Part shown: in pieces, positions 1-59,708 of the stretch
How positions within the stretch are numbered: position 1 is the first letter of the stretch
Layout: every line of letters begins with the position of its first letter
Assembly (NCBI GenBank): GCA_017829005.1
Contig: JAGAJF010000101.1
Location: 1 to 59,708 of the forward strand
DNA from: Oscillospiraceae bacterium
GTDB lineage: Bacteria; Bacillota; Clostridia; Oscillospirales; Ruminococcaceae
Direction: 5' to 3'
Length of the DNA: 59,708 nt
Notes under the pieces: model-generated
The model's database searches: none
Told to the model about the DNA's origin: nothing
What the model saw: the letters and a program-made list of their open reading frames with translations, nothing else
Program-made: the position numbers and the translations under genes

Positions 1-16
1 CGTTTTCGTCGCTCAT
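1..16 (-). CDS. start of next flagellar gene (likely fliY/fliN), cut by window edge
   Basis: Only the first five codons (Met-Ser-Asp-Glu-Asn) are present, starting with an ATG at 14-16. A GAGG ribosome binding site sits inside the end of the gene upstream, four bases away. In Firmicute flagellar operons the gene after fliM is usually the C-ring switch gene fliY or fliN, so this is inferred from position only. Confidence 0.45.
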
Positions 17-20
17 TATT

Positions 21-1028
21 TTACCTCAATTCTTTGTATATATTATCAATTTTAACAGCCTTTTTGTTGCCCATAATTCCCAGCTTGCCGTCGTACCAGA
101 CGTTTCCGCCGATCTTCAGCTCCACATTCCGGGTAATGGGAACGTTAAGGGGTATTATATCGTCCACCTGCAAAGTGAGGATATCGTAAAGATCCACCTG
201 AGTGTCACAGAGGATAGCTTTAACGTCAATATCCGTGTCACTGAGAGCGCTCATGATATTGCGGCGCCTTTCCTGATCCTTTTTGGGATCCTGCCTCTGA
301 GTGGGTCTTGCCCATCTGTCGCCAAACTTGTTCATAATGGACTCAAGGTTCATAGCGGGGATACAGAAGGACATAATATTTTTTACGTCCTTTATCTCAA
401 TTTCCAGAGACACGAGGATAATTACCTCGTCGGGGGGAATGGACTGCATTACACGGGAGTTTGTCTCAACTGCGGTCATTACGGGGTCCATATCTATGTA
501 CTGTGACCAGGCGCTTTTCAGAGACTGCGCCATTTTTTCCATAATGCCCTGCATAAGGGCTATCTCGATCTCGGTAAAGTCACGGTTAACTTCGGTATAT
601 GTTCCGAGACCGCCCATCAGTCTGTCGATTATGGTGAAGGTTATGGGATTTGATATCTGCATAATGCAGTTTGTTTCCATAACGTCCTCGTCGTGAACGC
701 CCATATTTATGAGGGACATCATAACGTAGTCGGGGAGAGCGTTATTGAACTCGTAATACCGCTGTTCCTCTATCTGCATTACTTCCACCTTGCAGTAAAG
801 TCTCATAAGACCTGTAAGGTAGGAGGACAAAACTCGGGAATAATTCTCGAAAATACTGTCGATGACTTTTAGCTGCTCCTTGGTGAATTTCTTAGGGGTT
901 TTAAAGTCATAATTCTTTATTTTTTTGTCCGAGCTCTGCTCCTCGATCTCCTCGAAAGCCTTTGAGCCCTGGGTATTAAAGCTGTTCAGCAGCTCGTCTA
1001 TCTGTTTCTGAGACAGAACGTCAGCCAA
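21..1028 (-). CDS. fliM: flagellar motor switch protein FliM
   Basis: FliM forms the middle of the C-ring with FliG and FliN/FliY and binds phosphorylated CheY to switch rotation. The N-terminus ADVLSQKQIDELL is the conserved CheY-binding peptide; the CheC/CheX-like middle domain (about residues 40-225) and the SpoA-type C-terminal domain (about 250-330) follow. A longer reading starts at an ATG at 1043, but the TTG at 1026-1028 is preferred: it is preceded by AAGGTG at the right distance and gives the family's usual Met-Ala-Asp-Val-Leu-Ser-Gln start. The protein is 335 residues, normal for the family. It follows motB with a 45-base gap; fliL, which usually lies here, is missing. Confidence 0.93.
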   Translation of the reverse strand: MADVLSQKQIDELLNSFNTQGSKAFEEIEEQSSDKKIKNYDFKTPKKFTKEQLKVIDSIFENYSRVLSSYLTGLMRLYCKVEVMQIEEQRYYEFNNALPDYVMMSLINMGVHDEDVMETNCIMQISNPITFTIIDRLMGGLGTYTEVNRDFTEIEIALMQGIMEKMAQSLKSAWSQYIDMDPVMTAVETNSRVMQSIPPDEVIILVSLEIEIKDVKNIMSFCIPAMNLESIMNKFGDRWARPTQRQDPKKDQERRRNIMSALSDTDIDVKAILCDTQVDLYDILTLQVDDIIPLNVPITRNVELKIGGNVWYDGKLGIMGNKKAVKIDNIYKELR

Positions 1029-1073
1029 TATTTTCACCTTCATTCATAGGGAATTGTCTTATATATATAGTCA

Positions 1074-2021
1074 TTATTCGGTGTCGGAGACTGTGACCTC
1101 GGGAGGATTTTTTTTCATCTCGTTGAGACGGTCGTTCTTGGAGGAATAGTTTCCGTTGTTCTGAGTAGGGGGAGCGGAAGAAGTTTCTGCCGCAGTACCC
1201 TGACTGTCCTCGGAAACAGTACCGTCAGCGTCGGAGTAGCTCACAAAGCTCTTGCCGAACTCAAGCTCCATAAGCTCCTGCATTACCGCAGGATCCTCCA
1301 TATCAATGTCGTTTCTGATAAAGACTATTTCAACTCGCCTGTTCTGGCGCTTGCCCTCTTCGGTGTCGTTGTCGCTTATGGGACGATATTTTCCGTAGCC
1401 TGCGGCGGAGAATTTATCGGGGTCGCAGCAGTCGAGGCTCAGCATATAGTTTATTACCGAGCTTGCACGTCCCGATGACAGTTCCCACTCGTTTGCCGAG
1501 GAGCTGGCGCTCTTGGCGGTGTGACCGTTTACCTTAATGGCGAAAACGTGCTTGTCAACGGCTCTGATGCCGTCGCAGATTATCTCAAGTATGTATTTTC
1601 CTTCATCGAGAAGCTCATATGAGTCTCCTGCGAAGAAAACGTTGTCTCTGAATTTCATATAAACGCCTGTGTCAGCCATTTCCACAGAGACCTGTTCCTG
1701 AAGTCCGGCACTTTCAACGGCTTCATTAAGGTACATATAGAACTCGTCGAAGTCTATCTCCTGGGAATTCTGTTCCTGTTCCTCGTCCACGTATATAGCC
1801 GAGGGGTCGTTTTCGGGATTAGGCTCGTCCACCACAACGTTTATTATCTCGCCCTTTCCTGTGGAAAATGCCTGGGCGATATACTGCCATTTTGTCTCAT
1901 CCATAGAGGACATCGAGTAAAGCAGCACGAAGAAGCACAGCAGCAGGGTAACAAGGTCACCGTAGGTATCCATCCAGTTGGCGCCGCCTCCGCCGCCTCC
2001 GCCGCTTTTTCTGTGTGCCAT
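1074..2021 (-). CDS. motB: flagellar motor stator protein MotB (PomB/MotS-like)
   Basis: Stator subunit that couples ion flow to rotation and anchors the stator to peptidoglycan. After a glycine-rich N-terminus there is one membrane segment (about residues 16-38) with the ion-binding Asp22 in the YGD motif. The C-terminal OmpA-like domain (about 110-245) has the peptidoglycan-binding pattern NGHTA...SSGRAS...GKYRP...NRRVEI. A Ser/Thr/Asn-rich tail of about 60 residues follows. The segment after Asp22, LVTLLLCFFVLLYSMSSMD, looks more like sodium-type PomB/MotS than proton-type MotB; this is a similarity judged by eye. Start ATG has a GGAGGTG site. Unusually it has its own promoter and hairpin leader in the 206-base gap after motA. 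Confidence 0.93.
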   Translation of the reverse strand: MAHRKSGGGGGGGANWMDTYGDLVTLLLCFFVLLYSMSSMDETKWQYIAQAFSTGKGEIINVVVDEPNPENDPSAIYVDEEQEQNSQEIDFDEFYMYLNEAVESAGLQEQVSVEMADTGVYMKFRDNVFFAGDSYELLDEGKYILEIICDGIRAVDKHVFAIKVNGHTAKSASSSANEWELSSGRASSVINYMLSLDCCDPDKFSAAGYGKYRPISDNDTEEGKRQNRRVEIVFIRNDIDMEDPAVMQELMELEFGKSFVSYSDADGTVSEDSQGTAAETSSAPPTQNNGNYSSKNDRLNEMKKNPPEVTVSDTE

Positions 2022-2042
2022 TTTTACACCTCCGAGGGGTAA

Positions 2043-2072
2043 GGATACTCCGCTTTCTGAGCGCAGATATCC
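2043..2072 (-). other. leader hairpin before motB
   Basis: A 30-base imperfect inverted repeat begins and ends with GGATA/TATCC and has inner arms CTGCGCT/AGCGGAG with one mismatch. It lies just before the GGAGGTG ribosome binding site of motB and within the transcript expected from the promoter at about 2090. It could protect the 5' end or tune motB translation; function is not shown. Confidence 0.5.
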
Positions 2073-2084
2073 CTATCTGAATAT

Positions 2085-2093
2085 ATTATAACA
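2085..2093 (-). promoter_or_regulatory. extended -10 promoter for motB
   Basis: On the minus strand TGT-TATAAT gives a perfect extended -10 element about 65 bases before motB. No good -35 was found at 16-18 bases, as is common for extended -10 promoters. It would let motB-fliM be transcribed separately from the main flagellar operon. Confidence 0.5.
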
Positions 2094-2227
2094 TATTTCT
2101 TTAAAAATCTCTACTGCAATTCACAATATATTTACGAAATAAGATTAAAACTTTTTCGTAAAACTTTGTCTATTTTGTACATTATGCACAAGAGAGCAAT
2201 GTTTTGCGTAAATTACTTAGATTATGC

Positions 2228-3007
2228 TCATGCCTTGCCCTTGGGTTTAGTGTTCATAGGGAGCATCATTCTGAGCTTTTCCTCAACATATCTGGGGTTT
2301 GCGCCCGAGATAATGGCAAGGGTACCTTCTTCGACTATCTGTAAACACAGCACCTCTCTGTTATGGAGATACTGGAGCTGATTTCCGATAGGAGTAAAAA
2401 TAACGTGGGCAAGAATGCTTCCGTAGAATGTGGTAACGAGAGCCGTTGCCATAGAGCTTCCAAGACCGGCAGCGGAGTTAGGGTCGGTAGGGTCCATTAG
2501 TCTGAGCATACCGATAAGACCGCAGAGGGTGCCGACCATACCGAAAGCGGGGGCAACGCCTGCAGCACGGTTGAAGATAGCGATATTCTGGTCGTGTCTG
2601 TCGCAGAGGAAGTTAATGGAGTCGTCGAGCATAGACTTTACCTTGTCCGAGTCATTAGCGTCAACGATGAGCATAAGAGCAGACTTCATAAATGTATCGG
2701 TGCAGGCGTTTGCCTGTTCCTCAAGGGCAAGGATACCCTTCTGACGGGCGGTCTTGCAGTAATTCACCATCTGCTCTATGTAACTATCGGGGTCATACTT
2801 TGGGCTGAGTATGGCAAGCTTTAAGAGCTTGCCCATATTTTTTAAGGTACTCATAGGATAGTTTGCGATGACCGCTCCTATGGTGCCTCCCACAACTATT
2901 GCAATGGAGGGAATATCTACGAACCACTCCAATTCACCGCCTGAGACCATTCCGTAAAAAGTCATTCCGACAGCGATCACAAATCCTACGATCCACGCTA
3001 TATTCAT
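2228..3007 (-). CDS. motA: flagellar motor stator protein MotA (PomA-like)
   Basis: Multi-membrane-segment stator subunit that works with MotB. At 259 residues it matches the PomA/MotP length rather than the longer E. coli MotA. Membrane segments are visible at about residues 3-22, 32-50, 148-170 and 182-205. The conserved segment GVAPAFGMVGTLCGLIGMLR contains the functionally important proline after the cytoplasmic loop, and FVDIPSIAIVVGGT is typical of the PomA-like branch. The ATG start lies about 50 bases after flbD; no strong AGGAGG is visible, only a GAAAGGAATT site. Confidence 0.93.
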   Translation of the reverse strand: MNIAWIVGFVIAVGMTFYGMVSGGELEWFVDIPSIAIVVGGTIGAVIANYPMSTLKNMGKLLKLAILSPKYDPDSYIEQMVNYCKTARQKGILALEEQANACTDTFMKSALMLIVDANDSDKVKSMLDDSINFLCDRHDQNIAIFNRAAGVAPAFGMVGTLCGLIGMLRLMDPTDPNSAAGLGSSMATALVTTFYGSILAHVIFTPIGNQLQYLHNREVLCLQIVEEGTLAIISGANPRYVEEKLRMMLPMNTKPKGKA

Positions 3008-3056
3008 AACAGCAGCAATTCCTTTCGATGAAAAAATCTATATGACAAATCCTTTT

Positions 3057-3242
3057 TTAGCGGATATTTTTTTCTTTTTCAAACTCCATAGCTTTTTGGA
3101 GTATCTCATCTACAGTTTCCTTTACGAAATACCTGTGACCGTTCTGCATAGTTACGACAGTATCGGGAGTTTCCTCTGCCGTTTCAATGAAGCTTTCGTT
3201 AATTAGCAGGGTCGTGCCGTTTACACGGGTAAGCATTATCAT
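3057..3242 (-). CDS. flbD: FlbD family flagellar protein
   Basis: A 61-residue protein of the small FlbD family, nearly always found between flgE and motA in Firmicute and spirochaete flagellar operons. The typical pattern is visible: an N-terminal LTRVNG, then a conserved ETPDTVVTMQNGHRYFVKE strand region and a charged helix at the end. No enzymatic motif is present and its molecular role is unknown. The start ATG is preceded by AAGGGG eight bases away. This is not the Caulobacter sigma-54 activator of the same name. Confidence 0.85.
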   Translation of the reverse strand: MIMLTRVNGTTLLINESFIETAEETPDTVVTMQNGHRYFVKETVDEILQKAMEFEKEKNIR

Positions 3243-3261
3243 AACATTTTCCCCTTATTTT

Positions 3262-3310
3262 TTGCACGGGCATTGCCCACAGCTGTAAAGCTGTGAGCAG
3301 CGCCCTGCAA
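3262..3310 (-). other. strong nested stem-loop between flgE and flbD
   Basis: The 49-base segment folds as nested arms TTGCA/TGCAA, GGGC/GCCC and GC-CACAGCT/AGCTGTG-GC around a TTAC loop. No U-tract follows on the minus strand (AAAAATAAGG comes next), so it is not a normal intrinsic terminator. Its place 16 bases after the hook gene stop suggests an mRNA-stabilising or processing hairpin that would raise flgE message relative to the stator genes downstream. Confidence 0.6.
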
Positions 3311-3325
3311 TATTATGCTATTAAA

Positions 3326-4882
3326 TTATCTCTTGAGATTTACAAGCTCCTCAAGCATCGAGTCGGAGGTGGTGATAATTCTTGCGTTAGCCTGATAGCC
3401 TCTCTGAGTTACGATCATATCGGAGAACTCGTTTGCCAGGTTAACGTTTGACATTTCAAGCTTTGAGGACTGTACCTCGCCTGCGCCCGAGTCGCCGGGA
3501 CGCTTGATGTTTGCCTTGCCGGAAGCGGCGCTCTGAGCGAAGGCAGTGTCGCCTATTTCGGTAAGACCCTCAACGTTGTCGAAGGTAGCAAGCTCTATAC
3601 GTGCAAGAGAACGCATCTCGCTGGCGTACTGAGCGGTGAGAACGCCGTCAGCACCGATGGTGAAGCCGTCAAGGTCGGAATACTTGAGAGCGCCGTCGGT
3701 CATATCCGCATAGATGGTGTTTCCTCTTGCGTCAGTAGCCTCATAGCTGTCGGTGATATCGTTGTAGGTGTATTCTCTGCCGCCCTCTTCCCACTGAAGA
3801 ACGCCGTCAGTTTCAGCCTGCTTGCCTGTTGCCTCGTCGATAACGGGAGTCTTGAGGGTGTAAACATGGCGCTTTGAAAGCTCGCCCTGGTCATTTATTG
3901 TGGTGTAGCACTTGTACTCGTAATAATTGCCGTTATTGTCAACGTACATACCCTTGTCAGTGTCATAAATAACGCCCTGATTATTTACAAACTTGCCGTT
4001 AACGCTGTAAAGGATATAGTCCGAACGAACCTGATACTCTGTACCGGGGGTAGGAGCGTTGTCACCGGTTCCACCTTCTCCGAGAGAATCAAGGTATGTC
4101 TGTATCATAGTCTTGTCGTCGGAGTAAACGCCCTCGGCATCAGCAGCTGCAAGACCGCCTTTATCCGCTTCAAGTGCAGGATCCATATGATAATCATATG
4201 CAATTCTCTTTGTATCGTCATAAGGGTCAACGCCCTCGAAGATAACGCCGCCCGAAGTGGTGCCGTCCTCGGCAGTTACAGGCTTGTACTTGCTTGCAAC
4301 ATCGTCATATTCGATCTGGCACTCGGGCTTGTAAGCGTCCCATACCAGGTCGTTAACGTTGATGGTGTCAAGGGCATTGGGGGTATCTGCAGGCTCCTTG
4401 TCTATCATTTCGGTAGTTGAATATGTGCCGCCGTCAATTCTCCAGGTGTTCATTGTACCAAGGATAAACTCGTTGTTTGCGTTAACGAGGTTGCCCACGG
4501 AGTCAATGCCGAAGTTGCCCATTCTGGTGTATGTAACGCTGTTTATCTGACCGTTTCTGTCAAGAGAGCCGCACATAAACAGACCGTCTCCCGCAATGGC
4601 AAGGTCAAGAGTTCTTCCGGTATTCTGGAAGCTGGACATTGACATATCCTTGTCAATGGAAGCCACCTGAACGCCATAGCCCACCTGAGAGGGGTTGTTG
4701 CCCGCATAGGTAGCACGTCCGCCTGTCTCTGTGCGCTGGTACTGATAGTAGATGTCGGAGAAGGATGTTCTTGAAGCCTTAAAGCCGTAGGTGTTGACGT
4801 TTGCGATGTTGTTACCGATAACGTCCATTCTTGTCTGGTGGGATTTAAGTCCCGAAACGCCTGAATAAAGTGATCTAACCAT
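3326..4882 (-). CDS. flgE: flagellar hook protein FlgE
   Basis: Hook subunit of 518 residues, exported and polymerised outside the cell as the universal joint. The N-terminal rod/hook/HAP motif (SLYSGVSGLKSHQTRMDVIGNNIANVN) and the C-terminal coiled region with SNVNLANEFSDMIVTQRGYQANARII are both intact. The middle 330 residues form variable outer domains rich in Asp, Gly and Tyr. There are three cysteines (near residues 103, 188 and 331), unusual for axial proteins; in spirochaetes a hook cysteine takes part in lysinoalanine cross-links, but nothing here shows that. RBS AGGAG lies before the ATG. A strong hairpin follows the stop. Confidence 0.95.
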   Translation of the reverse strand: MVRSLYSGVSGLKSHQTRMDVIGNNIANVNTYGFKASRTSFSDIYYQYQRTETGGRATYAGNNPSQVGYGVQVASIDKDMSMSSFQNTGRTLDLAIAGDGLFMCGSLDRNGQINSVTYTRMGNFGIDSVGNLVNANNEFILGTMNTWRIDGGTYSTTEMIDKEPADTPNALDTINVNDLVWDAYKPECQIEYDDVASKYKPVTAEDGTTSGGVIFEGVDPYDDTKRIAYDYHMDPALEADKGGLAAADAEGVYSDDKTMIQTYLDSLGEGGTGDNAPTPGTEYQVRSDYILYSVNGKFVNNQGVIYDTDKGMYVDNNGNYYEYKCYTTINDQGELSKRHVYTLKTPVIDEATGKQAETDGVLQWEEGGREYTYNDITDSYEATDARGNTIYADMTDGALKYSDLDGFTIGADGVLTAQYASEMRSLARIELATFDNVEGLTEIGDTAFAQSAASGKANIKRPGDSGAGEVQSSKLEMSNVNLANEFSDMIVTQRGYQANARIITTSDSMLEELVNLKR

Positions 4883-4993
4883 TTCAAAAAACTCCTATCG
4901 TTTTTATTCGTCAGAGGAATTTTCTCCGTCAATCGGTCGGGAGAATAGCTTTCCGAAAAGGTCCAAGCCGTTTTATCCTCTGAACGTGGGGGG

Positions 4994-5452
4994 TTACATA
5001 ATTACAGTTGAGTCGATGTTTGTAAAGACATTGCCCTGCATATCGTCAGCGTCAACGGCAGTAATTACCTTGTTGCTGCGGACGCTTACCACAAAAGCAG
5101 TTCTGTCCACGATAACGAGAGCGTCGTCGGAGCCTTTGCTTTCAGCAAGCTCTACGCCCTTTGAGAGCCTCTGGAGCTTTCCTCCTGTGATAACGTCGAT
5201 ATTACGCTGATTTATTCTTTCAACAGCGTGGCGGGAGAAATTCACGCCCGACATTATCTCAAGCTGTTCAGCGGTGGTGGGAGTGGCTGCATATGTATTG
5301 CCTGTGCCGCTCTGAGCCGCCATAAGGCTTTTGAGTTCTGCCGCGAAGGGACTGTCCGCTGCCTGTGCTTCGGCAGCCTTGGCAGGAGTTTCCTGTCTTG
5401 ACTGTTCAGCAGCCGCTGCGCCTCTCAGCTGCAGATATTCGTTGATAAGCAT
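4994..5452 (-). CDS. flagellar operon protein, TIGR02530 family
   Basis: A 152-residue protein of the conserved but uncharacterised family found between flgD and flgE in Firmicute flagellar operons. The diagnostic C-terminal half is clear: FSRHAVERINQRNIDV, then a DALVIVDRTAFVVSV segment and a final NKVITAVD...GNVFTNIDSTVIM. The N-terminal 60 residues are low-complexity (Ala/Gln/Glu). By position it may help hook assembly or scaffold FlgD/FlgE, but this is inference. RBS AAGGA precedes the ATG. Confidence 0.88.
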   Translation of the reverse strand: MLINEYLQLRGAAAAEQSRQETPAKAAEAQAADSPFAAELKSLMAAQSGTGNTYAATPTTAEQLEIMSGVNFSRHAVERINQRNIDVITGGKLQRLSKGVELAESKGSDDALVIVDRTAFVVSVRSNKVITAVDADDMQGNVFTNIDSTVIM

Positions 5453-5518
5453 AAATTTCAGTCCTTTCTGAGAGCCGTATCTACGGATATTTTCCCGTAT
5501 GTCAGCCCGTTTTGAAAA

Positions 5519-7135
5519 TTACTGAGCCGGTTCAGTCCTGCCGTACTGAGTTGTTGCGTGCCATACAGCGTACTCTTCAAACTTTGCCATTGCCTTCTTT
5601 TCAGCCTCGGTATATTCCTTTGCGTAGTGGCGGATAGCTGTCTCAAAAGGATCAAGCTTTCCCTGAAGGGAGCCGTCAACGATGGTGTAATCGCAGATCT
5701 CATCAAGGGTGTATTTGCCTGATGTGTAAAGATATGAGACCTGTGTGGGACCGATTATCTCAACTCTCTGTCTGCCGTCTGCAAATGTAACGACCTCACC
5801 GAGACGTCCCTTTCCGCACCAGCCGATGTCTGTAACAGCTCTGCCGCTTTCAGTGTAGCAAAGAACGGAAGAAGTGTCGATCTTTGAGTTTATTCCCGTA
5901 TTGCCGATAAATCTGATGTCAACCATTTTAGTTCCCACAGAATCAGCGAAAGCCGCTTCAACAGGATACTGATCGGCATATTTTCTTGTGCTTGAAGGCA
6001 TTTCAGCGAAATCAATTTCAGATGTGTACTGACCGAGACTTGTAGACTCTGCTTTGCTGTCGGAAACGCTGACAACTCCCGAAGTTTCTCCTTTGTCATA
6101 GGAGGAATTTCTGCTCTGAGCCTGATAAGCTGTTGTACTTTCGGTCTGTGCAGGCTTGGTCTGATAAGAATATGTGCCTGCCGCATATGAATAAGGAGCG
6201 GGGACACGGTCGCTTGAAAGACCTGATGCTGCTGCCTGTGTGTCAACATTAGCACTCATATATCTGCTCATATCGCCGAGACGGGATCTAACATCTGCGG
6301 TTTTAAGCTCAGCGTCAACGGGTGAAGTGTCATCGTCGGAGGTATCATCAAGCATTTTCATAAGAGCGTTATATGAAGCTTCCGAAGCATAAAGTGTACC
6401 CGAAGCATCACCGCGGTTCACTGCTCCTGCGGGATTTTCCTGAACTTCCGCCTCCTGAGTATTGTCGGCAGACAGCTCCTCAGAAACATTTTCGCCGTTT
6501 TCGGTGTTTCCTTCATCATCGCCGTCCTCTTCGGGCTTGATAATATTGGTGATAGAGTTCATATCGTAGGAGAACTTGTTGTCAAGTGTGACATAACCAT
6601 TGCCGCCCTTGATAATGATGCCGGTGACCTTGCCTGTAACGGTGCTGTCGCCGTCCTTGACCTCAACTGTCTGACCCACAAAGCTTCTGAGCTGGGTGTA
6701 AACCGTTCCGTCAACTACATCGGTAATGCCGTCCGTCGCATAAAGCGAGCCGTTTACAAGAACCTTGCAGCCGTCGCCTGTTACTGTAACAGACTCAACT
6801 AATCCCGTTTCGGGAGCGCCTGTGCCCGACTGAACGGTAACAGCTTTTCCGATAAGGGAAGAAGCATATGTGACCGCATTCTGTTTTGTGAGCTGTGAAA
6901 TAGCCTCCATCATAGAGTAAGAAGCCATCTGCTGGATAAATTCCGAATCGCTCATAGCGTTGTTGAAGTCCTGATTTGACATCTGGGACGTGAGAAGCTT
7001 TAAATAGCCCTCAAAATCAAGATAGCTTGAACTGTCGCTGTCTGTAACGTTGGTGTCGATCTCGTTGGTGGAATACTTTGAGTAAACCCTTCCCGCCAGA
7101 TTATCTGAGGAAAAGTCGTTTACGCTGATACCCAT
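5519..7135 (-). CDS. flgD: hook cap/assembly protein FlgD with long C-terminal extension
   Basis: The first about 110 residues are classical FlgD: FEGYLKLLTSQMSNQDFNNAMSDSEFIQQMASYSMMEAI, followed to about residue 195 by a beta-rich FlgD Ig/tudor-like region (SLIGKAVTVQSG...VTLDNKFSYDMNSITNII). The protein is 538 residues, more than twice the usual 140-250. The extension has a low-complexity linker (about 200-370, Glu/Asn/Ser/Tyr/Gln) and then a compact region (about 375-538) with three cysteines and no family that I recognise. The ATG has a GGGAGG site and overlaps the end of fliK by 16 bases. FlgD caps the growing hook and directs FlgE assembly. Confidence 0.88.
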   Translation of the reverse strand: MGISVNDFSSDNLAGRVYSKYSTNEIDTNVTDSDSSSYLDFEGYLKLLTSQMSNQDFNNAMSDSEFIQQMASYSMMEAISQLTKQNAVTYASSLIGKAVTVQSGTGAPETGLVESVTVTGDGCKVLVNGSLYATDGITDVVDGTVYTQLRSFVGQTVEVKDGDSTVTGKVTGIIIKGGNGYVTLDNKFSYDMNSITNIIKPEEDGDDEGNTENGENVSEELSADNTQEAEVQENPAGAVNRGDASGTLYASEASYNALMKMLDDTSDDDTSPVDAELKTADVRSRLGDMSRYMSANVDTQAAASGLSSDRVPAPYSYAAGTYSYQTKPAQTESTTAYQAQSRNSSYDKGETSGVVSVSDSKAESTSLGQYTSEIDFAEMPSSTRKYADQYPVEAAFADSVGTKMVDIRFIGNTGINSKIDTSSVLCYTESGRAVTDIGWCGKGRLGEVVTFADGRQRVEIIGPTQVSYLYTSGKYTLDEICDYTIVDGSLQGKLDPFETAIRHYAKEYTEAEKKAMAKFEEYAVWHATTQYGRTEPAQ

Positions 7136-8724
7136 AGTTTCGCCTCCCTGTTAAAGTTTTGTTCCGAAGCGCTTTCGTCAGCAGCTTCCGAAGCAGCGTC
7201 CGAAGTCTGTCCTTCGAAGGAAAAATGTCTGCCCGAGCCGCTCTGACCGTTCTGAGCGCCTTGGTAGAGTCCTCCGTTTCCGGAAAGTGTTCCGTCCGTA
7301 AGGCTTCCGTCCGACTCGTTTGTCACGATCTGACGTGTTACCGAAAGCTCTTTCAGAGCGATACCTCTCGAAGCAAGCGCCTCATGAAGCTCCGCAGCCT
7401 TGTTTCCGATAAGCTCTGCAGCTTCGGCTTTTTCAGCGGTGAATGTTATCTCAAATCCCTTGTCCGAACGCTTGATCCTTATCTCAACTCCACCTAAGGA
7501 TTCGGGACTAAGCTTCATAGAAAGCTCCTTTTCGGAGAAATTATCCTCGAAAATATCCTTGTAACGGTCTATCTGTCTCATTATCTGAGATGGGATATCC
7601 TCGCTCTCGGAAATGCTTTCGTCAAGGGGAATGTTCGTAACAGCACCCTTATTTTCGGTTTGTTCGGGAATTATCTCCGTGATGGTGTCAACAGGAAGCT
7701 TTTCGTGCCTGTTTATTCGTGCCATAAAGCCCTGCATACCCTGTCTTCCGAAGCCGATGTGACCGTTATCGGGTGTTTCGTAAGCGGTTTCGGGAGCTGT
7801 TTCTTTTACGGAAACATTCAGCTCGTCAGCCAGCTTTCTGCAAAAGCTTACAATATCCTCCGGTTCCGTTTCGGACAGCTTTTCGTAAGCATTACGAATA
7901 TCCTCAAAGGGTATCTCAGCAGTGCTTTCAGCCTTTTTTGCTTCCGAATTTTCAGCCTGAACGGGTAACTCGGTATCTGCCATATCCGGTATGTTCGTTT
8001 CGGGATATTCAGCTGTTTGGGTATCCGTTACCGATACAGCTTCCGCCGGAATGACCTGTTCGCTGTCTGCCTGATTTTCCTCGGAAACAGCCTGCGTGGG
8101 TACCGCCTGCACAGGACGAATGAGGTCTATTCCCTGAATGAGAACAGCTTCATCGGTAAGTTCCTGCTCGTCGGACACCTTCTTTAGGGACTTTTTCGCC
8201 GAATTTAAAACTATCCGCGAAACGATCTTTACGATATCCTCGGGAGACTTAACCGTCTGAATGTTTTCGTCCTCGGAAAAATCAGCCGCCGCATAAAGCA
8301 GCTCTGCAAAAGCCTTTTTTTCCTCGGGTGAGACATTTTTCCACAGGGAAACCGTATCCTCGGGAAGCTCGTCACCGTCATACTTGGGAAGAATGCGGGA
8401 AAGCGTCTCAATAAACGCCTTTGCGCCATTTTCCGAGAAAACCTCGGGAAGCATTGTCTCCGCATTTCCTTTAAGAGCCTCGGAGAGTATATCCGCCGCT
8501 GTCATTTCGGGCATAGCCTCAGTTTCTGTCGTTTCGGGAACAGTCTGTAGCTGAACCTGAGCCGAATTTGCCATCAGAAGCCCTAAAACATCGCCGAATG
8601 AACCGCCCTGAGTGCCGTTCTCCGCCGAAAAAGCGGTCATATCGCCCGAGCAGCCGAAGATGTTCATAGCAGACATAAGCTCGGTAGGCAGTGCCGATAT
8701 TGTCGGCATTGCAATTTCGCCCAT
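7120..8724 (-). CDS. fliK: flagellar hook-length control protein FliK
   Basis: A 534-residue protein with a long acidic, low-complexity body and a C-terminal FliK_C-type domain (about residues 385-485) showing EKELSMKLSPESLGGVEIRI and later ELHEALASRGIALKELSV. FliK measures hook length as it is exported and switches the export gate to late substrates by contacting FlhB. The Glu/Ser/Ala-rich body fits the family's molecular-ruler role. The ATG at 8722-8724 is chosen over a TTG seven codons upstream because a full AAAGGAGG lies nine bases before it. Identification rests on the C-terminal pattern and position between fliJ and flgD. Confidence 0.85.
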   Translation of the reverse strand: MGEIAMPTISALPTELMSAMNIFGCSGDMTAFSAENGTQGGSFGDVLGLLMANSAQVQLQTVPETTETEAMPEMTAADILSEALKGNAETMLPEVFSENGAKAFIETLSRILPKYDGDELPEDTVSLWKNVSPEEKKAFAELLYAAADFSEDENIQTVKSPEDIVKIVSRIVLNSAKKSLKKVSDEQELTDEAVLIQGIDLIRPVQAVPTQAVSEENQADSEQVIPAEAVSVTDTQTAEYPETNIPDMADTELPVQAENSEAKKAESTAEIPFEDIRNAYEKLSETEPEDIVSFCRKLADELNVSVKETAPETAYETPDNGHIGFGRQGMQGFMARINRHEKLPVDTITEIIPEQTENKGAVTNIPLDESISESEDIPSQIMRQIDRYKDIFEDNFSEKELSMKLSPESLGGVEIRIKRSDKGFEITFTAEKAEAAELIGNKAAELHEALASRGIALKELSVTRQIVTNESDGSLTDGTLSGNGGLYQGAQNGQSGSGRHFSFEGQTSDAASEAADESASEQNFNREAKLWVSA

Positions 8725-8812
8725 TTCTATCAAACCTCCTTTCAAAGTAAAATGTATATGTCAAACGCCTGCCGCCGTGCAGAAGAAAACGGCGATATGC
8801 ATTGTGACCTCA

Positions 8813-9274
8813 TCAAACGGCGTTTTCCGCCATAGCAGCCCTTACCGACGCACCGTTCACATATTCCTCAATGAACTGCTCGTCAGCCTTTGCCGCCTTG
8901 AAATTGTAGTCCTCAAGCTGTTTTTCCTCAAGCTTCTCAAGGCTCTTGACCTCCTTTGAGGCCTCTGTGACCACAACAAGCTGCTTTTCCACAGCCGCCT
9001 CCAGAGAAGCGATAGAAGCCTTTGCGTCCTCGATCTGAAGTCTCAGAGTGTTGTGATGCTCCTTGAAGATGAACATCTCCATAGCGGAAATGCCTTTCTG
9101 CGCCCTGTAGTTGAAATCGTCCTGAGCCTCGCGCATTTCCTGCTCCAGAGCGGCTTTCAACTCCATTGCTTCGATTTTTTGTGCATTTAAGGAAGCAAGA
9201 CTGTTTTTCTCCTTTTCAAGGATCTGATCCTTGAAATCAAGGAGCTTGTCCAGAGTAAACTGAAATTTCTTCAA
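8813..9274 (-). CDS. fliJ: flagellar export chaperone FliJ
   Basis: A 153-residue, highly charged, almost entirely helical coiled-coil protein starting KKFQFTLDKLLDFKDQ, the typical FliJ N-terminus. FliJ sits in the centre of the FliI hexamer and couples ATP hydrolysis and proton flow to export. It starts with TTG nine bases after a perfect GGAGG. It directly follows fliI (25-base gap), the normal arrangement. Confidence 0.85.
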   Translation of the reverse strand: MKKFQFTLDKLLDFKDQILEKEKNSLASLNAQKIEAMELKAALEQEMREAQDDFNYRAQKGISAMEMFIFKEHHNTLRLQIEDAKASIASLEAAVEKQLVVVTEASKEVKSLEKLEEKQLEDYNFKAAKADEQFIEEYVNGASVRAAMAENAV

Positions 9275-9298
9275 AGGAAATTACCTCCTCAAAAAGGC

Positions 9299-10606
9299 TT
9301 AGCTTACAGCTTCCTTCATCATCTTCACCGTTTCCTCGAAGCTGAACGCCTCATCAGTGGACTGCTGAAGAAATGCATTTATCCTGTCGATCTTCCTGAG
9401 AGCCTCGTCAAGAGCGTGATTTGTGCCCTTTTTGTATGCTCCGATGGAGACCAGATCGGCATTTGCGTAATAGGTGGCAAGGAGATTTCTCATCTTTGCG
9501 GCAGTGTCACGCTGATCCTTGGGAGCTATCTCCGACATAAGACGTGAAACCGAATCCAAAACCTCAATAGCAGGGTAATGGTTTCTCGCCGCCACCTTTC
9601 TTGACAGAATGATGTGACCGTCAATGATACCTCTTACGGTATCGGAAATTGGCTCGTTGGTGTCATCGCCCTCAACGAGCACGGTGTAAACTCCCGTAAT
9701 GGAGCCGTTTTCGAAATTGCCCGCCCTCTCAAGAAGCTTGGGCATAGCCGTGTAAATGGAAGGAGTGTAGCCTCTTGCAATGGGAGCCTCTCCCGTGGCA
9801 AGACCTATCTCACGCTGAGCCATAGCATAACGTGTAAGAGAATCCATCATCAGAAGCACGTTCTTGCCCTTGTCCTTGAAATATTCGGCAATGGCAGTGG
9901 CAGTCATAGGGCATTTGTTTCTCATCATAGAAGGCTGATCGGAGGTGGCAACTACAAGCACCGACCTTGCCATACCTTTTGGACCCAAATCACGCTGGAT
10001 AAATTCCAGCACCTCTCTGCCTCGCTCGCCCACAAGAGCGATAACGTTGATGTCCGCCTTGACTTCTCGTGCTATCATACCGAGAAGCGTGGATTTACCA
10101 ACGCCCGAGCCTGCGAAAATGCCCATTCTCTGACCTCTGCCAATAGTTAGCAGACCGTCTATAGCCTTAACTCCAAATGGGATAATATCGTGGATTGCAG
10201 GGCGCGTCAGGGGATTGACGGGCTTTCCCGCAATGGAATAGCTTTCCATAGTTTTGATAGGAGCGCCGCCGTCAATGGGGTCTCCCACCGCATTTATGAC
10301 CCTGCCGATAAGGCAGTCGCCAACGCCGACTTTAAGCTTGTCGCCTGTGTTGTCCACCACCGACCCGGGACCAATACCCTCAATGTCGGTGTAGGGCATA
10401 AGCATTACCGTACCGTGGCGGAAGCCCACCACCTCGGCGTATATAAACTCGCCCGACCTGCCCTTCTTGTAAATGCGGCAGACATCGCCAATGTTGCAGA
10501 CAGGGCCGCTTGCCTCGATGGTCATACCGATGATCTTTTCAATTTTGCCCTGATAGCGGTAAAGCTCAGCTGTTCGCACAGCGCTTCTTACAGCCTTAAA
10601 GTCCAT
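9299..10606 (-). CDS. fliI: flagellum-specific ATPase FliI
   Basis: Type III export ATPase of 435 residues, similar to the F1-ATPase beta subunit. Walker A is GIFAGSGVGKST, Walker B is NVLLMMDSLTRYAMAQRE, and the family signature region GRVINAVGDPIDGG is present. It forms a hexamer under the export gate with FliH and FliJ. Two ATG codons lie two apart; the second (10604-10606) is preferred because GAGG is eight bases before it but only two before the first. Confidence 0.96.
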   Translation of the reverse strand: MDFKAVRSAVRTAELYRYQGKIEKIIGMTIEASGPVCNIGDVCRIYKKGRSGEFIYAEVVGFRHGTVMLMPYTDIEGIGPGSVVDNTGDKLKVGVGDCLIGRVINAVGDPIDGGAPIKTMESYSIAGKPVNPLTRPAIHDIIPFGVKAIDGLLTIGRGQRMGIFAGSGVGKSTLLGMIAREVKADINVIALVGERGREVLEFIQRDLGPKGMARSVLVVATSDQPSMMRNKCPMTATAIAEYFKDKGKNVLLMMDSLTRYAMAQREIGLATGEAPIARGYTPSIYTAMPKLLERAGNFENGSITGVYTVLVEGDDTNEPISDTVRGIIDGHIILSRKVAARNHYPAIEVLDSVSRLMSEIAPKDQRDTAAKMRNLLATYYANADLVSIGAYKKGTNHALDEALRKIDRINAFLQQSTDEAFSFEETVKMMKEAVS

Positions 10607-10643
10607 CTGCATAACCTCGATCTATGTGTATGGGCAGGGGAGC

Positions 10644-11525
10644 TTAGTCCTCCTGCTCTTCCTTATGTGAGTTTTTCATGATCTCTTTCAAGAAATCAAG
10701 CTGAGTGGGGATAGAAGCGTCGATTATCTCCGAGCCATTGTCCAGCACCACCGTACCCGGGGGAGCATCCAGCGGGTCAAGCTCCTCTACCTCTATCTCG
10801 GGAATGAAGGGGATAAGGGACTTAACAAATTCCTTGTCGGTAACAAACTCTCTTGAAGCCTCGCCCTGTGCAACCGATATCTTAACATAATCGGAATTTC
10901 GAAAGCTCCTTGCGGCATTAGCGGCAATGCGGTCAATGACCTCGGGGTCGGTCTTTATCTCGGAAAGGGTTATCTTTCGCACCATATCCAGAACAGTCTC
11001 GCAAAGCTCGTATTCGTGGGATATGTAATAAGCTTCCTTTTTGGAATTTATCTCGGAAAGCAGTGCCCCTGCGGTCTCAAGGTACTTCTCACACTTTTTA
11101 AGTGCTTCTTCCTTTCCTGCCTCAAAGCCTGCATCGAAGCCTTCCTTTCGGGATTTTTCCCTTAGCCTGTCACATTCCTCCTCGGCGGCAGCAAAGACCG
11201 CTTTGGTCTTAGATCTTGCGTCCTCGATCATCTTGTCTGCGGAATTTCTTCCGGCGGTGACGATCCTTTCGTAATCCTCGTCCATCTTCTTTTTTCTGGC
11301 AAGGATTATTTCCTCAGAACGCTTTATCACAGCCTCGTTGAAGCGCTTGGCCTCGTCCTCAAGGCGTTTTGCACGCTCAGCTTCCTGCTTTGCGGCAATT
11401 TCCTCGGGGGTAGGCTCGGGGACTTCCTCGGGAACAGGCTCGGGCTTCTTCTGCTCCTGCTCGCCCACAGGGACGAGCTTTGAGCTGTCGAAGTTATAAA
11501 CCTTTGATTTAACGATTTTAAGCAA
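10644..11525 (-). CDS. fliH: flagellar assembly protein FliH
   Basis: A 293-residue FliH/YscL-type protein that regulates FliI and links it to the C-ring. The N-terminal 90 residues are acidic and Pro/Glu-rich, then a charged coiled coil contains the glycine-repeat region KEGFDAGFEAGKEEAL. The C-terminal domain (about 160-285) matches the peripheral-stalk fold, with PPGTVVLDNGSEIIDASIPTQLDFLKE at the end. It starts with TTG and overlaps the end of fliG by eight bases, suggesting translational coupling. Confidence 0.88.
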   Translation of the reverse strand: MLKIVKSKVYNFDSSKLVPVGEQEQKKPEPVPEEVPEPTPEEIAAKQEAERAKRLEDEAKRFNEAVIKRSEEIILARKKKMDEDYERIVTAGRNSADKMIEDARSKTKAVFAAAEEECDRLREKSRKEGFDAGFEAGKEEALKKCEKYLETAGALLSEINSKKEAYYISHEYELCETVLDMVRKITLSEIKTDPEVIDRIAANAARSFRNSDYVKISVAQGEASREFVTDKEFVKSLIPFIPEIEVEELDPLDAPPGTVVLDNGSEIIDASIPTQLDFLKEIMKNSHKEEQED

Positions 11526-12528
11526 TTATCTCATCATCTCCGCCCTTACCGATAACGATCTCGCCCTCTTCCTCAAGGTGTCTGATAATGCCAACGATAC
11601 GCTGCTGAGCCTCTTCAACGTCACGCATACGGATATTATGCAGATACTCGATCTCCTGCTGAATGGACTCCTGCATTCTCTGAGGCATATTTGCAAAGAG
11701 AGCGGCAGCCACTTCTTCGTTGGAGCCCTTGATGGCAATGGAAAGATCCTTGGTGTCGCAGTCTCGGATAAATCTCTGAATGGACATAGAGTCGAGAGAG
11801 AGGATATCCTCGAATACGAACATCTTCTTCTTGATCTCGTCCACCAGAACAGGGTCTCTGACGGACAGCTCGTCGAAGATGTATTTTTCGGTGGAGCGGT
11901 CTACCTTGTTCAGGATATCCGCAACGGTGTTTATGCCGCCCACCTCGGTGGTGTCCATAGAAACAACGGAAGCAAATTTTCTTTCGAGAGTAGCTTCGAT
12001 AGCCTTGACGGTGTCGGGGGAAGCGGAATCCATCTTGGCAATTCTCTCAACTACCTCCACACGCTTCTCCTTAGGCAGCTCGTTGAGTACAGCGGAAGCC
12101 TGCTCCGAGGTTGCATAGGAGAGAATGAGGGCAATGGTCTGAGGATACTCGTTCTGAACGATAGCCAGCAGATTTTTGTAATCGGATTTTCTGACGAATT
12201 CGAAAGCCTTGGACTGCATAGACTTGGTGATCTTGCTCATAAGCTTTGCAGCGACTTCCTCACCGAATGCCTTGGTAAGAACATCTCTTGCGTACTCAAC
12301 GCCGCCGTCGGTGATGACCTTCTGAGTAAGGCAAAGCTCATAGAATTCGTTTAAAACCGAGTCCACAATGTTCGCCTCAAGATAGGGAAGACTTGAAACG
12401 TCCAGCGTGAGGGCTTCGACCTCGTCATTGCTCAGGTGTTTATATACTCCTGCGGCATTGTCCGTTCCGAGAGCGGTAATGACCACAGCAGCCTTTTGTG
12501 TTGATGTAAGTTCAAGCAGATCGCTCAT
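11518..12528 (-). CDS. fliG: flagellar motor switch protein FliG
   Basis: Rotor protein of 336 residues that contacts the stator and transmits torque. The N-terminal start STQKAAVVITALGTDNAAGVYKHL, the middle EHPQ-like segment (here QNEYPQTIALILSY) and the C-terminal charged helix DLSIAIKGSNEEVAAALFANMPQRM carrying the torque residues are all present. Normal length for the family. RBS AAAGGAA precedes the ATG; it sits directly after fliF. Confidence 0.96.
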   Translation of the reverse strand: MSDLLELTSTQKAAVVITALGTDNAAGVYKHLSNDEVEALTLDVSSLPYLEANIVDSVLNEFYELCLTQKVITDGGVEYARDVLTKAFGEEVAAKLMSKITKSMQSKAFEFVRKSDYKNLLAIVQNEYPQTIALILSYATSEQASAVLNELPKEKRVEVVERIAKMDSASPDTVKAIEATLERKFASVVSMDTTEVGGINTVADILNKVDRSTEKYIFDELSVRDPVLVDEIKKKMFVFEDILSLDSMSIQRFIRDCDTKDLSIAIKGSNEEVAAALFANMPQRMQESIQQEIEYLHNIRMRDVEEAQQRIVGIIRHLEEEGEIVIGKGGDDEIIA

Positions 12529-12566
12529 TTAAAAACATTCCTTTCGGGATATAAGCGGGAAGGCTG

Positions 12567-14237
12567 TTACTCTTCTGCGGGAGCCTGGGGAGCAGGCTCG
12601 CTGCCGCTCTTTTTCTTGGATTTCGGACTCTCGTCCTCCTCGTGCATCCAGCTCTTGAGGAGCTGAGCCACGATCTCGGGGCTTGTACGTGCGAAATCCG
12701 TAAGCTCTCTTCTGATAATGGTCTCCTTGGTCTCCACACCCGAGTCTGCGTTCAGGCTGGGGATATCAACTGCAGGAGATGTTTCGTCTCCGAGAGAGAA
12801 GAAGCTTTCCACCAGAGGCTCGCCGTCCTCGGGAGCGTGCTGTTCGAGAAGAGTCTGCTCGAATGCCTTTCTCTTTTTCTTGCTCTTGGATCTGAGAGAT
12901 ACGAGAACGATGATAAGTATAAGAAGTATTGCAAGGAGAATCGCACCAAGAATAACAAGCTGATTGAGAGTAAGACCGAAGAGGAAGGTCTGGGACTCTG
13001 CTTCGACTGCCTCGCCCACCTTCTGAAGGTTGGTAACGGTAACAACGTCCTGAGCCACAGCGGGATTTACCGTAGCCGCATTTGCAACCAGACTTACCAG
13101 GTTCTGCCTTGTTGTATCCGGGAGGTAATCGGTGTAGATAAGCACCGAAATGGAAAGACCGTCAATAACATATCCTGCCTTTTCCACCTGCTCCTTGTAG
13201 GTGTTTACGAGATATGTGTTGGAAACGGAATTTTCCGTCCATGCTCCGTTTCCGCCCGTAGCACCCTCGGGATAGGTGTCATCGGCATTTGTCTCAACAC
13301 CCTGAACACCGCCGTCAACAACAGTATTGCCGCTTGCCTGCTCGGCATCTGTGTGCTGGAGCATACCTCTCTCGTCATTGGTGGAGGGAGTGTATCTCGT
13401 GTCCTCGGAGACCTTGCTGTCGAAGTTCAGCACCATATTGACAGCCACCGAGAAGCCGTCCTCACCGTAAGCGGGGATAAGCAGGGCTTCTATCTTCTGA
13501 CGAATCTGATTTTCAAGGTCAGTCTTGAATTTAAGCTTTCTTGTCTCTTCTGCCACAACATCCGCAGGAGTGTCCTCGGCTAAGAGAAGAACGCCGTAGT
13601 TGTCAACTAAAGTAACGTTTTCCTCTTTGATGCCGTAGCTTGTGATAAGGTAGGTCATACCCTCTATCTGTTCGTTTGTGAGCTTTACGCCGTCCTCAAG
13701 GTACAGAACAGCACTTGCGGTAGGCTCCTGCTTGTACGCCTCGATAACAGTGTTCTTCTTCTCGGGTATGGTCAGTGTTGCGGTTGCCTCTCGAACGCCC
13801 TCAAAGGTGGAGAGTATGGCGGAGAGCCTTTCCTCGGCTGCAATACGCTCATACTGCCTTTTCTCCGACTCGGTGGTGAACATTCCCACCTTTTCCGTAT
13901 AAGTGCTGTAGTTTATGGAGGACTTGGGATATTTCTGCATTGCCAGATTCATAGCAATGGTGTTCTCCGTGCCCTTGGGTACGATAATAGTACCGCCCGA
14001 GCGGAGAGTGCATTCATATCCCGATTCCTCAATGAGCTGAACTATCTCCGCAGCTTCGGAGGTCTCAAGCCCCTCATAGAGGACAACGTATTCCTTCCTG
14101 TTAAGAAGCACCACAGCAACAATTGCAATAATAAGAACCAGCGCAAGACCGCCTATGTAAATGCCCTTGGTTTTATTTGTCTGCCTGCCCCAGTATTCCT
14201 TAACAGTGGTTATGGTCTTTTGTACTTTTTCGTTCAT
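12567..14237 (-). CDS. fliF: flagellar MS-ring protein FliF
   Basis: Inner-membrane MS-ring subunit of 556 residues. Two membrane segments flank a large extracytoplasmic region: about residues 25-46 (GIYIGGLALVLIIAIVAVVL) and about 428-450 (LVILGAILLAILLILIIVLV). The ring-building motifs are visible, for example YEGLETSEAAEIVQLIEESGY and a later KYPKSSINYSTYTEKVGMF. The C-terminal cytoplasmic tail ends in a FliG-binding region (PEIVAQLLKSWMHEE). Length and arrangement are typical. Confidence 0.95.
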   Translation of the reverse strand: MNEKVQKTITTVKEYWGRQTNKTKGIYIGGLALVLIIAIVAVVLLNRKEYVVLYEGLETSEAAEIVQLIEESGYECTLRSGGTIIVPKGTENTIAMNLAMQKYPKSSINYSTYTEKVGMFTTESEKRQYERIAAEERLSAILSTFEGVREATATLTIPEKKNTVIEAYKQEPTASAVLYLEDGVKLTNEQIEGMTYLITSYGIKEENVTLVDNYGVLLLAEDTPADVVAEETRKLKFKTDLENQIRQKIEALLIPAYGEDGFSVAVNMVLNFDSKVSEDTRYTPSTNDERGMLQHTDAEQASGNTVVDGGVQGVETNADDTYPEGATGGNGAWTENSVSNTYLVNTYKEQVEKAGYVIDGLSISVLIYTDYLPDTTRQNLVSLVANAATVNPAVAQDVVTVTNLQKVGEAVEAESQTFLFGLTLNQLVILGAILLAILLILIIVLVSLRSKSKKKRKAFEQTLLEQHAPEDGEPLVESFFSLGDETSPAVDIPSLNADSGVETKETIIRRELTDFARTSPEIVAQLLKSWMHEEDESPKSKKKSGSEPAPQAPAEE

Positions 14238-14266
14238 TCCCTGTTAGTTCCCTTCTTGGCAGGCGG

Positions 14267-14578
14267 TTACATACTCATCTGCATTATCTGGTCGTAGCTT
14301 TGCTGGCAGGCGTCCTTGACCGCCACGAAAGTCTCAACGGCTATCTCTGCCTTGGTGAGATTGTTGTAAATTGTGTGAAGGTCGTCTATCTCGCCCATAA
14401 CGAGACGTGCGGAGTCTTCGTTAACGACCTGCTGTGTCTCGGTAACATCTGTGATGACCCCTCTGAAAACGTCCGCAAAGGAGGGAGAGTCGGTCTTGTT
14501 ATTGTCCGCCGCAGCCGTTTCATTCTGTGAGAGAATGTTTAGCGGCGTAATTGCGGAGCTTATAGGAACGATGTACAT
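14267..14578 (-). CDS. fliE: flagellar hook-basal body protein FliE
   Basis: A 103-residue protein that joins the MS ring to the proximal rod. The C-terminal half LTKAEIAVETFVAVKDACQQSYDQIMQMSM is the FliE signature. The N-terminus is short and hydrophilic, as expected for an exported axial component. The ATG has an AAGGAT site and the gene lies between flgC and fliF, the normal position. Confidence 0.93.
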   Translation of the reverse strand: MYIVPISSAITPLNILSQNETAAADNNKTDSPSFADVFRGVITDVTETQQVVNEDSARLVMGEIDDLHTIYNNLTKAEIAVETFVAVKDACQQSYDQIMQMSM

Positions 14579-14625
14579 TTTATCGGATCCTTTCCTTTAT
14601 ATTTCTTTTAACATGGTATATCCTA

Positions 14626-15111
14626 TCAGTTGCCCTTGAGCTCAGAAGCCTTGTTCATCATAGCCTTGACAACCTCGATAGCCGAAACGTTTGCCTCATA
14701 AGCACGCTGAGCCGCCATAAGGTCGGTCTGCTCCTTGGTGTTGTCAACGTTTGAATGATAAATGTAGCCATCCTCGTCGGCAAGGGGATTGGTGGGGTCG
14801 TAAACGGGTATCATAGGAGCGTCATCGTCGATTATCTTGGTAATGACAGCGCCTGCAAGCTTGTATTTGTCCTGATTAGCCCTGTAATAAACGCCTCTTC
14901 TGTGAGTGGACTCTTCTTTTGTGGTATACTTGTTCAGAATACCCGCAAAATCCTTTTTCTCGCTTATAACCGTGAGCTGGCGGCAATACGGCTCGCCTGT
15001 GACGGTGTTGTAGGAGTCCTGATTAGCGATATTCTGAGAAATAATGTCCATTCTGAGCCTTTGCGCGGAAAGACCCGAGTTGCCTATATCAAGAGAGCTT
15101 AAAAATCCCAT
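14626..15111 (-). CDS. flgC: flagellar basal-body rod protein FlgC
   Basis: Proximal rod protein of 161 residues. The N-terminal rod motif LDIGNSGLSAQRLRMDIISQNIANQDS and the C-terminal NVDNTKEQTDLMAAQRAYEANVSAIEVVKAMMNK are both diagnostic. The central VYDPTNPLADEDGYIYHSN stretch is the FlgC-specific block. RBS AAAGGAG precedes the ATG. Confidence 0.96.
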   Translation of the reverse strand: MGFLSSLDIGNSGLSAQRLRMDIISQNIANQDSYNTVTGEPYCRQLTVISEKKDFAGILNKYTTKEESTHRRGVYYRANQDKYKLAGAVITKIIDDDAPMIPVYDPTNPLADEDGYIYHSNVDNTKEQTDLMAAQRAYEANVSAIEVVKAMMNKASELKGN

Positions 15112-15132
15112 AGAAATGATCTCCTTTCAGCC

Positions 15133-15576
15133 TTACTTGCCAATGGCTCTTCTGATCATAGAATACTGGCTGTTCATATAATCTATCATAGTCTGGTACT
15201 GGAGCTTAACATCTACAAGATCCAGACCTTCTTTTTCAATGTCCACATTGTTGCCGTTAAGGAGCTGGCTGGTGTTAGTCTCATAGGTGGTGTTCACCCA
15301 TACCAGATCGTCTCCCTGATCGCCGCATGAAGCATTGCTGCCCGTTACCTGAGCCGTTTCGGTGTCGTTGCCTGTCCTGTCGTGAGGGCATTTCTTGTAG
15401 CCGTGATAGGGGCATTTTGACTTCTCCTTGAGTATCAGCCCGAAGCTAACGGTCTTAGCCTTGTAATCGGGGGTGGAGATGTTTGCGATGTTGTGGCTGA
15501 TGACCTGCTGCTTGTACCATGCAGCGTCAAGACCCTGCTCGGTAATTTTGAATGCAGCGCTGTCGAAAAGTCCCAT
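15133..15576 (-). CDS. flgB: flagellar basal-body rod protein FlgB
   Basis: First gene of the operon, a 147-residue proximal rod protein. The N-terminus AFKITEQGLDAAWYKQQVISHNIANISTPDYKAK and the C-terminal LQYQTMIDYMNSQYSMIRRAI are the FlgB signatures. The ATG at 15574-15576 is preferred to an earlier frame start at 15660 because AAAGGAGCC lies just before it and homologues start Met-Gly-Leu-Phe-Asp. Odd: the central loop (about residues 48-85) has CPYHGYKKCPH and a further Cys, a cysteine/histidine pair unusual in a rod protein. Confidence 0.94.
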   Translation of the reverse strand: MGLFDSAAFKITEQGLDAAWYKQQVISHNIANISTPDYKAKTVSFGLILKEKSKCPYHGYKKCPHDRTGNDTETAQVTGSNASCGDQGDDLVWVNTTYETNTSQLLNGNNVDIEKEGLDLVDVKLQYQTMIDYMNSQYSMIRRAIGK

Positions 15577-15594
15577 ATATGGCGGCTCCTTTCT

Positions 15595-15647
15595 GTATAG
15601 CATAAAAGCTTGGAATGTTTCGTTTTCGGCTATTTGGGTATAGCATA
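15595..15647. repeat. decamer direct repeat in the flgB leader
   Basis: GTATAGCATA occurs at 15595-15604 and again at 15638-15647, 43 bases apart, within the flagellar operon leader. The second copy is inside a small hairpin (GGTAT-AGC-ATACC). The first lies a few bases from the flgB ribosome binding site, so a bound protein or structure could affect translation. No regulator is identified. Confidence 0.4.
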
Positions 15648-15674
15648 CCTGTAGGCACACTTATAGCTAAGATA

Positions 15675-15703
15675 ATTATACATCAAAACAAAAAGAATTA
15701 CAA
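15675..15703 (-). promoter_or_regulatory. vegetative promoter of the flagellar operon
   Basis: On the minus strand TTGTAA (15698-15703), 17 bases, TATAAT (15675-15680). This matches a sigma-A promoter, about 100 bases before flgB. I see no sigma-D type element (TAAA-N15-GCCGATAA) here, so the early flagellar operon seems to be read by the housekeeping polymerase. Confidence 0.75.
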
Positions 15704-15934
15704 GAGTAAAAATGAAGTAATTTCCGTTTCGGGTGACAAAAATCTCCTAAAAAATATATTCATTTTCTATAAATTTCACAATTTTCGACACGAATATGGA
15801 AAAAATCCTTATTTGCAAGATAATCTATGCAAAATGCCTAAAAAATCCTGTCCGATATGAAAATTTATCCCGGGATATTCTTGACATTGTAAACCAAAGT
15901 CCGCCTCAGAAAACGATATCATACTTTTAAAAGT

Positions 15935-15963
15935 TTGACTGATTGCATTAAATATGGTATAAT
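15935..15963 (+). promoter_or_regulatory. orphan strong promoter upstream of rpmB
   Basis: TTGACT (15935-15940), 17 bases, TATAAT (15958-15963). It lies 258 bases before rpmB, which has its own better-placed promoter. The transcript would begin with several short hairpins, including GCTTTG-TCA-CAAAGC. It may be a second rpmB promoter with a long leader or drive a small RNA. No terminator was found before rpmB. The rest of the 15.70-16.12 kb gap shows AT-rich sequence with no gene. Confidence 0.6.
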
Positions 15964-16120
15964 AGCCAGAAGTAAAGCTTTAATGCTTCACCGGAATGCT
16001 TTGTCACAAAGCAAATATGTATAACAGCCTCACTGAAGATGAATTTGCTCAGAATTAAATAAAAAAGCAGTCTGACGACTTGCCATAATTGTAAATAATT
16101 TATAAAAGTGAAAAAAACGC

Positions 16121-16149
16121 TTGCAATTTAAATTTGTTTGTGATATAAT
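16121..16149 (+). promoter_or_regulatory. rpmB promoter
   Basis: TTGCAA, 17 bases, TATAAT, with a TG one base before the -10 (extended -10). It lies about 70 bases before rpmB. Confidence 0.8.
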
Positions 16150-16220
16150 AGAAACGTTCTGAAAACGTCCCGTACAAGGGCGTTGAAACGCTATTACTTT
16201 TTCAAGGAGGTGCGGCCCAA

Positions 16221-16409
16221 ATGGCAAAGTGCGATATTTGCGGAAAGGGCGTTACTTTCGGTATTAAGGTTTCCCACTCACATCGTCGTTCCAACAGAAC
16301 CTGGAAGCCCAATGTAAAGCGTGTAAAAGCTATCGTTGACGGTACTCCCAAGCACATCTACGTGTGCACAAGATGCCTCCGTTCCGGTAAGGTAACACGT
16401 GCTGTCTGA
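16221..16409 (+). CDS. rpmB: 50S ribosomal protein L28
   Basis: A 62-residue L28 with the typical start AKCDICGKGVTFGIKVSHSH, followed by the RTWKPNVKRV block and a C-terminal CTRCLRSGKV. The cysteine pairs CDIC and CTRC make this the zinc-binding (C+) form. RBS AAGGAGGTG lies just before the ATG. It is monocistronic, closed by a strong terminator. Confidence 0.97.
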   Translation: MAKCDICGKGVTFGIKVSHSHRRSNRTWKPNVKRVKAIVDGTPKHIYVCTRCLRSGKVTRAV

Positions 16410-16463
16410 TTTTCGACGGGAAATCGGCGGACATTTTATAACCGAATTGTACGTACAATAAGG

Positions 16464-16486
16464 AAGACGCTTCGGCGTCTTTTTTA
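16464..16486 (+). terminator. rpmB intrinsic terminator
   Basis: Perfect stem AAGACGC/GCGTCTT with a UUCG tetraloop followed by a T run. Textbook rho-independent terminator. Confidence 0.92.
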
Positions 16487-16562
16487 TTTACAAAAAATTA
16501 ACAAACGCGTTGGGAAAATATGGTATGATTAACTTAGAAAATTGTTGAAAGGGGCTGACATT

Positions 16563-17291
16563 ATGAGCTTATACGGTATCGGCAATTACTCCGCATATTC
16601 AAATCTCTTTTCGGGAATGTATCAGAAAAACAATACCTACAAAAACACCTCCGCCGACCTGCAGGCACTTATGAAAAGAGTCGACGAGGTCAGATCCCCT
16701 GAATATCAGAAGAAAATAAAATCGCAGCTTGAGGGCGGTACATCGGCAGACGGCGAGATAGGCACAGTCTCCTCCGAGCTTAAGCTTTCCGAAGCCGCAA
16801 AGGATTTAAAGAAGAAGTCGGCAGAGCTAAGCGCAATGAGTATGAGCGACATCAAGGACAAGGATACTCTGGTAAAGAAGGTCACAGCTTTTGCAGAAAG
16901 CTATAATTCCGCCGTTGACGCAATGGGTAAGTCCGACAGCGTTGACGCGCTCAGAGCGGGACTTTCTATGACCAATACCGTCAAGACCTACTCGGGCGCT
17001 CTTTCAAGAATGGGCGTAAAGGTCGGCAGTGACAATAAGCTCACCGTAAATGAGGAGACCCTCAGAGCAGCTGACGACAACGCCGTTTCATCAATGTTCG
17101 GAAGCTCCTATTCACCCGTTGCCCGTGTGGCAGACAAGGCTGAGACCATAAGCAAGGCGGCTGTGAACAAGGCTCAGACCACAGCTTTCAAGGGTATGAT
17201 GTACGGTCAGACAGGCTCTTCGGGACTTTACAGCGGCTACAACACCTTTGCAAGCAGCTTCCTCGGCACATTTTTTGATTCCTACACCTGA
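16563..17291 (+). CDS. short FliD-like (hook-associated protein 2 C-terminal) protein
   Basis: A 242-residue protein without a signal peptide. Residues about 100-205 resemble the FliD C-terminal domain: a SYNSAVDAM helix, then ALSRMGVKVGSDNKLTVNEE, the FliD beta-strand pattern (IG-x-x-x-D-G-x-L-x-x-D-E-x-x-L), then AVSSMFG. The N-terminal 60 residues (SLYGIGNYSAYSNLFSGMY) are not the FliD D0 domain. FliD caps the filament and is normally 400 or more residues, so this would be a reduced or accessory version, perhaps a variant cap or an adaptor. The ATG at 16563 is chosen because AAAGGGG lies eight bases before it. Homology is judged by eye. It sits alone between rpmB and spoIID, close to the flagellar operon. 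Confidence 0.6.
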   Translation: MSLYGIGNYSAYSNLFSGMYQKNNTYKNTSADLQALMKRVDEVRSPEYQKKIKSQLEGGTSADGEIGTVSSELKLSEAAKDLKKKSAELSAMSMSDIKDKDTLVKKVTAFAESYNSAVDAMGKSDSVDALRAGLSMTNTVKTYSGALSRMGVKVGSDNKLTVNEETLRAADDNAVSSMFGSSYSPVARVADKAETISKAAVNKAQTTAFKGMMYGQTGSSGLYSGYNTFASSFLGTFFDSYT

Positions 17292-17302
17292 TACATATCA
17301 CG

Positions 17303-17336
17303 GGGCTGCCGTTATTTGCGGACAGCCCTTTTTTTT
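17303..17336 (+). terminator. terminator between the FliD-like gene and spoIID
   Basis: Stem GGGCTG-CCG/CGG-A-CAGCCC with a one-base bulge and loop TTATTTG, followed by eight T. It terminates the plus-strand gene; the convergent spoIID stop lies within its T run. Confidence 0.88.
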
Positions 17337-18273
17337 ATTGTATTATCTGAATATATGTACCCGGGTAGTAATGCTCAAGTATATCTCTGTAGCCCATTCC
17401 CTCCCGTGACAGCTCATCGGCGCCGCATATGCTCATTCCCGCCAGATGACCGCTTCCCTTAACTGTGAAGATCACCTTTTCACCCTGTTCGCTCACCTCG
17501 AATGCAGCGCTGTCAAGAGAAAGAAGCTCCGCCAGCCTCGTGCCGCTTAAAGAAACGCCGCAAAGCTTTACCTCAAGCACCGTTCCTGCTTCTGTGGCGG
17601 ATAAAATCTCTGTGCCGTCATATTCCGAAGCTTCGGCGTATTCGGAGGATATACGGGCAGCTAACTCCGCCTTTGTGAACTCCCGCCTTGCTTCTGTGCA
17701 GTCGGAGGATACGCTTACAAGGTAGGGATATTCCTTTCCCCATATATTTTCCGCCGACTCGGTCACTCCTGCGGATGAAACGTGAAAAACGGCGGCAGCA
17801 GGAGCTTCGCCGTACATTATTATCTCCCCTTCGGTGGCTTTTGCCGCCGCTCTTACGGCAGAGACTGCCTCATCGTAATCCTCGCCGTAGACTGCCCGTG
17901 CGTCTGCCTCGGTGAGAGCTGTCTGATATATTGAGCTGTCGTCGGAAATGTGAGCGCCCTTTTCCGTCTCTCCCGAAAGAATTCGCCTTGCCGCATATGT
18001 CCTCGCTGCACAAACCTGAGCCTTGAGTGCTTCTTTGTCGGGAATAAAGGGTACTTCCTCAAGAACGGCAAAAACAACGTAATCCTCAATGTCCGTCTCG
18101 GTTATCTCTCCTGTTTCGGAGCAGAGAAGCCTGAGCTTTTTCTCGGGCAGGGCAATGCTCTGAGCCGCCTGAACTGTTTCGGGCTTGTCCTCACGTATTC
18201 CGCCCGCCGCCGCCGCAGGCAGAATGCATATCACCGCTGCCCATAAAATTACCGATTTGAAAAAAGATCTCAT
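17335..18273 (-). CDS. spoIID: stage II sporulation protein SpoIID (lytic transglycosylase)
   Basis: A SpoIID/LytB family protein of 312 residues that cleaves peptidoglycan glycan strands during forespore engulfment, with SpoIIP and SpoIIM. An N-terminal membrane segment (about residues 3-24) anchors it outside the mother-cell membrane. The catalytic region shows EEVP followed by ALKAQVCAARTYAARRI; the Glu in this first motif is the catalytic residue in the family. Later SIYQTA, AAAVFHVSSAGVTESAENIW and YPYLVSV are conserved. The start Met-Arg-Ser at 18273 is preferred over a GTG ten codons upstream because AAAGGG precedes it. Convergent with the FliD-like gene. Confidence 0.88.
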   Translation of the reverse strand: MRSFFKSVILWAAVICILPAAAAGGIREDKPETVQAAQSIALPEKKLRLLCSETGEITETDIEDYVVFAVLEEVPFIPDKEALKAQVCAARTYAARRILSGETEKGAHISDDSSIYQTALTEADARAVYGEDYDEAVSAVRAAAKATEGEIIMYGEAPAAAVFHVSSAGVTESAENIWGKEYPYLVSVSSDCTEARREFTKAELAARISSEYAEASEYDGTEILSATEAGTVLEVKLCGVSLSGTRLAELLSLDSAAFEVSEQGEKVIFTVKGSGHLAGMSICGADELSREGMGYRDILEHYYPGTYIQIIQ

Positions 18274-18361
18274 ATTTCTTTCGTCCCTTTCATATTTATT
18301 CACTCTTGACGATTATGCATATAAAATAATTACAAATTATTAAATTCATACAAATTAACAC

Positions 18362-18390
18362 TTGACAATGGGAAGATTTTATAGTACAAT
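18362..18390 (+). promoter_or_regulatory. promoter for the 18.6 kb membrane protein
   Basis: TTGACA, 17 bases, TACAAT. It lies 175 bases before the coding start, leaving a long leader. Confidence 0.75.
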
Positions 18391-18441
18391 GTATTTATTG
18401 CATTATGTATGTGATTTATCCGGATGCGCCTGATAATATAT

Positions 18442-18501
18442 ATGCGGCAGCTTCGGAGATAATACATCTCCCAAAGACCTGCAAAACTCATTTTGCCGCA
18501 T
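18442..18501 (+). other. structured leader RNA
   Basis: Outer arms ATGCGGCA (18442-18449) and TGCCGCAT (18494-18501) are perfect complements. An inner hairpin GGAGAT/ATCTCC (18455-18471) sits inside. It lies in the leader of the membrane-protein gene, about 60 bases before its start. No U-tract long enough for a terminator follows (TATTTTGG). It could be a cis-regulatory element; I match it to no known riboswitch. Confidence 0.5.
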
Positions 18502-18564
18502 TATTTTGGCATAGCGATTTTCAAAAATCCCCAACGGGTTATCTGCGAAAGGATTGAACGGATT

Positions 18565-19647
18565 ATGGGCAGAATGAAACAGCTCAGCGCAGAGCAGATG
18601 CGCAAAAATGTTGCCAAGGCAAATAAAAGCAGCTTTCTTACAAAAAAGGCTTCAATGGGAGTTTATCTCATTGTGCTTGTGCTTGCGGTGGCAGCCCGCA
18701 CTATCCAGCTTTATAACAATATGAATTTTGAAACGGGGCAGTACATTGACCCGTCGCCTCTTAAAAATTTCCCGGTTATGGTCATTGTTCCGGGCATGAT
18801 CCTTATAACCTTCATTCTGCTGGCAGGCAGCTCCAAGGATAAGGTCTTAGGCTCCTGTATCCTTATCAATCCCATGCGCCTTCGTTACGACAGATTAAAA
18901 AAGAAGATACCTGCGGCAGCGGGCTACAGCTCACTGCTTATGGCGCTTCTGGTGCTTGCTCAGATAATCTTTGATTTCGTTGATCTTGTAAATAAAAACA
19001 AGGTCATTGCCGAAGAACTTACCCCCGAAGAGGCTGAGGATTATAGTATGCTCACAGGCTATACTCTCGGGACCTTCGGACTTCATTTTCTGATGCTCTG
19101 CGTAATGCTCAATTTCATTGCAATGGCAGTCAACATCTTCAAGGGTGAGGGTATCTCCTCGGGCAACTGTGCAGCGCTTATGCTTTATCCGGCGTGGAAG
19201 ATAGTGGATATGATGTCCATTGTTTCGGATAATGTGGCAGTGAGCCGTTCCTCCGAGCTTCTGTATATTATCCTTTCCTATATGACAGCGTCCTTGTTCT
19301 TTATGAATACAGCCCGCTTCTTCAACGGAATGGAAAAGAAATTCACGCGCTTCTGGATGTGCTTTTTCGGATATGCTTCATCTATCCTTGCGGCAGTTTC
19401 GGTTATCCCGAGATATATCCTTCTCCTTATCCCCACAGGCTATGAGGAGAGACTTTCAATGAACATTCCCTCCATCTCAGATATCGGCATCGTGTTTATG
19501 ACCATCACAATGGTCGCAGTGTTCTGGAGTACTTACGTATACCGTGTAATGCCCAGACTCAGTGTTGGAAAGCGCCGCTGGAGCAGAGCGCCTATGAACA
19601 AGCAGTATCTGGAGATAGAGAATATCGATATCAAGCCTACCGAATAA
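18565..19647 (+). CDS. multi-pass membrane protein of unknown function
   Basis: A 360-residue protein with about eight hydrophobic segments (about residues 33-51, 69-90, 120-143, 168-195, 228-252, 265-285, 295-315 and 322-342). I do not recognise the family. The N- and C-terminal ends are charged and probably cytoplasmic. The ATG at 18565 is chosen over a TTG 24 codons upstream because AAAGGA lies before it and the extra residues would break the basic N-terminus. Transcribed from the promoter at 18362 with a structured leader and closed by a terminator. Confidence 0.75.
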   Translation: MGRMKQLSAEQMRKNVAKANKSSFLTKKASMGVYLIVLVLAVAARTIQLYNNMNFETGQYIDPSPLKNFPVMVIVPGMILITFILLAGSSKDKVLGSCILINPMRLRYDRLKKKIPAAAGYSSLLMALLVLAQIIFDFVDLVNKNKVIAEELTPEEAEDYSMLTGYTLGTFGLHFLMLCVMLNFIAMAVNIFKGEGISSGNCAALMLYPAWKIVDMMSIVSDNVAVSRSSELLYIILSYMTASLFFMNTARFFNGMEKKFTRFWMCFFGYASSILAAVSVIPRYILLLIPTGYEERLSMNIPSISDIGIVFMTITMVAVFWSTYVYRVMPRLSVGKRRWSRAPMNKQYLEIENIDIKPTE

Positions 19648-19661
19648 AAATTAAGAGCTAT

Positions 19662-19703
19662 GGGCGGCAAGGGGAAATAAATTCTCCTTGTGCGCCCTTT
19701 TTT
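19662..19703 (+). terminator. terminator abutting the next gene
   Basis: Arms GGGCG...CGCCC and CAAGG...CCTTG around a AAATAAATT loop, followed by six T. The T run ends directly at the AAGGGA ribosome binding site of the lipoprotein gene, so termination and translation start of the next gene are physically close. Confidence 0.8.
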
Positions 19704-19718
19704 AAGGGATTTGTGATT

Positions 19719-21023
19719 ATGAAGCTAAAAAGGATCGCCCTGATGACAGCGGCTGCGGCAATGTGCGCCTCTCTGTGTGCCTGCGGACTGGATTCGTCCA
19801 TTGATAATCTTATTTCGCCGCCCATGATGTCCGAGGAGCAGCAGGAGATTTTTTCTGCCCTGACAAAGGCGGCAGGGGAGGAGATATCCCTTGTGTATCC
19901 CCGCTCGGGAGCATACCGCTCAGCTTTTGTTTTCCGTGACCTTGATACTGACGGCGAGGACGAAGCAGTGGTTTTCTACAACAGTTCAAACAGTAAGGAC
20001 AGCAACGTCCGCGTGAATATACTTGACAAGGGCGAGGGCGAATGGCGCTCGGTATATGACCATGCAGGTGCAGGCACATACATCGAGCAGGTGTTTTTCA
20101 CCGATCTTGGCAAAACGGGAAATATCCGAATGGCAATTGGCTACGGCTATATGACCCCCACGGAAAAAACGCTGAAGCTCTACAGCTTAGGAGACGGTAT
20201 CCTCAATACCGAATACACCGGTACCTACTACAAGACCCTTACCCTTGACCTGGACAAGGACGGGGGAGACGATATCGCCGTGGTAAACTGTAACAATGAG
20301 AACCACACAGCTTCTCTTTCTCTCGTTACCGACAGGGGAGATGGCGCAGAGTGCGTCAGCACCGTGGATATGAGTCCCACTACCGTTGATCTTCCCTCCG
20401 TCATCAGCGGATATATCGGAAACGACACCCCTGCCGTATTTGCGGACGGGCTTCTGGGCAGCGGAAATCTATCCACGGAAATCATCTACTGCGTAAACGG
20501 GGAACTGAGAAACCCCGCAATGATAGACGGCTCGGAGCTTCCCACAAGAACTGTCCGTCCCCAGGGACTTTACTGCAAGGATATCGACGGCGACGGCATT
20601 GTGGAGATACCCGAGAGGGAAGCATTTCCCGGCTACAGAGACCGTCAGGACGCTCAGTATATCACCGATTGGAACGTGTTTGAAAACTATACGGTGGTAA
20701 AAAAATACTCCTCCCTTACCGACGCATATCAGGGCTATGCATTTATGCTTCCCGTAAGGTGGCAGGGGCTTGTTACCCTGAAAAATGACGGAACTACGGG
20801 AGAAAAGGTGTTTTACAAATATAACGGCAGCCTTGAGCAGAGCCGTCTTGAGCTTATGAGGATAGCGGTGTGCAGCCTTAAAGACTCCGAGCAGAAGCTT
20901 CGGGAGGGTTATGTTGCGGTCTCCACAACAGACAGCGCCGTGTATATGGTTCGCTTCGGCGATATCGAGGACAACCTTCTTCTGACCACAGCAGAGGTCT
21001 CCAACAATTTTTATCTTTATTAA
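19719..21023 (+). CDS. putative lipoprotein with DxDxDG (FG-GAP-like) motifs
   Basis: A 434-residue secreted protein. The signal peptide MKLKRIALMTAAAAMCASLCAC ends in a probable lipobox, with the cysteine near residue 22. Three Asp-rich calcium-binding-like loops occur: DLDTDGEDE, DLDKDGGDD and DIDGDGIVE, as in FG-GAP/VCBS repeat proteins, suggesting a beta-propeller-like fold. No enzyme motif is seen. The ATG at 19719 follows AAGGGA; an in-frame GTG lies two codons earlier. It is 15 bases before the DUF1385 gene. Confidence 0.7.
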   Translation: MKLKRIALMTAAAAMCASLCACGLDSSIDNLISPPMMSEEQQEIFSALTKAAGEEISLVYPRSGAYRSAFVFRDLDTDGEDEAVVFYNSSNSKDSNVRVNILDKGEGEWRSVYDHAGAGTYIEQVFFTDLGKTGNIRMAIGYGYMTPTEKTLKLYSLGDGILNTEYTGTYYKTLTLDLDKDGGDDIAVVNCNNENHTASLSLVTDRGDGAECVSTVDMSPTTVDLPSVISGYIGNDTPAVFADGLLGSGNLSTEIIYCVNGELRNPAMIDGSELPTRTVRPQGLYCKDIDGDGIVEIPEREAFPGYRDRQDAQYITDWNVFENYTVVKKYSSLTDAYQGYAFMLPVRWQGLVTLKNDGTTGEKVFYKYNGSLEQSRLELMRIAVCSLKDSEQKLREGYVAVSTTDSAVYMVRFGDIEDNLLLTTAEVSNNFYLY

Positions 21024-21038
21024 GAGGTGTTATTTATT

Positions 21039-22037
21039 TTGAGCAGTAATCAGCAGTCTCAGTGTAAATTCAAGTCGAAAATAGGCGGACAGGCGCTTAT
21101 TGAGGGAATAATGATGAGAGGCATAGACCTCTCCGCAATGGCGTGCCGCCTGCCAGACGGAACCATTGACGTTGAGACGTGGAAAATACGAAACGGCAAA
21201 AGCGCTCCATGGTATCTGAAAACCCCCTTTATCCGAGGCTGCTTCAATTTCGTTATCTCCCTTGTGGACGGAATGAAATGCACAATGAAGTCTGCCGAGA
21301 AGCAGATGACCGACGAGGACGATGAGGACGAGGAGCTTTCTCCTTTTGAGGAATGGCTCAGCAAAACAAGACCCTATAAATGGCTTGAAGCAAAGCTTGA
21401 AGGCGAAAACGGCAAATCGGTGATGAACACGATAATGATCGTGGTGTGCGTTGTCGTAATGGCAATAAGCATATGCGCCTTCAAATTCTTTCCTGCCCTT
21501 CTTTCGGGACTTCTTGGCAAGCTTGGCGCCCCCGACTGGAGCAAGACTGTTTCCGAGGGCGTTATCAAAATAGCGCTGCTGGTAGGCTATATGTGGCTTA
21601 TCTCCCATATGAAGGAGATACACACCACCTTCAAATATCACGGCGCCGAGCATAAGACCATAGCCTGCTACGAGGCAGGGCTTGAGCTTACGGTGGAGAA
21701 TGTAAGGAAGCAGACCCGATTTCACCCCCGCTGCGGAACCAGCTTTATCTTCCTTGTGGTGCTTCTGAGCATCGCCATAGGAATGTTCCTGCCCTGGGAC
21801 AACGTGTTTGCACGCTTCGGACTCCAGCTTCTTATGCTCCCGGTGGAGGCTTCCATAGGCTATGAGCTGATAAAGCTTGCAGGCAGGTGTGACAACATTT
21901 TCACACGGATAATATCCGCACCCGGCTTGTGGCTCCAGCACATCACCACCTGCGAACCTGACGATCCCCAGATAGAGGTGGCAATTGCGGCACTTAAACC
22001 CTGTATCCCCGATGATAAGAACGACGATCAATGGTGA
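21039..22037 (+). CDS. DUF1385 family membrane protein
   Basis: A 332-residue DUF1385 protein, a family found widely in Firmicutes next to prmC and prfA. Signature blocks are KIGGQALIEGIMMRG near the start, KYHGAEHKTIACYEAG (His/Glu pair) in the middle and RFHPRCGTSFIFLV later. Membrane segments lie at about residues 140-160, 180-198, 232-250 and 258-280. Function is not established. TTG at 21039 is chosen as the start because AAGAGGTG lies nine bases before it; a GTG four codons earlier overlaps that site. Confidence 0.88.
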   Translation: MSSNQQSQCKFKSKIGGQALIEGIMMRGIDLSAMACRLPDGTIDVETWKIRNGKSAPWYLKTPFIRGCFNFVISLVDGMKCTMKSAEKQMTDEDDEDEELSPFEEWLSKTRPYKWLEAKLEGENGKSVMNTIMIVVCVVVMAISICAFKFFPALLSGLLGKLGAPDWSKTVSEGVIKIALLVGYMWLISHMKEIHTTFKYHGAEHKTIACYEAGLELTVENVRKQTRFHPRCGTSFIFLVVLLSIAIGMFLPWDNVFARFGLQLLMLPVEASIGYELIKLAGRCDNIFTRIISAPGLWLQHITTCEPDDPQIEVAIAALKPCIPDDKNDDQW

Positions 22038-22120
22038 TATTATAGCACATCTGTTCTTAAAAGCCAATAGACAATTTGTAAACTTTGGCACATATTTTTC
22101 AAGCTTCAAGGAGATAACAT

Positions 22121-22981
22121 ATGACTGTAAACGAACTCAGCGCACGGCTTGACAGCATACTCACGGACGTTCCCGATAAGGATTTTGACAAAATGTGTCT
22201 TATGGAGGATCTCTGCGGAGTGACCCGTGAGCAAATGGCGATACACCCCGACAAAAAGCTTACCGAAGCCGCCGTAAATGCCGCTGTCAAGGGAGCAAGG
22301 CGGAGAGCGGCAGGCTATCCGCTGCAGTACATTTTGGGAAAATGGGAATTTTACGGAAGGAGCTTCAAGGTAGGGGAGGGCGTACTCATACCCAGACCCG
22401 ACACCGAAGCCCTCATTGACGAGACTATCGCAAGACTTGATAAGAATAAGCCTGTGGGAATACTTGACCTGTGCAGCGGAAGCGGCTGTATCGCCGTTAC
22501 CCTTGCAAAGGAGCTGCCTCAAAGCTCGGTGTATGCGGTGGAGCTGTCCCCCGAAGCCTTTCCCTATCTTGTAGAGAATGTGCGTGCAAGCGGCACGGAT
22601 GTGAAGCTGCTCAAGGGCGATGTGATGAACGGAGCGCTGCTTGAGAATTTCCGCATTTCCGACGAGGAATATCTTGATATCGACTGTATCGTATCAAATC
22701 CCCCTTATCTGACAGACAGGGAAATGGAGGAGCTTCAGAAGGAAGTGACATTCGAACCCGAGACAGCACTCTACGGCGGCACGGACGGACTTAAATTCTA
22801 TCGTGTCATAGCCTGCCTCTGGAAGGAGCTTCTTAAAAAGGACGGACTGATGATATTCGAGATAGGCACAGAGCAGGCGGAGGACGTAAAAAAAATACTC
22901 TCTGATAACGGCTTTACCGATATATTCACAGCCACCGATGCCACAGGCGGCATAAGAGTGGCAGGAGGATATCTGAGATAA
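22121..22981 (+). CDS. prmC: peptide chain release factor N5-glutamine methyltransferase
   Basis: PrmC (HemK) methylates the GGQ glutamine of release factors RF1 and RF2 using S-adenosylmethionine. The 286-residue protein has the helical N-terminal domain, the SAM motif ILDLCSGSGCIAVTLA at about residues 115-130 and the catalytic NPPY motif (DCIVSNPPYL, about residue 190). GGAGATAACAT precedes the ATG. Its pairing with a DUF1385 gene is common in Clostridia. Confidence 0.93.
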   Translation: MTVNELSARLDSILTDVPDKDFDKMCLMEDLCGVTREQMAIHPDKKLTEAAVNAAVKGARRRAAGYPLQYILGKWEFYGRSFKVGEGVLIPRPDTEALIDETIARLDKNKPVGILDLCSGSGCIAVTLAKELPQSSVYAVELSPEAFPYLVENVRASGTDVKLLKGDVMNGALLENFRISDEEYLDIDCIVSNPPYLTDREMEELQKEVTFEPETALYGGTDGLKFYRVIACLWKELLKKDGLMIFEIGTEQAEDVKKILSDNGFTDIFTATDATGGIRVAGGYLR

Positions 22982-22985
22982 TAAA

Positions 22986-23027
22986 ACGGCTTTGCAGTCA
23001 ATGAAAAACTGCAAAGCCGTATTTTTT
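22986..23027 (+). terminator. bidirectional terminator after prmC
   Basis: Perfect 12-bp stem ACGGCTTTGCAG/CTGCAAAGCCGT followed by ATTTTTT on the plus strand. On the minus strand it is followed by TTTTATTA, so it also serves the convergent cortex-lysis cluster. Confidence 0.92.
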
Positions 23028-23571
23028 ACAGCTCACCTTCTAAAGCCGATATTGCATCAAAAAGTCCCGCAAGAGCGTTCCAGGTGCGGATATCCGTCTC
23101 TCCCGTGGGAGTAAGCCCGGAAACGGTCTGAAATTCTGTGATCGCCTTAACGGTATCGCTGTCGTAAACTCCGCTGAGGGAGTTTGGGGGAATGTTCATA
23201 AACAGCCCCGCAAGAGTGTTGAGCATTGCCTGTAAAATGACGATGGAAGTTCCCCTGTCCCCGGGAGCGAGAACCGTCTTTACCGAAGGCAGGGGCTTAA
23301 CGCCTATCTGCTCGGAGAGATTTGAAATAATGTCATAGTATGTGTCAAGAATGGCGTCCCAGGTAACTCTGTCCGTCTCTCCCGTTTCGGGAAGTACTTT
23401 CATACGCTGGAAATCCGCAACTGCGGCGGCGGTCTGCTCATTGTAAAGACCATCGGGGATAACGGGTCTTACATTAGCGCCGCTCATTGAAATTTCTCTT
23501 AAATACCTCTGCAGCTCCGTCACATTTGCCTCGTGGGACCGGGGCGATACGGGTATAGCTTCATTTGCCAA
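23026..23571 (-). CDS. peptidoglycan-binding protein (two PG_binding_1 domains)
   Basis: A 181-residue protein made of two peptidoglycan-binding domains of the PG_binding_1 type, at about residues 15-70 and 95-160. Each has the pattern LQ-x-x-L...G-x-x-(N/D)-x-x-T-x-x-A-V-x-x-FQ...G-x-x-D-x-x-TW. No catalytic domain or signal peptide is visible, so it may be a spore cortex-associated adaptor. It follows the SleC-like gene by 13 bases, and both are probably co-transcribed. Confidence 0.82.
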   Translation of the reverse strand: MANEAIPVSPRSHEANVTELQRYLREISMSGANVRPVIPDGLYNEQTAAAVADFQRMKVLPETGETDRVTWDAILDTYYDIISNLSEQIGVKPLPSVKTVLAPGDRGTSIVILQAMLNTLAGLFMNIPPNSLSGVYDSDTVKAITEFQTVSGLTPTGETDIRTWNALAGLFDAISALEGEL

Positions 23572-23584
23572 TTGTCTGCCTCCT

Positions 23585-24982
23585 TTATCTTATGGTGTAT
23601 CCGGGAAATTGTCCCGCAGGCTTTACATAACCGTATTTGACCTCGCTGTATATCTCGCCGATGCGTGACCAGGTTTCAGCCCCCACATAGCCCGTAGGAG
23701 CAATGCCGAACACACGCTGGAAAGCGGTAACGGCATTTTTGGTGAGAGGACCGAAATATCCCGTATCGCTCACCGCAGGTATCTGAGGATATGCATTGTG
23801 TATCTCCGTAAGGTACTGCTGGAGTGTCCGCACATACTCGTTCTGCATACCCTCTCTGAGTATCATACCGGGGTACAGTACGATCTCCTCGCCCTCGGGG
23901 TTAACGGGAACGCTGTCGGCAATGCCCTTGTAGGCTCTGTAAAGCTCCTCCCATGTATCGGCATCAACGATACCCGTCTGGGGCAGACCGTAAATCTGCT
24001 GGAATGCCCTGACAGCATTGGCGGTTGCTTCGTCATATGTGCCTGTGATGGTAATTCTCGGAACAGCGTCATAATAAGCACCCACAACAGACAGAATGTA
24101 CTGCACCACCCTGACATTTGCCCCCGACTGACCGGGACCCATAAATTCGGGAACATCGGCGGTATAATCGGAAATGGTAACGCCCTCGGAGGTAAGCTCC
24201 CCAAGCTGCTTTATGCCTGTGTATATCTGATTTATGCGGTACCAGGTAGATTTATCCACAGACCCCGTCTGAGGCAGCCCGAACACCTGCTGGAAGGTTC
24301 TGACAGAGTCCTCGGTAAGCGTGTCATAGCTGCCCGTAACATAGGGAATTCTGGGAATAGCGGGGTAATTCTGTGAAATGCGGTTTAGCTGGGTCTGAAT
24401 ACGCACCACATCGTCCCCTGCGCTGCCGAAGCCGATGACCTCGCCGGGGTAGGAGGGAATGTTCGGTGCAACGGGAGCGTTTGTCACGATCTCGATATCA
24501 TCTCCGTAAAAATATCTGAGTATCTCATAGGGCGTCATACCACGGTTTGCAAGCTCCACCGTCTCCCATTGCTTGAGACCCTTGCAGTAGGTGCGCACAC
24601 CGTCGCAGTAGGCGGCGAACATCGGCTCGATGGTGCCCGCTCTGCGGAGGTAGTTGTTGAAAATTTCGTCAACGATGTTGCTTATCGGCTCGAAAATGTC
24701 CCTGCCGTGAACGTAATACTGGTCATAGCGTGTGTCATTGGTGATGTCAAAATCATATCCCCGTGAAGGGTACCACTCGGTGTAGTACCTGTTCAGTGCA
24801 TAGGTGATAATGGCGTAGATATTAGCTCTCAGAGCGTTTTCGGGCCATGTGGGATATATTTCGCTGGAGGCAACGTTTTTGATGTAATCCGTAAAGGGAA
24901 CGGTCACATTCATAGCAGTGGGGTCGTCGGGCGCCCCCAGATGAACGACGAAATTTTCGGGAATGAACGGCTCTCCTGTCAT
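23585..24982 (-). CDS. sleC: SleC-type spore cortex-lytic enzyme (SpoIID-like domain plus three PG-binding domains)
   Basis: The N-terminal about 170 residues resemble the catalytic domain of clostridial SleC, a SpoIID/LytB-related lytic transglycosylase that degrades spore cortex at germination. VPFTDYIKNVASSEIYPTWP contains the likely catalytic Glu, followed by ALRANIYAIITYALNR and later a CDG...GLKQWETVELANRGMTPYEILRYFYG block. Three PG_binding_1 domains follow at about 190-250, 280-345 and 370-440. SleC usually has one such domain and a long N-terminal pro-region; here the protein starts just before the catalytic domain. RBS AAGGAGG precedes the ATG. No signal peptide, consistent with loading into the developing spore. 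Confidence 0.78.
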   Translation of the reverse strand: MTGEPFIPENFVVHLGAPDDPTAMNVTVPFTDYIKNVASSEIYPTWPENALRANIYAIITYALNRYYTEWYPSRGYDFDITNDTRYDQYYVHGRDIFEPISNIVDEIFNNYLRRAGTIEPMFAAYCDGVRTYCKGLKQWETVELANRGMTPYEILRYFYGDDIEIVTNAPVAPNIPSYPGEVIGFGSAGDDVVRIQTQLNRISQNYPAIPRIPYVTGSYDTLTEDSVRTFQQVFGLPQTGSVDKSTWYRINQIYTGIKQLGELTSEGVTISDYTADVPEFMGPGQSGANVRVVQYILSVVGAYYDAVPRITITGTYDEATANAVRAFQQIYGLPQTGIVDADTWEELYRAYKGIADSVPVNPEGEEIVLYPGMILREGMQNEYVRTLQQYLTEIHNAYPQIPAVSDTGYFGPLTKNAVTAFQRVFGIAPTGYVGAETWSRIGEIYSEVKYGYVKPAGQFPGYTIR

Positions 24983-25000
24983 TTGGCGCCTCCTTAAATA

Positions 25001-26323
25001 TCAGCCTACCGAATTTTCATCGGTCATACCATTCCCCCTGATATCCGAACGGGGCTGGATCGGCGTCTGCTCGGGATATTCGGGCAGAGGAATGAGATCA
25101 ATGGGCTGAACAGTCTTAACTCCCACGAAAATGGGAATATTGATGTCGCTGAGAGTGTAGTAGCCCTTAGCCCTTACAGTAACGTTGTATTCGGAGAAGG
25201 GACGGGCAGTGTTCATCGGATTCTGGGACAGGGAAGCGGAGGGAGCGGGAAGGGCAATGGTAGGAGTGCGTCCGCTTCTGTCTGTGAACATAAGCCTTAC
25301 GAGACCCACCCCGCCGGGCAATACCTTTTTCACAGCAACCACCGCACCGGGAACGGGATATGCGCCTCCTGCGGTGAAAACGTCGAACTGCAGATAACCC
25401 CAGCTGTTGTCTCCCGTAAGGGACACCCAGCTCAATGAAGGGGTCAGACCCACTGTTGACGGTATTGACTCCGTGGAGCTCGTGGGCAGTGGAAAATCGG
25501 GAAGTATCTCCCGTTCGGTCTCCGCTTCCGAGGGAATACTGTAAACACCACCCTCGGGAGAACCGTTCAGCATCATACCTCGGAGAGATGTGTCGCCGGT
25601 TCGCTGATAAGCGGTCTTGTCAGCCTGAGAGAAGGTGCCGCCCATATCGGGATTTGCGCCCCGTGGAGCAGGGTTTTCGTATGGCGTCATACGGGGCTGT
25701 ATCATAGAATTTCCGGGATATACGGGGGGCGGATTATCCTCGGGACGGATAACAGGCGGTGTGGGTATCCCCGCAATGCTCTCGATAATGCTTTCGGCAG
25801 AGGGAAAACGGCATTCACAGCTTACAGGCAGGGACAGACTCATATCCGAGGGCTTTTCGGCGGCAAAGTGGGAAGCCCCGGGAACTCCGGGAATTGGGGT
25901 GCCTGCAATATCACGAGACATATTCATATTCGGAGCATTTTGATCTGCACGGGCAGATGAAGCAGCAGCTTCACTTATCGGTGTGGCATTGCTGTTTATA
26001 TGGGTGCTGTGGTCATTCATATGTACAGTATTTCCGCTTATGTGGATGTCAGACTGATTTGCGTGAGTGGTAGAGGACATCGGCGAACCGTTTGGTGCAG
26101 CCATTGGCATATTGTGCTGAACTGAAGGCGGCATCGGCATATTTGTATGAGAACTGCGTGGCTGTGTCTGAGTCTGGGAAGCGGTCTGCGGTGAAGGCTG
26201 ACCGGTTTGCTGTGCAGGTGCATTTCCCGTCTGAGGAGCAGAGCTGCTTTTACGGTACAGCCGCATCATTTCGTCCTTGTACCGCTGTGCCATATTGTTA
26301 AGGTTAAAATCGTTTCCGTTCAA
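25001..26323 (-). CDS. spore protein resembling the SleC pro-region (carboxypeptidase-regulatory-like domain)
   Basis: A 440-residue protein directly before sleC. Residues 1-280 are low-complexity, rich in Asn, Pro, Gln, Thr, His and Met (repeats such as NSNAT, HINSN). Residues about 285-425 are a compact beta-rich domain: GYLQFDVFTAGGAYPVPGA, then a VRLMFTDRSGRTPTIALPAP segment and SEYNVTVRAKGYYT, which matches the carboxypeptidase-regulatory-like fold found in the N-terminal pro-region of clostridial SleC. Start TTG at 26321-26323 follows CGGAGG at eight bases. It would act with the SleC-like enzyme in spores; that function is inferred. Confidence 0.65.
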   Translation of the reverse strand: MNGNDFNLNNMAQRYKDEMMRLYRKSSSAPQTGNAPAQQTGQPSPQTASQTQTQPRSSHTNMPMPPSVQHNMPMAAPNGSPMSSTTHANQSDIHISGNTVHMNDHSTHINSNATPISEAAASSARADQNAPNMNMSRDIAGTPIPGVPGASHFAAEKPSDMSLSLPVSCECRFPSAESIIESIAGIPTPPVIRPEDNPPPVYPGNSMIQPRMTPYENPAPRGANPDMGGTFSQADKTAYQRTGDTSLRGMMLNGSPEGGVYSIPSEAETEREILPDFPLPTSSTESIPSTVGLTPSLSWVSLTGDNSWGYLQFDVFTAGGAYPVPGAVVAVKKVLPGGVGLVRLMFTDRSGRTPTIALPAPSASLSQNPMNTARPFSEYNVTVRAKGYYTLSDINIPIFVGVKTVQPIDLIPLPEYPEQTPIQPRSDIRGNGMTDENSVG

Positions 26324-26520
26324 GCTTATTACCTCCGAATAAAAAAGTCATTACCGTCAAAACGGATTATAAAAAATATATGCGTTTAAAAGGAGGATAA
26401 TGCAGAAAATATGAAAATATCAATTCTGAAATGAAAAAAGAGAAACGGAGAGAAATAGAGCAAAATGCAGAGATTTAAAGAGAATAGGGGATATATTTTA
26501 AAAATTCGGGCAAAAACCCC

Positions 26521-26549
26521 TTGACAAACGGACGAGCAATGTGTATAAT
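26521..26549 (+). promoter_or_regulatory. rplM-rpsI promoter
   Basis: Perfect TTGACA, 17 bases, TATAAT. It drives the L13-S9 operon. Confidence 0.88.
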
Positions 26550-26570
26550 AATTACTGTTGTGTAAAGAAG

Positions 26571-26640
26571 AGGTATGAGTTCCCTGTGAATGATCGAGTT
26601 GCGTGCAGGGCGGTACCAACGTCTATGCGGCAATTTTTAC
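26571..26640 (+). promoter_or_regulatory. L13 leader RNA (ribosomal protein autoregulatory element)
   Basis: The leader between promoter and rplM contains GGTATGAGTTCCCTG and CAGGGCGGTACC, which pair as GGTA/TACC and CCCTG/CAGGG. This is the hallmark of the Firmicute L13 leader, where excess L13 is thought to shut down its own operon. Recognised by conserved sequence and structure. Confidence 0.78.
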
Positions 26641-26669
26641 TATACTATATTAAAAAGGAGAATTTGACT

Positions 26670-27098
26670 ATGTCAACTTATATGCCTAAGGCTAATGAAA
26701 TCAGCCGTAAGTGGTATGTACTTGATGCTTCCGGCAAGTCCCTCGGTCGTGTAGCTGCACAGGCTGCATCTATCCTCAGAGGCAAGCACAAGCCCACATT
26801 TGCTCCTCACGCTGACTGCGGCGACCACGTTATCATCATCAACTGCGCAGAGGCTGTTCTCACAGGAAGAAAGCTTGAGCAGAAGACCTACAAGTGGCAC
26901 ACAGGCTGGATCGGCGGTCTCAAGGAGACTAAGTACAGCGAAATGATGAAGAAGAATCCCGAAAAGGCAATGATGATCGCAGTAAACGGTATGCTCCCCA
27001 ACAACACTCTTGGCAGAGCAGCTCTTACTCGTCTGAGAGTATATGCAGGCTCCGAGCACAACCACGCTGCTCAGAAGCCCGAGAACTACGAGATATAA
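26670..27098 (+). CDS. rplM: 50S ribosomal protein L13
   Basis: A 142-residue L13 with [20 protein letters not shown], the [18 protein letters not shown] core and the C-terminal [17 protein letters not shown]. The start is the ATG at 26670 after AAAAAGGAG; an upstream in-frame extension overlaps the L13 leader and is not coding. It is first in the L13-S9 operon. Confidence 0.97.
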
Positions 27099-27114
27099 AA
27101 GGAGGGTGTAAACT

Positions 27115-27516
27115 ATGTACGAATCTAAACAGCAGTATTTTTACGGCACAGGAAGAAGAAAAAGCTCTGTAGCAAGAGTAAGAGTTTACCCCGGCAGCGG
27201 TAATATCACCATCAACGGCAGAGATATCGACGATTACTTCGGTCTCGATACTCTCAAGCTTATCGTTAGACAGCCCCTCGCTCTCACTGAGACAGCTGAG
27301 CAGTTCGATATCGTTTGCACAGTTGCAGGCGGCGGCGTTACAGGTCAGGCAGGCGCTATCAGACACGGTCTTTCACGTGCGCTCCTCCTCTTTAACCCCG
27401 AGCTTCGTCCCGTTCTCAAGAAGGCTGGCTTCCTCACAAGAGACCCCAGAATGAAGGAAAGAAAGAAGTACGGCTTAAAGGCTGCAAGACGTGCTCCTCA
27501 GTTCTCAAAGCGTTGA
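27115..27516 (+). CDS. rpsI: 30S ribosomal protein S9
   Basis: A 133-residue S9: [19 protein letters not shown] at the start, [19 protein letters not shown] in the middle and the basic tail ending APQFSKR that reaches the P-site tRNA. RBS AGGAGGGTG precedes the ATG, 16 bases after rplM. The end is followed by a short unexplained gap and a terminator. Confidence 0.97.
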
Positions 27517-27607
27517 TTGTTGCCCTTACAAATCACGCACCTGCGTGCTTTGGGGCGAGTATATCATCACTTTGGTCAACTTTTGGACAACTAATAAAGA
27601 CCATATT

Positions 27608-27640
27608 AACCGCTATGTTCACGCATAGCGGTTATTTTTA
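27608..27640 (+). terminator. rplM-rpsI terminator
   Basis: Perfect 10-bp stem AACCGCTATG/CATAGCGGTT with loop TTCACG followed by ATTTTTAT. It lies 90 bases after rpsI, beyond a short segment with a small CACGCA/TGCGTG hairpin. Confidence 0.88.
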
Positions 27641-27657
27641 TATGCTGTAACTTTCAA

Positions 27658-27821
27658 TCAGTTATTGCCTGTCAGCGTCTGCTCAATGGAAGCGGCGATA
27701 TTGCGTTTCATTACTTCAAGAACATTGGCGTAGATATTGGCAGTCACTCCGATGTCGCAGTGCCCCAGGTGTTCTGATACGCTCTTCAGATCAATACCGC
27801 TGTTAATAATGTCGAAAACTC
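27658..27821 (-). pseudogene. C-terminal remnant of a tyrosine recombinase (integrase)
   Basis: On the minus strand a frame ending at TGA 27658-27660 reads NSGIDLKSVSEHLGH, then CDIGVTANIYANVLEVMKR, then a short tail ending in an asparagine pair. This is the conserved C-terminal block of phage/ICE tyrosine recombinases, with the LGH histidine and the catalytic Tyr in IYANV. Upstream of about 27821 the reading no longer matches, so the N-terminal 80 percent including the catalytic arginines is gone. It marks a decayed element at the left edge of the accessory region. Confidence 0.8.
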
Positions 27822-27903
27822 TGCTAAAAATGCCGAAAGGATTGAATTTACCGATTTATTGATTTATAATATAGTTATTATTTATTTCGCAAGGAGTGTA
27901 TTT

Positions 27904-30900
27904 ATGAAAAAGAAACTGATAAAACGATCAGCTGCTTTTGCAACTGCATTTCTGATGTCGGCAGGAATTGCGGTCTCAGGATTTCCCGATGGTATGTCCT
28001 TCGGTATTGCAGCGGCAGCAGCAGGTGAAGGAGTAGAGATCGAAAGCAGTTTTCCCGATGCTAATTTCCGTAATATGATCAAGGCTTATGACGCCGATGA
28101 TAATGGTTTCCTTGATGATACGGAGTTATCGGCAATAACATATATATATGCAAACGGAAAAGATGGCAACGATATCAGCAGCTTTGAAGGCATAGAATAT
28201 CTGAGTGAGCTTAGGGATTTTGAGATCCACTATTGCAGCGTTACTTCCCTTGACCTTTCAAATAACACTAAATTGATCGGGCTTTATGCATTTAGCAACC
28301 CTGATCTCGCTTCATTAGATATTTCAGGCTGTGATGCTCTTCAACTCGTTAATGTTGCAAACAATGATCTTGAATATCTTGATCTTTCATCAAAGCCCGA
28401 TCTTAAATCGGTTCATATAGCTCGTAACCGTATTTCAGAAGTGAAGCTTGAGGGAAGCACGGCTATTACATCTTTCCAGTGCTATCGCAACAGGCTCACA
28501 AAGCTTGATCTTTCCCAATGCACTTCCCTGAATTATCTATCGTGTGACTCAAATAATCTTACAGGAGAGGGCTCCCTACTGCTTCCTGACACTGAGATCC
28601 CTAACCTGCATATTGATCCGCAGGGTGAATATACAGAATATTCATTCTCCGGCGATAAGGTATTGAAGCTTGGTCTTCCCGAAGATACATACAGTGCTTC
28701 GGATTGGTGGTATGACGTCTGCTTTGATGATTTGAGCAGTAAATACTTTAAATATATATATGCCTATGGAGAATGGTATCCTTTCATAGATTTTGTAGGA
28801 GAACTCACAGTCGGTCAGATGATCGACAGATACAATAGAATCGAGATCGACTTCAATACCGATGGTATCACAGAAGATATGTATGCTGCTGTGGCAATAG
28901 CGACTGAGTCAGGTTCAGATGCGGTTCTTTCCGACTATGTTCTTCTTAAGAATGGTCATAACGTTATAGGTACGACTAATTTCAAAAAAGCGTTCTCCGT
29001 TATTGCCGACAGAGATGACAAGGTGACAGGCATTTATCTTACTCTGAATTCATACAACCCAGAGGATATCAACGTCAAGTCCTATGAAAAGCAGTTCAAC
29101 GATTCCGCAGAACCATATTATTTCTACGGCATACCGGATGAAGGAATGGATATTAAAACAGGTGACTGGTGGATCGATGAAAATACCAAGCGGTACTGGA
29201 CAGGAATAGCCGCCTTCGGAGATATCTGGTCTTCAAATGAGATCATACTGTCAGATATCGCAGATAATCATTCAGCGATCTTAACAGAATTATATGTAAG
29301 TGAACTTAAAGGTGATGCTTACGCTTATATAAAACTGCTCACAAATACCAACCAGATAATAATCGGTGATATTGTCAAGCTGAAAAACGGAAAGAACATT
29401 ATCGGCGGCAGCACTTCAGCAATATGGGAGTATGACGGCGAGCGTACAAAAGAACTTTATTTCTGCGGAGATAAGGCATACCAGATTCAGATCAGCATAT
29501 ATTCCGATGACAGTTCCGTAAGCTTTAAGGCAACAAACAAGCTTGTAGAAGATGATGATTCCAACAGCGTTATGGAAATGATCAACGCTATCGGAACGGT
29601 TGAATATACAGCTGAATGTGCAGAACTGATCGATGCTGCAAGAGAGGCATATGACGCATTGACAGACGAGCAGAAGGAGCTTGTAACAAATTACGAGACC
29701 CTTACAGCAGCTGAAGAGAAGTATGCCGAGCTTAAAGCAGAGACAGAAAAAAATGAAGAGGACGCAAAAGCAGCAGCTGCTGTAATTGAAATGATAGAAG
29801 CAATCGGTTCCCCTGTTACTGCCGACAGTGCCGAGCAGATCATTGAGGCAAGAAAAGCATATGAAGCTCTCACAGATGTTCAGAAGGCTCTTGTCACCAA
29901 CATAGAAAAGCTTGCAGAAGCAGAGAAAGCACTGATCCTTATTATGGAAGATGCAGGAGATATATCCGATATAACAGATCCCGAAAGCAATGCAGCAAAT
30001 GCAGACATAAGTATTTCAAAAGAAGATATAATTGAAAACATTGAGCTTACACCCGAGGAAATGTCTGCGATCCTTGAGGGTGCGGATATATCGGTAAGGC
30101 TTGAATCCACCGATATTACCGAAACCGTTTCCGAGGAAGATAAAAAGGCTGTTGAAGAAGCAGTTTCCTCAGATACATATATCGCCCTTTATCTTGATCT
30201 CGATATGTATAAGATAATAGATACACATAATGGTGAACCCACAACGACCGAGCTTCATCAGCTGAATGGAAATGTTACGGTAAAGATAAAGATACCCGAA
30301 AAATTTATAAACCTGAACACTGCAATCAACAGGGAATATTATGTTGTTCACGTTGATTCTGTCACAGGTGCAACAACAAAGATCGCCTGCGGATATAACA
30401 TTTTAACAGGCGAAGCAGAATTTGAAACGGACGGATTCTCAACATATGCGCTTGTATATGAGGACAGACCCGTTAATTCCCACGAGCACAGCTTCGGCAC
30501 AGAATGGGAATATGACAGCGATGCTCACTGGCATCAGTGTGACTGCGGTGAGATAAGTGACGAGGCTGAGCACATCTTCGGTGAATGGGATATAACCGTT
30601 TATGCAACAGCTGAAGCTGACGGCAAGAAGGCACGCAGCTGCACAGTCTGCGGATATTCCGAAGAAGTAACAGTGAAATATGAAGGAATCGTATATTACG
30701 GAATTGTTACGAGCGGAAATGTTTATGCTGACAGAAATTCCGCAGCAGCAGGACAAATTGTTAATGTCAGAACCGATTTCGGCTATGATATTATCGTAAC
30801 AGCCGAAAATGGTAAGCGTATTGCAAAGATAACCGAAAAGGGCAGCTTTAAAATGCCTGCCTGCAAGGTTTATGTGACTGCTGTCAAGAACGAGACCTTC

Positions 30901-31161
30901 GCTCTTATGGCAAATGCTTGGAGAAACTCTTACGTTTACTCCTATGACGCTGATATGAACAGGATCAAGGTAAGCTCCACCAAGAAGCGCGGCGTTATCG
31001 TTATTGACCTTGGTGAAGATTACGCCGGCAAGTCGTTCGTGATCTACAGCGGCAGAAAGAGTACTAAGGTAAAGGTTACCGAGGGCAAGCTTGATGCAAA
31101 GGGCAAATTTACATTTGAAGTTCCCGACGGACAGAATTTCACGCTTGTTGTTGAGGATTGA
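27904..31161 (+). CDS. large secreted leucine-rich-repeat surface protein
   Basis: A 1,085-residue protein with a signal peptide (KKKLIKRSAAFATAFLMSAG, cleavage near residue 40). It has a DADDNGFLDD calcium-like loop (about 60-72), about seven leucine-rich repeats (LDLSNNTKL, LDISGCDAL, LDLSSKPDL, LDLSQCTSL; about 85-215), two beta-rich domains (about 220-550), two copies of a helical repeat with ALTDEQKELVTNYETLTAAE (about 557-615 and 622-680), a beta domain, a His/Cys-rich HWHQCDCG...CTVCG module near 860-910 and a C-terminal beta domain. No LPXTG, SLH or dockerin motif is seen. The ATG follows AAGGAG. Likely surface or host/fibre interaction; substrate unknown. Confidence 0.75.
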   Translation: MKKKLIKRSAAFATAFLMSAGIAVSGFPDGMSFGIAAAAAGEGVEIESSFPDANFRNMIKAYDADDNGFLDDTELSAITYIYANGKDGNDISSFEGIEYLSELRDFEIHYCSVTSLDLSNNTKLIGLYAFSNPDLASLDISGCDALQLVNVANNDLEYLDLSSKPDLKSVHIARNRISEVKLEGSTAITSFQCYRNRLTKLDLSQCTSLNYLSCDSNNLTGEGSLLLPDTEIPNLHIDPQGEYTEYSFSGDKVLKLGLPEDTYSASDWWYDVCFDDLSSKYFKYIYAYGEWYPFIDFVGELTVGQMIDRYNRIEIDFNTDGITEDMYAAVAIATESGSDAVLSDYVLLKNGHNVIGTTNFKKAFSVIADRDDKVTGIYLTLNSYNPEDINVKSYEKQFNDSAEPYYFYGIPDEGMDIKTGDWWIDENTKRYWTGIAAFGDIWSSNEIILSDIADNHSAILTELYVSELKGDAYAYIKLLTNTNQIIIGDIVKLKNGKNIIGGSTSAIWEYDGERTKELYFCGDKAYQIQISIYSDDSSVSFKATNKLVEDDDSNSVMEMINAIGTVEYTAECAELIDAAREAYDALTDEQKELVTNYETLTAAEEKYAELKAETEKNEEDAKAAAAVIEMIEAIGSPVTADSAEQIIEARKAYEALTDVQKALVTNIEKLAEAEKALILIMEDAGDISDITDPESNAANADISISKEDIIENIELTPEEMSAILEGADISVRLESTDITETVSEEDKKAVEEAVSSDTYIALYLDLDMYKIIDTHNGEPTTTELHQLNGNVTVKIKIPEKFINLNTAINREYYVVHVDSVTGATTKIACGYNILTGEAEFETDGFSTYALVYEDRPVNSHEHSFGTEWEYDSDAHWHQCDCGEISDEAEHIFGEWDITVYATAEADGKKARSCTVCGYSEEVTVKYEGIVYYGIVTSGNVYADRNSAAAGQIVNVRTDFGYDIIVTAENGKRIAKITEKGSFKMPACKVYVTAVKNETFALMANAWRNSYVYSYDADMNRIKVSSTKKRGVIVIDLGEDYAGKSFVIYSGRKSTKVKVTEGKLDAKGKFTFEVPDGQNFTLVVED

Positions 31162-31189
31162 TATCAATAAGTCAGATAAAGTTATAAAA

Positions 31190-31222
31190 AAGCGACTAAG
31201 AGCGATCTTGGTCGCTTTTTAT
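31190..31222 (+). terminator. terminator of the LRR protein gene
   Basis: Stem AAGCGAC/GTCGCTT with inner TAAGA/TCTTG arms and loop GCGA, followed by TTTTTATAT. Confidence 0.85.
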
Positions 31223-31260
31223 ATAATGGTCGATAAAAAATTTTTGGTTACTTTAATGTG

Positions 31261-31491
31261 TCAAAAGTGTTCATCAAGGTCAATATCATTTTCCTCACGG
31301 GCTTCTTCCTCGTACATCTCATGTAAGCACTTAAAAATATATTCCTTGAGTACGGCAGCAGGATTGCTGCCTTTTTTTTCACAGTATCTTTTAAATTCCA
31401 GCGCATCTTCAATTCGAAGCCGAGCGGAAACGGATCTCATATTCTCGCTGTCCCATTTTCTGTTGCCGTTTTTGTGTGATTCGGTTATCAT
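31261..31491 (-). CDS. ribbon-helix-helix type DNA-binding protein
   Basis: A 76-residue protein whose middle RSVSARLRIEDALEFKRYCEKKGS...LKEYI has the short beta strand followed by two helices typical of Arc/MetJ-type regulators. The C-terminus is very acidic (EEEAREENDIDLDE). The ATG is preceded by AAGGGAG. Its promoter overlaps a TACACTGTTTACA sequence nearly repeated in the divergent promoter 67 bases away, so it may repress both promoters. It could also be an antitoxin, but no toxin partner is beside it. Confidence 0.65.
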   Translation of the reverse strand: MITESHKNGNRKWDSENMRSVSARLRIEDALEFKRYCEKKGSNPAAVLKEYIFKCLHEMYEEEAREENDIDLDEHF

Positions 31492-31509
31492 AGTTTCATC
31501 TCCCTTTTT

Positions 31510-31538
31510 AGTATATCATATTTGTTACACTGTTTACA
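31510..31538 (-). promoter_or_regulatory. RHH gene promoter with operator
   Basis: Minus strand TGTAAA (31533-31538), 17 bases, TATACT (31510-31515) with an extended TG. The sequence TACACTGTTTACA (31526-31538, plus strand) covers the -35 and is shared, 12 of 13 bases, with the divergent promoter. Confidence 0.65.
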
Positions 31539-31586
31539 TTATAGATAATGCACGAAAATATATCTGAAAAATTGTTTGATATTCTC

Positions 31587-31615
31587 TTGACATACACTGT
31601 TGACAGTGATATAAT
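31587..31615 (+). promoter_or_regulatory. perfect promoter with palindromic operator in the spacer
   Basis: TTGACA (31587-31592), 17 bases, TATAAT (31610-31615), with an extended TG. The spacer carries the perfect palindrome CACTGT-TG-ACAGTG (31595-31608), inside TACACTGTTGACA. It reads towards the 31.9-32.8 kb operon and faces the antisense RNA at 31.74-31.81 kb. Confidence 0.8.
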
Positions 31616-31739
31616 ATTATTACACTAAAAAAAATTGCCGGATATGAGCAAGAAAATTTTTATGACTGTGTGAAAGAAACACAAGGTAGGGTTCTTGGCA
31701 TAAAAACGTTCGGTATATTACTGAATATATGTCAGGAAA

Positions 31740-31810
31740 CAAAAATAGCCGATAACTGCTTCATTCTGCCGGGCTACAATTGCCCCTAGAGAACACAGTT
31801 ATCGACTACA
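31740..31810 (-). ncRNA. putative small RNA A, antisense to the operon leader
   Basis: On the minus strand, after a consensus promoter, the transcript would begin at about 31810 and fold into an outer 13-bp stem TAGTCGATAACTG/CAGTTATCGGCTA (one G-U type mismatch position), a 4-bp TTCT/AGAA stem and an apical GGGC-AATTGTA-GCCC hairpin. The outer stem is followed by TTTTTGTTT, so it also acts as the terminator. No open frame with a ribosome binding site lies inside. About 70 nt. It is complementary to the plus-strand leader of the 31918-32792 operon. It is architecturally like small RNA B. No family recognised. Confidence 0.6.
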
Positions 31811-31815
31811 GCAAT

Positions 31816-31844
31816 AGTATATCATAAAAAATAATAAATGTCAA
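31816..31844 (-). promoter_or_regulatory. promoter of small RNA A
   Basis: Minus strand TTGACA (31839-31844), exactly 17 bases, TATACT (31816-31821), with an extended TG. The predicted start lies at the foot of the RNA's outer stem. Confidence 0.75.
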
Positions 31845-31878
31845 GCATTTTGTGAAGCAGTCAAAAAATGCTGACAGA

Positions 31879-31897
31879 CATTCCTCACCGAGGAATG
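31879..31897 (+). other. hairpin just before the ribosome binding site
   Basis: Perfect stem CATTCCTC/GAGGAATG with loop ACC, four bases before the AGGAGGG site of the next gene. It could control translation start, possibly in competition with other leader structure. Confidence 0.55.
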
Positions 31898-31917
31898 AAG
31901 CAGGAGGGAGTGGAAAA

Positions 31918-32382
31918 ATGGACAACCAGGTTGTAGTTAAAATAAAAAAGTCTGCACATTTGCAGACTGGAAAAAATCCTTCGGAGGAATATGCTGAGGT
32001 GCAGTTTTCACGAGATGAGCTTATTATCTTAAAGCTTGCAATAAGACATCATAAAGATTGCAGCGAAAAGGAGCATGGAGATATGTCTAAGCTCATAAAT
32101 GCGGCATGTGCGGGCTTTGAGACTGAAAGGCATTATGCTGAAACGTACTGCGGCGTAAAATATGGGGATAACTGCGCAAGGATCAGGCTAAACAAAAACC
32201 AGTTCAATGCGCTGTGCATAGCCATTCTAAGCAGTGCTAAGGAGCTCAGGTACATAGAAGCAGCGTATACAGAACGATTTACAGATCTGCAGGACAAGCT
32301 TGTTAAGGTAATGGAAGGCTTCAGAAGGAAGGATTACAGCTTGATATCAAGCGGTGACTTCTGGGTGTTTTATTGTGACTGA
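31918..32382 (+). CDS. accessory protein of unknown function
   Basis: A 154-residue soluble protein, not recognised. It is Lys/Glu-rich at the start, with a possible helical core (about 35-60 and 95-140) and a cysteine-containing middle. The start is the ATG at 31918 after AGGAGGG; a GTG 22 codons upstream runs through the leader hairpin and is unlikely. It is 11 bases before the next gene, so the two form an operon read from the promoter at 31587. Confidence 0.65.
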   Translation: MDNQVVVKIKKSAHLQTGKNPSEEYAEVQFSRDELIILKLAIRHHKDCSEKEHGDMSKLINAACAGFETERHYAETYCGVKYGDNCARIRLNKNQFNALCIAILSSAKELRYIEAAYTERFTDLQDKLVKVMEGFRRKDYSLISSGDFWVFYCD

Positions 32383-32393
32383 GGAGGATAATT

Positions 32394-32792
32394 ATGGGCT
32401 ACAAGGAAAATATGAAAAAATATGAACAGACCGAAATAATGGCTGCAAATATTGGCAGATATGCATATTATCGTCATAGGGCGCTGGCTTTCAGCTTTCC
32501 AGACCTTTTTGACAGAATGTATGAAACGGGAAAGCTCAGGGAACACCTTGAGGATATCCAGCTTGTTATGGAGTCATATATGTCTGATTACACCAAGACA
32601 GTGTTAAGCTGCTACGCATATAAGCAGATGGCAATTGCGGAAGGCTATGAACAGGCTTATAAAGCAATAGCTGAGCCGCTTCTGGAAAGCGAAGAGGACA
32701 AAATGGGAAACAGGTGGGTGTGTGTAAAGGATCCGTACAATGACGAGCTTTTTATGGAATGGCTCACAGCGGCTAAAATATTCGGCAGTTAA
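32394..32792 (+). CDS. small TnpV-like protein
   Basis: A 132-residue, mostly helical protein. The stretch YYRHRALAFSFPDLFDRMYETGKLREHLEDIQ resembles in spacing the TnpV proteins carried by clostridial mobile elements (R-x-x-L-x-x-x-x-P-x-L-x-x-x-x-x-x-G-K-L-x-x-x-L-x-D-I). The likeness is judged by eye and weak. RBS GAGGAGG precedes the ATG. It is convergent with the XRE gene. Confidence 0.55.
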   Translation: MGYKENMKKYEQTEIMAANIGRYAYYRHRALAFSFPDLFDRMYETGKLREHLEDIQLVMESYMSDYTKTVLSCYAYKQMAIAEGYEQAYKAIAEPLLESEEDKMGNRWVCVKDPYNDELFMEWLTAAKIFGS

Positions 32793-32833
32793 AAAAGCGA
32801 CCTGACTGTCCTTGATATCGGGCAGTCGGGTCG
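32791..32833 (-). terminator. terminator of the XRE gene (minus strand)
   Basis: Read on the minus strand, arms CGACC/GGTCG and GACTG/CAGTC with single mismatches enclose GATATCAA, followed by TTTTTT. The plus strand has no U-tract here. Confidence 0.78.
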
Positions 32834-32842
32834 GTATGGCTA

Positions 32843-33184
32843 TTATTTATTTGCTTCATTTTTATCGCAAAGTGCGTCAATAAGACCGAGAACACGTCCC
32901 TTATCCATTTCGCTGAGGGTGCGGAGCTTGTGGATCACCTCGGTCTCATAATCGGAAAGCTGGCTTTTGGAAAGACCTTTTTTATCGTTGGTAAGACCTG
33001 CAATATAGTCAAGGCTCACGTTATAAAAAACGGAAAGCTGAGCGGCAAAGTCAAGGGGGACGGTGTGCTTGCCCTGCTCATAATTTGTATATGTGGTCTT
33101 ATGCATCTGCAGTTTATTTACAAGCTGTTCCTGGGTCAGGTCTTCATCTTCACGCAGGTCACGAATTCTGCTGTATAATTTCAA
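32843..33184 (-). CDS. XRE-family helix-turn-helix regulator
   Basis: A 113-residue Cro/C1-type protein: the helix-turn-helix lies at about residues 5-60 (RIRDLREDEDLTQEQL, then NKLQMHKTTYTNYEQGKH, and PLDFAAQLSVFYNVSLDYIAGL). The C-terminal helix is charged. TTG at 33182-33184 is chosen as start because CGGAGTG lies before it; an upstream in-frame start adds residues homologues lack. It is divergent from the lipoprotein gene; a perfect TACAAC-GTAT-GTTGTA palindrome in between is its likely operator. Confidence 0.85.
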   Translation of the reverse strand: MKLYSRIRDLREDEDLTQEQLVNKLQMHKTTYTNYEQGKHTVPLDFAAQLSVFYNVSLDYIAGLTNDKKGLSKSQLSDYETEVIHKLRTLSEMDKGRVLGLIDALCDKNEANK

Positions 33185-33244
33185 ATAAATCACTCCGAAT
33201 TTTGTATTTGCTAACAAAATTATACCACAAGCGTTGTTTTATTA

Positions 33245-33300
33245 TTGACAAAATACAACGATATATGTTATAATACAAGATAAATACAACGTATGTTGTA
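33245..33300 (+). promoter_or_regulatory. lipoprotein promoter with XRE-type operator
   Basis: TTGACA (33245-33250), 18 bases, TATAAT (33269-33274) with an extended TG. A perfect 16-base palindrome TACAAC-GTAT-GTTGTA lies at 33285-33300 and a related TACAAC...GTTATA overlaps the -10. A protein bound here would block the promoter. Confidence 0.75.
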
Positions 33301-33356
33301 AAATGTGGGGAGCCTCTTAAAAATTAACACTCCCCGTGAAAGGAAAGGTAATAATA

Positions 33357-34490
33357 ATGAAAGCAAAGGATTATGGAATTATTCTCGGCGCCGCTTTATC
33401 AATGGGTATGATATTCACAGGCTGCGGAAAAACAACTATCAACGCAAATGATTATCTTACCATTAACGCAGAGGGATTTGATACAGCAGGCAAAGCAAGC
33501 TTTTATTTTGACTCCGAAAAGCTTATTGATGATAATCTCAAGGCATTCGGGCTTGAAAACAGTTCAGATATGGAATATCTTGAGGCACTTGGAAGAATTG
33601 AGCTGGGACTTGACGGAAAGCTTGATAAAACCGATGAACTATCTAACGGCGATGAGGTAACATTCAAATGGAAGGTTTCCGGGCTTGAGGAGCTGGAGGA
33701 AAAGTACAAGGTCAAGCTGGAGTTTTCCGATAAGTCATTTACCGTGGAGGGGCTTGAAGAACCGCAGGAGTTCGATCCCTTTAATTATGTAAAGGTTTAC
33801 TTTGACGGAATTGCACCCGATGGAAAGGTTGTCATCGAATGCAGCGGCGATATCCCTGTAAAGCTTGATTTCAGGGCAGACAAGGCAAGCGGTCTGAACA
33901 ACGGCGACACTGTAAAAATCACCGCAAATGCATATTACGGAAATGATCTCAAGAGTTATTGCTTTGAGAACGGATACGTTCCCACAAGTGATGAAAAGGA
34001 ATTTATAGTGGAGGGTCTTGCAGGGTACATACAGTCTCTTGATGAAATTCCCGAGGACGCATACAAGAAGATGGATTACCACGCACAGGATATGCTTAAA
34101 GCGCATATAGCAAATACTGAAGATGAGGGCTATCTTGCGGGAGTTGAGCTTCTGGGAAATTATCTGCTGACTCCCAAGGACCCGTCAATATATGTTAGCA
34201 AGAAAAATTACATTTATTATATTTACAAGGTGAATTTTACCGACGGATTATATTACTATCATTATACCTACTATACAGATGTTATGCTTCTTGAGGACGG
34301 CACCTGTTCTTTTGATTTAAGCACAGCCACAGTGCCAAAGGGCAGCGTATTCTTCGGAGTAGCCTCGGGAGAAATATACTGGGCTGCTGACAAGATATAT
34401 TTTACAGGATATGGTGATCTTGATTCATTGTTCAACAAGCAGGTCACATCTAAGATAGGCGAGTACAAGTACGAATCAACAGTTAAATAA
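33357..34490 (+). CDS. putative lipoprotein, repressor-linked
   Basis: A 377-residue secreted protein with a lipobox (GMIFTGC, Cys near residue 23). Two similar Ig-like units seem present, each with the pattern N-G-D-x-V then SDE/SDK-x-F-x-V-E-G-L (about residues 95-140 and 180-225). The C-terminal half is Tyr-rich and probably beta-structured. No enzyme motif is seen. The ATG follows AAAGG. Divergent to the XRE gene, which probably controls it. Confidence 0.72.
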   Translation: MKAKDYGIILGAALSMGMIFTGCGKTTINANDYLTINAEGFDTAGKASFYFDSEKLIDDNLKAFGLENSSDMEYLEALGRIELGLDGKLDKTDELSNGDEVTFKWKVSGLEELEEKYKVKLEFSDKSFTVEGLEEPQEFDPFNYVKVYFDGIAPDGKVVIECSGDIPVKLDFRADKASGLNNGDTVKITANAYYGNDLKSYCFENGYVPTSDEKEFIVEGLAGYIQSLDEIPEDAYKKMDYHAQDMLKAHIANTEDEGYLAGVELLGNYLLTPKDPSIYVSKKNYIYYIYKVNFTDGLYYYHYTYYTDVMLLEDGTCSFDLSTATVPKGSVFFGVASGEIYWAADKIYFTGYGDLDSLFNKQVTSKIGEYKYESTVK

Positions 34491-34500
34491 CAGCAAAGAA

Positions 34501-34534
34501 AACCGCCCGGGATCGTAAAAGATTTCGGGCGGTT
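34501..34534 (+). terminator. terminator of the lipoprotein gene
   Basis: Strong 9-bp outer stem AACCGCCCG/CGGGCGGTT with inner ATC/GAT. The plus strand lacks a U-tract; on the minus strand it is followed by TTTTCTTT, so it may instead stop leftward transcription. Confidence 0.65.
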
Positions 34535-34572
34535 CAGCGGTCACAGGCATATTGACAGAATGGATTTTTGTC

Positions 34573-34641
34573 AAAAAAACAGGAAATCAGCATAAAGACA
34601 TAGGGGTCCTATTCCCCAAGTTAAATGCAATTTCCTGTTAT
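34573..34641 (-). ncRNA. putative small RNA B
   Basis: From a perfect minus-strand promoter, the transcript would start at about 34641, open with AACAGGAAAT, and end with ATTTCCTGTT followed by TTTTTTT: the outer 10-bp stem is the terminator. Inside are a GCAT/ATGC pair and an apical GGGG-AATAGGA-CCCC hairpin. About 69 nt, no coding frame. Its layout (start at the outer stem, mid 4-bp stem, apical 4-bp GC stem with a seven-base loop beginning AAT) matches small RNA A although most bases differ. Confidence 0.62.
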
Positions 34642-34647
34642 GATAAT

Positions 34648-34676
34648 ATTATAACATACTCACAGAAAAATGTCAA
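34648..34676 (-). promoter_or_regulatory. perfect promoter of small RNA B
   Basis: Minus strand TTGACA (34671-34676), 17 bases, TATAAT (34648-34653) with an extended TG. It matches the sigma-A consensus at every core position. Confidence 0.82.
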
Positions 34677-34707
34677 TGAATTTATTATCTTTCTTATCGG
34701 CTGAAAC

Positions 34708-34738
34708 AAAAAAGCGGTGGAATTGTCCGCCGCTTTTT
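34708..34738 (-). terminator. terminator of the ABC exporter operon
   Basis: Minus strand stem AAAAAGCGG...CCGCTTTTT with a short AATT-type loop, followed by TTTTTTG. It lies just after the permease stop. Confidence 0.85.
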
Positions 34739-34742
34739 ACTG

Positions 34743-35483
34743 TTATTCCCATTTGAAAAATTTTACTGAGATCCCCGTGCAGACCGCCGTTGTCAGAAGC
34801 ATTGTCAATATAGCGGCAGCGGTGTTTCCCGAGGGTATCCCGAGAAAGGTTGATTTCATCAGTCCGATACCCTGCGTGAGAGGGGAAAGTCCCACAAGCT
34901 TCTGCATTATCTTTGGCATTATCTCAAAGGGAACCGTTGTCCCCGAAAACAGCAGGGCAGGAAAGTAAAGAATGCTTGCGATGACCCCTGCCTGCTTTGA
35001 GTTTTTGGCAAGTCCTCCCACCATCATACCGATACTGAGGGTAGATATTGCCGTAAGCGCCCAGCTTCCGAGAAATTTTACAAGAGAGCCGCCGAAGCCT
35101 GCTCCCGATATGTATGCCGCTATGGCAAGGGTGATAAGGGAAACGTCGCAGTAAAGCATATAAATGGCAAGCTCCGCCCCGAGCAGAAGCCCGGGGCTTG
35201 CGGGAGTTGCCTTGAAGCGCTTGAGTATCTTTTTCTCCCTGTAGTCTGCTACCACAAGGGGCAGACCCATAAGTCCTCCCGCGCATATTGATACGGCACA
35301 GACCGCTCCGAAGGACTGCTCCAAAAAGGTGTAGTCCGCCCCCTCAAAGGCAGGCTTTGAACGGTATATGAGTCCCAGCACTATAAACACAGCCAGGGGC
35401 ATTATCAAAGCGAATATCACCATATTCATATCACGGATATTCAGCTTCAGCTCGTTTTTCATCAGCGTAAAAAAGCGTTTCAT
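34743..35483 (-). CDS. ABC-2 type transporter permease
   Basis: A 246-residue integral membrane protein with about six membrane segments. The start KNELKLNIRDMNMVIFALIMPLAVFIVLG is typical of ABC-2 permeases (YadH/NodJ type), and the LLFSGTTVPFEIMPKIMQKLVGLSPLT block lies late in the protein. It pairs with the ATPase upstream (4-base overlap, ATGA). Export of a drug or peptide is likely, but the substrate is unknown. Confidence 0.9.
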   Translation of the reverse strand: MKRFFTLMKNELKLNIRDMNMVIFALIMPLAVFIVLGLIYRSKPAFEGADYTFLEQSFGAVCAVSICAGGLMGLPLVVADYREKKILKRFKATPASPGLLLGAELAIYMLYCDVSLITLAIAAYISGAGFGGSLVKFLGSWALTAISTLSIGMMVGGLAKNSKQAGVIASILYFPALLFSGTTVPFEIMPKIMQKLVGLSPLTQGIGLMKSTFLGIPSGNTAAAILTMLLTTAVCTGISVKFFKWE

Positions 35484-36199
35484 TCAGCGTTATCCTCCGA
35501 CAAAATAAGATATGCGTCCTCAAATTTCTCACATCCGCTTTTTTCCTTTGCTTCGCTCACCGTTCCCATAAAAACGGGTGAGCCTTTTTTTAAAATGCAT
35601 ATCTCGTCACAGAGAGCCTCCACCTCGTCCATAAAATGAGATGTGAGAACTATGGTAAGACCCTCTTTTTTCAGCTCCGAGAGTATCTTCCACACATCAC
35701 GCCTTGCTCTTGCGTCAAGCCCTGTGGTAAGCTCGTCAAGGAATACGAGCTTCGGCTTCGGGATAAGTGCAAGGACGATGAAAAGCCTCTGACGTTCTCC
35801 TCCCGACAGGCTTTTTACCTGTGCGGAAAGCTTGTCACCGATACCGAATTTTTTGCAAAGCTCACTCCAGTCTGCGGGAGAGCTGTACAGACAGGCGGTT
35901 TCCTCACACAGCTCGTTTACTCTTATCTCGTTCTGATACTGGCTTTCCTGAAACTGCACTCCAACCTGTTCGAAGAGACGGCGGCGGTCTTTTTTCGGGT
36001 CAAGCCCAAGAAGAGATGATGTTCCGCTGTCGGCTTTCTTAATGCCCAGCATACATTCGATGGTTGTGGTCTTTCCTGCGCCGTTTGCACCTAAAAGTCC
36101 GAATACCGTTCCGCTTTTTACCGACAGGGACAGACCTTTAAGAACGGTCTTTTCACCGTAGGATTTGGTCAGTCCCGTTACATTCACCGCGGCGGTCAT
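35480..36199 (-). CDS. ABC transporter ATP-binding protein
   Basis: A 239-residue ATPase. Walker A is GANGAGKTTT (near residue 36), the signature is LSGGERQR, Walker B is LVFLDELTTGLD and the H-loop is TSHFMDE. The sequence belongs to the CcmA/DrrA-type exporter group. It overlaps the regulator upstream (TAATG) and the permease downstream, forming a three-gene operon. Confidence 0.93.
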   Translation of the reverse strand: MTAAVNVTGLTKSYGEKTVLKGLSLSVKSGTVFGLLGANGAGKTTTIECMLGIKKADSGTSSLLGLDPKKDRRRLFEQVGVQFQESQYQNEIRVNELCEETACLYSSPADWSELCKKFGIGDKLSAQVKSLSGGERQRLFIVLALIPKPKLVFLDELTTGLDARARRDVWKILSELKKEGLTIVLTSHFMDEVEALCDEICILKKGSPVFMGTVSEAKEKSGCEKFEDAYLILSEDNAE

Positions 36200-37086
36200 T
36201 ACGCTTTACCTCTCTGTCTTACTGCTTTAAGCTCGATATATCCTCTATCGCCACGAGGTTCAAGCTGTATCCTCGGCTGGGTATTATCCCATTCGTAACC
36301 GATGACCGAGGGGTCATATTTTTCCATAGACTGCTGAACGGCGATTATTGCGTCGCAGTAATCCTCTTCCTCAAAAGGCTCGCCCTGGAACATCATATAA
36401 TCGCATTCGGGGAGAGCTATCACGTCAAAGCCCTCGGGAATTTCTCCGTCATAGTCTGTGGGAACTTCAACGCCCTGGACATATACCGATGTGCCGTTTT
36501 TGCGGTATTTCTCTGTGAGCCACAGGCATACAGGCTCGCCGCAGAGGGAGTCCATACTGGTAAGCAGTCCCCAGACATCACAGCCCACCTCTTCACAGTA
36601 GGCGAAATAGTCCGAAGCATTGACGCCTCGCTTGATAATGACTTTTCGCTCGGGCTTGTGGATCACCTGAATAAACACGTTTTTTACATTTTCCATAGTC
36701 ATATTCTCCTTTCGCAGTTCACGGAATTTTACTCCGTAGGGAATGAATAATGCAATGGGAACGGGTCGTCTGGCGTATTCCCCGGGGTTGCAGCCGAATT
36801 CCCGAAGAAAGGCTCGCTGATATCCGTCAACGCTGCCAAAACCCAGCTCAAAGGCAATGTCAGCTATGCGACATTCACTGTTTTTCAGCTTCATTGCCGA
36901 GCGTGAAAGCCTGAGCCTGCGGATATAGTCCGAGGGGGTAAGCCCTGTCAGCTCCTTGAATATCCGATAGGAATACCAGGGGGAGAACATTGATGTGCGT
37001 GCCAGCTCCGCCATTGTTATTTTCTCGTCAAGATGACGGGAAATGTAGTCCTGCATACGCTGTACGGCAAGTGTTGTATCGTTCAT
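36199..37086 (-). CDS. AraC-family regulator with GyrI-like effector domain
   Basis: A 295-residue protein. An N-terminal AraC/XylS DNA-binding domain (about residues 8-105, with the second-helix block IADIAFELGFGSVDGYQRAFLREFGCNPGEYA) is joined to a C-terminal GyrI-like domain (about 130-290) that binds small ligands, often cationic drugs. This layout resembles Rob/SoxS-like and BmrR-type sensors. RBS AAAGGAA precedes the ATG. It heads the ABC exporter operon, so it probably senses the exported compound. Confidence 0.87.
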   Translation of the reverse strand: MNDTTLAVQRMQDYISRHLDEKITMAELARTSMFSPWYSYRIFKELTGLTPSDYIRRLRLSRSAMKLKNSECRIADIAFELGFGSVDGYQRAFLREFGCNPGEYARRPVPIALFIPYGVKFRELRKENMTMENVKNVFIQVIHKPERKVIIKRGVNASDYFAYCEEVGCDVWGLLTSMDSLCGEPVCLWLTEKYRKNGTSVYVQGVEVPTDYDGEIPEGFDVIALPECDYMMFQGEPFEEEDYCDAIIAVQQSMEKYDPSVIGYEWDNTQPRIQLEPRGDRGYIELKAVRQRGKA

Positions 37087-37189
37087 TTTCGGATTTCCTT
37101 TCCCGGGAGCTTTCGTCCCATTGATAACATTATATCCGATGCAAGGAAATTTTTCTCGACTTTTTTTGCTGAAAAAATGGAAAGTGTAC

Positions 37190-37218
37190 TTGACATTTAT
37201 GAAAATGTGTGTTATACT
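37190..37218 (+). promoter_or_regulatory. promoter for the XRE/membrane protein pair
   Basis: TTGACA, 17 bases, TATACT, with an extended TG. It lies 35 bases before the XRE start. Confidence 0.8.
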
Positions 37219-37252
37219 GATGGAAAGTAAGCTTTACATAAACGGAGGGACT

Positions 37253-37456
37253 ATGAAAAACAGACTTGAAGAAATACGCAAAGAACGAGGGATAAAGCAG
37301 GAAGAGCTGGCGCAGGCAATGGGCGTTTCAAGGCAGACCATAGGCTCTCTTGAAAACGGCAGGTACAATCCGTCCATAACCCTTGCCATAAAGCTTGCAA
37401 GGTTTTTCGGAATGACGGTTGAGGACATTTTTATTTACGAGGAGGAACAGCAGTGA
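37253..37456 (+). CDS. small XRE-family HTH regulator
   Basis: A 67-residue protein made only of a Cro/C1-type HTH domain: IRKERGIKQEELAQAMGVSRQTIGSLENGRYNPSITLAIKLA, typical of YozG/YgzD-like proteins. The ATG is preceded by CGGAGGG. It overlaps the next gene (GTGA), the usual arrangement for this regulator with a small membrane protein. Confidence 0.9.
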   Translation: MKNRLEEIRKERGIKQEELAQAMGVSRQTIGSLENGRYNPSITLAIKLARFFGMTVEDIFIYEEEQQ

Positions 37457-37932
37457 AATTTTATCTGAAACTCAGGGACTTTTTTGACATCGGCAAGGGC
37501 AGCAGCTTTTTCGGCAGGAAAAAGACTTCGGGTGGGATGCAGGTATTCGGCGGCGTTATGTACGGGTTGCTTATGATCATGTATGTTGCATTGAACGACA
37601 CTTCCATAAAAGTCAAAATAGCTTTGATCGTCCTGTTTTTGCTTGCCGCAGGAGATATGATACTCAGGGGAGTACATACCCTTAAAATGACAAAGGAAAA
37701 CCCTGGTTATGTTGACGATATCCCCGAGATCGACAGGGACGAGCGCGGCAGGGAAATGCTCCACTTTGCAGCATATACTTCTTTGCTGGTGTCCTATTTT
37801 CTGGGACTTATTGCAGGCTTGGTGCTTGTGTTTCTTGATCTGGATCAGGCGGGTATAGCGGTGATAGTATTTGTATGCATTCAGCAGATGATATTTGATA
37901 TCTTCCGTATCTGCGAGGAAAAGCTGAACTGA
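37453..37932 (+). CDS. small membrane protein paired with the XRE regulator
   Basis: A 159-residue protein with four hydrophobic segments (about residues 33-48, 56-75, 107-130 and 135-152). It starts with GTG overlapping the XRE stop, after GGAGG. Family unknown. The XRE/membrane-protein pair is common in Firmicutes, but the signal it senses is unclear. Confidence 0.75.
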   Translation: MKFYLKLRDFFDIGKGSSFFGRKKTSGGMQVFGGVMYGLLMIMYVALNDTSIKVKIALIVLFLLAAGDMILRGVHTLKMTKENPGYVDDIPEIDRDERGREMLHFAAYTSLLVSYFLGLIAGLVLVFLDLDQAGIAVIVFVCIQQMIFDIFRICEEKLN

Positions 37933-37934
37933 TA

Positions 37935-37967
37935 AAAGGCTGTCTGCGGCATTGGCAGGCAGCCTTT
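37935..37967 (+). terminator. bidirectional terminator at 37.95 kb
   Basis: Stem AAAGGCTG/CAGCCTTT with inner CTGC/GCAG, in both directions. The minus strand is followed by TTTTATC. It separates the plus-strand pair from the convergent metal ATPase gene. Confidence 0.7.
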
Positions 37968-37971
37968 AAAC

Positions 37972-39840
37972 TTACCTTTTCACCCTCATTGCTCTCATAG
38001 CGTTGAGAATTGCTATGACAGAAACGCCCACGTCCGCAAACACCGCAGCCCACATATTTGCAATGCCAAGTGCGCCTAAAATAAGTGTGAGCAGCTTTAC
38101 GCCCAGTGCAAACACGATGTTCTGTCTCACGATAGAAGCGGTCTTGCCTGCGATCTTTATGGCAAGGGGGATCTTTCGTGGGTCGTCGTCCAAAAGCACC
38201 ACATCGGCGGCTTCGATGGCGGCATCGGAGCCCATTGCGCCCATTGCTATGCCGATATCAGCTCTTGTGAGAACGGGTGCGTCGTTAATGCCGTCTCCCA
38301 CGAAGATAAGGGTCTTTTTAGGCGGCTTTTCCGCAAGCAGTTTTTCAACGCAGTCCACCTTGTCGGCGGGGAGCAGTTCGGCGTGATATTCGTCAATGCC
38401 AAGGGCTTTTGCACATTGCTCTCCAACTCTGCGGTCGTCTCCCGTAAGCATTACGGTTTTACGGACGCCCATATTCCGAAGACCTTCCATTGCTTCCTTT
38501 GCGCCCTCCTTGAGAGCGTCCGAGATGATTATGTGACCCATATATTCGCCGTTTACCGCAACGTGAACGGCAGTTCCCGCATGGTGGCAGTCATGGGCTT
38601 CGGAGATATTTTCCGTTTTCATAAGCTTCATATTTCCCGCAAGGACGATTTTGCCGTCAATTACTGCCTTAACGCCGTGACCTGCTATCTCCTTGACATT
38701 TTCTATCCTCGAAGAGTCGCACTCCTTTCCCCAAGCACGCTTTAATGAAAGGGAAATGGGGTGGTCGGAATACATTTCGGCAAGAGCGGCAGTCTCAAGG
38801 AGCGCATCTTTATCCATTTTATCCGAATGAACAGCGGTGACCTCAAAGCTGCCTTTAGTAAGCGTTCCCGTTTTATCGAAAACAACAACGCCTGCGTTTG
38901 CCAGTGCCTCAAGGTAATTGCCGCCCTTGATGAGTATTCCCGCCTTTGATGCACCGCCAATTCCGCTGAAAAAGGTGAGGGGAATGGATATGACAAGGGC
39001 GCAGGGGCAGGAAATTACAAGAAATGTCATTGCTCTGTATACCCATTTGCCAAGCTCCCCGCCTGTGAGCAGGGGAGGGATAAATGCCAGCAGGAGTGCG
39101 CCGATGACCACCGCAGGAGTGTAGATACGGGCAAATTTTGATATGAAATTCTCGCTTTTGGACTTCTTCTCCTGGGAATTTTCCACAAGCTCCAGAATTT
39201 TTGAAACGGTTGACTGCCCGAATTCCTTTGTGACCCTGATTTTGAGAATACCCGTAAGATTAACGCAGCCGCTTATTATCTCGCCGCCCTCGCACACATC
39301 TCTTGGAATGGACTCGCCTGTGAGAGCCGAGGTGTCAACGGCTGACGTTCCCGAAATGATAACGCCGTCAAGGGGAACCTTTTCTCCCGCTTTAACGGTT
39401 ATGACCGAGCCTATCTCCACCTCTTCGGGGTCAACCTGAATGAGCTTGCCGTTTTCGTCCTCGATATTTGCATAGTCGGGACGGATATCCATAAGCTCGG
39501 AAATTGACTTCCTTGACTTGCTCACGGCGCAGGACTGGAAAAGCTCGCCCACCTGATAGAAAAGCATTACCGCCGTTCCCTCCGCATATTCGCCCGTTGC
39601 AAATGCGCCTATGGTGGCAACGGTCATAAGAAAGCTTTCATCGAAAAACTGTAAATGGATTATCCCGAGAACGGCTTTCCTAAGAATGTCATACCCGATT
39701 ATCAGATAGGGGATAAGGAATAATGCAAGCTTCCATATGCCTATGTCGGCTTTTGTTACGCCGAAAAATATCATCTCTGCTATGAGGATAACAAAGCTAA
39801 TGATTATCCTCGCAAGCATTTTTTTCTGTTTTTTGCTCAT
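37972..39840 (-). CDS. zntA: P1B-type zinc/cadmium/lead-exporting ATPase
   Basis: A 622-residue heavy-metal ATPase. The membrane CPC motif (VISCPCALVIS), the phosphorylation DKTGT (VVFDKTGTLTKG), the HP motif DHPISL and the hinge GDGINDAPVL are all present. The last membrane region KLLTLILGALG...ADVGVSVIAILNAMR carries the Lys and Asp typical of the Zn/Cd/Pb group rather than the copper group. The N-terminal metal-binding domain is absent from this chain and is supplied as a separate gene (11 bases upstream). Confidence 0.9.
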   Translation of the reverse strand: MSKKQKKMLARIIISFVILIAEMIFFGVTKADIGIWKLALFLIPYLIIGYDILRKAVLGIIHLQFFDESFLMTVATIGAFATGEYAEGTAVMLFYQVGELFQSCAVSKSRKSISELMDIRPDYANIEDENGKLIQVDPEEVEIGSVITVKAGEKVPLDGVIISGTSAVDTSALTGESIPRDVCEGGEIISGCVNLTGILKIRVTKEFGQSTVSKILELVENSQEKKSKSENFISKFARIYTPAVVIGALLLAFIPPLLTGGELGKWVYRAMTFLVISCPCALVISIPLTFFSGIGGASKAGILIKGGNYLEALANAGVVVFDKTGTLTKGSFEVTAVHSDKMDKDALLETAALAEMYSDHPISLSLKRAWGKECDSSRIENVKEIAGHGVKAVIDGKIVLAGNMKLMKTENISEAHDCHHAGTAVHVAVNGEYMGHIIISDALKEGAKEAMEGLRNMGVRKTVMLTGDDRRVGEQCAKALGIDEYHAELLPADKVDCVEKLLAEKPPKKTLIFVGDGINDAPVLTRADIGIAMGAMGSDAAIEAADVVLLDDDPRKIPLAIKIAGKTASIVRQNIVFALGVKLLTLILGALGIANMWAAVFADVGVSVIAILNAMRAMRVKR

Positions 39841-39850
39841 AGCGACCTCT

Positions 39851-40069
39851 TTACATAATTATGGTGCAGTCGGGTTCTATCTTTTTGCACTCAGCCGCAG
39901 CTTTTTTCATTATCTCGTCAAAGCGTGCGTCATCGGCGGTGATGGTGAGCTTCTGTGAGATAAAGCTTACCGTTGCGGACTCCACGCCATCAATTTTGTT
40001 TATTGCGTTTTCCATTTTCTTTGCGCAGTTTGCGCAGTCAAGATCTTCAAGCTTAAATACCTTTTTCAT
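39851..40069 (-). CDS. heavy-metal-associated (HMA) domain protein
   Basis: A 72-residue stand-alone ferredoxin-like HMA domain. Its metal-binding loop is DLDCANC, and the preceding Asp fits the Zn/Cd/Pb group. It probably delivers or senses metal for the ATPase downstream. RBS AAGGAG precedes the ATG, in the second copy of a 16-base tandem repeat. Confidence 0.88.
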   Translation of the reverse strand: MKKVFKLEDLDCANCAKKMENAINKIDGVESATVSFISQKLTITADDARFDEIMKKAAAECKKIEPDCTIIM

Positions 40070-40081
40070 AATAACATTCTC

Positions 40082-40113
40082 CTTGATTTATATATTACTT
40101 GATTTATATATTA
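40082..40113. repeat. exact 16-bp tandem repeat in the HMA leader
   Basis: CTTGATTTATATATTA occurs twice head to tail (40082-40097 and 40098-40113). It ends 12 bases before the HMA start and so spans its ribosome binding site. It may be a slippage product or a paired regulator site. Confidence 0.75.
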
Positions 40114-40126
40114 TTTGTATCGTTAC

Positions 40127-40246
40127 CGAGCCGACAGTCTATCGCCCAGATAAATTATAGAACGATTGGCTGCAGGCTCAGCCTGCCGAGCCGACAGTCT
40201 GCCGTCCAAATAAACTACAGAACGAACGGCTGCAGGCTCAGCCTGC
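40127..40246. repeat. two copies of a 60-bp tandem repeat
   Basis: 40127-40186 and 40187-40246 are about 85 percent identical, each starting CGAGCCGACAGTCT and ending with the palindrome GCAGGCT-C-AGCCTGC. The second copy reaches the stop codon of the arsR-family gene. Each unit can form a stem-loop in RNA. It is too few copies and too uneven for a CRISPR array. Confidence 0.75.
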
Positions 40247-40594
40247 CTATTCTTCAACGTGTTCCATACCCATTTCGATAATGCTCCTTACGTGGTCGTC
40301 GGAAAGGGAATAGAAAACAATCTTGCCCTCCTTGCGGAAACGCACAAGCTTGTTGTTTTTAAGCACTCTCAGCTGATGTGATACCGCCGTCTGACTCAGC
40401 CCCAGAAGCTGCGCCATATCGTTTACGCAAAGCTCGGACTCGAAAAGGGCATAAAGTATGCGTATCCTTGTGGTGTCTCCGAAAACCTTGAAAAGCTCGG
40501 CAAGATCGTAGAGTATCTCATCGGGGGGAAGCTGGGATTTTACCTTTTCCACCACGTCCTCGTGAACGCATAAAAATTCGTCTTTATTGTCCAT
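40247..40594 (-). CDS. ArsR/SmtB-family metal-sensing repressor
   Basis: A 115-residue winged-helix repressor. The recognition region is ELCVNDMAQLLGLSQTAVSHQLRVLKNNKLV, followed by a beta-wing (RKEGKIVFYSL). The last helix DDHVRSIIEMGMEHVEE has the Asp-x-His...His-x-x-Glu pattern of the alpha-5 zinc site of SmtB/CzrA. So zinc sensing is likely. It follows the methyltransferase by 12 bases, in the operon that ends with the metal ATPase. Confidence 0.88.
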   Translation of the reverse strand: MDNKDEFLCVHEDVVEKVKSQLPPDEILYDLAELFKVFGDTTRIRILYALFESELCVNDMAQLLGLSQTAVSHQLRVLKNNKLVRFRKEGKIVFYSLSDDHVRSIIEMGMEHVEE

Positions 40595-40605
40595 TATAAG
40601 CCTCC

Positions 40606-41226
40606 TTACTTTTTTATTACCCCGAAGCCTGCGGGGATATTTCCCAGAAGAAGCCTGGTGCTGTATTCATAGCAGCCGTTTTTCTCGGCGTTTTCGGCAA
40701 TGAAATTCAGATAATCCTCGGTGTTCATTTCACGACCGCTGTATCCGAGAAGCTTATAGACCGAAATGCAGAGCTTGAAGAAAAGCCCCGACTCCTTTGT
40801 GACATAGGTGGGGAGAATTATTTTTCCGCCCTTTTTCGTAACTCTCACAAGCTCGGAAAAGGCTTTCTCGGGGTCATCGAGAAGGTGCATTACATTTCCT
40901 GCAATGACAACATCGAAGCTGTTGTCGGGGTCCTTCAGAGCGGTGATGTTCCGCTTTGCAAAGGCGATGTTGTAAATGCCCTGTCTGCGTGCCTTTTTCA
41001 TTGCCTGAATGAGCATTTTCTTTGAAAGGTCGGTGCAGAGGACTTTTTTTGCATTTTTTGCCGCCGACATTGACAGCATACCCGTCCCTGCGGCACAGTC
41101 AAGGACCATTGCGCCCTTTGGGATCTCGTTTTCAAGGGCTTTGCACATCTGCTCGTTTACGGAGCGGTTAAAGACATTTTCGTTAAGGTCATAAATTCCT
41201 GCGAAGGTGTCCCAGAATGAACTCAT
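40606..41226 (-). CDS. SAM-dependent methyltransferase
   Basis: A 206-residue class I methyltransferase. The SAM-binding motif is VLDCAAGTGMLSMSA, the acidic residue after strand 2 is in CTDLSKKML, and the post-motif block is VVIAGNVMHLLDDPEKAFSEL. The substrate is unknown. It is first in the metal efflux operon, so the operator at 41254-41281 controls it first. It may be involved in metal or arsenic stress, which is a guess. Confidence 0.82.
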   Translation of the reverse strand: MSSFWDTFAGIYDLNENVFNRSVNEQMCKALENEIPKGAMVLDCAAGTGMLSMSAAKNAKKVLCTDLSKKMLIQAMKKARRQGIYNIAFAKRNITALKDPDNSFDVVIAGNVMHLLDDPEKAFSELVRVTKKGGKIILPTYVTKESGLFFKLCISVYKLLGYSGREMNTEDYLNFIAENAEKNGCYEYSTRLLLGNIPAGFGVIKK

Positions 41227-41253
41227 TTATATCATCTCCAATTTTAAATCAAT

Positions 41254-41304
41254 TATCATATGTTCATCTGTTCATATGATAACATATTTTTTTATTGCAG
41301 TCAA
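41254..41304 (-). promoter_or_regulatory. metal operon promoter with SmtB/ArsR-type operator
   Basis: Minus strand TTGACT (41299-41304), 17 bases, TATCAT (41276-41281), extended TG. The inverted repeat TATCATATG...CATATGATA (41254-41281), holding two TGTTCAT direct repeats, starts at the -10. The core ATGAACAGATGAACAT resembles SmtB/CzrA-family sites. The ArsR protein of the same operon is the likely ligand. Confidence 0.75.
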
Positions 41305-41356
41305 TATGTATTCCTGATTTGCATAATGGTATGTGTAATAACATATATCTGCGCAT

Positions 41357-41394
41357 AAAAAAGGCAGATATGCTATGGAATGTCATATCTGCCT
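41357..41394 (-). terminator. terminator of the GH3 gene
   Basis: Minus strand perfect 11-bp stem AGGCAGATATG/CATATCTGCCT followed by TTTTTTAT. Confidence 0.88.
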
Positions 41395-41400
41395 GATCGG

Positions 41401-42657
41401 TTATTTGATTATTTTATATTGGAGCTTCATTATGATTATCCGTTTCACATGGGCGTTGAGGATATCGTCCGTAATAACACCGCTGTTATATGCTTCAAGC
41501 AAATCGGCATAGGCTGTCTCGGGGTCGGAAACACAGAGCATATCGTTATCCGCAAGTATCGCCTGAACATATATGGACTGCTCGGAGGAATAATTCTTTA
41601 AAGCGTCCATTCCCAGATCGTCGGTGATGACCACTCCGTCAAACTCAAGCTTATCCCTGAGAGCCTCATGGATAACGGGGGAGAGGGAGGCGGGAATGTC
41701 GGGGTCTATCATATCATATATGGTGTGACCAACCATTACGGCAGGGGTCTTGTTTTCATCGGCGTTTATTCCCGCTTCAAAGGGGACAAAATCACGGTTG
41801 TAGAACTCGTACAGCTCTCTGCTGTCGTGGGCGGCGTCCTTGTGGGTGTCGGTGTTCTCGCCATATCCCGGGAAATGCTTGATGCAGGAGGCAAGGTTAT
41901 TTTCGGCGGCTGTCTTTACGATTGCGGCAACTCCCTCGGCTGTACCCTCTGCGCCCTGCCCCATTGTCCGGGGATAAATGTAGCTCGAACGGTCGGCGGA
42001 GATATCCGCTACGGGTGCAAGGTTAAGGTTTATGCCCATTGATGTGAGAAGCTTCGCCTTTTCCTCGGTATCAAGCTCAAGAAGCTCCTTTCCTCCTCGG
42101 CTGAAAAGCAGCTGTGGAGAGGAAAATGGCTCGTCACGATACTGTGTGTATGCGCTGACCCTCACCACCGTTCCGCCCTCCTCGTCAACGGCGAAAAATG
42201 GGGATATCTTCGCTGCTTCGGCAATTTCGGCGGTAAGGGCTGTTATGCCCTCGGGGTCGCTTTTTTTAAAATCGACCCCGTAAAGGGTGTAGCCGCCGTA
42301 TTGATACTCGGTCATTTCGGAGGCAGGGGAGGAGGGCATTCTTGCAAGGATAAGCTGTCCCATTTTTTCCTCCGCGGTCATCTGTGAGATGATCTCGTCA
42401 GCCTTTTTGTTTAGCTCCTCACGGCGCTTCTTTGCTGCCTTTGCGGCTTTTTCTTCCTCGCTCTCATACTCTGTGCCTGTTTTGGCGGCTTCCTCGTTGA
42501 GGGCTTCGATATCACCGATGGTGCCGTTTACGGCAGGGGCATTCTTGCCGATGTTTGCGTCATTCTCGATAAAGCTGTTTACCGATTCGGCTACGGAGCT
42601 GCACCCCGATAACAGAAGCATTGCCGCTGCGGCTGATATTATTTTTCTTATCTTCAA
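41401..42657 (-). CDS. GH3 lipoprotein, beta-N-acetylglucosaminidase-like (NagZ-type)
   Basis: A 418-residue glycoside hydrolase family 3 protein with a lipobox (MLLLSGC, Cys near residue 17). Signature regions are EEGGTVVR, KHFPGYGENTDTHKDAAHD (the NagZ Asp/His dyad region), and the nucleophile block GVVITDDLGMDAL. It probably removes terminal GlcNAc from peptidoglycan fragments outside the cell. TTG at 42657 is chosen because AAAGGAT is 11 bases before it; an ATG three codons earlier is only two bases from that site. It has its own promoter and terminator. Confidence 0.85.
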   Translation of the reverse strand: MKIRKIISAAAAMLLLSGCSSVAESVNSFIENDANIGKNAPAVNGTIGDIEALNEEAAKTGTEYESEEEKAAKAAKKRREELNKKADEIISQMTAEEKMGQLILARMPSSPASEMTEYQYGGYTLYGVDFKKSDPEGITALTAEIAEAAKISPFFAVDEEGGTVVRVSAYTQYRDEPFSSPQLLFSRGGKELLELDTEEKAKLLTSMGINLNLAPVADISADRSSYIYPRTMGQGAEGTAEGVAAIVKTAAENNLASCIKHFPGYGENTDTHKDAAHDSRELYEFYNRDFVPFEAGINADENKTPAVMVGHTIYDMIDPDIPASLSPVIHEALRDKLEFDGVVITDDLGMDALKNYSSEQSIYVQAILADNDMLCVSDPETAYADLLEAYNSGVITDDILNAHVKRIIIMKLQYKIIK

Positions 42658-42714
42658 AGCTATCATATCCTTTATGAATAATACGTCGGAAATTTTCATT
42701 TTTTGCTATTTTAC

Positions 42715-42743
42715 AGTATAGCACAGGAAACTGCCGATGTCAA
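42715..42743 (-). promoter_or_regulatory. GH3 gene promoter
   Basis: Minus strand TTGACA (42738-42743), 17 bases, TATACT (42715-42720). Confidence 0.8.
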
Positions 42744-42863
42744 CCGAGAAGCGGGAAGAAAAATTCCTGTTTTTTGACTTTAATGGTATACATAATAAAT
42801 TGAAATATTCTGATTTTAATCAAATTTTTATCTGAATTTAAAAAAAAATCTTTGCCATTTATA

Positions 42864-42892
42864 TTGATTTTTTCCGCCCGTTATGATATTAT
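42864..42892 (+). promoter_or_regulatory. promoter for the NfeD-SPFH pair
   Basis: TTGATT, 17 bases, TATTAT, with an extended TG. It lies about 50 bases before the NfeD start. Confidence 0.68.
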
Positions 42893-42938
42893 TATATTTG
42901 AAAGGCAGACAATACGCTGCCGGAAGGAGTGACAGTTT

Positions 42939-43385
42939 ATGATGTACATTCTTTGGATAATTGTAATGGTCGCCGCCGTTCTTGTGGAGGCAGCTTCCTT
43001 TGCGCTGCTGTCCATATGGTTCGCTGTGGGAGCGCTTGCCGCACTTGTGGCAGCAATACTCGGAGCAGGTACGGGAGTCCAGATTGGAATATTCTTGGCA
43101 GTTTCTATCATACTGCTTGGGGCTACAAGACCGCTGCTCAGGAAATTTATGCCGAAAAAGTATATTCCCACCAATGGAGAGCTTGATCTGGGCAAAACTG
43201 CCGTTGTCATCGAGAAGATCGACGGTATGACAGGCACAGGCAGAGTTCGTCTCGATGGCGTGGATTGGGGTGCGGTATCTGCCGACGGCTCGGTCATAGA
43301 AGAGGGCGTTTCCGTGACGGTCATCGCCAAGGGCGCAGCATATCTTACGGTTCAGCCTGTACAGTCCGTACAGAAAACACTATAA
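42939..43385 (+). CDS. NfeD-like membrane protein
   Basis: A 148-residue NfeD-family protein without the protease domain. Two or three membrane segments (about residues 4-24, 29-46 and 50-70) lead to an OB-fold domain (about 80-145) with the pattern GKTAVVIEKIDGMTGTGRVRL...DGVDWGAVS. It works with the SPFH protein downstream (30-base gap), a conserved pair in bacteria. RBS GGAAGGAGTG precedes the ATG. Confidence 0.88.
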   Translation: MMYILWIIVMVAAVLVEAASFALLSIWFAVGALAALVAAILGAGTGVQIGIFLAVSIILLGATRPLLRKFMPKKYIPTNGELDLGKTAVVIEKIDGMTGTGRVRLDGVDWGAVSADGSVIEEGVSVTVIAKGAAYLTVQPVQSVQKTL

Positions 43386-43415
43386 CATAACCAAATCAAA
43401 AAGGAGAAATTCATT

Positions 43416-44381
43416 ATGACTACTGCGATCATTATCACGATCATCGTTCTTGCTATCATCTTTATTTCGGGTATCAAGATCGTACCCCAGGCTCAGGTAT
43501 ACGTTGTTGAGCGTCTGGGAACCTTCAAGGGCGCACTTCACACAGGTCCCCATTACGTTATCCCCATTTTCGACAAGGTGGTTAAGAAGGTCTCCATCAA
43601 GGAGCAGGTCGTTGACTTCAAGCCCCAGCCCGTTATCACCAAGGATAACGTTACAATGCAGATAGATACGGTAGTATTCTTCACCGTTACCGACGCAAAG
43701 CTTTACACCTACGGCGTTGAGAGACCCCTCTCCGCTATCGAGAACCTTTCCGCCACCACTCTCCGTAACATCATCGGTGAGATGGAGCTTGACGCAACAC
43801 TTACCTCCAGAGACGTTATCAACACCAAGATAACCGCTATCCTCGACCAGGCAACAGACCGCTGGGGCATCAAGGTAAACAGAGTCGAGCTTAAAAATAT
43901 TCTCCCTCCCAGAGAGATTCAGGACGCAATGGAAAAGCAGATGAAGGCAGAGCGTGAAAGACGTGAAAAGATCCTCCAGGCAGAGGGTGAAAAGAAGTCT
44001 CAGGTCCTTGTTGCAGAGGGTGAAAAGGAGTCCAAGATCCTCCGTGCAGAGGCTGACAAGCAGGCTGCTATCCTCCAGGCTGAGGCTCAGAAGCAGGCAA
44101 TGATACTCCGTGCAGACGCCGTAAGACAGCAGAAGATACTCGAGGCAGAGGGTGAAGCTGAGTCCATCAGAAACGTTCAGCAGGCTCTTGCTGATACCAT
44201 CAGACAGCTCAATGAAGCAAATCCCTCTCAGAACGTTATCGCCATCAAGAGCCTTGAAGCATTTTCAAAGGCTGCCGACGGCAAGGCAACAAAGATAATC
44301 ATTCCCTCCGAGATACAGAGCCTTGCAGGTCTTGCCACCTCTGTAAAGGAGCTTGTTACCGAGGATAAGACACAGGAATGA
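43416..44381 (+). CDS. SPFH/Band 7 (stomatin-like, QmcA) protein
   Basis: A 321-residue prohibitin-like protein with one N-terminal membrane segment. The SPFH domain begins IVPQAQVYVVERLGTFKGALHTG, has the QVVDFKPQPVITKDNVTMQIDTVVFF core, and ends in a long Ala/Glu-rich coiled coil (about residues 175-260, with AEGEKKSQVLVAEGEKESK). These proteins oligomerise at the inner membrane and influence local lipid or protease function. RBS AAAAAGGAG precedes the ATG. Confidence 0.93.
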   Translation: MTTAIIITIIVLAIIFISGIKIVPQAQVYVVERLGTFKGALHTGPHYVIPIFDKVVKKVSIKEQVVDFKPQPVITKDNVTMQIDTVVFFTVTDAKLYTYGVERPLSAIENLSATTLRNIIGEMELDATLTSRDVINTKITAILDQATDRWGIKVNRVELKNILPPREIQDAMEKQMKAERERREKILQAEGEKKSQVLVAEGEKESKILRAEADKQAAILQAEAQKQAMILRADAVRQQKILEAEGEAESIRNVQQALADTIRQLNEANPSQNVIAIKSLEAFSKAADGKATKIIIPSEIQSLAGLATSVKELVTEDKTQE

Positions 44382-44408
44382 TAACATCATTTTAACCGCA
44401 ATATGAAT

Positions 44409-44450
44409 ATCAGCCGCTTACGTTTTATTCGGAGGCGGCTGATTTTATTT
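44409..44450 (+). terminator. terminator of the NfeD-SPFH pair
   Basis: Perfect 9-bp stem ATCAGCCGC/GCGGCTGAT with a 17-base loop followed by TTTATTT. Confidence 0.8.
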
Positions 44451-44501
44451 ATCATAAAGAAATTCTGCAACCTGATTTCATATATCTGAACCGATTTTAT
44501 A

Positions 44502-44530
44502 TTGCAAAAAAATCCCGTATGATGTATAAT
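44502..44530 (+). promoter_or_regulatory. galT promoter
   Basis: TTGCAA, 17 bases, TATAAT. It lies about 37 bases before the galT start. Confidence 0.8.
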
Positions 44531-44566
44531 AATATCAAACAGTATAACAGAAAGGTCGGTCTTAAA

Positions 44567-46057
44567 ATGATTTATAACTACATAGCCGCTCTTGCGCAGT
44601 ACGGACTTGATACGGGACTCATTGCACCCGAGGACAGGACATTCGCCATAAACTCCATTCTCTCCGTTCTTGACCTCGATGAATACGAGGAACCCGAGAC
44701 CATTCCCGAAGAAAGCCTTGAAAATATTTTAAAGGCTCTCCTTGACTTTGCCTGCGAAAAGGGCATAATAGAAAACAGCATTGTCTACAGAGACCTTTTC
44801 GACACAAAGCTTATGGCGTGCCTTACGCCCCGTCCCTCGGAGGTCATCGGAAAATTCAGACAGACTTATGAAAAGTCTCCCGTGACCGCCACCGACAATT
44901 TCTATAAATTCAGTCAGGATACAGATTATATCCGCCGCTACCGCATTGCAAAGGATATCAAGTGGAAAGCCGAGACCGAATACGGCGAGCTTGACATCAC
45001 CATAAATCTCTCCAAGCCCGAAAAGGACCCCAAGGCAATTGCCGCCGCAAAGAACGCAAAGCAGAGCGGCTATCCCAAATGCCTTCTCTGCCCCGAGAAT
45101 GTGGGTTACGCAGGCAGGGCAAATCACCCCGCCAGACAAAACCACCGCATTATCCCCGTAGAGATATGCGGCGAGGAATGGGGCTTTCAGTATTCCCCCT
45201 ATGTTTACTACAACGAGCATTGTATCCTTTTCAATCAGAAGCACACTCCAATGGTCATTGACAAAAAGGCATTTGAGAAGCTGTTTGATTTCGTAAGACA
45301 GTTTCCTCACTATTTCATCGGCTCCAATGCCGACCTCCCCATCGTTGGCGGCTCCATACTCAGTCACGAGCATTTCCAGGGCGGCAACTACACATTTGCA
45401 ATGGCAAAAGCACCCATTGAAAAAGAATATGTGATAAAGGGCTTTGAGGACATAGGTGCAGGCAGAGTAAAATGGCCCATGTCCGTTATCAGGCTCAGTG
45501 GCAAGGACACTGCAAGGCTTTCCGAGCTTGCCGACCACATTCTCACAAGCTGGAGAGGCTACACCGACGAGTCAGCCTTCATATTTGCGGAAACAGAGGG
45601 CGAGCCTCACAGCACCATCACCCCCATTGCACGCAAAAAGGGCGATATGTACGAGCTTGACCTTGTTCTCAGAAACAACATCACCACCGAAGAACACCCC
45701 CTCGGCGTATATCACCCCCATTCCGAGCTTCACCACATCAAGAAGGAAAATATCGGTCTTATAGAGGTAATGGGTCTTGCCGTTCTTCCCGCACGTTTAA
45801 AGTCCGAAATGGAGCAGCTTGAAAAGGTACTTATTGATAAGGGCGCAGAGAGCCTGAGAGACGACCCCGTTCTTGAAAAGCACGCCGACTGGGCAATTGA
45901 ATTTGCTTCACGCCGAGAAATAACCTCCGAAAATGTTTCCGAAGTAGTCAGAGACGAGATAGGCAAGGTCTTTGCCGAGGTTCTCGAGCACGCAGGCGTT
46001 TACAAGCGCACTCCCGAGGGAATGGCAGCCTTTGACAGATTTGTGGATACGCTCTGA
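44567..46057 (+). CDS. galT: UDP-glucose-hexose-1-phosphate uridylyltransferase (class II GalT)
   Basis: The Leloir-pathway enzyme that exchanges UMP between UDP-glucose and galactose-1-phosphate. At 496 residues with the CLLCPENVGYAGR... and later LSHEHFQGGNYTF blocks it is the Firmicute class II enzyme (GalT2), unlike the E. coli HxH type. The ATG at 44567 follows AAAGGT. A reading extended 16 codons upstream has no ribosome binding site. No galK or galE is adjacent. Confidence 0.93.
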   Translation: MIYNYIAALAQYGLDTGLIAPEDRTFAINSILSVLDLDEYEEPETIPEESLENILKALLDFACEKGIIENSIVYRDLFDTKLMACLTPRPSEVIGKFRQTYEKSPVTATDNFYKFSQDTDYIRRYRIAKDIKWKAETEYGELDITINLSKPEKDPKAIAAAKNAKQSGYPKCLLCPENVGYAGRANHPARQNHRIIPVEICGEEWGFQYSPYVYYNEHCILFNQKHTPMVIDKKAFEKLFDFVRQFPHYFIGSNADLPIVGGSILSHEHFQGGNYTFAMAKAPIEKEYVIKGFEDIGAGRVKWPMSVIRLSGKDTARLSELADHILTSWRGYTDESAFIFAETEGEPHSTITPIARKKGDMYELDLVLRNNITTEEHPLGVYHPHSELHHIKKENIGLIEVMGLAVLPARLKSEMEQLEKVLIDKGAESLRDDPVLEKHADWAIEFASRREITSENVSEVVRDEIGKVFAEVLEHAGVYKRTPEGMAAFDRFVDTL

Positions 46058-46097
46058 TATAATTCTGCTGCATATTTTATATATTTTTCTTTCCATA

Positions 46098-46148
46098 TTT
46101 CCCCATATATCGTCAAAATAATTATTTTTTTGCCGATATATGGGGAAA
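46098..46148. repeat. perfect 15-bp inverted repeat upstream of the EAL gene
   Basis: TTTCCCCATATATCG (46098-46112) and its exact complement (46134-46148) flank an AT-rich 21-base gap. Neither strand has a T run after it, so it is not a usual terminator. It ends five bases before the -35 of the EAL promoter, the position of an operator for an activator or repressor. Confidence 0.7.
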
Positions 46149-46152
46149 ACTG

Positions 46153-46181
46153 TTGAAAACTTCTGAAAAATATGGTATAAT
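46153..46181 (+). promoter_or_regulatory. promoter of the EAL-MTHFR operon
   Basis: TTGAAA, 17 bases, TATAAT. It lies about 60 bases before the EAL gene start. Confidence 0.78.
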
Positions 46182-46243
46182 AAAGTGATAGATTATATGG
46201 CAGAATGGAAACCGTTCCGCATCTGCACGAAAGGGAGATAGGT

Positions 46244-48172
46244 ATGGCATTCAGTTTCGGGGCAAGCATTCGATTACAGATCGCTGCGCTTTGTTTTATC
46301 ATTATCGTTATCATCGACTTTATCAAATCCAAGCGCATAAAGCTTCTTACTACGAAGATTTTCAGCACTATGCTGGGTATGTCGGCGATATATATGCTTG
46401 TGGACATCGGTACCATAATCACCATTACAAATTATACGGACTCTGTTATAAACGAAGTTATTCACAAGCTCTTCTTTATCATGACGCTGACTATCGTGTT
46501 CCTGATGTCGGCTTATGTGGAATTTACGGGTAATGCAAGGAACAAAAGCATCAACACCGCACTTACCGTTGTATGGGTGCTGCCGTATATTCTGTGCATT
46601 ATCGGTATACTGGCGGGAGAGCTGTATTACCTGTGTGATGAAAAGGGCGTTTATTCCTACGGACCTGCTGTCAGCATACTGTTTGTGGGCTTAGTGATAT
46701 ACATTATCGTTACATTTATCGAGACCTTCAGGTACAAGGCTTCCTTGACGGAAAAGAAACGGTTCGCACTGAGAATGCAGCTTATCATCTGGGTGATAGT
46801 GGGTTTTATACAGTTTACAAATCCCTATATGCTGCTGTCGAGCCTTGCCATTGCTCTGTGTATTACCGCTCTTTACTTCTCCTTTGAAAATCCCAATGAA
46901 AATATTGACGAGAACACCGGGGCGTTCAATGCACGTGCCTTTTCTCAGGTGTTTTACGAAACCACCAACTGCATAGGCAGGAAGCCTGTGAGAGTGGCTG
47001 CTCTTGTTATCGACGATGAAAACATCGTTATCGGAAGCATCGGCTATTACCGCTTCGAGAGCCTTATGGCTATGGTTGCGGAAGATGTGAGATATATGTT
47101 TATGAAACCCGTTTACCGCATAAGGAGCAATGTGTTTGCGGTGATCGTTCCCGAGAGCGATGCCGATTTCTCCGACAGGCTTGTGAAGCTTGAGAGAAAG
47201 CTGTCTTATCCGTATAAGCTGGAGGACGCTTCCATTCAGCTCAAAACTCACGCTGTGACTATGAACTGCCCCGAGATAACAAGCGAGCCTGCGGATATTG
47301 CCGAGCTTGTTGCCTGCGGCTCCGAATACGGCGGCACAGGCTTTGTAAGAGAGGTAAACAGCGACATTGTTGCACGCAAGAAGCGCAGCGAGATACTCAG
47401 CCGTATGATAATAGACGCTATTGAAAACGACGGCTTTGAGGTGGTCTACCAGCCTATTTACTCAACTGTAGAAAAGGCTTTCGTTTCCTCGGAGGCTCTG
47501 GTAAGGCTCAAGGACAAGGAGACTATCGGCTTCGTTTCTCCCGAGGAATTTATCCCTCTGGCGGAGAAAAACGGCTACATTATCAAAATAGGCGAGATAG
47601 TTTTTGAAAAGGTGTGCAGGACAATTAAAACTATCCGAGATATGGGACTTTCGGTGGATTACATCGAGGTGAACCTTTCCGCTTTGCAGAGTATTGACGA
47701 GGCTGTTCCCGGGGGCTTTTCCGAGATAATGAAAAAATACGGCATCTCTCCCAAGTCCATAAATCTTGAGATAACCGAGACTACTGCTGTTGAGTCCGCT
47801 TCAATGCTCGAAAAGAATATGAAGCGGTTCAGGGCTATGGGCTGCAGCTTCTCTATGGACGATTTCGGAACGGGTTATTCCAATCTTTCCAAGATGTCCG
47901 AGGTGAACTATGACCTTGTGAAGTTCGACAAGAGCCTTATCTGGCCCAGCTTCGGTGAAAACAAGAAGGAAAAGTCCGAGATAATCCTTACAAATACAGT
48001 GAATATGGTAAGCTCTCTTGGTGCCCACATCGTTGCGGAGGGCGTTGAGACCGAGGAAATGGCACAGGGGCTTGCGGATATGGGTGTGCATTACTTACAG
48101 GGATATTATTATTCCCGTCCCATTTCCGAGGAAGCGTATATTGAATTTATTAGGGAAAAGCAGGCAGTCTGA
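46244..48172 (+). CDS. membrane-bound c-di-GMP phosphodiesterase (degenerate GGDEF + EAL)
   Basis: A 642-residue protein. Seven hydrophobic segments (about residues 5-25, 32-55, 70-88, 101-120, 135-157, 178-195 and 200-215) form a sensor region. A degenerate GGDEF domain (about 220-370) follows, with RSNVFAV where GGDEF should be, so no cyclase activity is expected. The EAL domain (about 390-640) keeps SEALVRL, EITE, DDFGTGYSNL, EGVET and QGYYYSRP, the catalytic and metal-binding residues, so it should degrade c-di-GMP. The ATG at 46244 follows AAAGGGAG. The stop overlaps the start of the methyltransferase gene (TGATG). Confidence 0.9.
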   Translation: MAFSFGASIRLQIAALCFIIIVIIDFIKSKRIKLLTTKIFSTMLGMSAIYMLVDIGTIITITNYTDSVINEVIHKLFFIMTLTIVFLMSAYVEFTGNARNKSINTALTVVWVLPYILCIIGILAGELYYLCDEKGVYSYGPAVSILFVGLVIYIIVTFIETFRYKASLTEKKRFALRMQLIIWVIVGFIQFTNPYMLLSSLAIALCITALYFSFENPNENIDENTGAFNARAFSQVFYETTNCIGRKPVRVAALVIDDENIVIGSIGYYRFESLMAMVAEDVRYMFMKPVYRIRSNVFAVIVPESDADFSDRLVKLERKLSYPYKLEDASIQLKTHAVTMNCPEITSEPADIAELVACGSEYGGTGFVREVNSDIVARKKRSEILSRMIIDAIENDGFEVVYQPIYSTVEKAFVSSEALVRLKDKETIGFVSPEEFIPLAEKNGYIIKIGEIVFEKVCRTIKTIRDMGLSVDYIEVNLSALQSIDEAVPGGFSEIMKKYGISPKSINLEITETTAVESASMLEKNMKRFRAMGCSFSMDDFGTGYSNLSKMSEVNYDLVKFDKSLIWPSFGENKKEKSEIILTNTVNMVSSLGAHIVAEGVETEEMAQGLADMGVHYLQGYYYSRPISEEAYIEFIREKQAV

Positions 48173-49929
48173 TGGATATAAGAGAACATCTGAATAAACA
48201 AATTCTCATTGCGGACGGTTCCTTCGGTACGTATTACGCTGAGAAATATGATACGGAGGAAAGTCCCGAGCTTGCAAATACCCTTCACCCCGAACGTGTA
48301 AGGGATATCCACAGGGAATACATAGCCGCAGGTGCGGAGCTTATCCGCACAAACACCTTTGCATCGAATACAATTGCGCTTGATATGCCTCCCGAAAGGG
48401 TATGGGAGAATATTTCCGCCGCTGCGGATATCGCCATTGAGTGTGCGGGGGACAGTGCGTTTGTGGCAGGAGATGTGGGGGAGATGAGAGGAGTGTCCCC
48501 CGAGAATGCCGCTTTGGAATATGTGAGGGCGGCGGAGATCTTTCTCGGAAAGGGTATTAACATCATAAACTTCGAGTCGTTTTCGGACACTGCTTCGCTG
48601 CTGCCTGCTCTGGAGACCATTCGGAGCAGATACGGCTCGGAAGTATTTATTATGGCTTCATTCTGCGTTGACAGATACGGAAGCAGTCCCTCCGGGCGAC
48701 TTGCGGGAAGGCTGCTGTCGGAAGCGGCAGGGCTTGCGGACTGTGTGGGGCTTAACTGCGGCGTGGGGCCTGTTCATATGAGAGGTGTGCTTAAAACCGT
48801 TTCTCTCCCCGAAAATGTGTTTCTATCGGCTTTGCCCAATTCGGGATATCCCGTAATGTCACGAAATCAAGTTTCCTTCGGAAACGGGGCAGGTTATTTC
48901 GGGGATAAAATGGCTGAGCTTTCGGAAACGGGAGTCAATATCGTGGGCGGCTGCTGCGGAACGGAGCCTTCATATATAAGGGAGACCGCAGAGAAGCTAA
49001 AAGGCGCATATCCTGCAAAAAGAGCGGTTATTTCGGTAAAAGACGGGGTGAAAAAAGCGGCGTGTTCGGGCTTTATTTACGGTGCGGACGGAAATATCCG
49101 AAGGGATAAGCTTATCGCTGCCGAGCTTGTTCCCCCTCTTGACGGTGATGACGGCAAGCTTATGGAGTCGGCGCATTTTCTGAAAAATGCGGGTGCGGAC
49201 GTGCTTACCTTTCCCGACTCGCCCTCGGGACGCACAAGGGCAGACTCCGTTCTTATGGCGGCAAAGGTCAGACGGGAAACGGGTATGGAGGTAATGCCAC
49301 ACATCTGCTGCCGTGACAAGAACGCTCTTGCTATCCGCTCGGCGCTTATGGGCGCTCACATAAACGATATCGGCAATGCGCTGATGATAACCGGGGACCC
49401 TGTGCCTGCTTTTGCAAGACAGTCGGTGAAATCCGTATTCAATTTTGACTCGGTGGGACTTCTTAAGATCGCTTCGGAGCTTAATGCCGATATGTTTGCC
49501 GCTCGTCCCATATGCTGCGGAGGGGCTGTAAATCAGAACCGCAGGAATCTTGACAGCGAGATCCTCAGGGTGAAAAAGAAAATGGCGGCGGGAGCTAAGT
49601 TTTTTATGTCCCAGCCTGTTTTCAGCTCTGAGGATGCGGAGAGACTCAGATGGATAAAAAATGAAACGGGCGCATTTATCCTATGCGGCATAATGCCTCT
49701 TGTGAGCAGAAGAAACGCTTTGTTTATGAAAAATGAGATATCGGGCGTTAACGTTACCGATGAGATTATTTCACGTTATCCCGAAAACGGCTCCAAAGAG
49801 GATGGCGAGGCGGTGGGCATTGTCCTTGCAAAAGAGGTCATTGGTATGGTTGAGGATTTTGCAGACGGGTATTATTTCACATTCCCCTTCAATCGTGTTC
49901 AGATGCTGCCTGCCATTCTGGGAAAATAG
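48172..49929 (+). CDS. bifunctional homocysteine S-methyltransferase / methylenetetrahydrofolate reductase (YitJ type)
   Basis: A 585-residue fusion. Residues about 1-285 are a homocysteine methyltransferase: DGSFGTYY, LIRTNTFASN, then the zinc ligands in GLNCGVGP and GGCCGTEP. Residues about 300-580 are a methylenetetrahydrofolate reductase with ELVPPLDGDDGKLMESA and a later NALMITGDPV loop for FAD and folate. Together they move a one-carbon unit to make methionine. Translationally coupled to the EAL gene, an unusual partner. Confidence 0.9.
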   Translation: MDIREHLNKQILIADGSFGTYYAEKYDTEESPELANTLHPERVRDIHREYIAAGAELIRTNTFASNTIALDMPPERVWENISAAADIAIECAGDSAFVAGDVGEMRGVSPENAALEYVRAAEIFLGKGINIINFESFSDTASLLPALETIRSRYGSEVFIMASFCVDRYGSSPSGRLAGRLLSEAAGLADCVGLNCGVGPVHMRGVLKTVSLPENVFLSALPNSGYPVMSRNQVSFGNGAGYFGDKMAELSETGVNIVGGCCGTEPSYIRETAEKLKGAYPAKRAVISVKDGVKKAACSGFIYGADGNIRRDKLIAAELVPPLDGDDGKLMESAHFLKNAGADVLTFPDSPSGRTRADSVLMAAKVRRETGMEVMPHICCRDKNALAIRSALMGAHINDIGNALMITGDPVPAFARQSVKSVFNFDSVGLLKIASELNADMFAARPICCGGAVNQNRRNLDSEILRVKKKMAAGAKFFMSQPVFSSEDAERLRWIKNETGAFILCGIMPLVSRRNALFMKNEISGVNVTDEIISRYPENGSKEDGEAVGIVLAKEVIGMVEDFADGYYFTFPFNRVQMLPAILGK

Positions 49930-50034
49930 TGCCTGAAAAGCGGCGGTATAAAGTGTGTTTGCTCAATTTTTTTTGATTGTGGGACGATTTTTTGGGCATA
50001 AGGGATAAATTTGCCGGAAATGTTAAATTTTAAG

Positions 50035-50062
50035 TTGTGTTTAAGGAAAAGTATGATATAAT
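50035..50062 (+). promoter_or_regulatory. promoter of the hybrid kinase operon
   Basis: TTGTGT, 16 bases, TATAAT with an extended TG. The -35 is weak; the -10 is strong. Drives the kinase-DegV-REC-GGDEF operon. Confidence 0.65.
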
Positions 50063-50096
50063 TATATAAATCATATATGGGAAAGAGGCGCGAGAT

Positions 50097-52904
50097 ATGT
50101 GGGAGTTCTTACGGGAGCTTAAAAAAGACGCCGATGAGTCAGACAGCAGGACTCTCGGGCTTATCACCTTTGCTGTTGCATTTATCGGATTTTTTATGTG
50201 TGCGGTGAATATAATCACCCGTTCATGGGTCATGGCGGCTATAACCGGGGGACTTAGCCTGTGGTGCATTGTTGTTTTTCTCCTCTTCAGAAAGTCGGGC
50301 AGTCTGATGGCGGTAAGCGCAGGCACTCTTTCCGCCATTGGCATTATGATGATGTATTTTCTGGTAACGGGCGGCGTTGACGGCTTCAGCATCGTCTGGC
50401 TCCTGCTGGTCCCGCCTATCGGGATATATTGCTACAAGCTTTATTACGGCGGAGCTTTCAGCATACTTCTGGGAATACTTATCGCCGTTTACCTGTGGAC
50501 GCCCCTCCACGAGCTGGGTTATGATTATTCGGACACCTACTTTCTGAGATTTCCCATCGTTTATTTCTTTGATACTGTTGTAAGCGTTTACATAAATTAC
50601 AGGCTATGGCTTTCCAATAAGCAGCAGAGGGAGCTGCTGGAGCTGTCCGAACGTGCCAACAACACCAAGGGCGATTTCCTTGCAAATATGAGCCACGAGA
50701 TAAGAACGCCCATGAACGCCATTGTGGGTATGTGCGAGCTTATCCTGAGAGAAAGCGACATCAGCCCTGCTGTAAGAGAATACTGCTTCAATATTCAGAA
50801 TTCGGGCAGAAGCCTGCTTTCCATTATTAACGATATCCTTGATTTTTCCAAGATAGAATCGGGCAAGATGGAGCTTATCCTTGACGAGTTCAACATTGCT
50901 TCAACCTTAAACGATGTTATCAATATGGCTGTGACAAGAAAAGAGGACAAGGACATCGAGCTTATCGTGAGAGCCGACCCCGATATCCCCATCGGGCTTA
51001 TTGGCGACGAGATACGCATAAGGCAGGTCATTATCAATCTTGTTACCAATGCGGTGAAATTCACAAACAAGGGCTGCGTGGTCATTAAGGTCACTCAGAC
51101 AAAGCACGATTACGGCATAAATCTTTCCGTTTCCGTTTCGGACACGGGCATTGGAATTTCCGCCGAGAATATTGAAAAGCTTTTCAACAGCTTCCAGCAG
51201 GTGGACACCAAGAAAAACCGCTCCGTTGAGGGAACAGGTCTGGGACTTGCCATTTCAAAGCGGCTCATTAAGAGTATGGGCGGTTTTTTAAACGTGTCAA
51301 GCGTTTACGGCTTAGGTTCGGAATTTCGCTTCGTTATCCCTCTCAAGGTTTCCGACAGCCGTCCCTTTATTTCCATCAAGGACGCTGAAAAGATACACGC
51401 TGCAGGCTTTATTGACCTGAACAAATTTGAAAACAGGCGTGTGGCGCAGGAGTACAAGACCCTTATCGGCGAGCTTGCCGAGGGGCTTCGCACGGATATT
51501 GAGCTTCTCGATACCGCCGAAGATCTGAAAGCGGCTGTGGCTTCAAAGAAATACACTCACCTTTTTGCACCCAAGGACGAATATCTTGCTAACGAGGACT
51601 TCTTTAAGGAGCAGTCACGTGACAAGACAGTGGTCGTCGTTCAGGACAGACAGGGTGCTATAGATATTCCTTCCCATATGAAGTGCATTTTCAAGCCATT
51701 TTATTCCCTTTCGGTGGCGTCTGTTCTCAATAACGAAAGCATTCTCACCAATCTGAATGAGCGAAGGGATTCTTCCATAAGATTTGTGGCTCCCAAGGCG
51801 AGGATCCTTATTGTTGATGACAATATCATCAACCTCAAGGTGGCGGTGGGTCTTATGAGACCCTATCATATGCAGGTGCTTACCGCAGACAGCGGTCAGG
51901 CGGCTATCTCTATTCTCCGCTCAAAGGATTTCCACCTTGTATTTATGGACCATATGATGCCCGAAATGGACGGCGTGGAGGCTACAAAGGCTATAAGGGC
52001 TATGGAGGGCGATTACTACAAAAAGCTGCCCATTATCGCTCTTACCGCCAATGCTGTAAACGGCGCAAGAGATATGTTCATAAGCTCGGGCTTCAATGAT
52101 TTTATGCCAAAGCCCATTGAGATGTCCTCTCTTGACAGAATGCTCAAGGCATGGCTTCCCAAGGAGCTTATCAAGGCACCTTCGGGCGAAATGCGCTATC
52201 CCGGCGGAGACAGGAGAAAGCCCCGCAATCAGACACCTCAGCCTGAAAAGAAAGAAGGTCTTATCAGCGAGGAGACGGGTATTTTCTATACGGGCGGCGA
52301 CAGAGAGGCATATAATGAAATTCTGGGCGTTTATGTACGCAAAAGCTCCGAAAAGCTTTTACAGATTAAAGAGCTTTTCGAGAAAAAGGACTGGAAAAAT
52401 TATGTTATTGAGGTACACGCTCTGAAAAGCTCCTCGCTCACCGTTGGCGCAAAGCAGCTCTCCGAGCTTGCAAAGGAGCTGGAGCTTGCAGGAAAGGGCG
52501 GGGATTACCGCCTTATCGAGGAGAAAAATGCCCCCATGCTCGAGATGTATTCAAAGGTAGCGGCAGAGGGCGCAGAGCGGTTGGGTATCTCTATTGAGAC
52601 CACCGATACAAAGACAGAGGAGACTGCCGCAAATGAGGCTCCTGTCGTGGAAACAGCGGAGCTTCCCGAGATATCCGCTGAAAAGCTTTCCGGTATAATA
52701 AAGCGGATATTCACCGCCTGCGACTCCTTTGACGGGGACGAGATATCGGCTGCTTGCAGGGAAACAGCGGAATACAGCTTTAAGGGAAAAGCTCTGAAAC
52801 CGCTTTTTGACCCTATATCTGCCGATGCAGATGATTTTGAATATGACAGCGCCCGTGAAAAAACGGAAAAGATTGCCGCTGAGTTCGGTCTTTCGGAGGT
52901 GTGA
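50097..52904 (+). CDS. membrane hybrid histidine kinase (HisKA-HATPase-REC-HPt)
   Basis: A 935-residue phosphorelay kinase. Six hydrophobic segments (about residues 20-170) form a MASE-like sensor region. HisKA carries the phosphorylated His200 in FLANMSHEIRTPMN, and HATPase follows with LVTNAVKFTNKG, DTGIGIS and GTGLGLAISK. A degenerate receiver (about 420-545) precedes a full REC (about 562-685, phospho-Asp in VFMDHMMPEMDG). The HPt domain (about 730-820) has HALKSSS. About 110 further C-terminal residues are of unknown role. RBS GAAAGAGG precedes the ATG. First of three genes, with DegV and a REC-GGDEF protein as likely partners. Confidence 0.93.
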   Translation: MWEFLRELKKDADESDSRTLGLITFAVAFIGFFMCAVNIITRSWVMAAITGGLSLWCIVVFLLFRKSGSLMAVSAGTLSAIGIMMMYFLVTGGVDGFSIVWLLLVPPIGIYCYKLYYGGAFSILLGILIAVYLWTPLHELGYDYSDTYFLRFPIVYFFDTVVSVYINYRLWLSNKQQRELLELSERANNTKGDFLANMSHEIRTPMNAIVGMCELILRESDISPAVREYCFNIQNSGRSLLSIINDILDFSKIESGKMELILDEFNIASTLNDVINMAVTRKEDKDIELIVRADPDIPIGLIGDEIRIRQVIINLVTNAVKFTNKGCVVIKVTQTKHDYGINLSVSVSDTGIGISAENIEKLFNSFQQVDTKKNRSVEGTGLGLAISKRLIKSMGGFLNVSSVYGLGSEFRFVIPLKVSDSRPFISIKDAEKIHAAGFIDLNKFENRRVAQEYKTLIGELAEGLRTDIELLDTAEDLKAAVASKKYTHLFAPKDEYLANEDFFKEQSRDKTVVVVQDRQGAIDIPSHMKCIFKPFYSLSVASVLNNESILTNLNERRDSSIRFVAPKARILIVDDNIINLKVAVGLMRPYHMQVLTADSGQAAISILRSKDFHLVFMDHMMPEMDGVEATKAIRAMEGDYYKKLPIIALTANAVNGARDMFISSGFNDFMPKPIEMSSLDRMLKAWLPKELIKAPSGEMRYPGGDRRKPRNQTPQPEKKEGLISEETGIFYTGGDREAYNEILGVYVRKSSEKLLQIKELFEKKDWKNYVIEVHALKSSSLTVGAKQLSELAKELELAGKGGDYRLIEEKNAPMLEMYSKVAAEGAERLGISIETTDTKTEETAANEAPVVETAELPEISAEKLSGIIKRIFTACDSFDGDEISAACRETAEYSFKGKALKPLFDPISADADDFEYDSAREKTEKIAAEFGLSEV

Positions 52905-52907
52905 TAT

Positions 52908-53786
52908 ATGGGTGATAAAAAGGTTGGCATTATTGCAGAATGTGTATGCGATCTGCCAAAAAATATACTGCACGAATTTAATATTGACATTGTGTGTCAC
53001 CTTATTGAGACTGAAAGCGGAGTTTTTACCGATACGGAAGAGATAACTGCCGAAAATATTCTCCAGTATATGACGGAGGGCGGCGGAAAATCACGTTCCA
53101 CAGCGCCCCTTCCCGAGAGCTATGAGGCGGCTTTCAGAAAAAAGCTTTCGGTGTATGATGAGGTCATTCTTGTGTCCATAAGCTCGGGGATAAGCCTTTC
53201 CTGCGAAAATGCCCGCAAGGCTGTGGCTGCTATGGGCGACGAGGGCAAAAGGGTACACGTTTTTGATTCCCTTCACCTGTCAACAGGACTGGGACATATG
53301 GTAATAAAAGCGGCTCAGCTTGCCAAGGCGGGATTTACCGCCGACAAAATCATTGCCGAGCTTGAGGAAATGAGAGAGAGGGTGTCCACCACCTTTATTA
53401 CGGAAAATGCCGATTTTCTCTGCCGCAACGGGCTTGTTCCCGATTCCGTAAGGCGGTTCTGTTCCGCATTTTCCATTCACCCCGTTCTTGAGATGAGAAA
53501 CGGCAGAATTGTTCTTAAAGGCATTGAGATCGGCGACTACAGCTCTGCCGCACTGCGGTATGTCAGAAAAACTCTGAACAATCCGAAAAAGATAGATACC
53601 AAAAGGGTGTTCATCACCTGTGCGGGATGCAGCGTAAAGACTGTCAATATGATAAAAAGAGAGATAGAGGGCTGCTGTGCCTTTGAAGAGATGTTCGTTA
53701 CAAAGGCGTCCGCAACTATTTCAAGCAACTGCGGTCCCAACACCTTCGGCGTATTATATGTGAAATCGAAAGGAGCCAGCTTATGA
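52908..53786 (+). CDS. DegV family (FakB-like) fatty-acid-binding protein
   Basis: A 292-residue DegV protein. Such proteins bind long-chain fatty acids and present them to the FakA kinase. Visible blocks are AECVCDLPKNIL at the start, SRSTAPLPESYE, ILVSISSGISLS, and the C-terminal ATISSNCGPNTFG that lines the lipid pocket. RBS GGAGGTG is six bases before the ATG, only three bases after the kinase stop. It sits between two signalling genes, suggesting lipid status may feed into the system. Confidence 0.9.
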   Translation: MGDKKVGIIAECVCDLPKNILHEFNIDIVCHLIETESGVFTDTEEITAENILQYMTEGGGKSRSTAPLPESYEAAFRKKLSVYDEVILVSISSGISLSCENARKAVAAMGDEGKRVHVFDSLHLSTGLGHMVIKAAQLAKAGFTADKIIAELEEMRERVSTTFITENADFLCRNGLVPDSVRRFCSAFSIHPVLEMRNGRIVLKGIEIGDYSSAALRYVRKTLNNPKKIDTKRVFITCAGCSVKTVNMIKREIEGCCAFEEMFVTKASATISSNCGPNTFGVLYVKSKGASL

Positions 53787-55165
53787 AGCACATTCTTATC
53801 GTTGACGACAACAAGACAAATCTTGCGTCCGCCCGCTCTGTGCTCAGTGATACATACAAGATAACTGCGGTGACTATGGGAGCGCAGGCTCTTAAATTCC
53901 TTGAAAACAACACCTGTGACCTTATTCTTCTTGACATAAATATGCCCGAAATGGACGGCTTCGAGGTAATGGCAAGGATCCGTGAAAATGAGCGGTGTGC
54001 AGCCATTCCCATCATCTTTCTTACAGCCGACAGTGACGCTGCCACAGAGAGCCGCTGCCTTGAAGCAGGAGCGCTTGACTTTATTGCCAAGCCCTTTGTG
54101 GCAATGGTAATGAAGTCCCGTATCAGCAGGATACTTGAGCTTGAGGATATGCGTAAGAAGCTTGCGGATAAGCTTGAGCAGAAAATCCAGGAGGTAAGCG
54201 ACATTAAGAACCGCTCTCAGCAGGACGCTCTTACGGGTCTGTGGAACAGAGCATATACCGAGGGGGCTGTGAATAAGCTCATCGAGGAGGGCACAAAGGG
54301 TGCGCTGTTTATGATAGATATGGACAACTTCAAGGCGATAAACGATAATTACGGTCACCTTGAGGGCGACAAGACCCTGAAAATGTTTGCCGACACTATG
54401 CGGAAATTTTCCTCCGACGGCGATGTTCTCTGCCGTATCGGCGGCGATGAATTCGTTATGTTCGTAAACGGAAAGACCTCCAAGGCTGAAATTGGCAATC
54501 TGGCTTCGGACATTATTTCCGACCTGTGCTACAAGATAGAGCAGTGCAAATATGAGACCAATTCCTCCGTTTCTATCGGTATTTCCCAGACCCCCGAGGA
54601 CGGTTCGGACTTCAACAAGCTTTACAACTGTGCGGACAAGGCGCTGTATTACGTTAAGCAGAACGGCAAGAACTCCTTCCACTTTTTCAGCGAGCAGCGT
54701 GACGCGGAGAACAGCAGAGGAAGCAATCTGGTGGATCTGCAGTATCTTCGTGAGGTCATGTCCCGTGCTGATTCGGGCAAGGGCGCTTATCAGCTCGACC
54801 TTGACAGCTTTCATCACGTTTATAACTTTATCCGCCGATTTGTTGAGAGAAGCGGCAGAGATGTTCAGACCGTGCTTTTCACCGCTGTTACTCCCGAAAA
54901 TGCCGATGTGGATATTGAGGAGACGGAGATCGCCCTCGAGATGATGGAGCAGGCTATTTACACCTCTCTCCGAAGAGTAGACGTTTCCACAAGATATTCA
55001 AGCAAGCAGATCATAGTTATCCTTATGGACGCTAATCCCGAAAACGGCGCTCTTGTGGCTCAAAGGATAGTAGACTGCTACAACAGGCTTTACACAGGCA
55101 AGAATGTAAGCTTTGAATACGGTATCGCTCAGATGGATAAGCTTGATTTTAAGGTAAGTAAATAA
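53783..55165 (+). CDS. response regulator diguanylate cyclase (REC-GGDEF, plus degenerate second GGDEF)
   Basis: A 460-residue protein. The REC domain (about residues 1-120) has the acidic pair VDDN and the phospho-Asp in LILLDINMPEMDG; Lys is in IAKPF. The GGDEF domain (about 145-305) has the intact RIGGDEFVMF motif, so it should make c-di-GMP. No RxxD inhibitory site is seen five residues before it. The remaining about 150 residues look like a second, decayed GGDEF fold (RYSSKQIIVILMDANP). It overlaps degV by four bases (ATGA). The hybrid kinase is its likely phosphodonor. Confidence 0.92.
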   Translation: MKHILIVDDNKTNLASARSVLSDTYKITAVTMGAQALKFLENNTCDLILLDINMPEMDGFEVMARIRENERCAAIPIIFLTADSDAATESRCLEAGALDFIAKPFVAMVMKSRISRILELEDMRKKLADKLEQKIQEVSDIKNRSQQDALTGLWNRAYTEGAVNKLIEEGTKGALFMIDMDNFKAINDNYGHLEGDKTLKMFADTMRKFSSDGDVLCRIGGDEFVMFVNGKTSKAEIGNLASDIISDLCYKIEQCKYETNSSVSIGISQTPEDGSDFNKLYNCADKALYYVKQNGKNSFHFFSEQRDAENSRGSNLVDLQYLREVMSRADSGKGAYQLDLDSFHHVYNFIRRFVERSGRDVQTVLFTAVTPENADVDIEETEIALEMMEQAIYTSLRRVDVSTRYSSKQIIVILMDANPENGALVAQRIVDCYNRLYTGKNVSFEYGIAQMDKLDFKVSK

Positions 55166-55174
55166 ATATAATAT

Positions 55175-55212
55175 AAGCAGTCTGTATAGAATATATGGGC
55201 TGCTTTTATTAT
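55175..55212 (+). terminator. terminator of the kinase-DegV-GGDEF operon
   Basis: Stem AAGCAG/CTGCTT around a longer imperfect AT-rich loop, followed by TTATTATT. Moderately strong. Confidence 0.65.
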
Positions 55213-55237
55213 TCATATTTAAAATAAATTGCACCAC

Positions 55238-55266
55238 TTGATTATTTGCGTCAAAAATGTTATAAT
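55238..55266 (+). promoter_or_regulatory. recJ promoter
   Basis: TTGATT, 17 bases, TATAAT, with an extended TG. It lies about 40 bases before recJ. Confidence 0.78.
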
Positions 55267-55304
55267 ATAGATTATTTAGATAAACAATAAAGAGGTATGA
55301 GCAG

Positions 55305-57356
55305 TTGATAAAGAAATGGTTGATAAATACTCCCGATGAAAATGCGGTAAAGGAGCTGTCGGCAAAGGGCGGACTTACCCTTCCTGCCGCAAGAACGCTG
55401 GTCTCGGCAGGCATTGACACTATGGATAAGGCAGAACGGTTTTTCGGTCAGTCTGAGGAAACGGACTTTGATATGGGCTTTTCCGACCCCTTTCTTATCC
55501 GTGATATGGAAAAAGCCTGCGAGCTTTTGAATGAAGCCGTTGACAGCGGCGAGCTTATCTGCGTTTACGGCGACTACGACTGTGACGGAGTGACTGCTAC
55601 AGCCGTTCTTTCGGGGTATCTAACGGATATCGGCGGAAATGTCATCACATATATAAACGAGCGCTCAGAGGGCTACGGTATGAACCTTGAGGCTGTAAGG
55701 AAGCTTCACGAACAGGGAGTTTCACTTATCGTCACCGTTGATAACGGTATCTCCGCCATCGACGAGGCTGCTTTGTGCAAAGAGCTGGGCATTACCCTTA
55801 TCATTACAGACCATCACCAGCCCCGTGAAACTCTTCCCGAGGCTGACGCTGTGGTTGACCCTCACCGTACCGACTGTCCATCATTTTACAAGGACTACTG
55901 CGGCTGCGGACTTGCCCTCAAGCTTATTGCCGCAATGGAGGGAGGAGATATGGAGAGGGCTGTGGAGCAATATTCCGACCTTGCCGCCATTGCCACCGTT
56001 GCGGACGTGGTGCCACTTACCGGGGAAAACAGGGAAATTGTCCGCTACGGGCTTCATTACCTCGAAAACACCGAAAACGAGGGACTGAGGGCACTTATTG
56101 AAAAATCGGGACTGAAACCGCCTTACACCTCCACCTCTTCGGCTTTCACCCTTGCACCGAGGATAAATGCTGCGGGACGGATAGGCTCTCCCTCGGACGC
56201 ACTAAAGCTTTTACTGTCCGAAACTCCCGAGGAGGCGGAGGAATATGCGGAAAAGGTATGCGCATTAAACACCGAGCGCAAGGAATTTGAAAATAAAATA
56301 ATCGCAGATATTGCCGCTCAGATAAAGGCGGACTGCACTCTTCTTGACGGCAGGGTGCTTGTATTCAGAGGAAACGGCTGGCATCACGGTGTTATCGGCA
56401 TTGCCGCCGCAAGATGCGTTGAGAAATTCGGAAAGCCCGTTTTCCTTATGTCCGCTGACGAGGGGGAGACGGAGCTGAGAGGTTCCGCACGTTCCGTTGA
56501 GGGGCTGAATGTTTTCAAGGCTTTAAGCTTTGCGGAGGAGACGCTGACCAAATTCGGCGGACATTCGGGGGCAGGCGGTTTTTCCCTTGAAGCGGATAAG
56601 TTCCCGATGTTCAGGCAGAAGCTCTTTGAATATGCAGGTATGCAGGCGGCGGAAGGTATTCCCTGCGTGCCGAGTATACAGGTGAGCGGGGCAATATCAC
56701 CCTCGGAGCTTACGGTTCAGGGAGTAAAGGGACTCGCTGTTCTTGAGCCCTTCGGAGAGGGAAATCCCCGTCCCGTATTCCTTTTGCAGGGCTGCCGCAT
56801 TGACGATATAATCTCCCTTTCAAACGGCGCTCACACAAAGCTATGCGTTTCGGGTGGAGGTACACAGCTTACGGGGCTTATGTTCGGAACGAAGACCGAT
56901 GAATTTCCGCTGAAAAGGGGAGACGAGGCAAATCTTCTCGTATCTCCCGAAATAAATAGCTTTGGCGGCAAAGAGAGTGTGAGCCTGCGCATTACGGATA
57001 TCCGCCGAAGGGGCTTAAATCAGCAGAAGCTTATCGGCGCCGAGGAGACCTATTATATGTTCAGGCGGGGTGAAAAGCTTGACGGCAGGCTTATCCCGCT
57101 GATGATACCCGAAAGAGCCGACCTTGCGTCAGTTTACAAGGCGGCAGGCAGGCAGAGACTTTCTCCTATGGGGCTTTTTAGCCGCCTTGAAACGGAAATG
57201 AACTACTGCAAATTCTTACTTTGTCTGGATATTTTTTCCGAGACGGGGCTTATGGAATTTGACCGCTGCGCCGAAAAGGTACATATTATCCCCGGTGCGC
57301 CCAAGGCAAATACAGATCTTGCGCCCACTATGCAGCGGCTTAAAGCTTTGATATAA
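55305..57356 (+). CDS. recJ: single-stranded-DNA-specific exonuclease RecJ
   Basis: A 683-residue 5'-3' exonuclease used in recombination and repair. The DHH phosphoesterase motifs are visible: VYGDYDCDGVTATAVL (motif I), VTVDNGIS, IITDHHQP (DHH), and later the DHHA1-type GGHSGAGGFSL. The metal ligands are intact. TTG at 55305 is preceded by AGAGG nine bases away and no better ATG is near. relA follows after 34 bases. Confidence 0.93.
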   Translation: MIKKWLINTPDENAVKELSAKGGLTLPAARTLVSAGIDTMDKAERFFGQSEETDFDMGFSDPFLIRDMEKACELLNEAVDSGELICVYGDYDCDGVTATAVLSGYLTDIGGNVITYINERSEGYGMNLEAVRKLHEQGVSLIVTVDNGISAIDEAALCKELGITLIITDHHQPRETLPEADAVVDPHRTDCPSFYKDYCGCGLALKLIAAMEGGDMERAVEQYSDLAAIATVADVVPLTGENREIVRYGLHYLENTENEGLRALIEKSGLKPPYTSTSSAFTLAPRINAAGRIGSPSDALKLLLSETPEEAEEYAEKVCALNTERKEFENKIIADIAAQIKADCTLLDGRVLVFRGNGWHHGVIGIAAARCVEKFGKPVFLMSADEGETELRGSARSVEGLNVFKALSFAEETLTKFGGHSGAGGFSLEADKFPMFRQKLFEYAGMQAAEGIPCVPSIQVSGAISPSELTVQGVKGLAVLEPFGEGNPRPVFLLQGCRIDDIISLSNGAHTKLCVSGGGTQLTGLMFGTKTDEFPLKRGDEANLLVSPEINSFGGKESVSLRITDIRRRGLNQQKLIGAEETYYMFRRGEKLDGRLIPLMIPERADLASVYKAAGRQRLSPMGLFSRLETEMNYCKFLLCLDIFSETGLMEFDRCAEKVHIIPGAPKANTDLAPTMQRLKALI

Positions 57357-57390
57357 ACGGATAACTTCTCATAAAAGGACGGTCATTGTT

Positions 57391-59583
57391 ATGATAAACA
57401 AATCCGAAACGGTGTATACCATAGATTCTCTTATTCAGAAAATACTGGACGATGAAAAGCAGTATGACCTGAGCAAGATAATCTCAGCCTATGAGCTTGC
57501 CGCCAAGGCACACGCAAATCAGGTGCGTTCCTCGGGGGAGCCGTATATCACCCACCCTGTGGCGGTGGCGTATATCCTGCTGGAGCTGGGAATGGATACC
57601 GATACCATATGCGCCGCTCTCCTTCACGACGTGGTGGAGGACACCGACACCACTCTTGAGGAGCTGAAAAAGCTTTTCGGTCAGGACGTGGCAATGCTGG
57701 TTGACGGCGTTACAAAGCTGGGCAAGATACCACTTTTCACCAAGGAGGAGCAGCAGGCGGAAAATGTCCGCAAAATTCTCCTTGCAATGTCCCAGGATAT
57801 CCGTGTAATTATCATAAAGCTCTGCGACCGTCTCCACAATATGAGAACTCTCCAGTTCCGCCCCGCAAACAAGCAGAGAAATACCGCTCTGGAGACTATG
57901 AACATCTATGCTCCCATTGCTCACCGTCTCGGTATCCGAAAGATAAAGGACGAGATAGAAGACCTGTCATTCAGATATCTTGACCCCTATGCCTATGCGG
58001 AGATCGAGCAGAGCCTTAAAATTCGAAGCGATGAGCGTCAGGCTTTCATCAAATCCATCGAGGAGCAGATAGCAAAGCGCTTTGCGGAAATGGGTCTCAC
58101 TGAGCCTCAGATGTCCGGACGTGTAAAATCCGTTTACGGAATTTACCGAAAGGCGTTTATCAAGGGCAAGGGTCTTGACGAGGTTTATGACATATATGCC
58201 GTTAGAATAATCGTTAATACCGTAAACGAGTGCTATAATGCTCTGGGTATTATCCACGATATGTTCAAGCCCATACCAAACCGCTTCAAGGACTATATCG
58301 CCACTCCCAAGGCGAATATGTATCAGTCGCTCCACACCACCGTTATCGGCAGAGAGGGCATACCCTTCGAGGTGCAGATAAGAACGGTGGATATGAACTA
58401 CACCGCCGAATACGGAATTGCCGCCCACTGGAAATACAAGGAGGGCATCAAGGGCAAGGACAAGCTGGAAAGCCGTCTTGCGTGGATAAGACAGATAATC
58501 GAAGCCCAGCAGGAGACGGACGATGTTGAGGAAATTGTCCGCACCATCAAAAGCGACCTTGCTCCCGAGGATATTTTCGCATTCACCCCCAAGGGAGATA
58601 TTATAACCCTGCCCGCAGGAGCCACCATAATTGATTTTGCTTACGCTATCCACACACAGGTGGGCAACAAGATGAAGGGTGCCAAGGTGGACGGAAAGCT
58701 TGTGTCCCTTGATTATCAACTCCAGACGGGCGAGATAGTTGAGATACTCACCTCTCAGTCACCCGACCACGGTCCCAACCGTGCGTGGCTTGACATATGC
58801 AAGACAAACGAAGCTAAGTCGAAGATTCGCTCCTGGTTCAAAAAGGAGCGTCGGGAGGAAAATATCGCAAACGGAAAGGATGCCATTGAGCATGAATTCA
58901 AGCGCTTCGGCATAAATATTCCCCCCGAGGATATGGCAAAATTCCTTGCGGACGATATGAAGCGTCACAACTGCGCAGAGCTTGATGATTTCTATGCGGC
59001 TGTGGGTTACGGCGGAATAATCCTTTCAAGGATAATGCCCCGTCTCAAGGACACCTATGCAAAGCTTACCGCCGCACCTGCAGCAAAGCCCGTTCCCTTC
59101 TCTCCCAGAAAGAGCAACACGGGAATTATCGTGGGCGGCGAGAGCAATATTGACGTAAAGCTTTCCAAGTGCTGCAATCCTCTGCCCGGAGAGGATATCA
59201 TCGGCTTTATCACCAAGGGTCACGGCGTTTCCGTTCACCGAAAGGACTGCTCCAAGTATGTGGAGGCAATGGAAAAGGGTATCGAGACCGACCGTTGGGT
59301 AGAAGTTACATGGGCTGAAAATGCCAAGGAGAACGACAATCCTATCTTCAAGGCGGCTATTGATGTGGTTTCCTATGATGGCATTACTCTCCTTGCGAAT
59401 GTTGCCGCCGTTACCGCCGAAATGCGTATACCCGTTTCCGAAATGTCCACAAAGACACTTAAAAACGGCAACGCAAACCTTATTATGACCTGCTCCATTG
59501 CAGGCGTGGGACAGCTCACTCAGCTTATCGGCAGGCTGAGAAAAATTCCCGATGTTATCAGCGCTGAGAGAATTATTAAGTGA
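57391..59583 (+). CDS. relA: bifunctional (p)ppGpp synthetase/hydrolase RelA/SpoT
   Basis: A 730-residue long RSH protein. The N-terminal HD hydrolase domain (about residues 30-180) has HPVAVAYILLELG and ALLHDVVEDTD (HDxxED intact), and the synthetase domain (about 230-350) has RVKSVYGIYRK, YDIYAVRIIV and YQSLHTTVIG. TGS (about 395-460), a zinc-finger/helical region with CCNPLPGEDI and an ACT domain (about 655-730) follow. Both activities look functional. It sets the stringent response. RBS AAAAGGA precedes the ATG. Confidence 0.95.
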   Translation: MINKSETVYTIDSLIQKILDDEKQYDLSKIISAYELAAKAHANQVRSSGEPYITHPVAVAYILLELGMDTDTICAALLHDVVEDTDTTLEELKKLFGQDVAMLVDGVTKLGKIPLFTKEEQQAENVRKILLAMSQDIRVIIIKLCDRLHNMRTLQFRPANKQRNTALETMNIYAPIAHRLGIRKIKDEIEDLSFRYLDPYAYAEIEQSLKIRSDERQAFIKSIEEQIAKRFAEMGLTEPQMSGRVKSVYGIYRKAFIKGKGLDEVYDIYAVRIIVNTVNECYNALGIIHDMFKPIPNRFKDYIATPKANMYQSLHTTVIGREGIPFEVQIRTVDMNYTAEYGIAAHWKYKEGIKGKDKLESRLAWIRQIIEAQQETDDVEEIVRTIKSDLAPEDIFAFTPKGDIITLPAGATIIDFAYAIHTQVGNKMKGAKVDGKLVSLDYQLQTGEIVEILTSQSPDHGPNRAWLDICKTNEAKSKIRSWFKKERREENIANGKDAIEHEFKRFGINIPPEDMAKFLADDMKRHNCAELDDFYAAVGYGGIILSRIMPRLKDTYAKLTAAPAAKPVPFSPRKSNTGIIVGGESNIDVKLSKCCNPLPGEDIIGFITKGHGVSVHRKDCSKYVEAMEKGIETDRWVEVTWAENAKENDNPIFKAAIDVVSYDGITLLANVAAVTAEMRIPVSEMSTKTLKNGNANLIMTCSIAGVGQLTQLIGRLRKIPDVISAERIIK

Positions 59584-59603
59584 CAGTCCGAAAGGAGACT
59601 TCT

Positions 59604-59708
59604 ATGAAGCTTCATCTGAAAAACGGAAGATATCTTGACACTCGTTCAATGTCCGTAAAATGGGGGAGTATCTGCATCGATGGCGGCGTATTCTCCTATG
59701 TGGATGAG
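59604..59708 (+). CDS. start of an unidentified gene, cut by window edge
   Basis: The first 35 codons are open: MKLHLKNGRYLDTRSMSVKWG, then SICIDGGVF and a further short stretch. RBS AAAGGAG precedes the ATG, 20 bases after relA. The short beta-like start with LKNGRYLD resembles the beginning of amidohydrolase-type enzymes, but too little is visible to decide. Confidence 0.4.
   Translation, partial: MKLHLKNGRYLDTRSMSVKWGSICIDGGVFSYVDE

Follow-up and report, generated by a model that had tools for sequence, protein, structure and literature searches.

Two small RNAs on the minus strand

The window, that is, the whole 59,708-nucleotide stretch of Oscillospiraceae DNA analysed here, carries two hairpin RNAs of about 70 nt, A and B, on the minus strand, each predicted from sequence to have a sigma-70 promoter and its own terminator (Table 1). 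A sequence-only reading had described them as two architecturally matching small RNAs, and that observation is confirmed. The -35 hexamer, 17-base spacer, -10 hexamer and extended TG that it claimed are all present in both, the left arm of the outer stem lies at the expected transcript start, as it proposed, and a U-tract directly 3' of the right arm agrees with the terminator role given to this stem. The outer stem itself exists but is longer than the 10–13 bp reported, with 15 bp in A and, in B, 11 bp, a one-base bulge and 4 bp. The claimed apical 4-bp stem with its 7-nt loop was seen in A, whereas the minimum-energy fold of B has a slipped apical register; for B, the family described below supports the 4-bp/7-nt form instead.

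Table 1. Location and predicted parts of RNAs A and B in the window.
Feature	Position	Strand	Description
RNA A promoter	31816..31844	-	TTGACA-17-TATACT, extended TG; spacing and place match the RNA family
RNA B promoter	34648..34676	-	TTGACA-17-TATAAT, extended TG
RNA A, standalone, internal-loop type I	31739..31811	-	15-bp outer stem, apical GGGC-AATTGTA-GCCC, U-tract terminator
RNA B, standalone, internal-loop type V	34571..34641	-	outer stem of 11+4 bp, apical GGGG-AATAGGA-CCCC, U-tract
Frame opposite RNA A, like the tail of nested MuF_C genes	31756..31824	+	profile positions 141-163 only, without nuclease core, E 3e-5 to 2e-4
Stretch opposite RNA B, like the tail of nested MuF_C genes	34519..34701	+	profile positions 139-172 only, E 5e-5 to 4e-4

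Sites of the form TTGACAN16-18TATAMT occur 270 times in the window's own genome, against 4 for the same pattern read backwards, indicating that they are mostly real promoters in this genome. From 46 distinct promoters of the A/B pattern in this genome and its relatives, five passed a mechanical filter for self-closed hairpins, and of these A and B folded more stably than the other three. Their folding energies were -31.5 kcal/mol (z -5.65) and -25.0 kcal/mol (z -4.64), respectively, and equal stability was reached in 0 of 200 shuffles in either case.

Comparison with Rfam 15 gave no matches in the window at the gathering threshold. At E ≤ 10, positions 31000–35200 yielded low-scoring matches only, none on the RNA strand of A or B, and at E ≤ 1 ten homologous loci gave no match over members of the RNA family. 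Drum and skipping-rope RNAs, which the earlier reading had put forward for comparison, are small RNAs whose ends pair; A and B resemble them in this closure, but neither motif appeared in the results even at relaxed E, in keeping with the statement that no named family has this layout. Searching the genus by blastn with the promoter-RNA stretches gave weak matches over short lengths, and most of those inspected were to other promoters.

A covarying family without an Rfam entry

Kinship of A and B had been argued from covariation between the two sequences, a basis that proved too narrow: a model of A alone ranked B only 14th (11.2 bits), and a model of B alone ranked A only 8th (12.5 bits). A model built from ten members, with A included and B held out, recovered B as the window's second-ranked match, at 31.3 bits and E 1e-4, followed by one at 19.2 bits, indicating that A and B are related. 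RNA A scores 81.9 bits with the family model, being part of its training set. The proposed model-based search of related genomes did yield covarying homologues, and we regard it as near certain that A and B belong to one RNA family, which is undescribed and lacks an Rfam entry.

The family alignment comprises 86 distinct rows from 64 loci, a part of those collected. Its outer and apical stems covary strongly, with 90.5% and 95.1% of cells paired, respectively; stem changes are compensatory, and the sequence itself is not kept. Conversely, the middle zone, which had been read as a 4-bp stem, is paired in only 49.3% of cells, so that "type-specific internal loop" suits it better than "helix". 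The RNA is about 73 nt long, and most members have a sigma-70 promoter and an intrinsic terminator formed by the outer stem and U-tract. The apical 7-nt loop is conserved, AAUUGUA (24/86) and AAUUGGA (21/86) being examples. One of 87 rows, an antisense shadow (L148 1497), was excluded from the loop and G-U counts and kept in the stem-pairing percentages, and an analysis with types assigned by hand covered 25 of 26 loci, leaving out L147. A tRNA-like reading of the 7-nt loop was set aside as speculation, since the loop lacks the customary U33.

Scans with the family model, R3, evaluate a subset of the candidates in each genome, and they failed to find B in the genome it comes from, so that genome counts are lower bounds; in the R3 scan of four genomes of the genus, matches were inspected in all but G002 and G010. 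Two loci among 30 genomes (L104 and L105), which have no promoter, were rejected as terminator-only false positives, and several matches of the earlier model R1 were plain terminators.

Copies nested in MuF_C nuclease genes

Fifty-four of 96 distinct RNA copies, a tally in which overlap of the collections in some genomes is removed by counting each RNA once, lie antisense within MuF_C (PF18819) genes of mobile elements, a location that could be seen only with other genomes. The RNA is placed where the gene encodes the tail that closes the MuF_C nuclease domain of polyvalent proteins, and PF18819 scored above cut-off in 10 of 10 host proteins scanned. MuF_C and PBECR domains of polyvalent proteins are predicted RNases (PMC5512222), MuF_C being a predicted RelE/BECR-like one, and their genes are the hosts of the nested copies. 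The mobile elements are probably conjugative for the most part, with some plasmids and phages. Nested copies occur, for instance, in R. bicirculans 80/3 (L120 and L134), and plasmid pRUMAL01 of R. albus 7 has two copies of the RNA. Seven of 46 rows were dropped before promoters were counted (six on the plus strand, three of them RNA shadows, and a 32-nt one on the minus strand).

Among MuF_C loci of the sampled clade retrieved by protein, 30 of 30 had at least one RNA copy, a count that includes the contigs of the four query genes themselves. Where a locus has two or three MuF_C domains, each domain seen had one RNA, which points to the nuclease. These same observations argue against an RNA that acts in trans on some other target (a host mRNA or protein, or as a tRNA decoy) and is carried within the nuclease gene just to save space, which we consider unlikely even though the conserved apical loop, the type-specific internal loops and the existence of one genome with RNAs yet no MuF_C match would suit it.

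Collection scans for MuF_C used two smaller alignments, the joint one being too diverse, and only A9 was run on genome contigs. In a phylum sample, MuF_C was found in 3 of 398 genomes: L165 has a 24-bit R3 match adjoining a broken frame, and L166 and L167 have no significant R3 match, although their antisense folds nonetheless stand out against synonymous recodings. Phage Mu gp30 has no match to the family, nor does the tail profile of the nested genes reach it. MuF_C scans of viral contigs with the alignments or with L083 gave no match, and with the MuF_C domain of phage PhiR5_2 a single one, 100% identical to the query.

Hairpin and protein motif (K-E-K ... L-Q-L-P) occupy identical bases, and the hairpin might therefore be no more than the reverse-strand image of a protein motif that is conserved, with no RNA gene involved. 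We find this hardly credible, and it is already contradicted by several results. Synonymous codons at the nested loci are constrained across both RNA and promoter, indicating that the RNA is under selection beside the protein. These analyses covered 27 of 30 and 26 loci: L138, L145 and L146 were left out for frame breaks or a contig end, and L126 was also left out of the second, in which three rows differ from the alignment, presumably through an alternative start codon shown as M. Furthermore, the hairpin persists where the protein motif changes from LQLP to EQYS or KWYP, synonymous recodings of the nested genes fold worse than the observed sequence, and copies without a gene retain the structure. 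The first recoding test was slightly biased, in that its step size was smaller for the observed sequences than for the recoded ones; the repeat used equal steps. The sense strand, too, beats its recodings in several loci, more clearly than the antisense strand in 3 of 12 (L161, L118 and L116) and about equally in L147, so that folding does not settle the strand. The RNA is assigned to its strand from the promoters, the U-tracts and the G-U counts.

Standalone copies and a possible RNA antitoxin

The remaining, non-nested copies consist of promoter and RNA with no nuclease gene, and occur singly or as arrays with at most five members, some with mixed internal-loop types; five copies in tandem repeat with a period of about 112 bp. 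They match their best nested copy over 80% of the RNA on average, with equal boundaries, and RNA A has at least 26 central nt (TCTAGGGGCAATTGTAGCCCGGCAGA) in common with a nested copy from another genome (L077). By sequence, A and B are standalone copies of the promoter-RNA unit otherwise nested in MuF_C genes, and the draft genome of the window has no MuF_C match.

Such copies could be functionless, decaying relics of lost nuclease genes, as the faint tail-like frames opposite A and B and the resemblance of a few others to broken nested genes might suggest. This is very unlikely: despite the loss of their flanks they retain U-tract, pairing and promoter, 11 or 12 of 12 promoter positions matching in 31 of 42 rows, and the five-copy tandem array would also be unexpected of relics. 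Their stems stay paired on the RNA strand, with 64 G-U against 14 A-C.

The family, structure, strand, promoter, nesting, selection on the RNA, standalone boundaries and mixed arrays are established at the level of sequence. As to function, we see about even chances that the RNA is an antitoxin nested in its own toxin gene, with standalone copies giving immunity. Transcribed from a strong promoter, it would act as an antidote to the MuF_C nuclease, most likely binding the RelE/BECR-like RNase through the apical 7-nt loop and the type-specific internal loop in a type III-like manner; at nested copies, pairing with the nuclease mRNA may add a second layer. A and B, of two types and in a genome with no detectable MuF_C, would have been retained as immunity against incoming nuclease-bearing elements, and arrays in other genomes would be larger immunity repertoires. 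Such a role fits better than the "regulatory" label of the sequence-only reading, whose interpretation is partly supported.

Type III systems (ToxIN, CptIN and TenpIN) likewise combine an RNase toxin with a small structured RNA in repeated units (PMC5086642). The new family differs in that each RNA has its own promoter and terminator and forms a hairpin with no pseudoknot shown, lying either antisense inside the gene of a predicted RelE/BECR-like RNase or standalone; an RNA upstream of a ToxN-like gene, with a terminator between them, was not found in it.

Alternatively, the RNA could be a type I-like antisense regulator that pairs with the mRNA of the nuclease, which is then cut by RNase III or blocked in translation, with standalone copies doing the same in trans. 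In type I systems, toxin and antitoxin genes usually lie on opposite strands, and RalA/RalR is a possible precedent for a nested antitoxin RNA. Nested copies do lie opposite the toxin gene and are by construction perfectly complementary to their own mRNA, and the identity of standalone to nested copies, including that of A to L077, would allow pairing in trans. We consider this possible rather than probable, because the stems vary with compensation instead of keeping a target sequence, standalone stems stay paired, and the RNA sits where the nuclease domain ends, which in several loci is deep within a very long ORF, a long way from its start codon. A and B, whose genome has no MuF_C match, do not show the opposite-strand arrangement. 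Type I antitoxin RNAs also act against toxin genes on mobile elements, with examples in C. difficile (PMC7699646), but here the toxin forms one domain of polyvalent proteins, often very large ones, and the RNA lies within coding sequence, has a covarying structure and forms standalone arrays.

MuF polymorphic toxins are associated with cell-to-cell delivery and dedicated immunity, for which a small ORF downstream has been proposed (PMC5576092), whereas here that role would fall to an RNA within the gene of the toxin itself. The passages of PMC5512222 on MuF_C and PBECR domains mention no RNA gene, and its main text contains neither 'ncRNA' nor 'RNA antitoxin'. Among the open-licence PMC papers listed in literature searches, titles and abstract openings report no RNA antisense to MuF_C or PBECR genes.

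More tentatively, and at less than even chances, a nested antisense antitoxin RNA may be general in MuF_C genes across phyla, phages, plasmids and conjugative elements, with excised promoter-RNA units collected as immunity arrays of mixed specificity, and part of the KEK...LQLP tail may be owed to the RNA gene on the opposite strand. What emerges is an RNA family dual-coded within Pfam-domain genes of mobile elements and phages. It would offer an answer to how a cell or element with polyvalent or MuF proteins survives its own delivered RNase, predicts immunity built of RNA arrays, and carries a lesson for annotation, namely that a conserved protein tail can partly be the shadow of an RNA gene.

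Relatedness of RNAs A and B and structure of the family

RNAs A and B, two hairpins of about 70 nt on the minus strand of the window, had been proposed by the sequence-only reading as a new family sharing a promoter and three covarying stems. A TTGACA-17-TATAMT promoter with an extended TG indeed precedes both, and the predicted transcripts start at the foot of the outer stem and end in a U-tract, as that reading had described; both folds are far more stable than shuffled sequences (z −5.65 for A, −4.64 for B). The same genome holds 270 such promoter sites, as compared with 4 in a reversed control. An Rfam search of the window returned no family matching A or B.

Single-sequence covariance models did not connect the two RNAs: the model from A alone scored B at 11.2 bits (rank 14) and that from B alone scored A at 12.5 bits (rank 8), neither above background. 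The A model did recover a homologue elsewhere in the genus (46 bits, E 6e-9). At E ≤ 0.1 it also had matches in 19 of the 297 genomes from the taxonomic family, several being plain terminators. Model R3 was built from A5, an alignment of ten good members including A and excluding B. In the window, R3 gave 81.9 bits for A and 31.3 bits for B (E 1e-4, second), with the next match at 19.2. Since a model trained without B ranks it second, A and B, judged by sequence, almost certainly belong to one RNA family, as had been suggested.

At E ≤ 0.01, R3 had matches in 30 of the 396 genomes from the taxonomic family (in at least two, to plain terminators only). It matched 9 of 394 genomes from the order at E ≤ 0.001, five being from its other families, and 4 of 20 from the genus at E ≤ 0.1 (matches inspected in two of the four). 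Members occur singly or clustered; on one contig, five promoter-RNA units are repeated in tandem about every 112 bp, and another contig has five units within 0.65 kb, two of them low-scoring, yet with exact promoters.

The homologues found in related genomes have covarying stems. For ten members aligned by MAFFT, pairing reached 93% of the cells, with a covariation of 0.500 against 0.243 after shuffling; the values for 87 model-aligned rows were 84.1%, 0.516 and 0.230. The proposed covariation held for the outer and apical helices, paired in 90.5% and 95.1% of cells in these rows, but the middle helix was paired in just 49.3%, so the family does not share the suggested middle stem. An internal loop occupies this zone; it occurs in several sequence types, labelled here by regular expressions that leave 15 of 96 sequences without a type. 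Stems contain more G-U than A-C combinations (195 versus 73 overall; for the 24 standalone rows, 64 versus 14), an excess that speaks for the RNA strand. Of 86 rows, 24 have the apical loop AAUUGUA and 21 have AAUUGGA.

Coordinates of RNAs and neighbouring features (L numbers, loci from other genomes, plasmids and phages)
Feature	Sequence	Position	Strand	Remarks
RNA A	window	31739-31811	minus	type I; long outer stem, U-tract at end
RNA B	window	34571-34641	minus	type V; long outer stem, U-tract at end
Perfect promoter	window	31587-31615	plus	palindromic spacer
Small ORF	window	31852-32382	plus	no confident family
Small ORF	window	32394-32792	plus	no confident family
Lipoprotein-like gene	window	33336-34490	plus	
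Lipoprotein-like gene	L109	10839-11996	minus	
Lipoprotein-like gene	L111	6490-7695	minus	
Promoter-RNA units	L126	3407-3731		three tandem in-frame 126-bp units in one MuF_C ORF; types IV, IV, III
Two RNAs	L158, R. albus 7 plasmid pRUMAL01	6268-6475		different types; remains of broken MuF_C gene, downstream of annotated DUF4368 gene
RNA copy	L159, MT835857.1	356-429		
RNA copies	L086	1501-1644	minus	two type I copies five bases apart
Long hairpin	L016	about 1165-1302	minus	preceded by promoter; −47 kcal/mol

Copies nested in MuF_C genes and selection on the RNA

Many loci have the RNA antisense within a long ORF, and its codon phase was identical in all 14 cases examined. Pfam identified MuF_C (PF18819) in 10 of 10 such proteins scanned, and the RNA covers codons at the end of the domain match and just beyond. 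MuF_C belongs to the PBECR group; passages of PMC5512222 describe its members as predicted RNases within proteins that phages and conjugative elements deliver. Two observations lead us to infer that nested copies are hosted mostly by conjugative elements: the same proteins contain ArdC, metallopeptidase, LPD25 and YodL domains, and MuF_C is nearly absent from viral contigs.

MuF_C genes were also sampled by protein, using peptide patterns near the domain start, which gave 30 loci (four are contigs of the query genes, and L127 and L138 hold RNAs that were also R3 matches in genome scans). R3 found an antisense RNA at the domain end directly in 29 of them; in the thirtieth, L147, it appeared with filters off (22.8 bits, E 0.01) and has an exact promoter. 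Promoters with 17-nt spacing accompany 38 of the 39 RNA-strand matches (29 exact, eight with 11 and one with 10 of 12 matches), the other match being cut by a contig end. As the promoter lies outside R3, these counts are independent evidence.

As the sequences are related by descent, codon conservation is properly judged against the region upstream in the same genes. When two of the 26 nested MuF_C genes had the same residue, their codons agreed at a frequency of 0.457 upstream (0.411 expected from codon usage), 0.763 in the RNA and 0.795 in the promoter. Of 27 loci, 26 encode the valine of the −35 box by GTC (background 15.8%), and 26 encode the Ile-Ile of the −10 box as ATT ATA. The hairpin is kept while the protein motif varies (LQLP, EQYS, KWYP). 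These comparisons show that the predicted promoter-RNA unit is itself under selection, apart from the protein.

Four MuF_C genes first chosen as outside controls also contained hairpins, clear in E. coli phage PhiR5_2 (71.7 bits, E 8e-14) and an Opitutaceae plasmid (38.7 bits, E 3e-6) and weaker in an A. baumannii plasmid (26.4 bits, E 0.002) and phage phi296 (20.6 bits, E 0.03), all with weak promoters (8-9 of 12 matches). All 12 open-frame loci tested (a thirteenth lacks an open frame) have an antisense strand whose fold is more stable than the average of 200 synonymous recodings (z −1.8 to −5.3), and in nine none of the recodings was as stable. The sense strand also beats the recodings in many of these loci, so this test reveals a selected stem, not its strand. 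When the frame was scanned at a uniform step size, no other position was as extreme as the RNA site in 7 of 10 loci; in the remaining three the site ranked second, second and third. L166 and L167, both among the recoding-fold loci, gave no significant R3 score, and phage Mu gp30 gave no match, so the hairpin is only a putative general trait of MuF_C genes.

Standalone copies and their surroundings

Distinct sequences were classed as 54 nested and 42 standalone, the latter including a few that resemble broken nested genes and one at a contig end. Searched against the standalone copies, a profile of the nested gene end matched at positions about 134-177 only, corresponding to promoter and RNA, and no nuclease part was matched. 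Mean identity to the best nested copy was 0.80 for the RNA, 0.71 for the promoter, and 0.51 and 0.49 for the flanks; promoters with 11 or 12 of 12 matches occur in 31 of the 42 rows. Clusters combine different types, as in L093 (IV, IV, III, VI, III), and A (type I) and B (type V) differ as well. The window genome, a draft 93.7% complete, gave no MuF_C match at E ≤ 0.1.

The downstream L086 copy has a poor promoter (8/12), so both copies may share one transcript. An unverified human-faecal phage scaffold (L159) carries a copy near its end, with an 11/12 promoter, that may be nested or standalone. Lipoprotein-like homologues (26-31% identity) adjoin standalone RNAs in three genomes, always convergently, which may be chance. 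The plus-strand promoter beside A would transcribe antisense across A towards the two small ORFs, a possible second partner of A; TnpV is matched weakly by the second ORF (below the cut-off at E 0.002), a hint that the remnant of a mobile element lies beside A. The very stable L016 hairpin, from a genome of the genus, appears by eye unrelated to the family and is possibly another small RNA.

Putative role of the RNA

The sequences show a predicted transcription unit of promoter, stem and terminator that is under selection, lies within nuclease genes and also survives where these are lacking. None of the papers listed by literature searches deals with an RNA inside MuF_C or PBECR genes. RNA antitoxins are a known idea, exemplified by type I and type III toxin-antitoxin systems. 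The new family would have this idea in common with them; we know of no other antitoxin RNA that is antisense-nested and dual-coded and has standalone arrays.

A copy accompanies each MuF_C domain, also in loci with two or three domains (L132, L120, L106), favouring a link between RNA and domain; L126, with three RNAs for its single domain, is an exception to a one-to-one ratio. RNA type tracks nuclease clade, the nearest neighbour having the same type in 20 of 25 cases (4 of 5000 permutations as extreme), an association that linkage alone would also give. With stems that change in a compensated way and loops that stay constant, the RNA is more likely to be recognised by its fold than to act by simple antisense pairing. 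The RNA would neutralise the MuF_C nuclease, and solitary copies and mixed arrays may resemble collections of immunity genes; we give even chances to such an antitoxin or immunity role.
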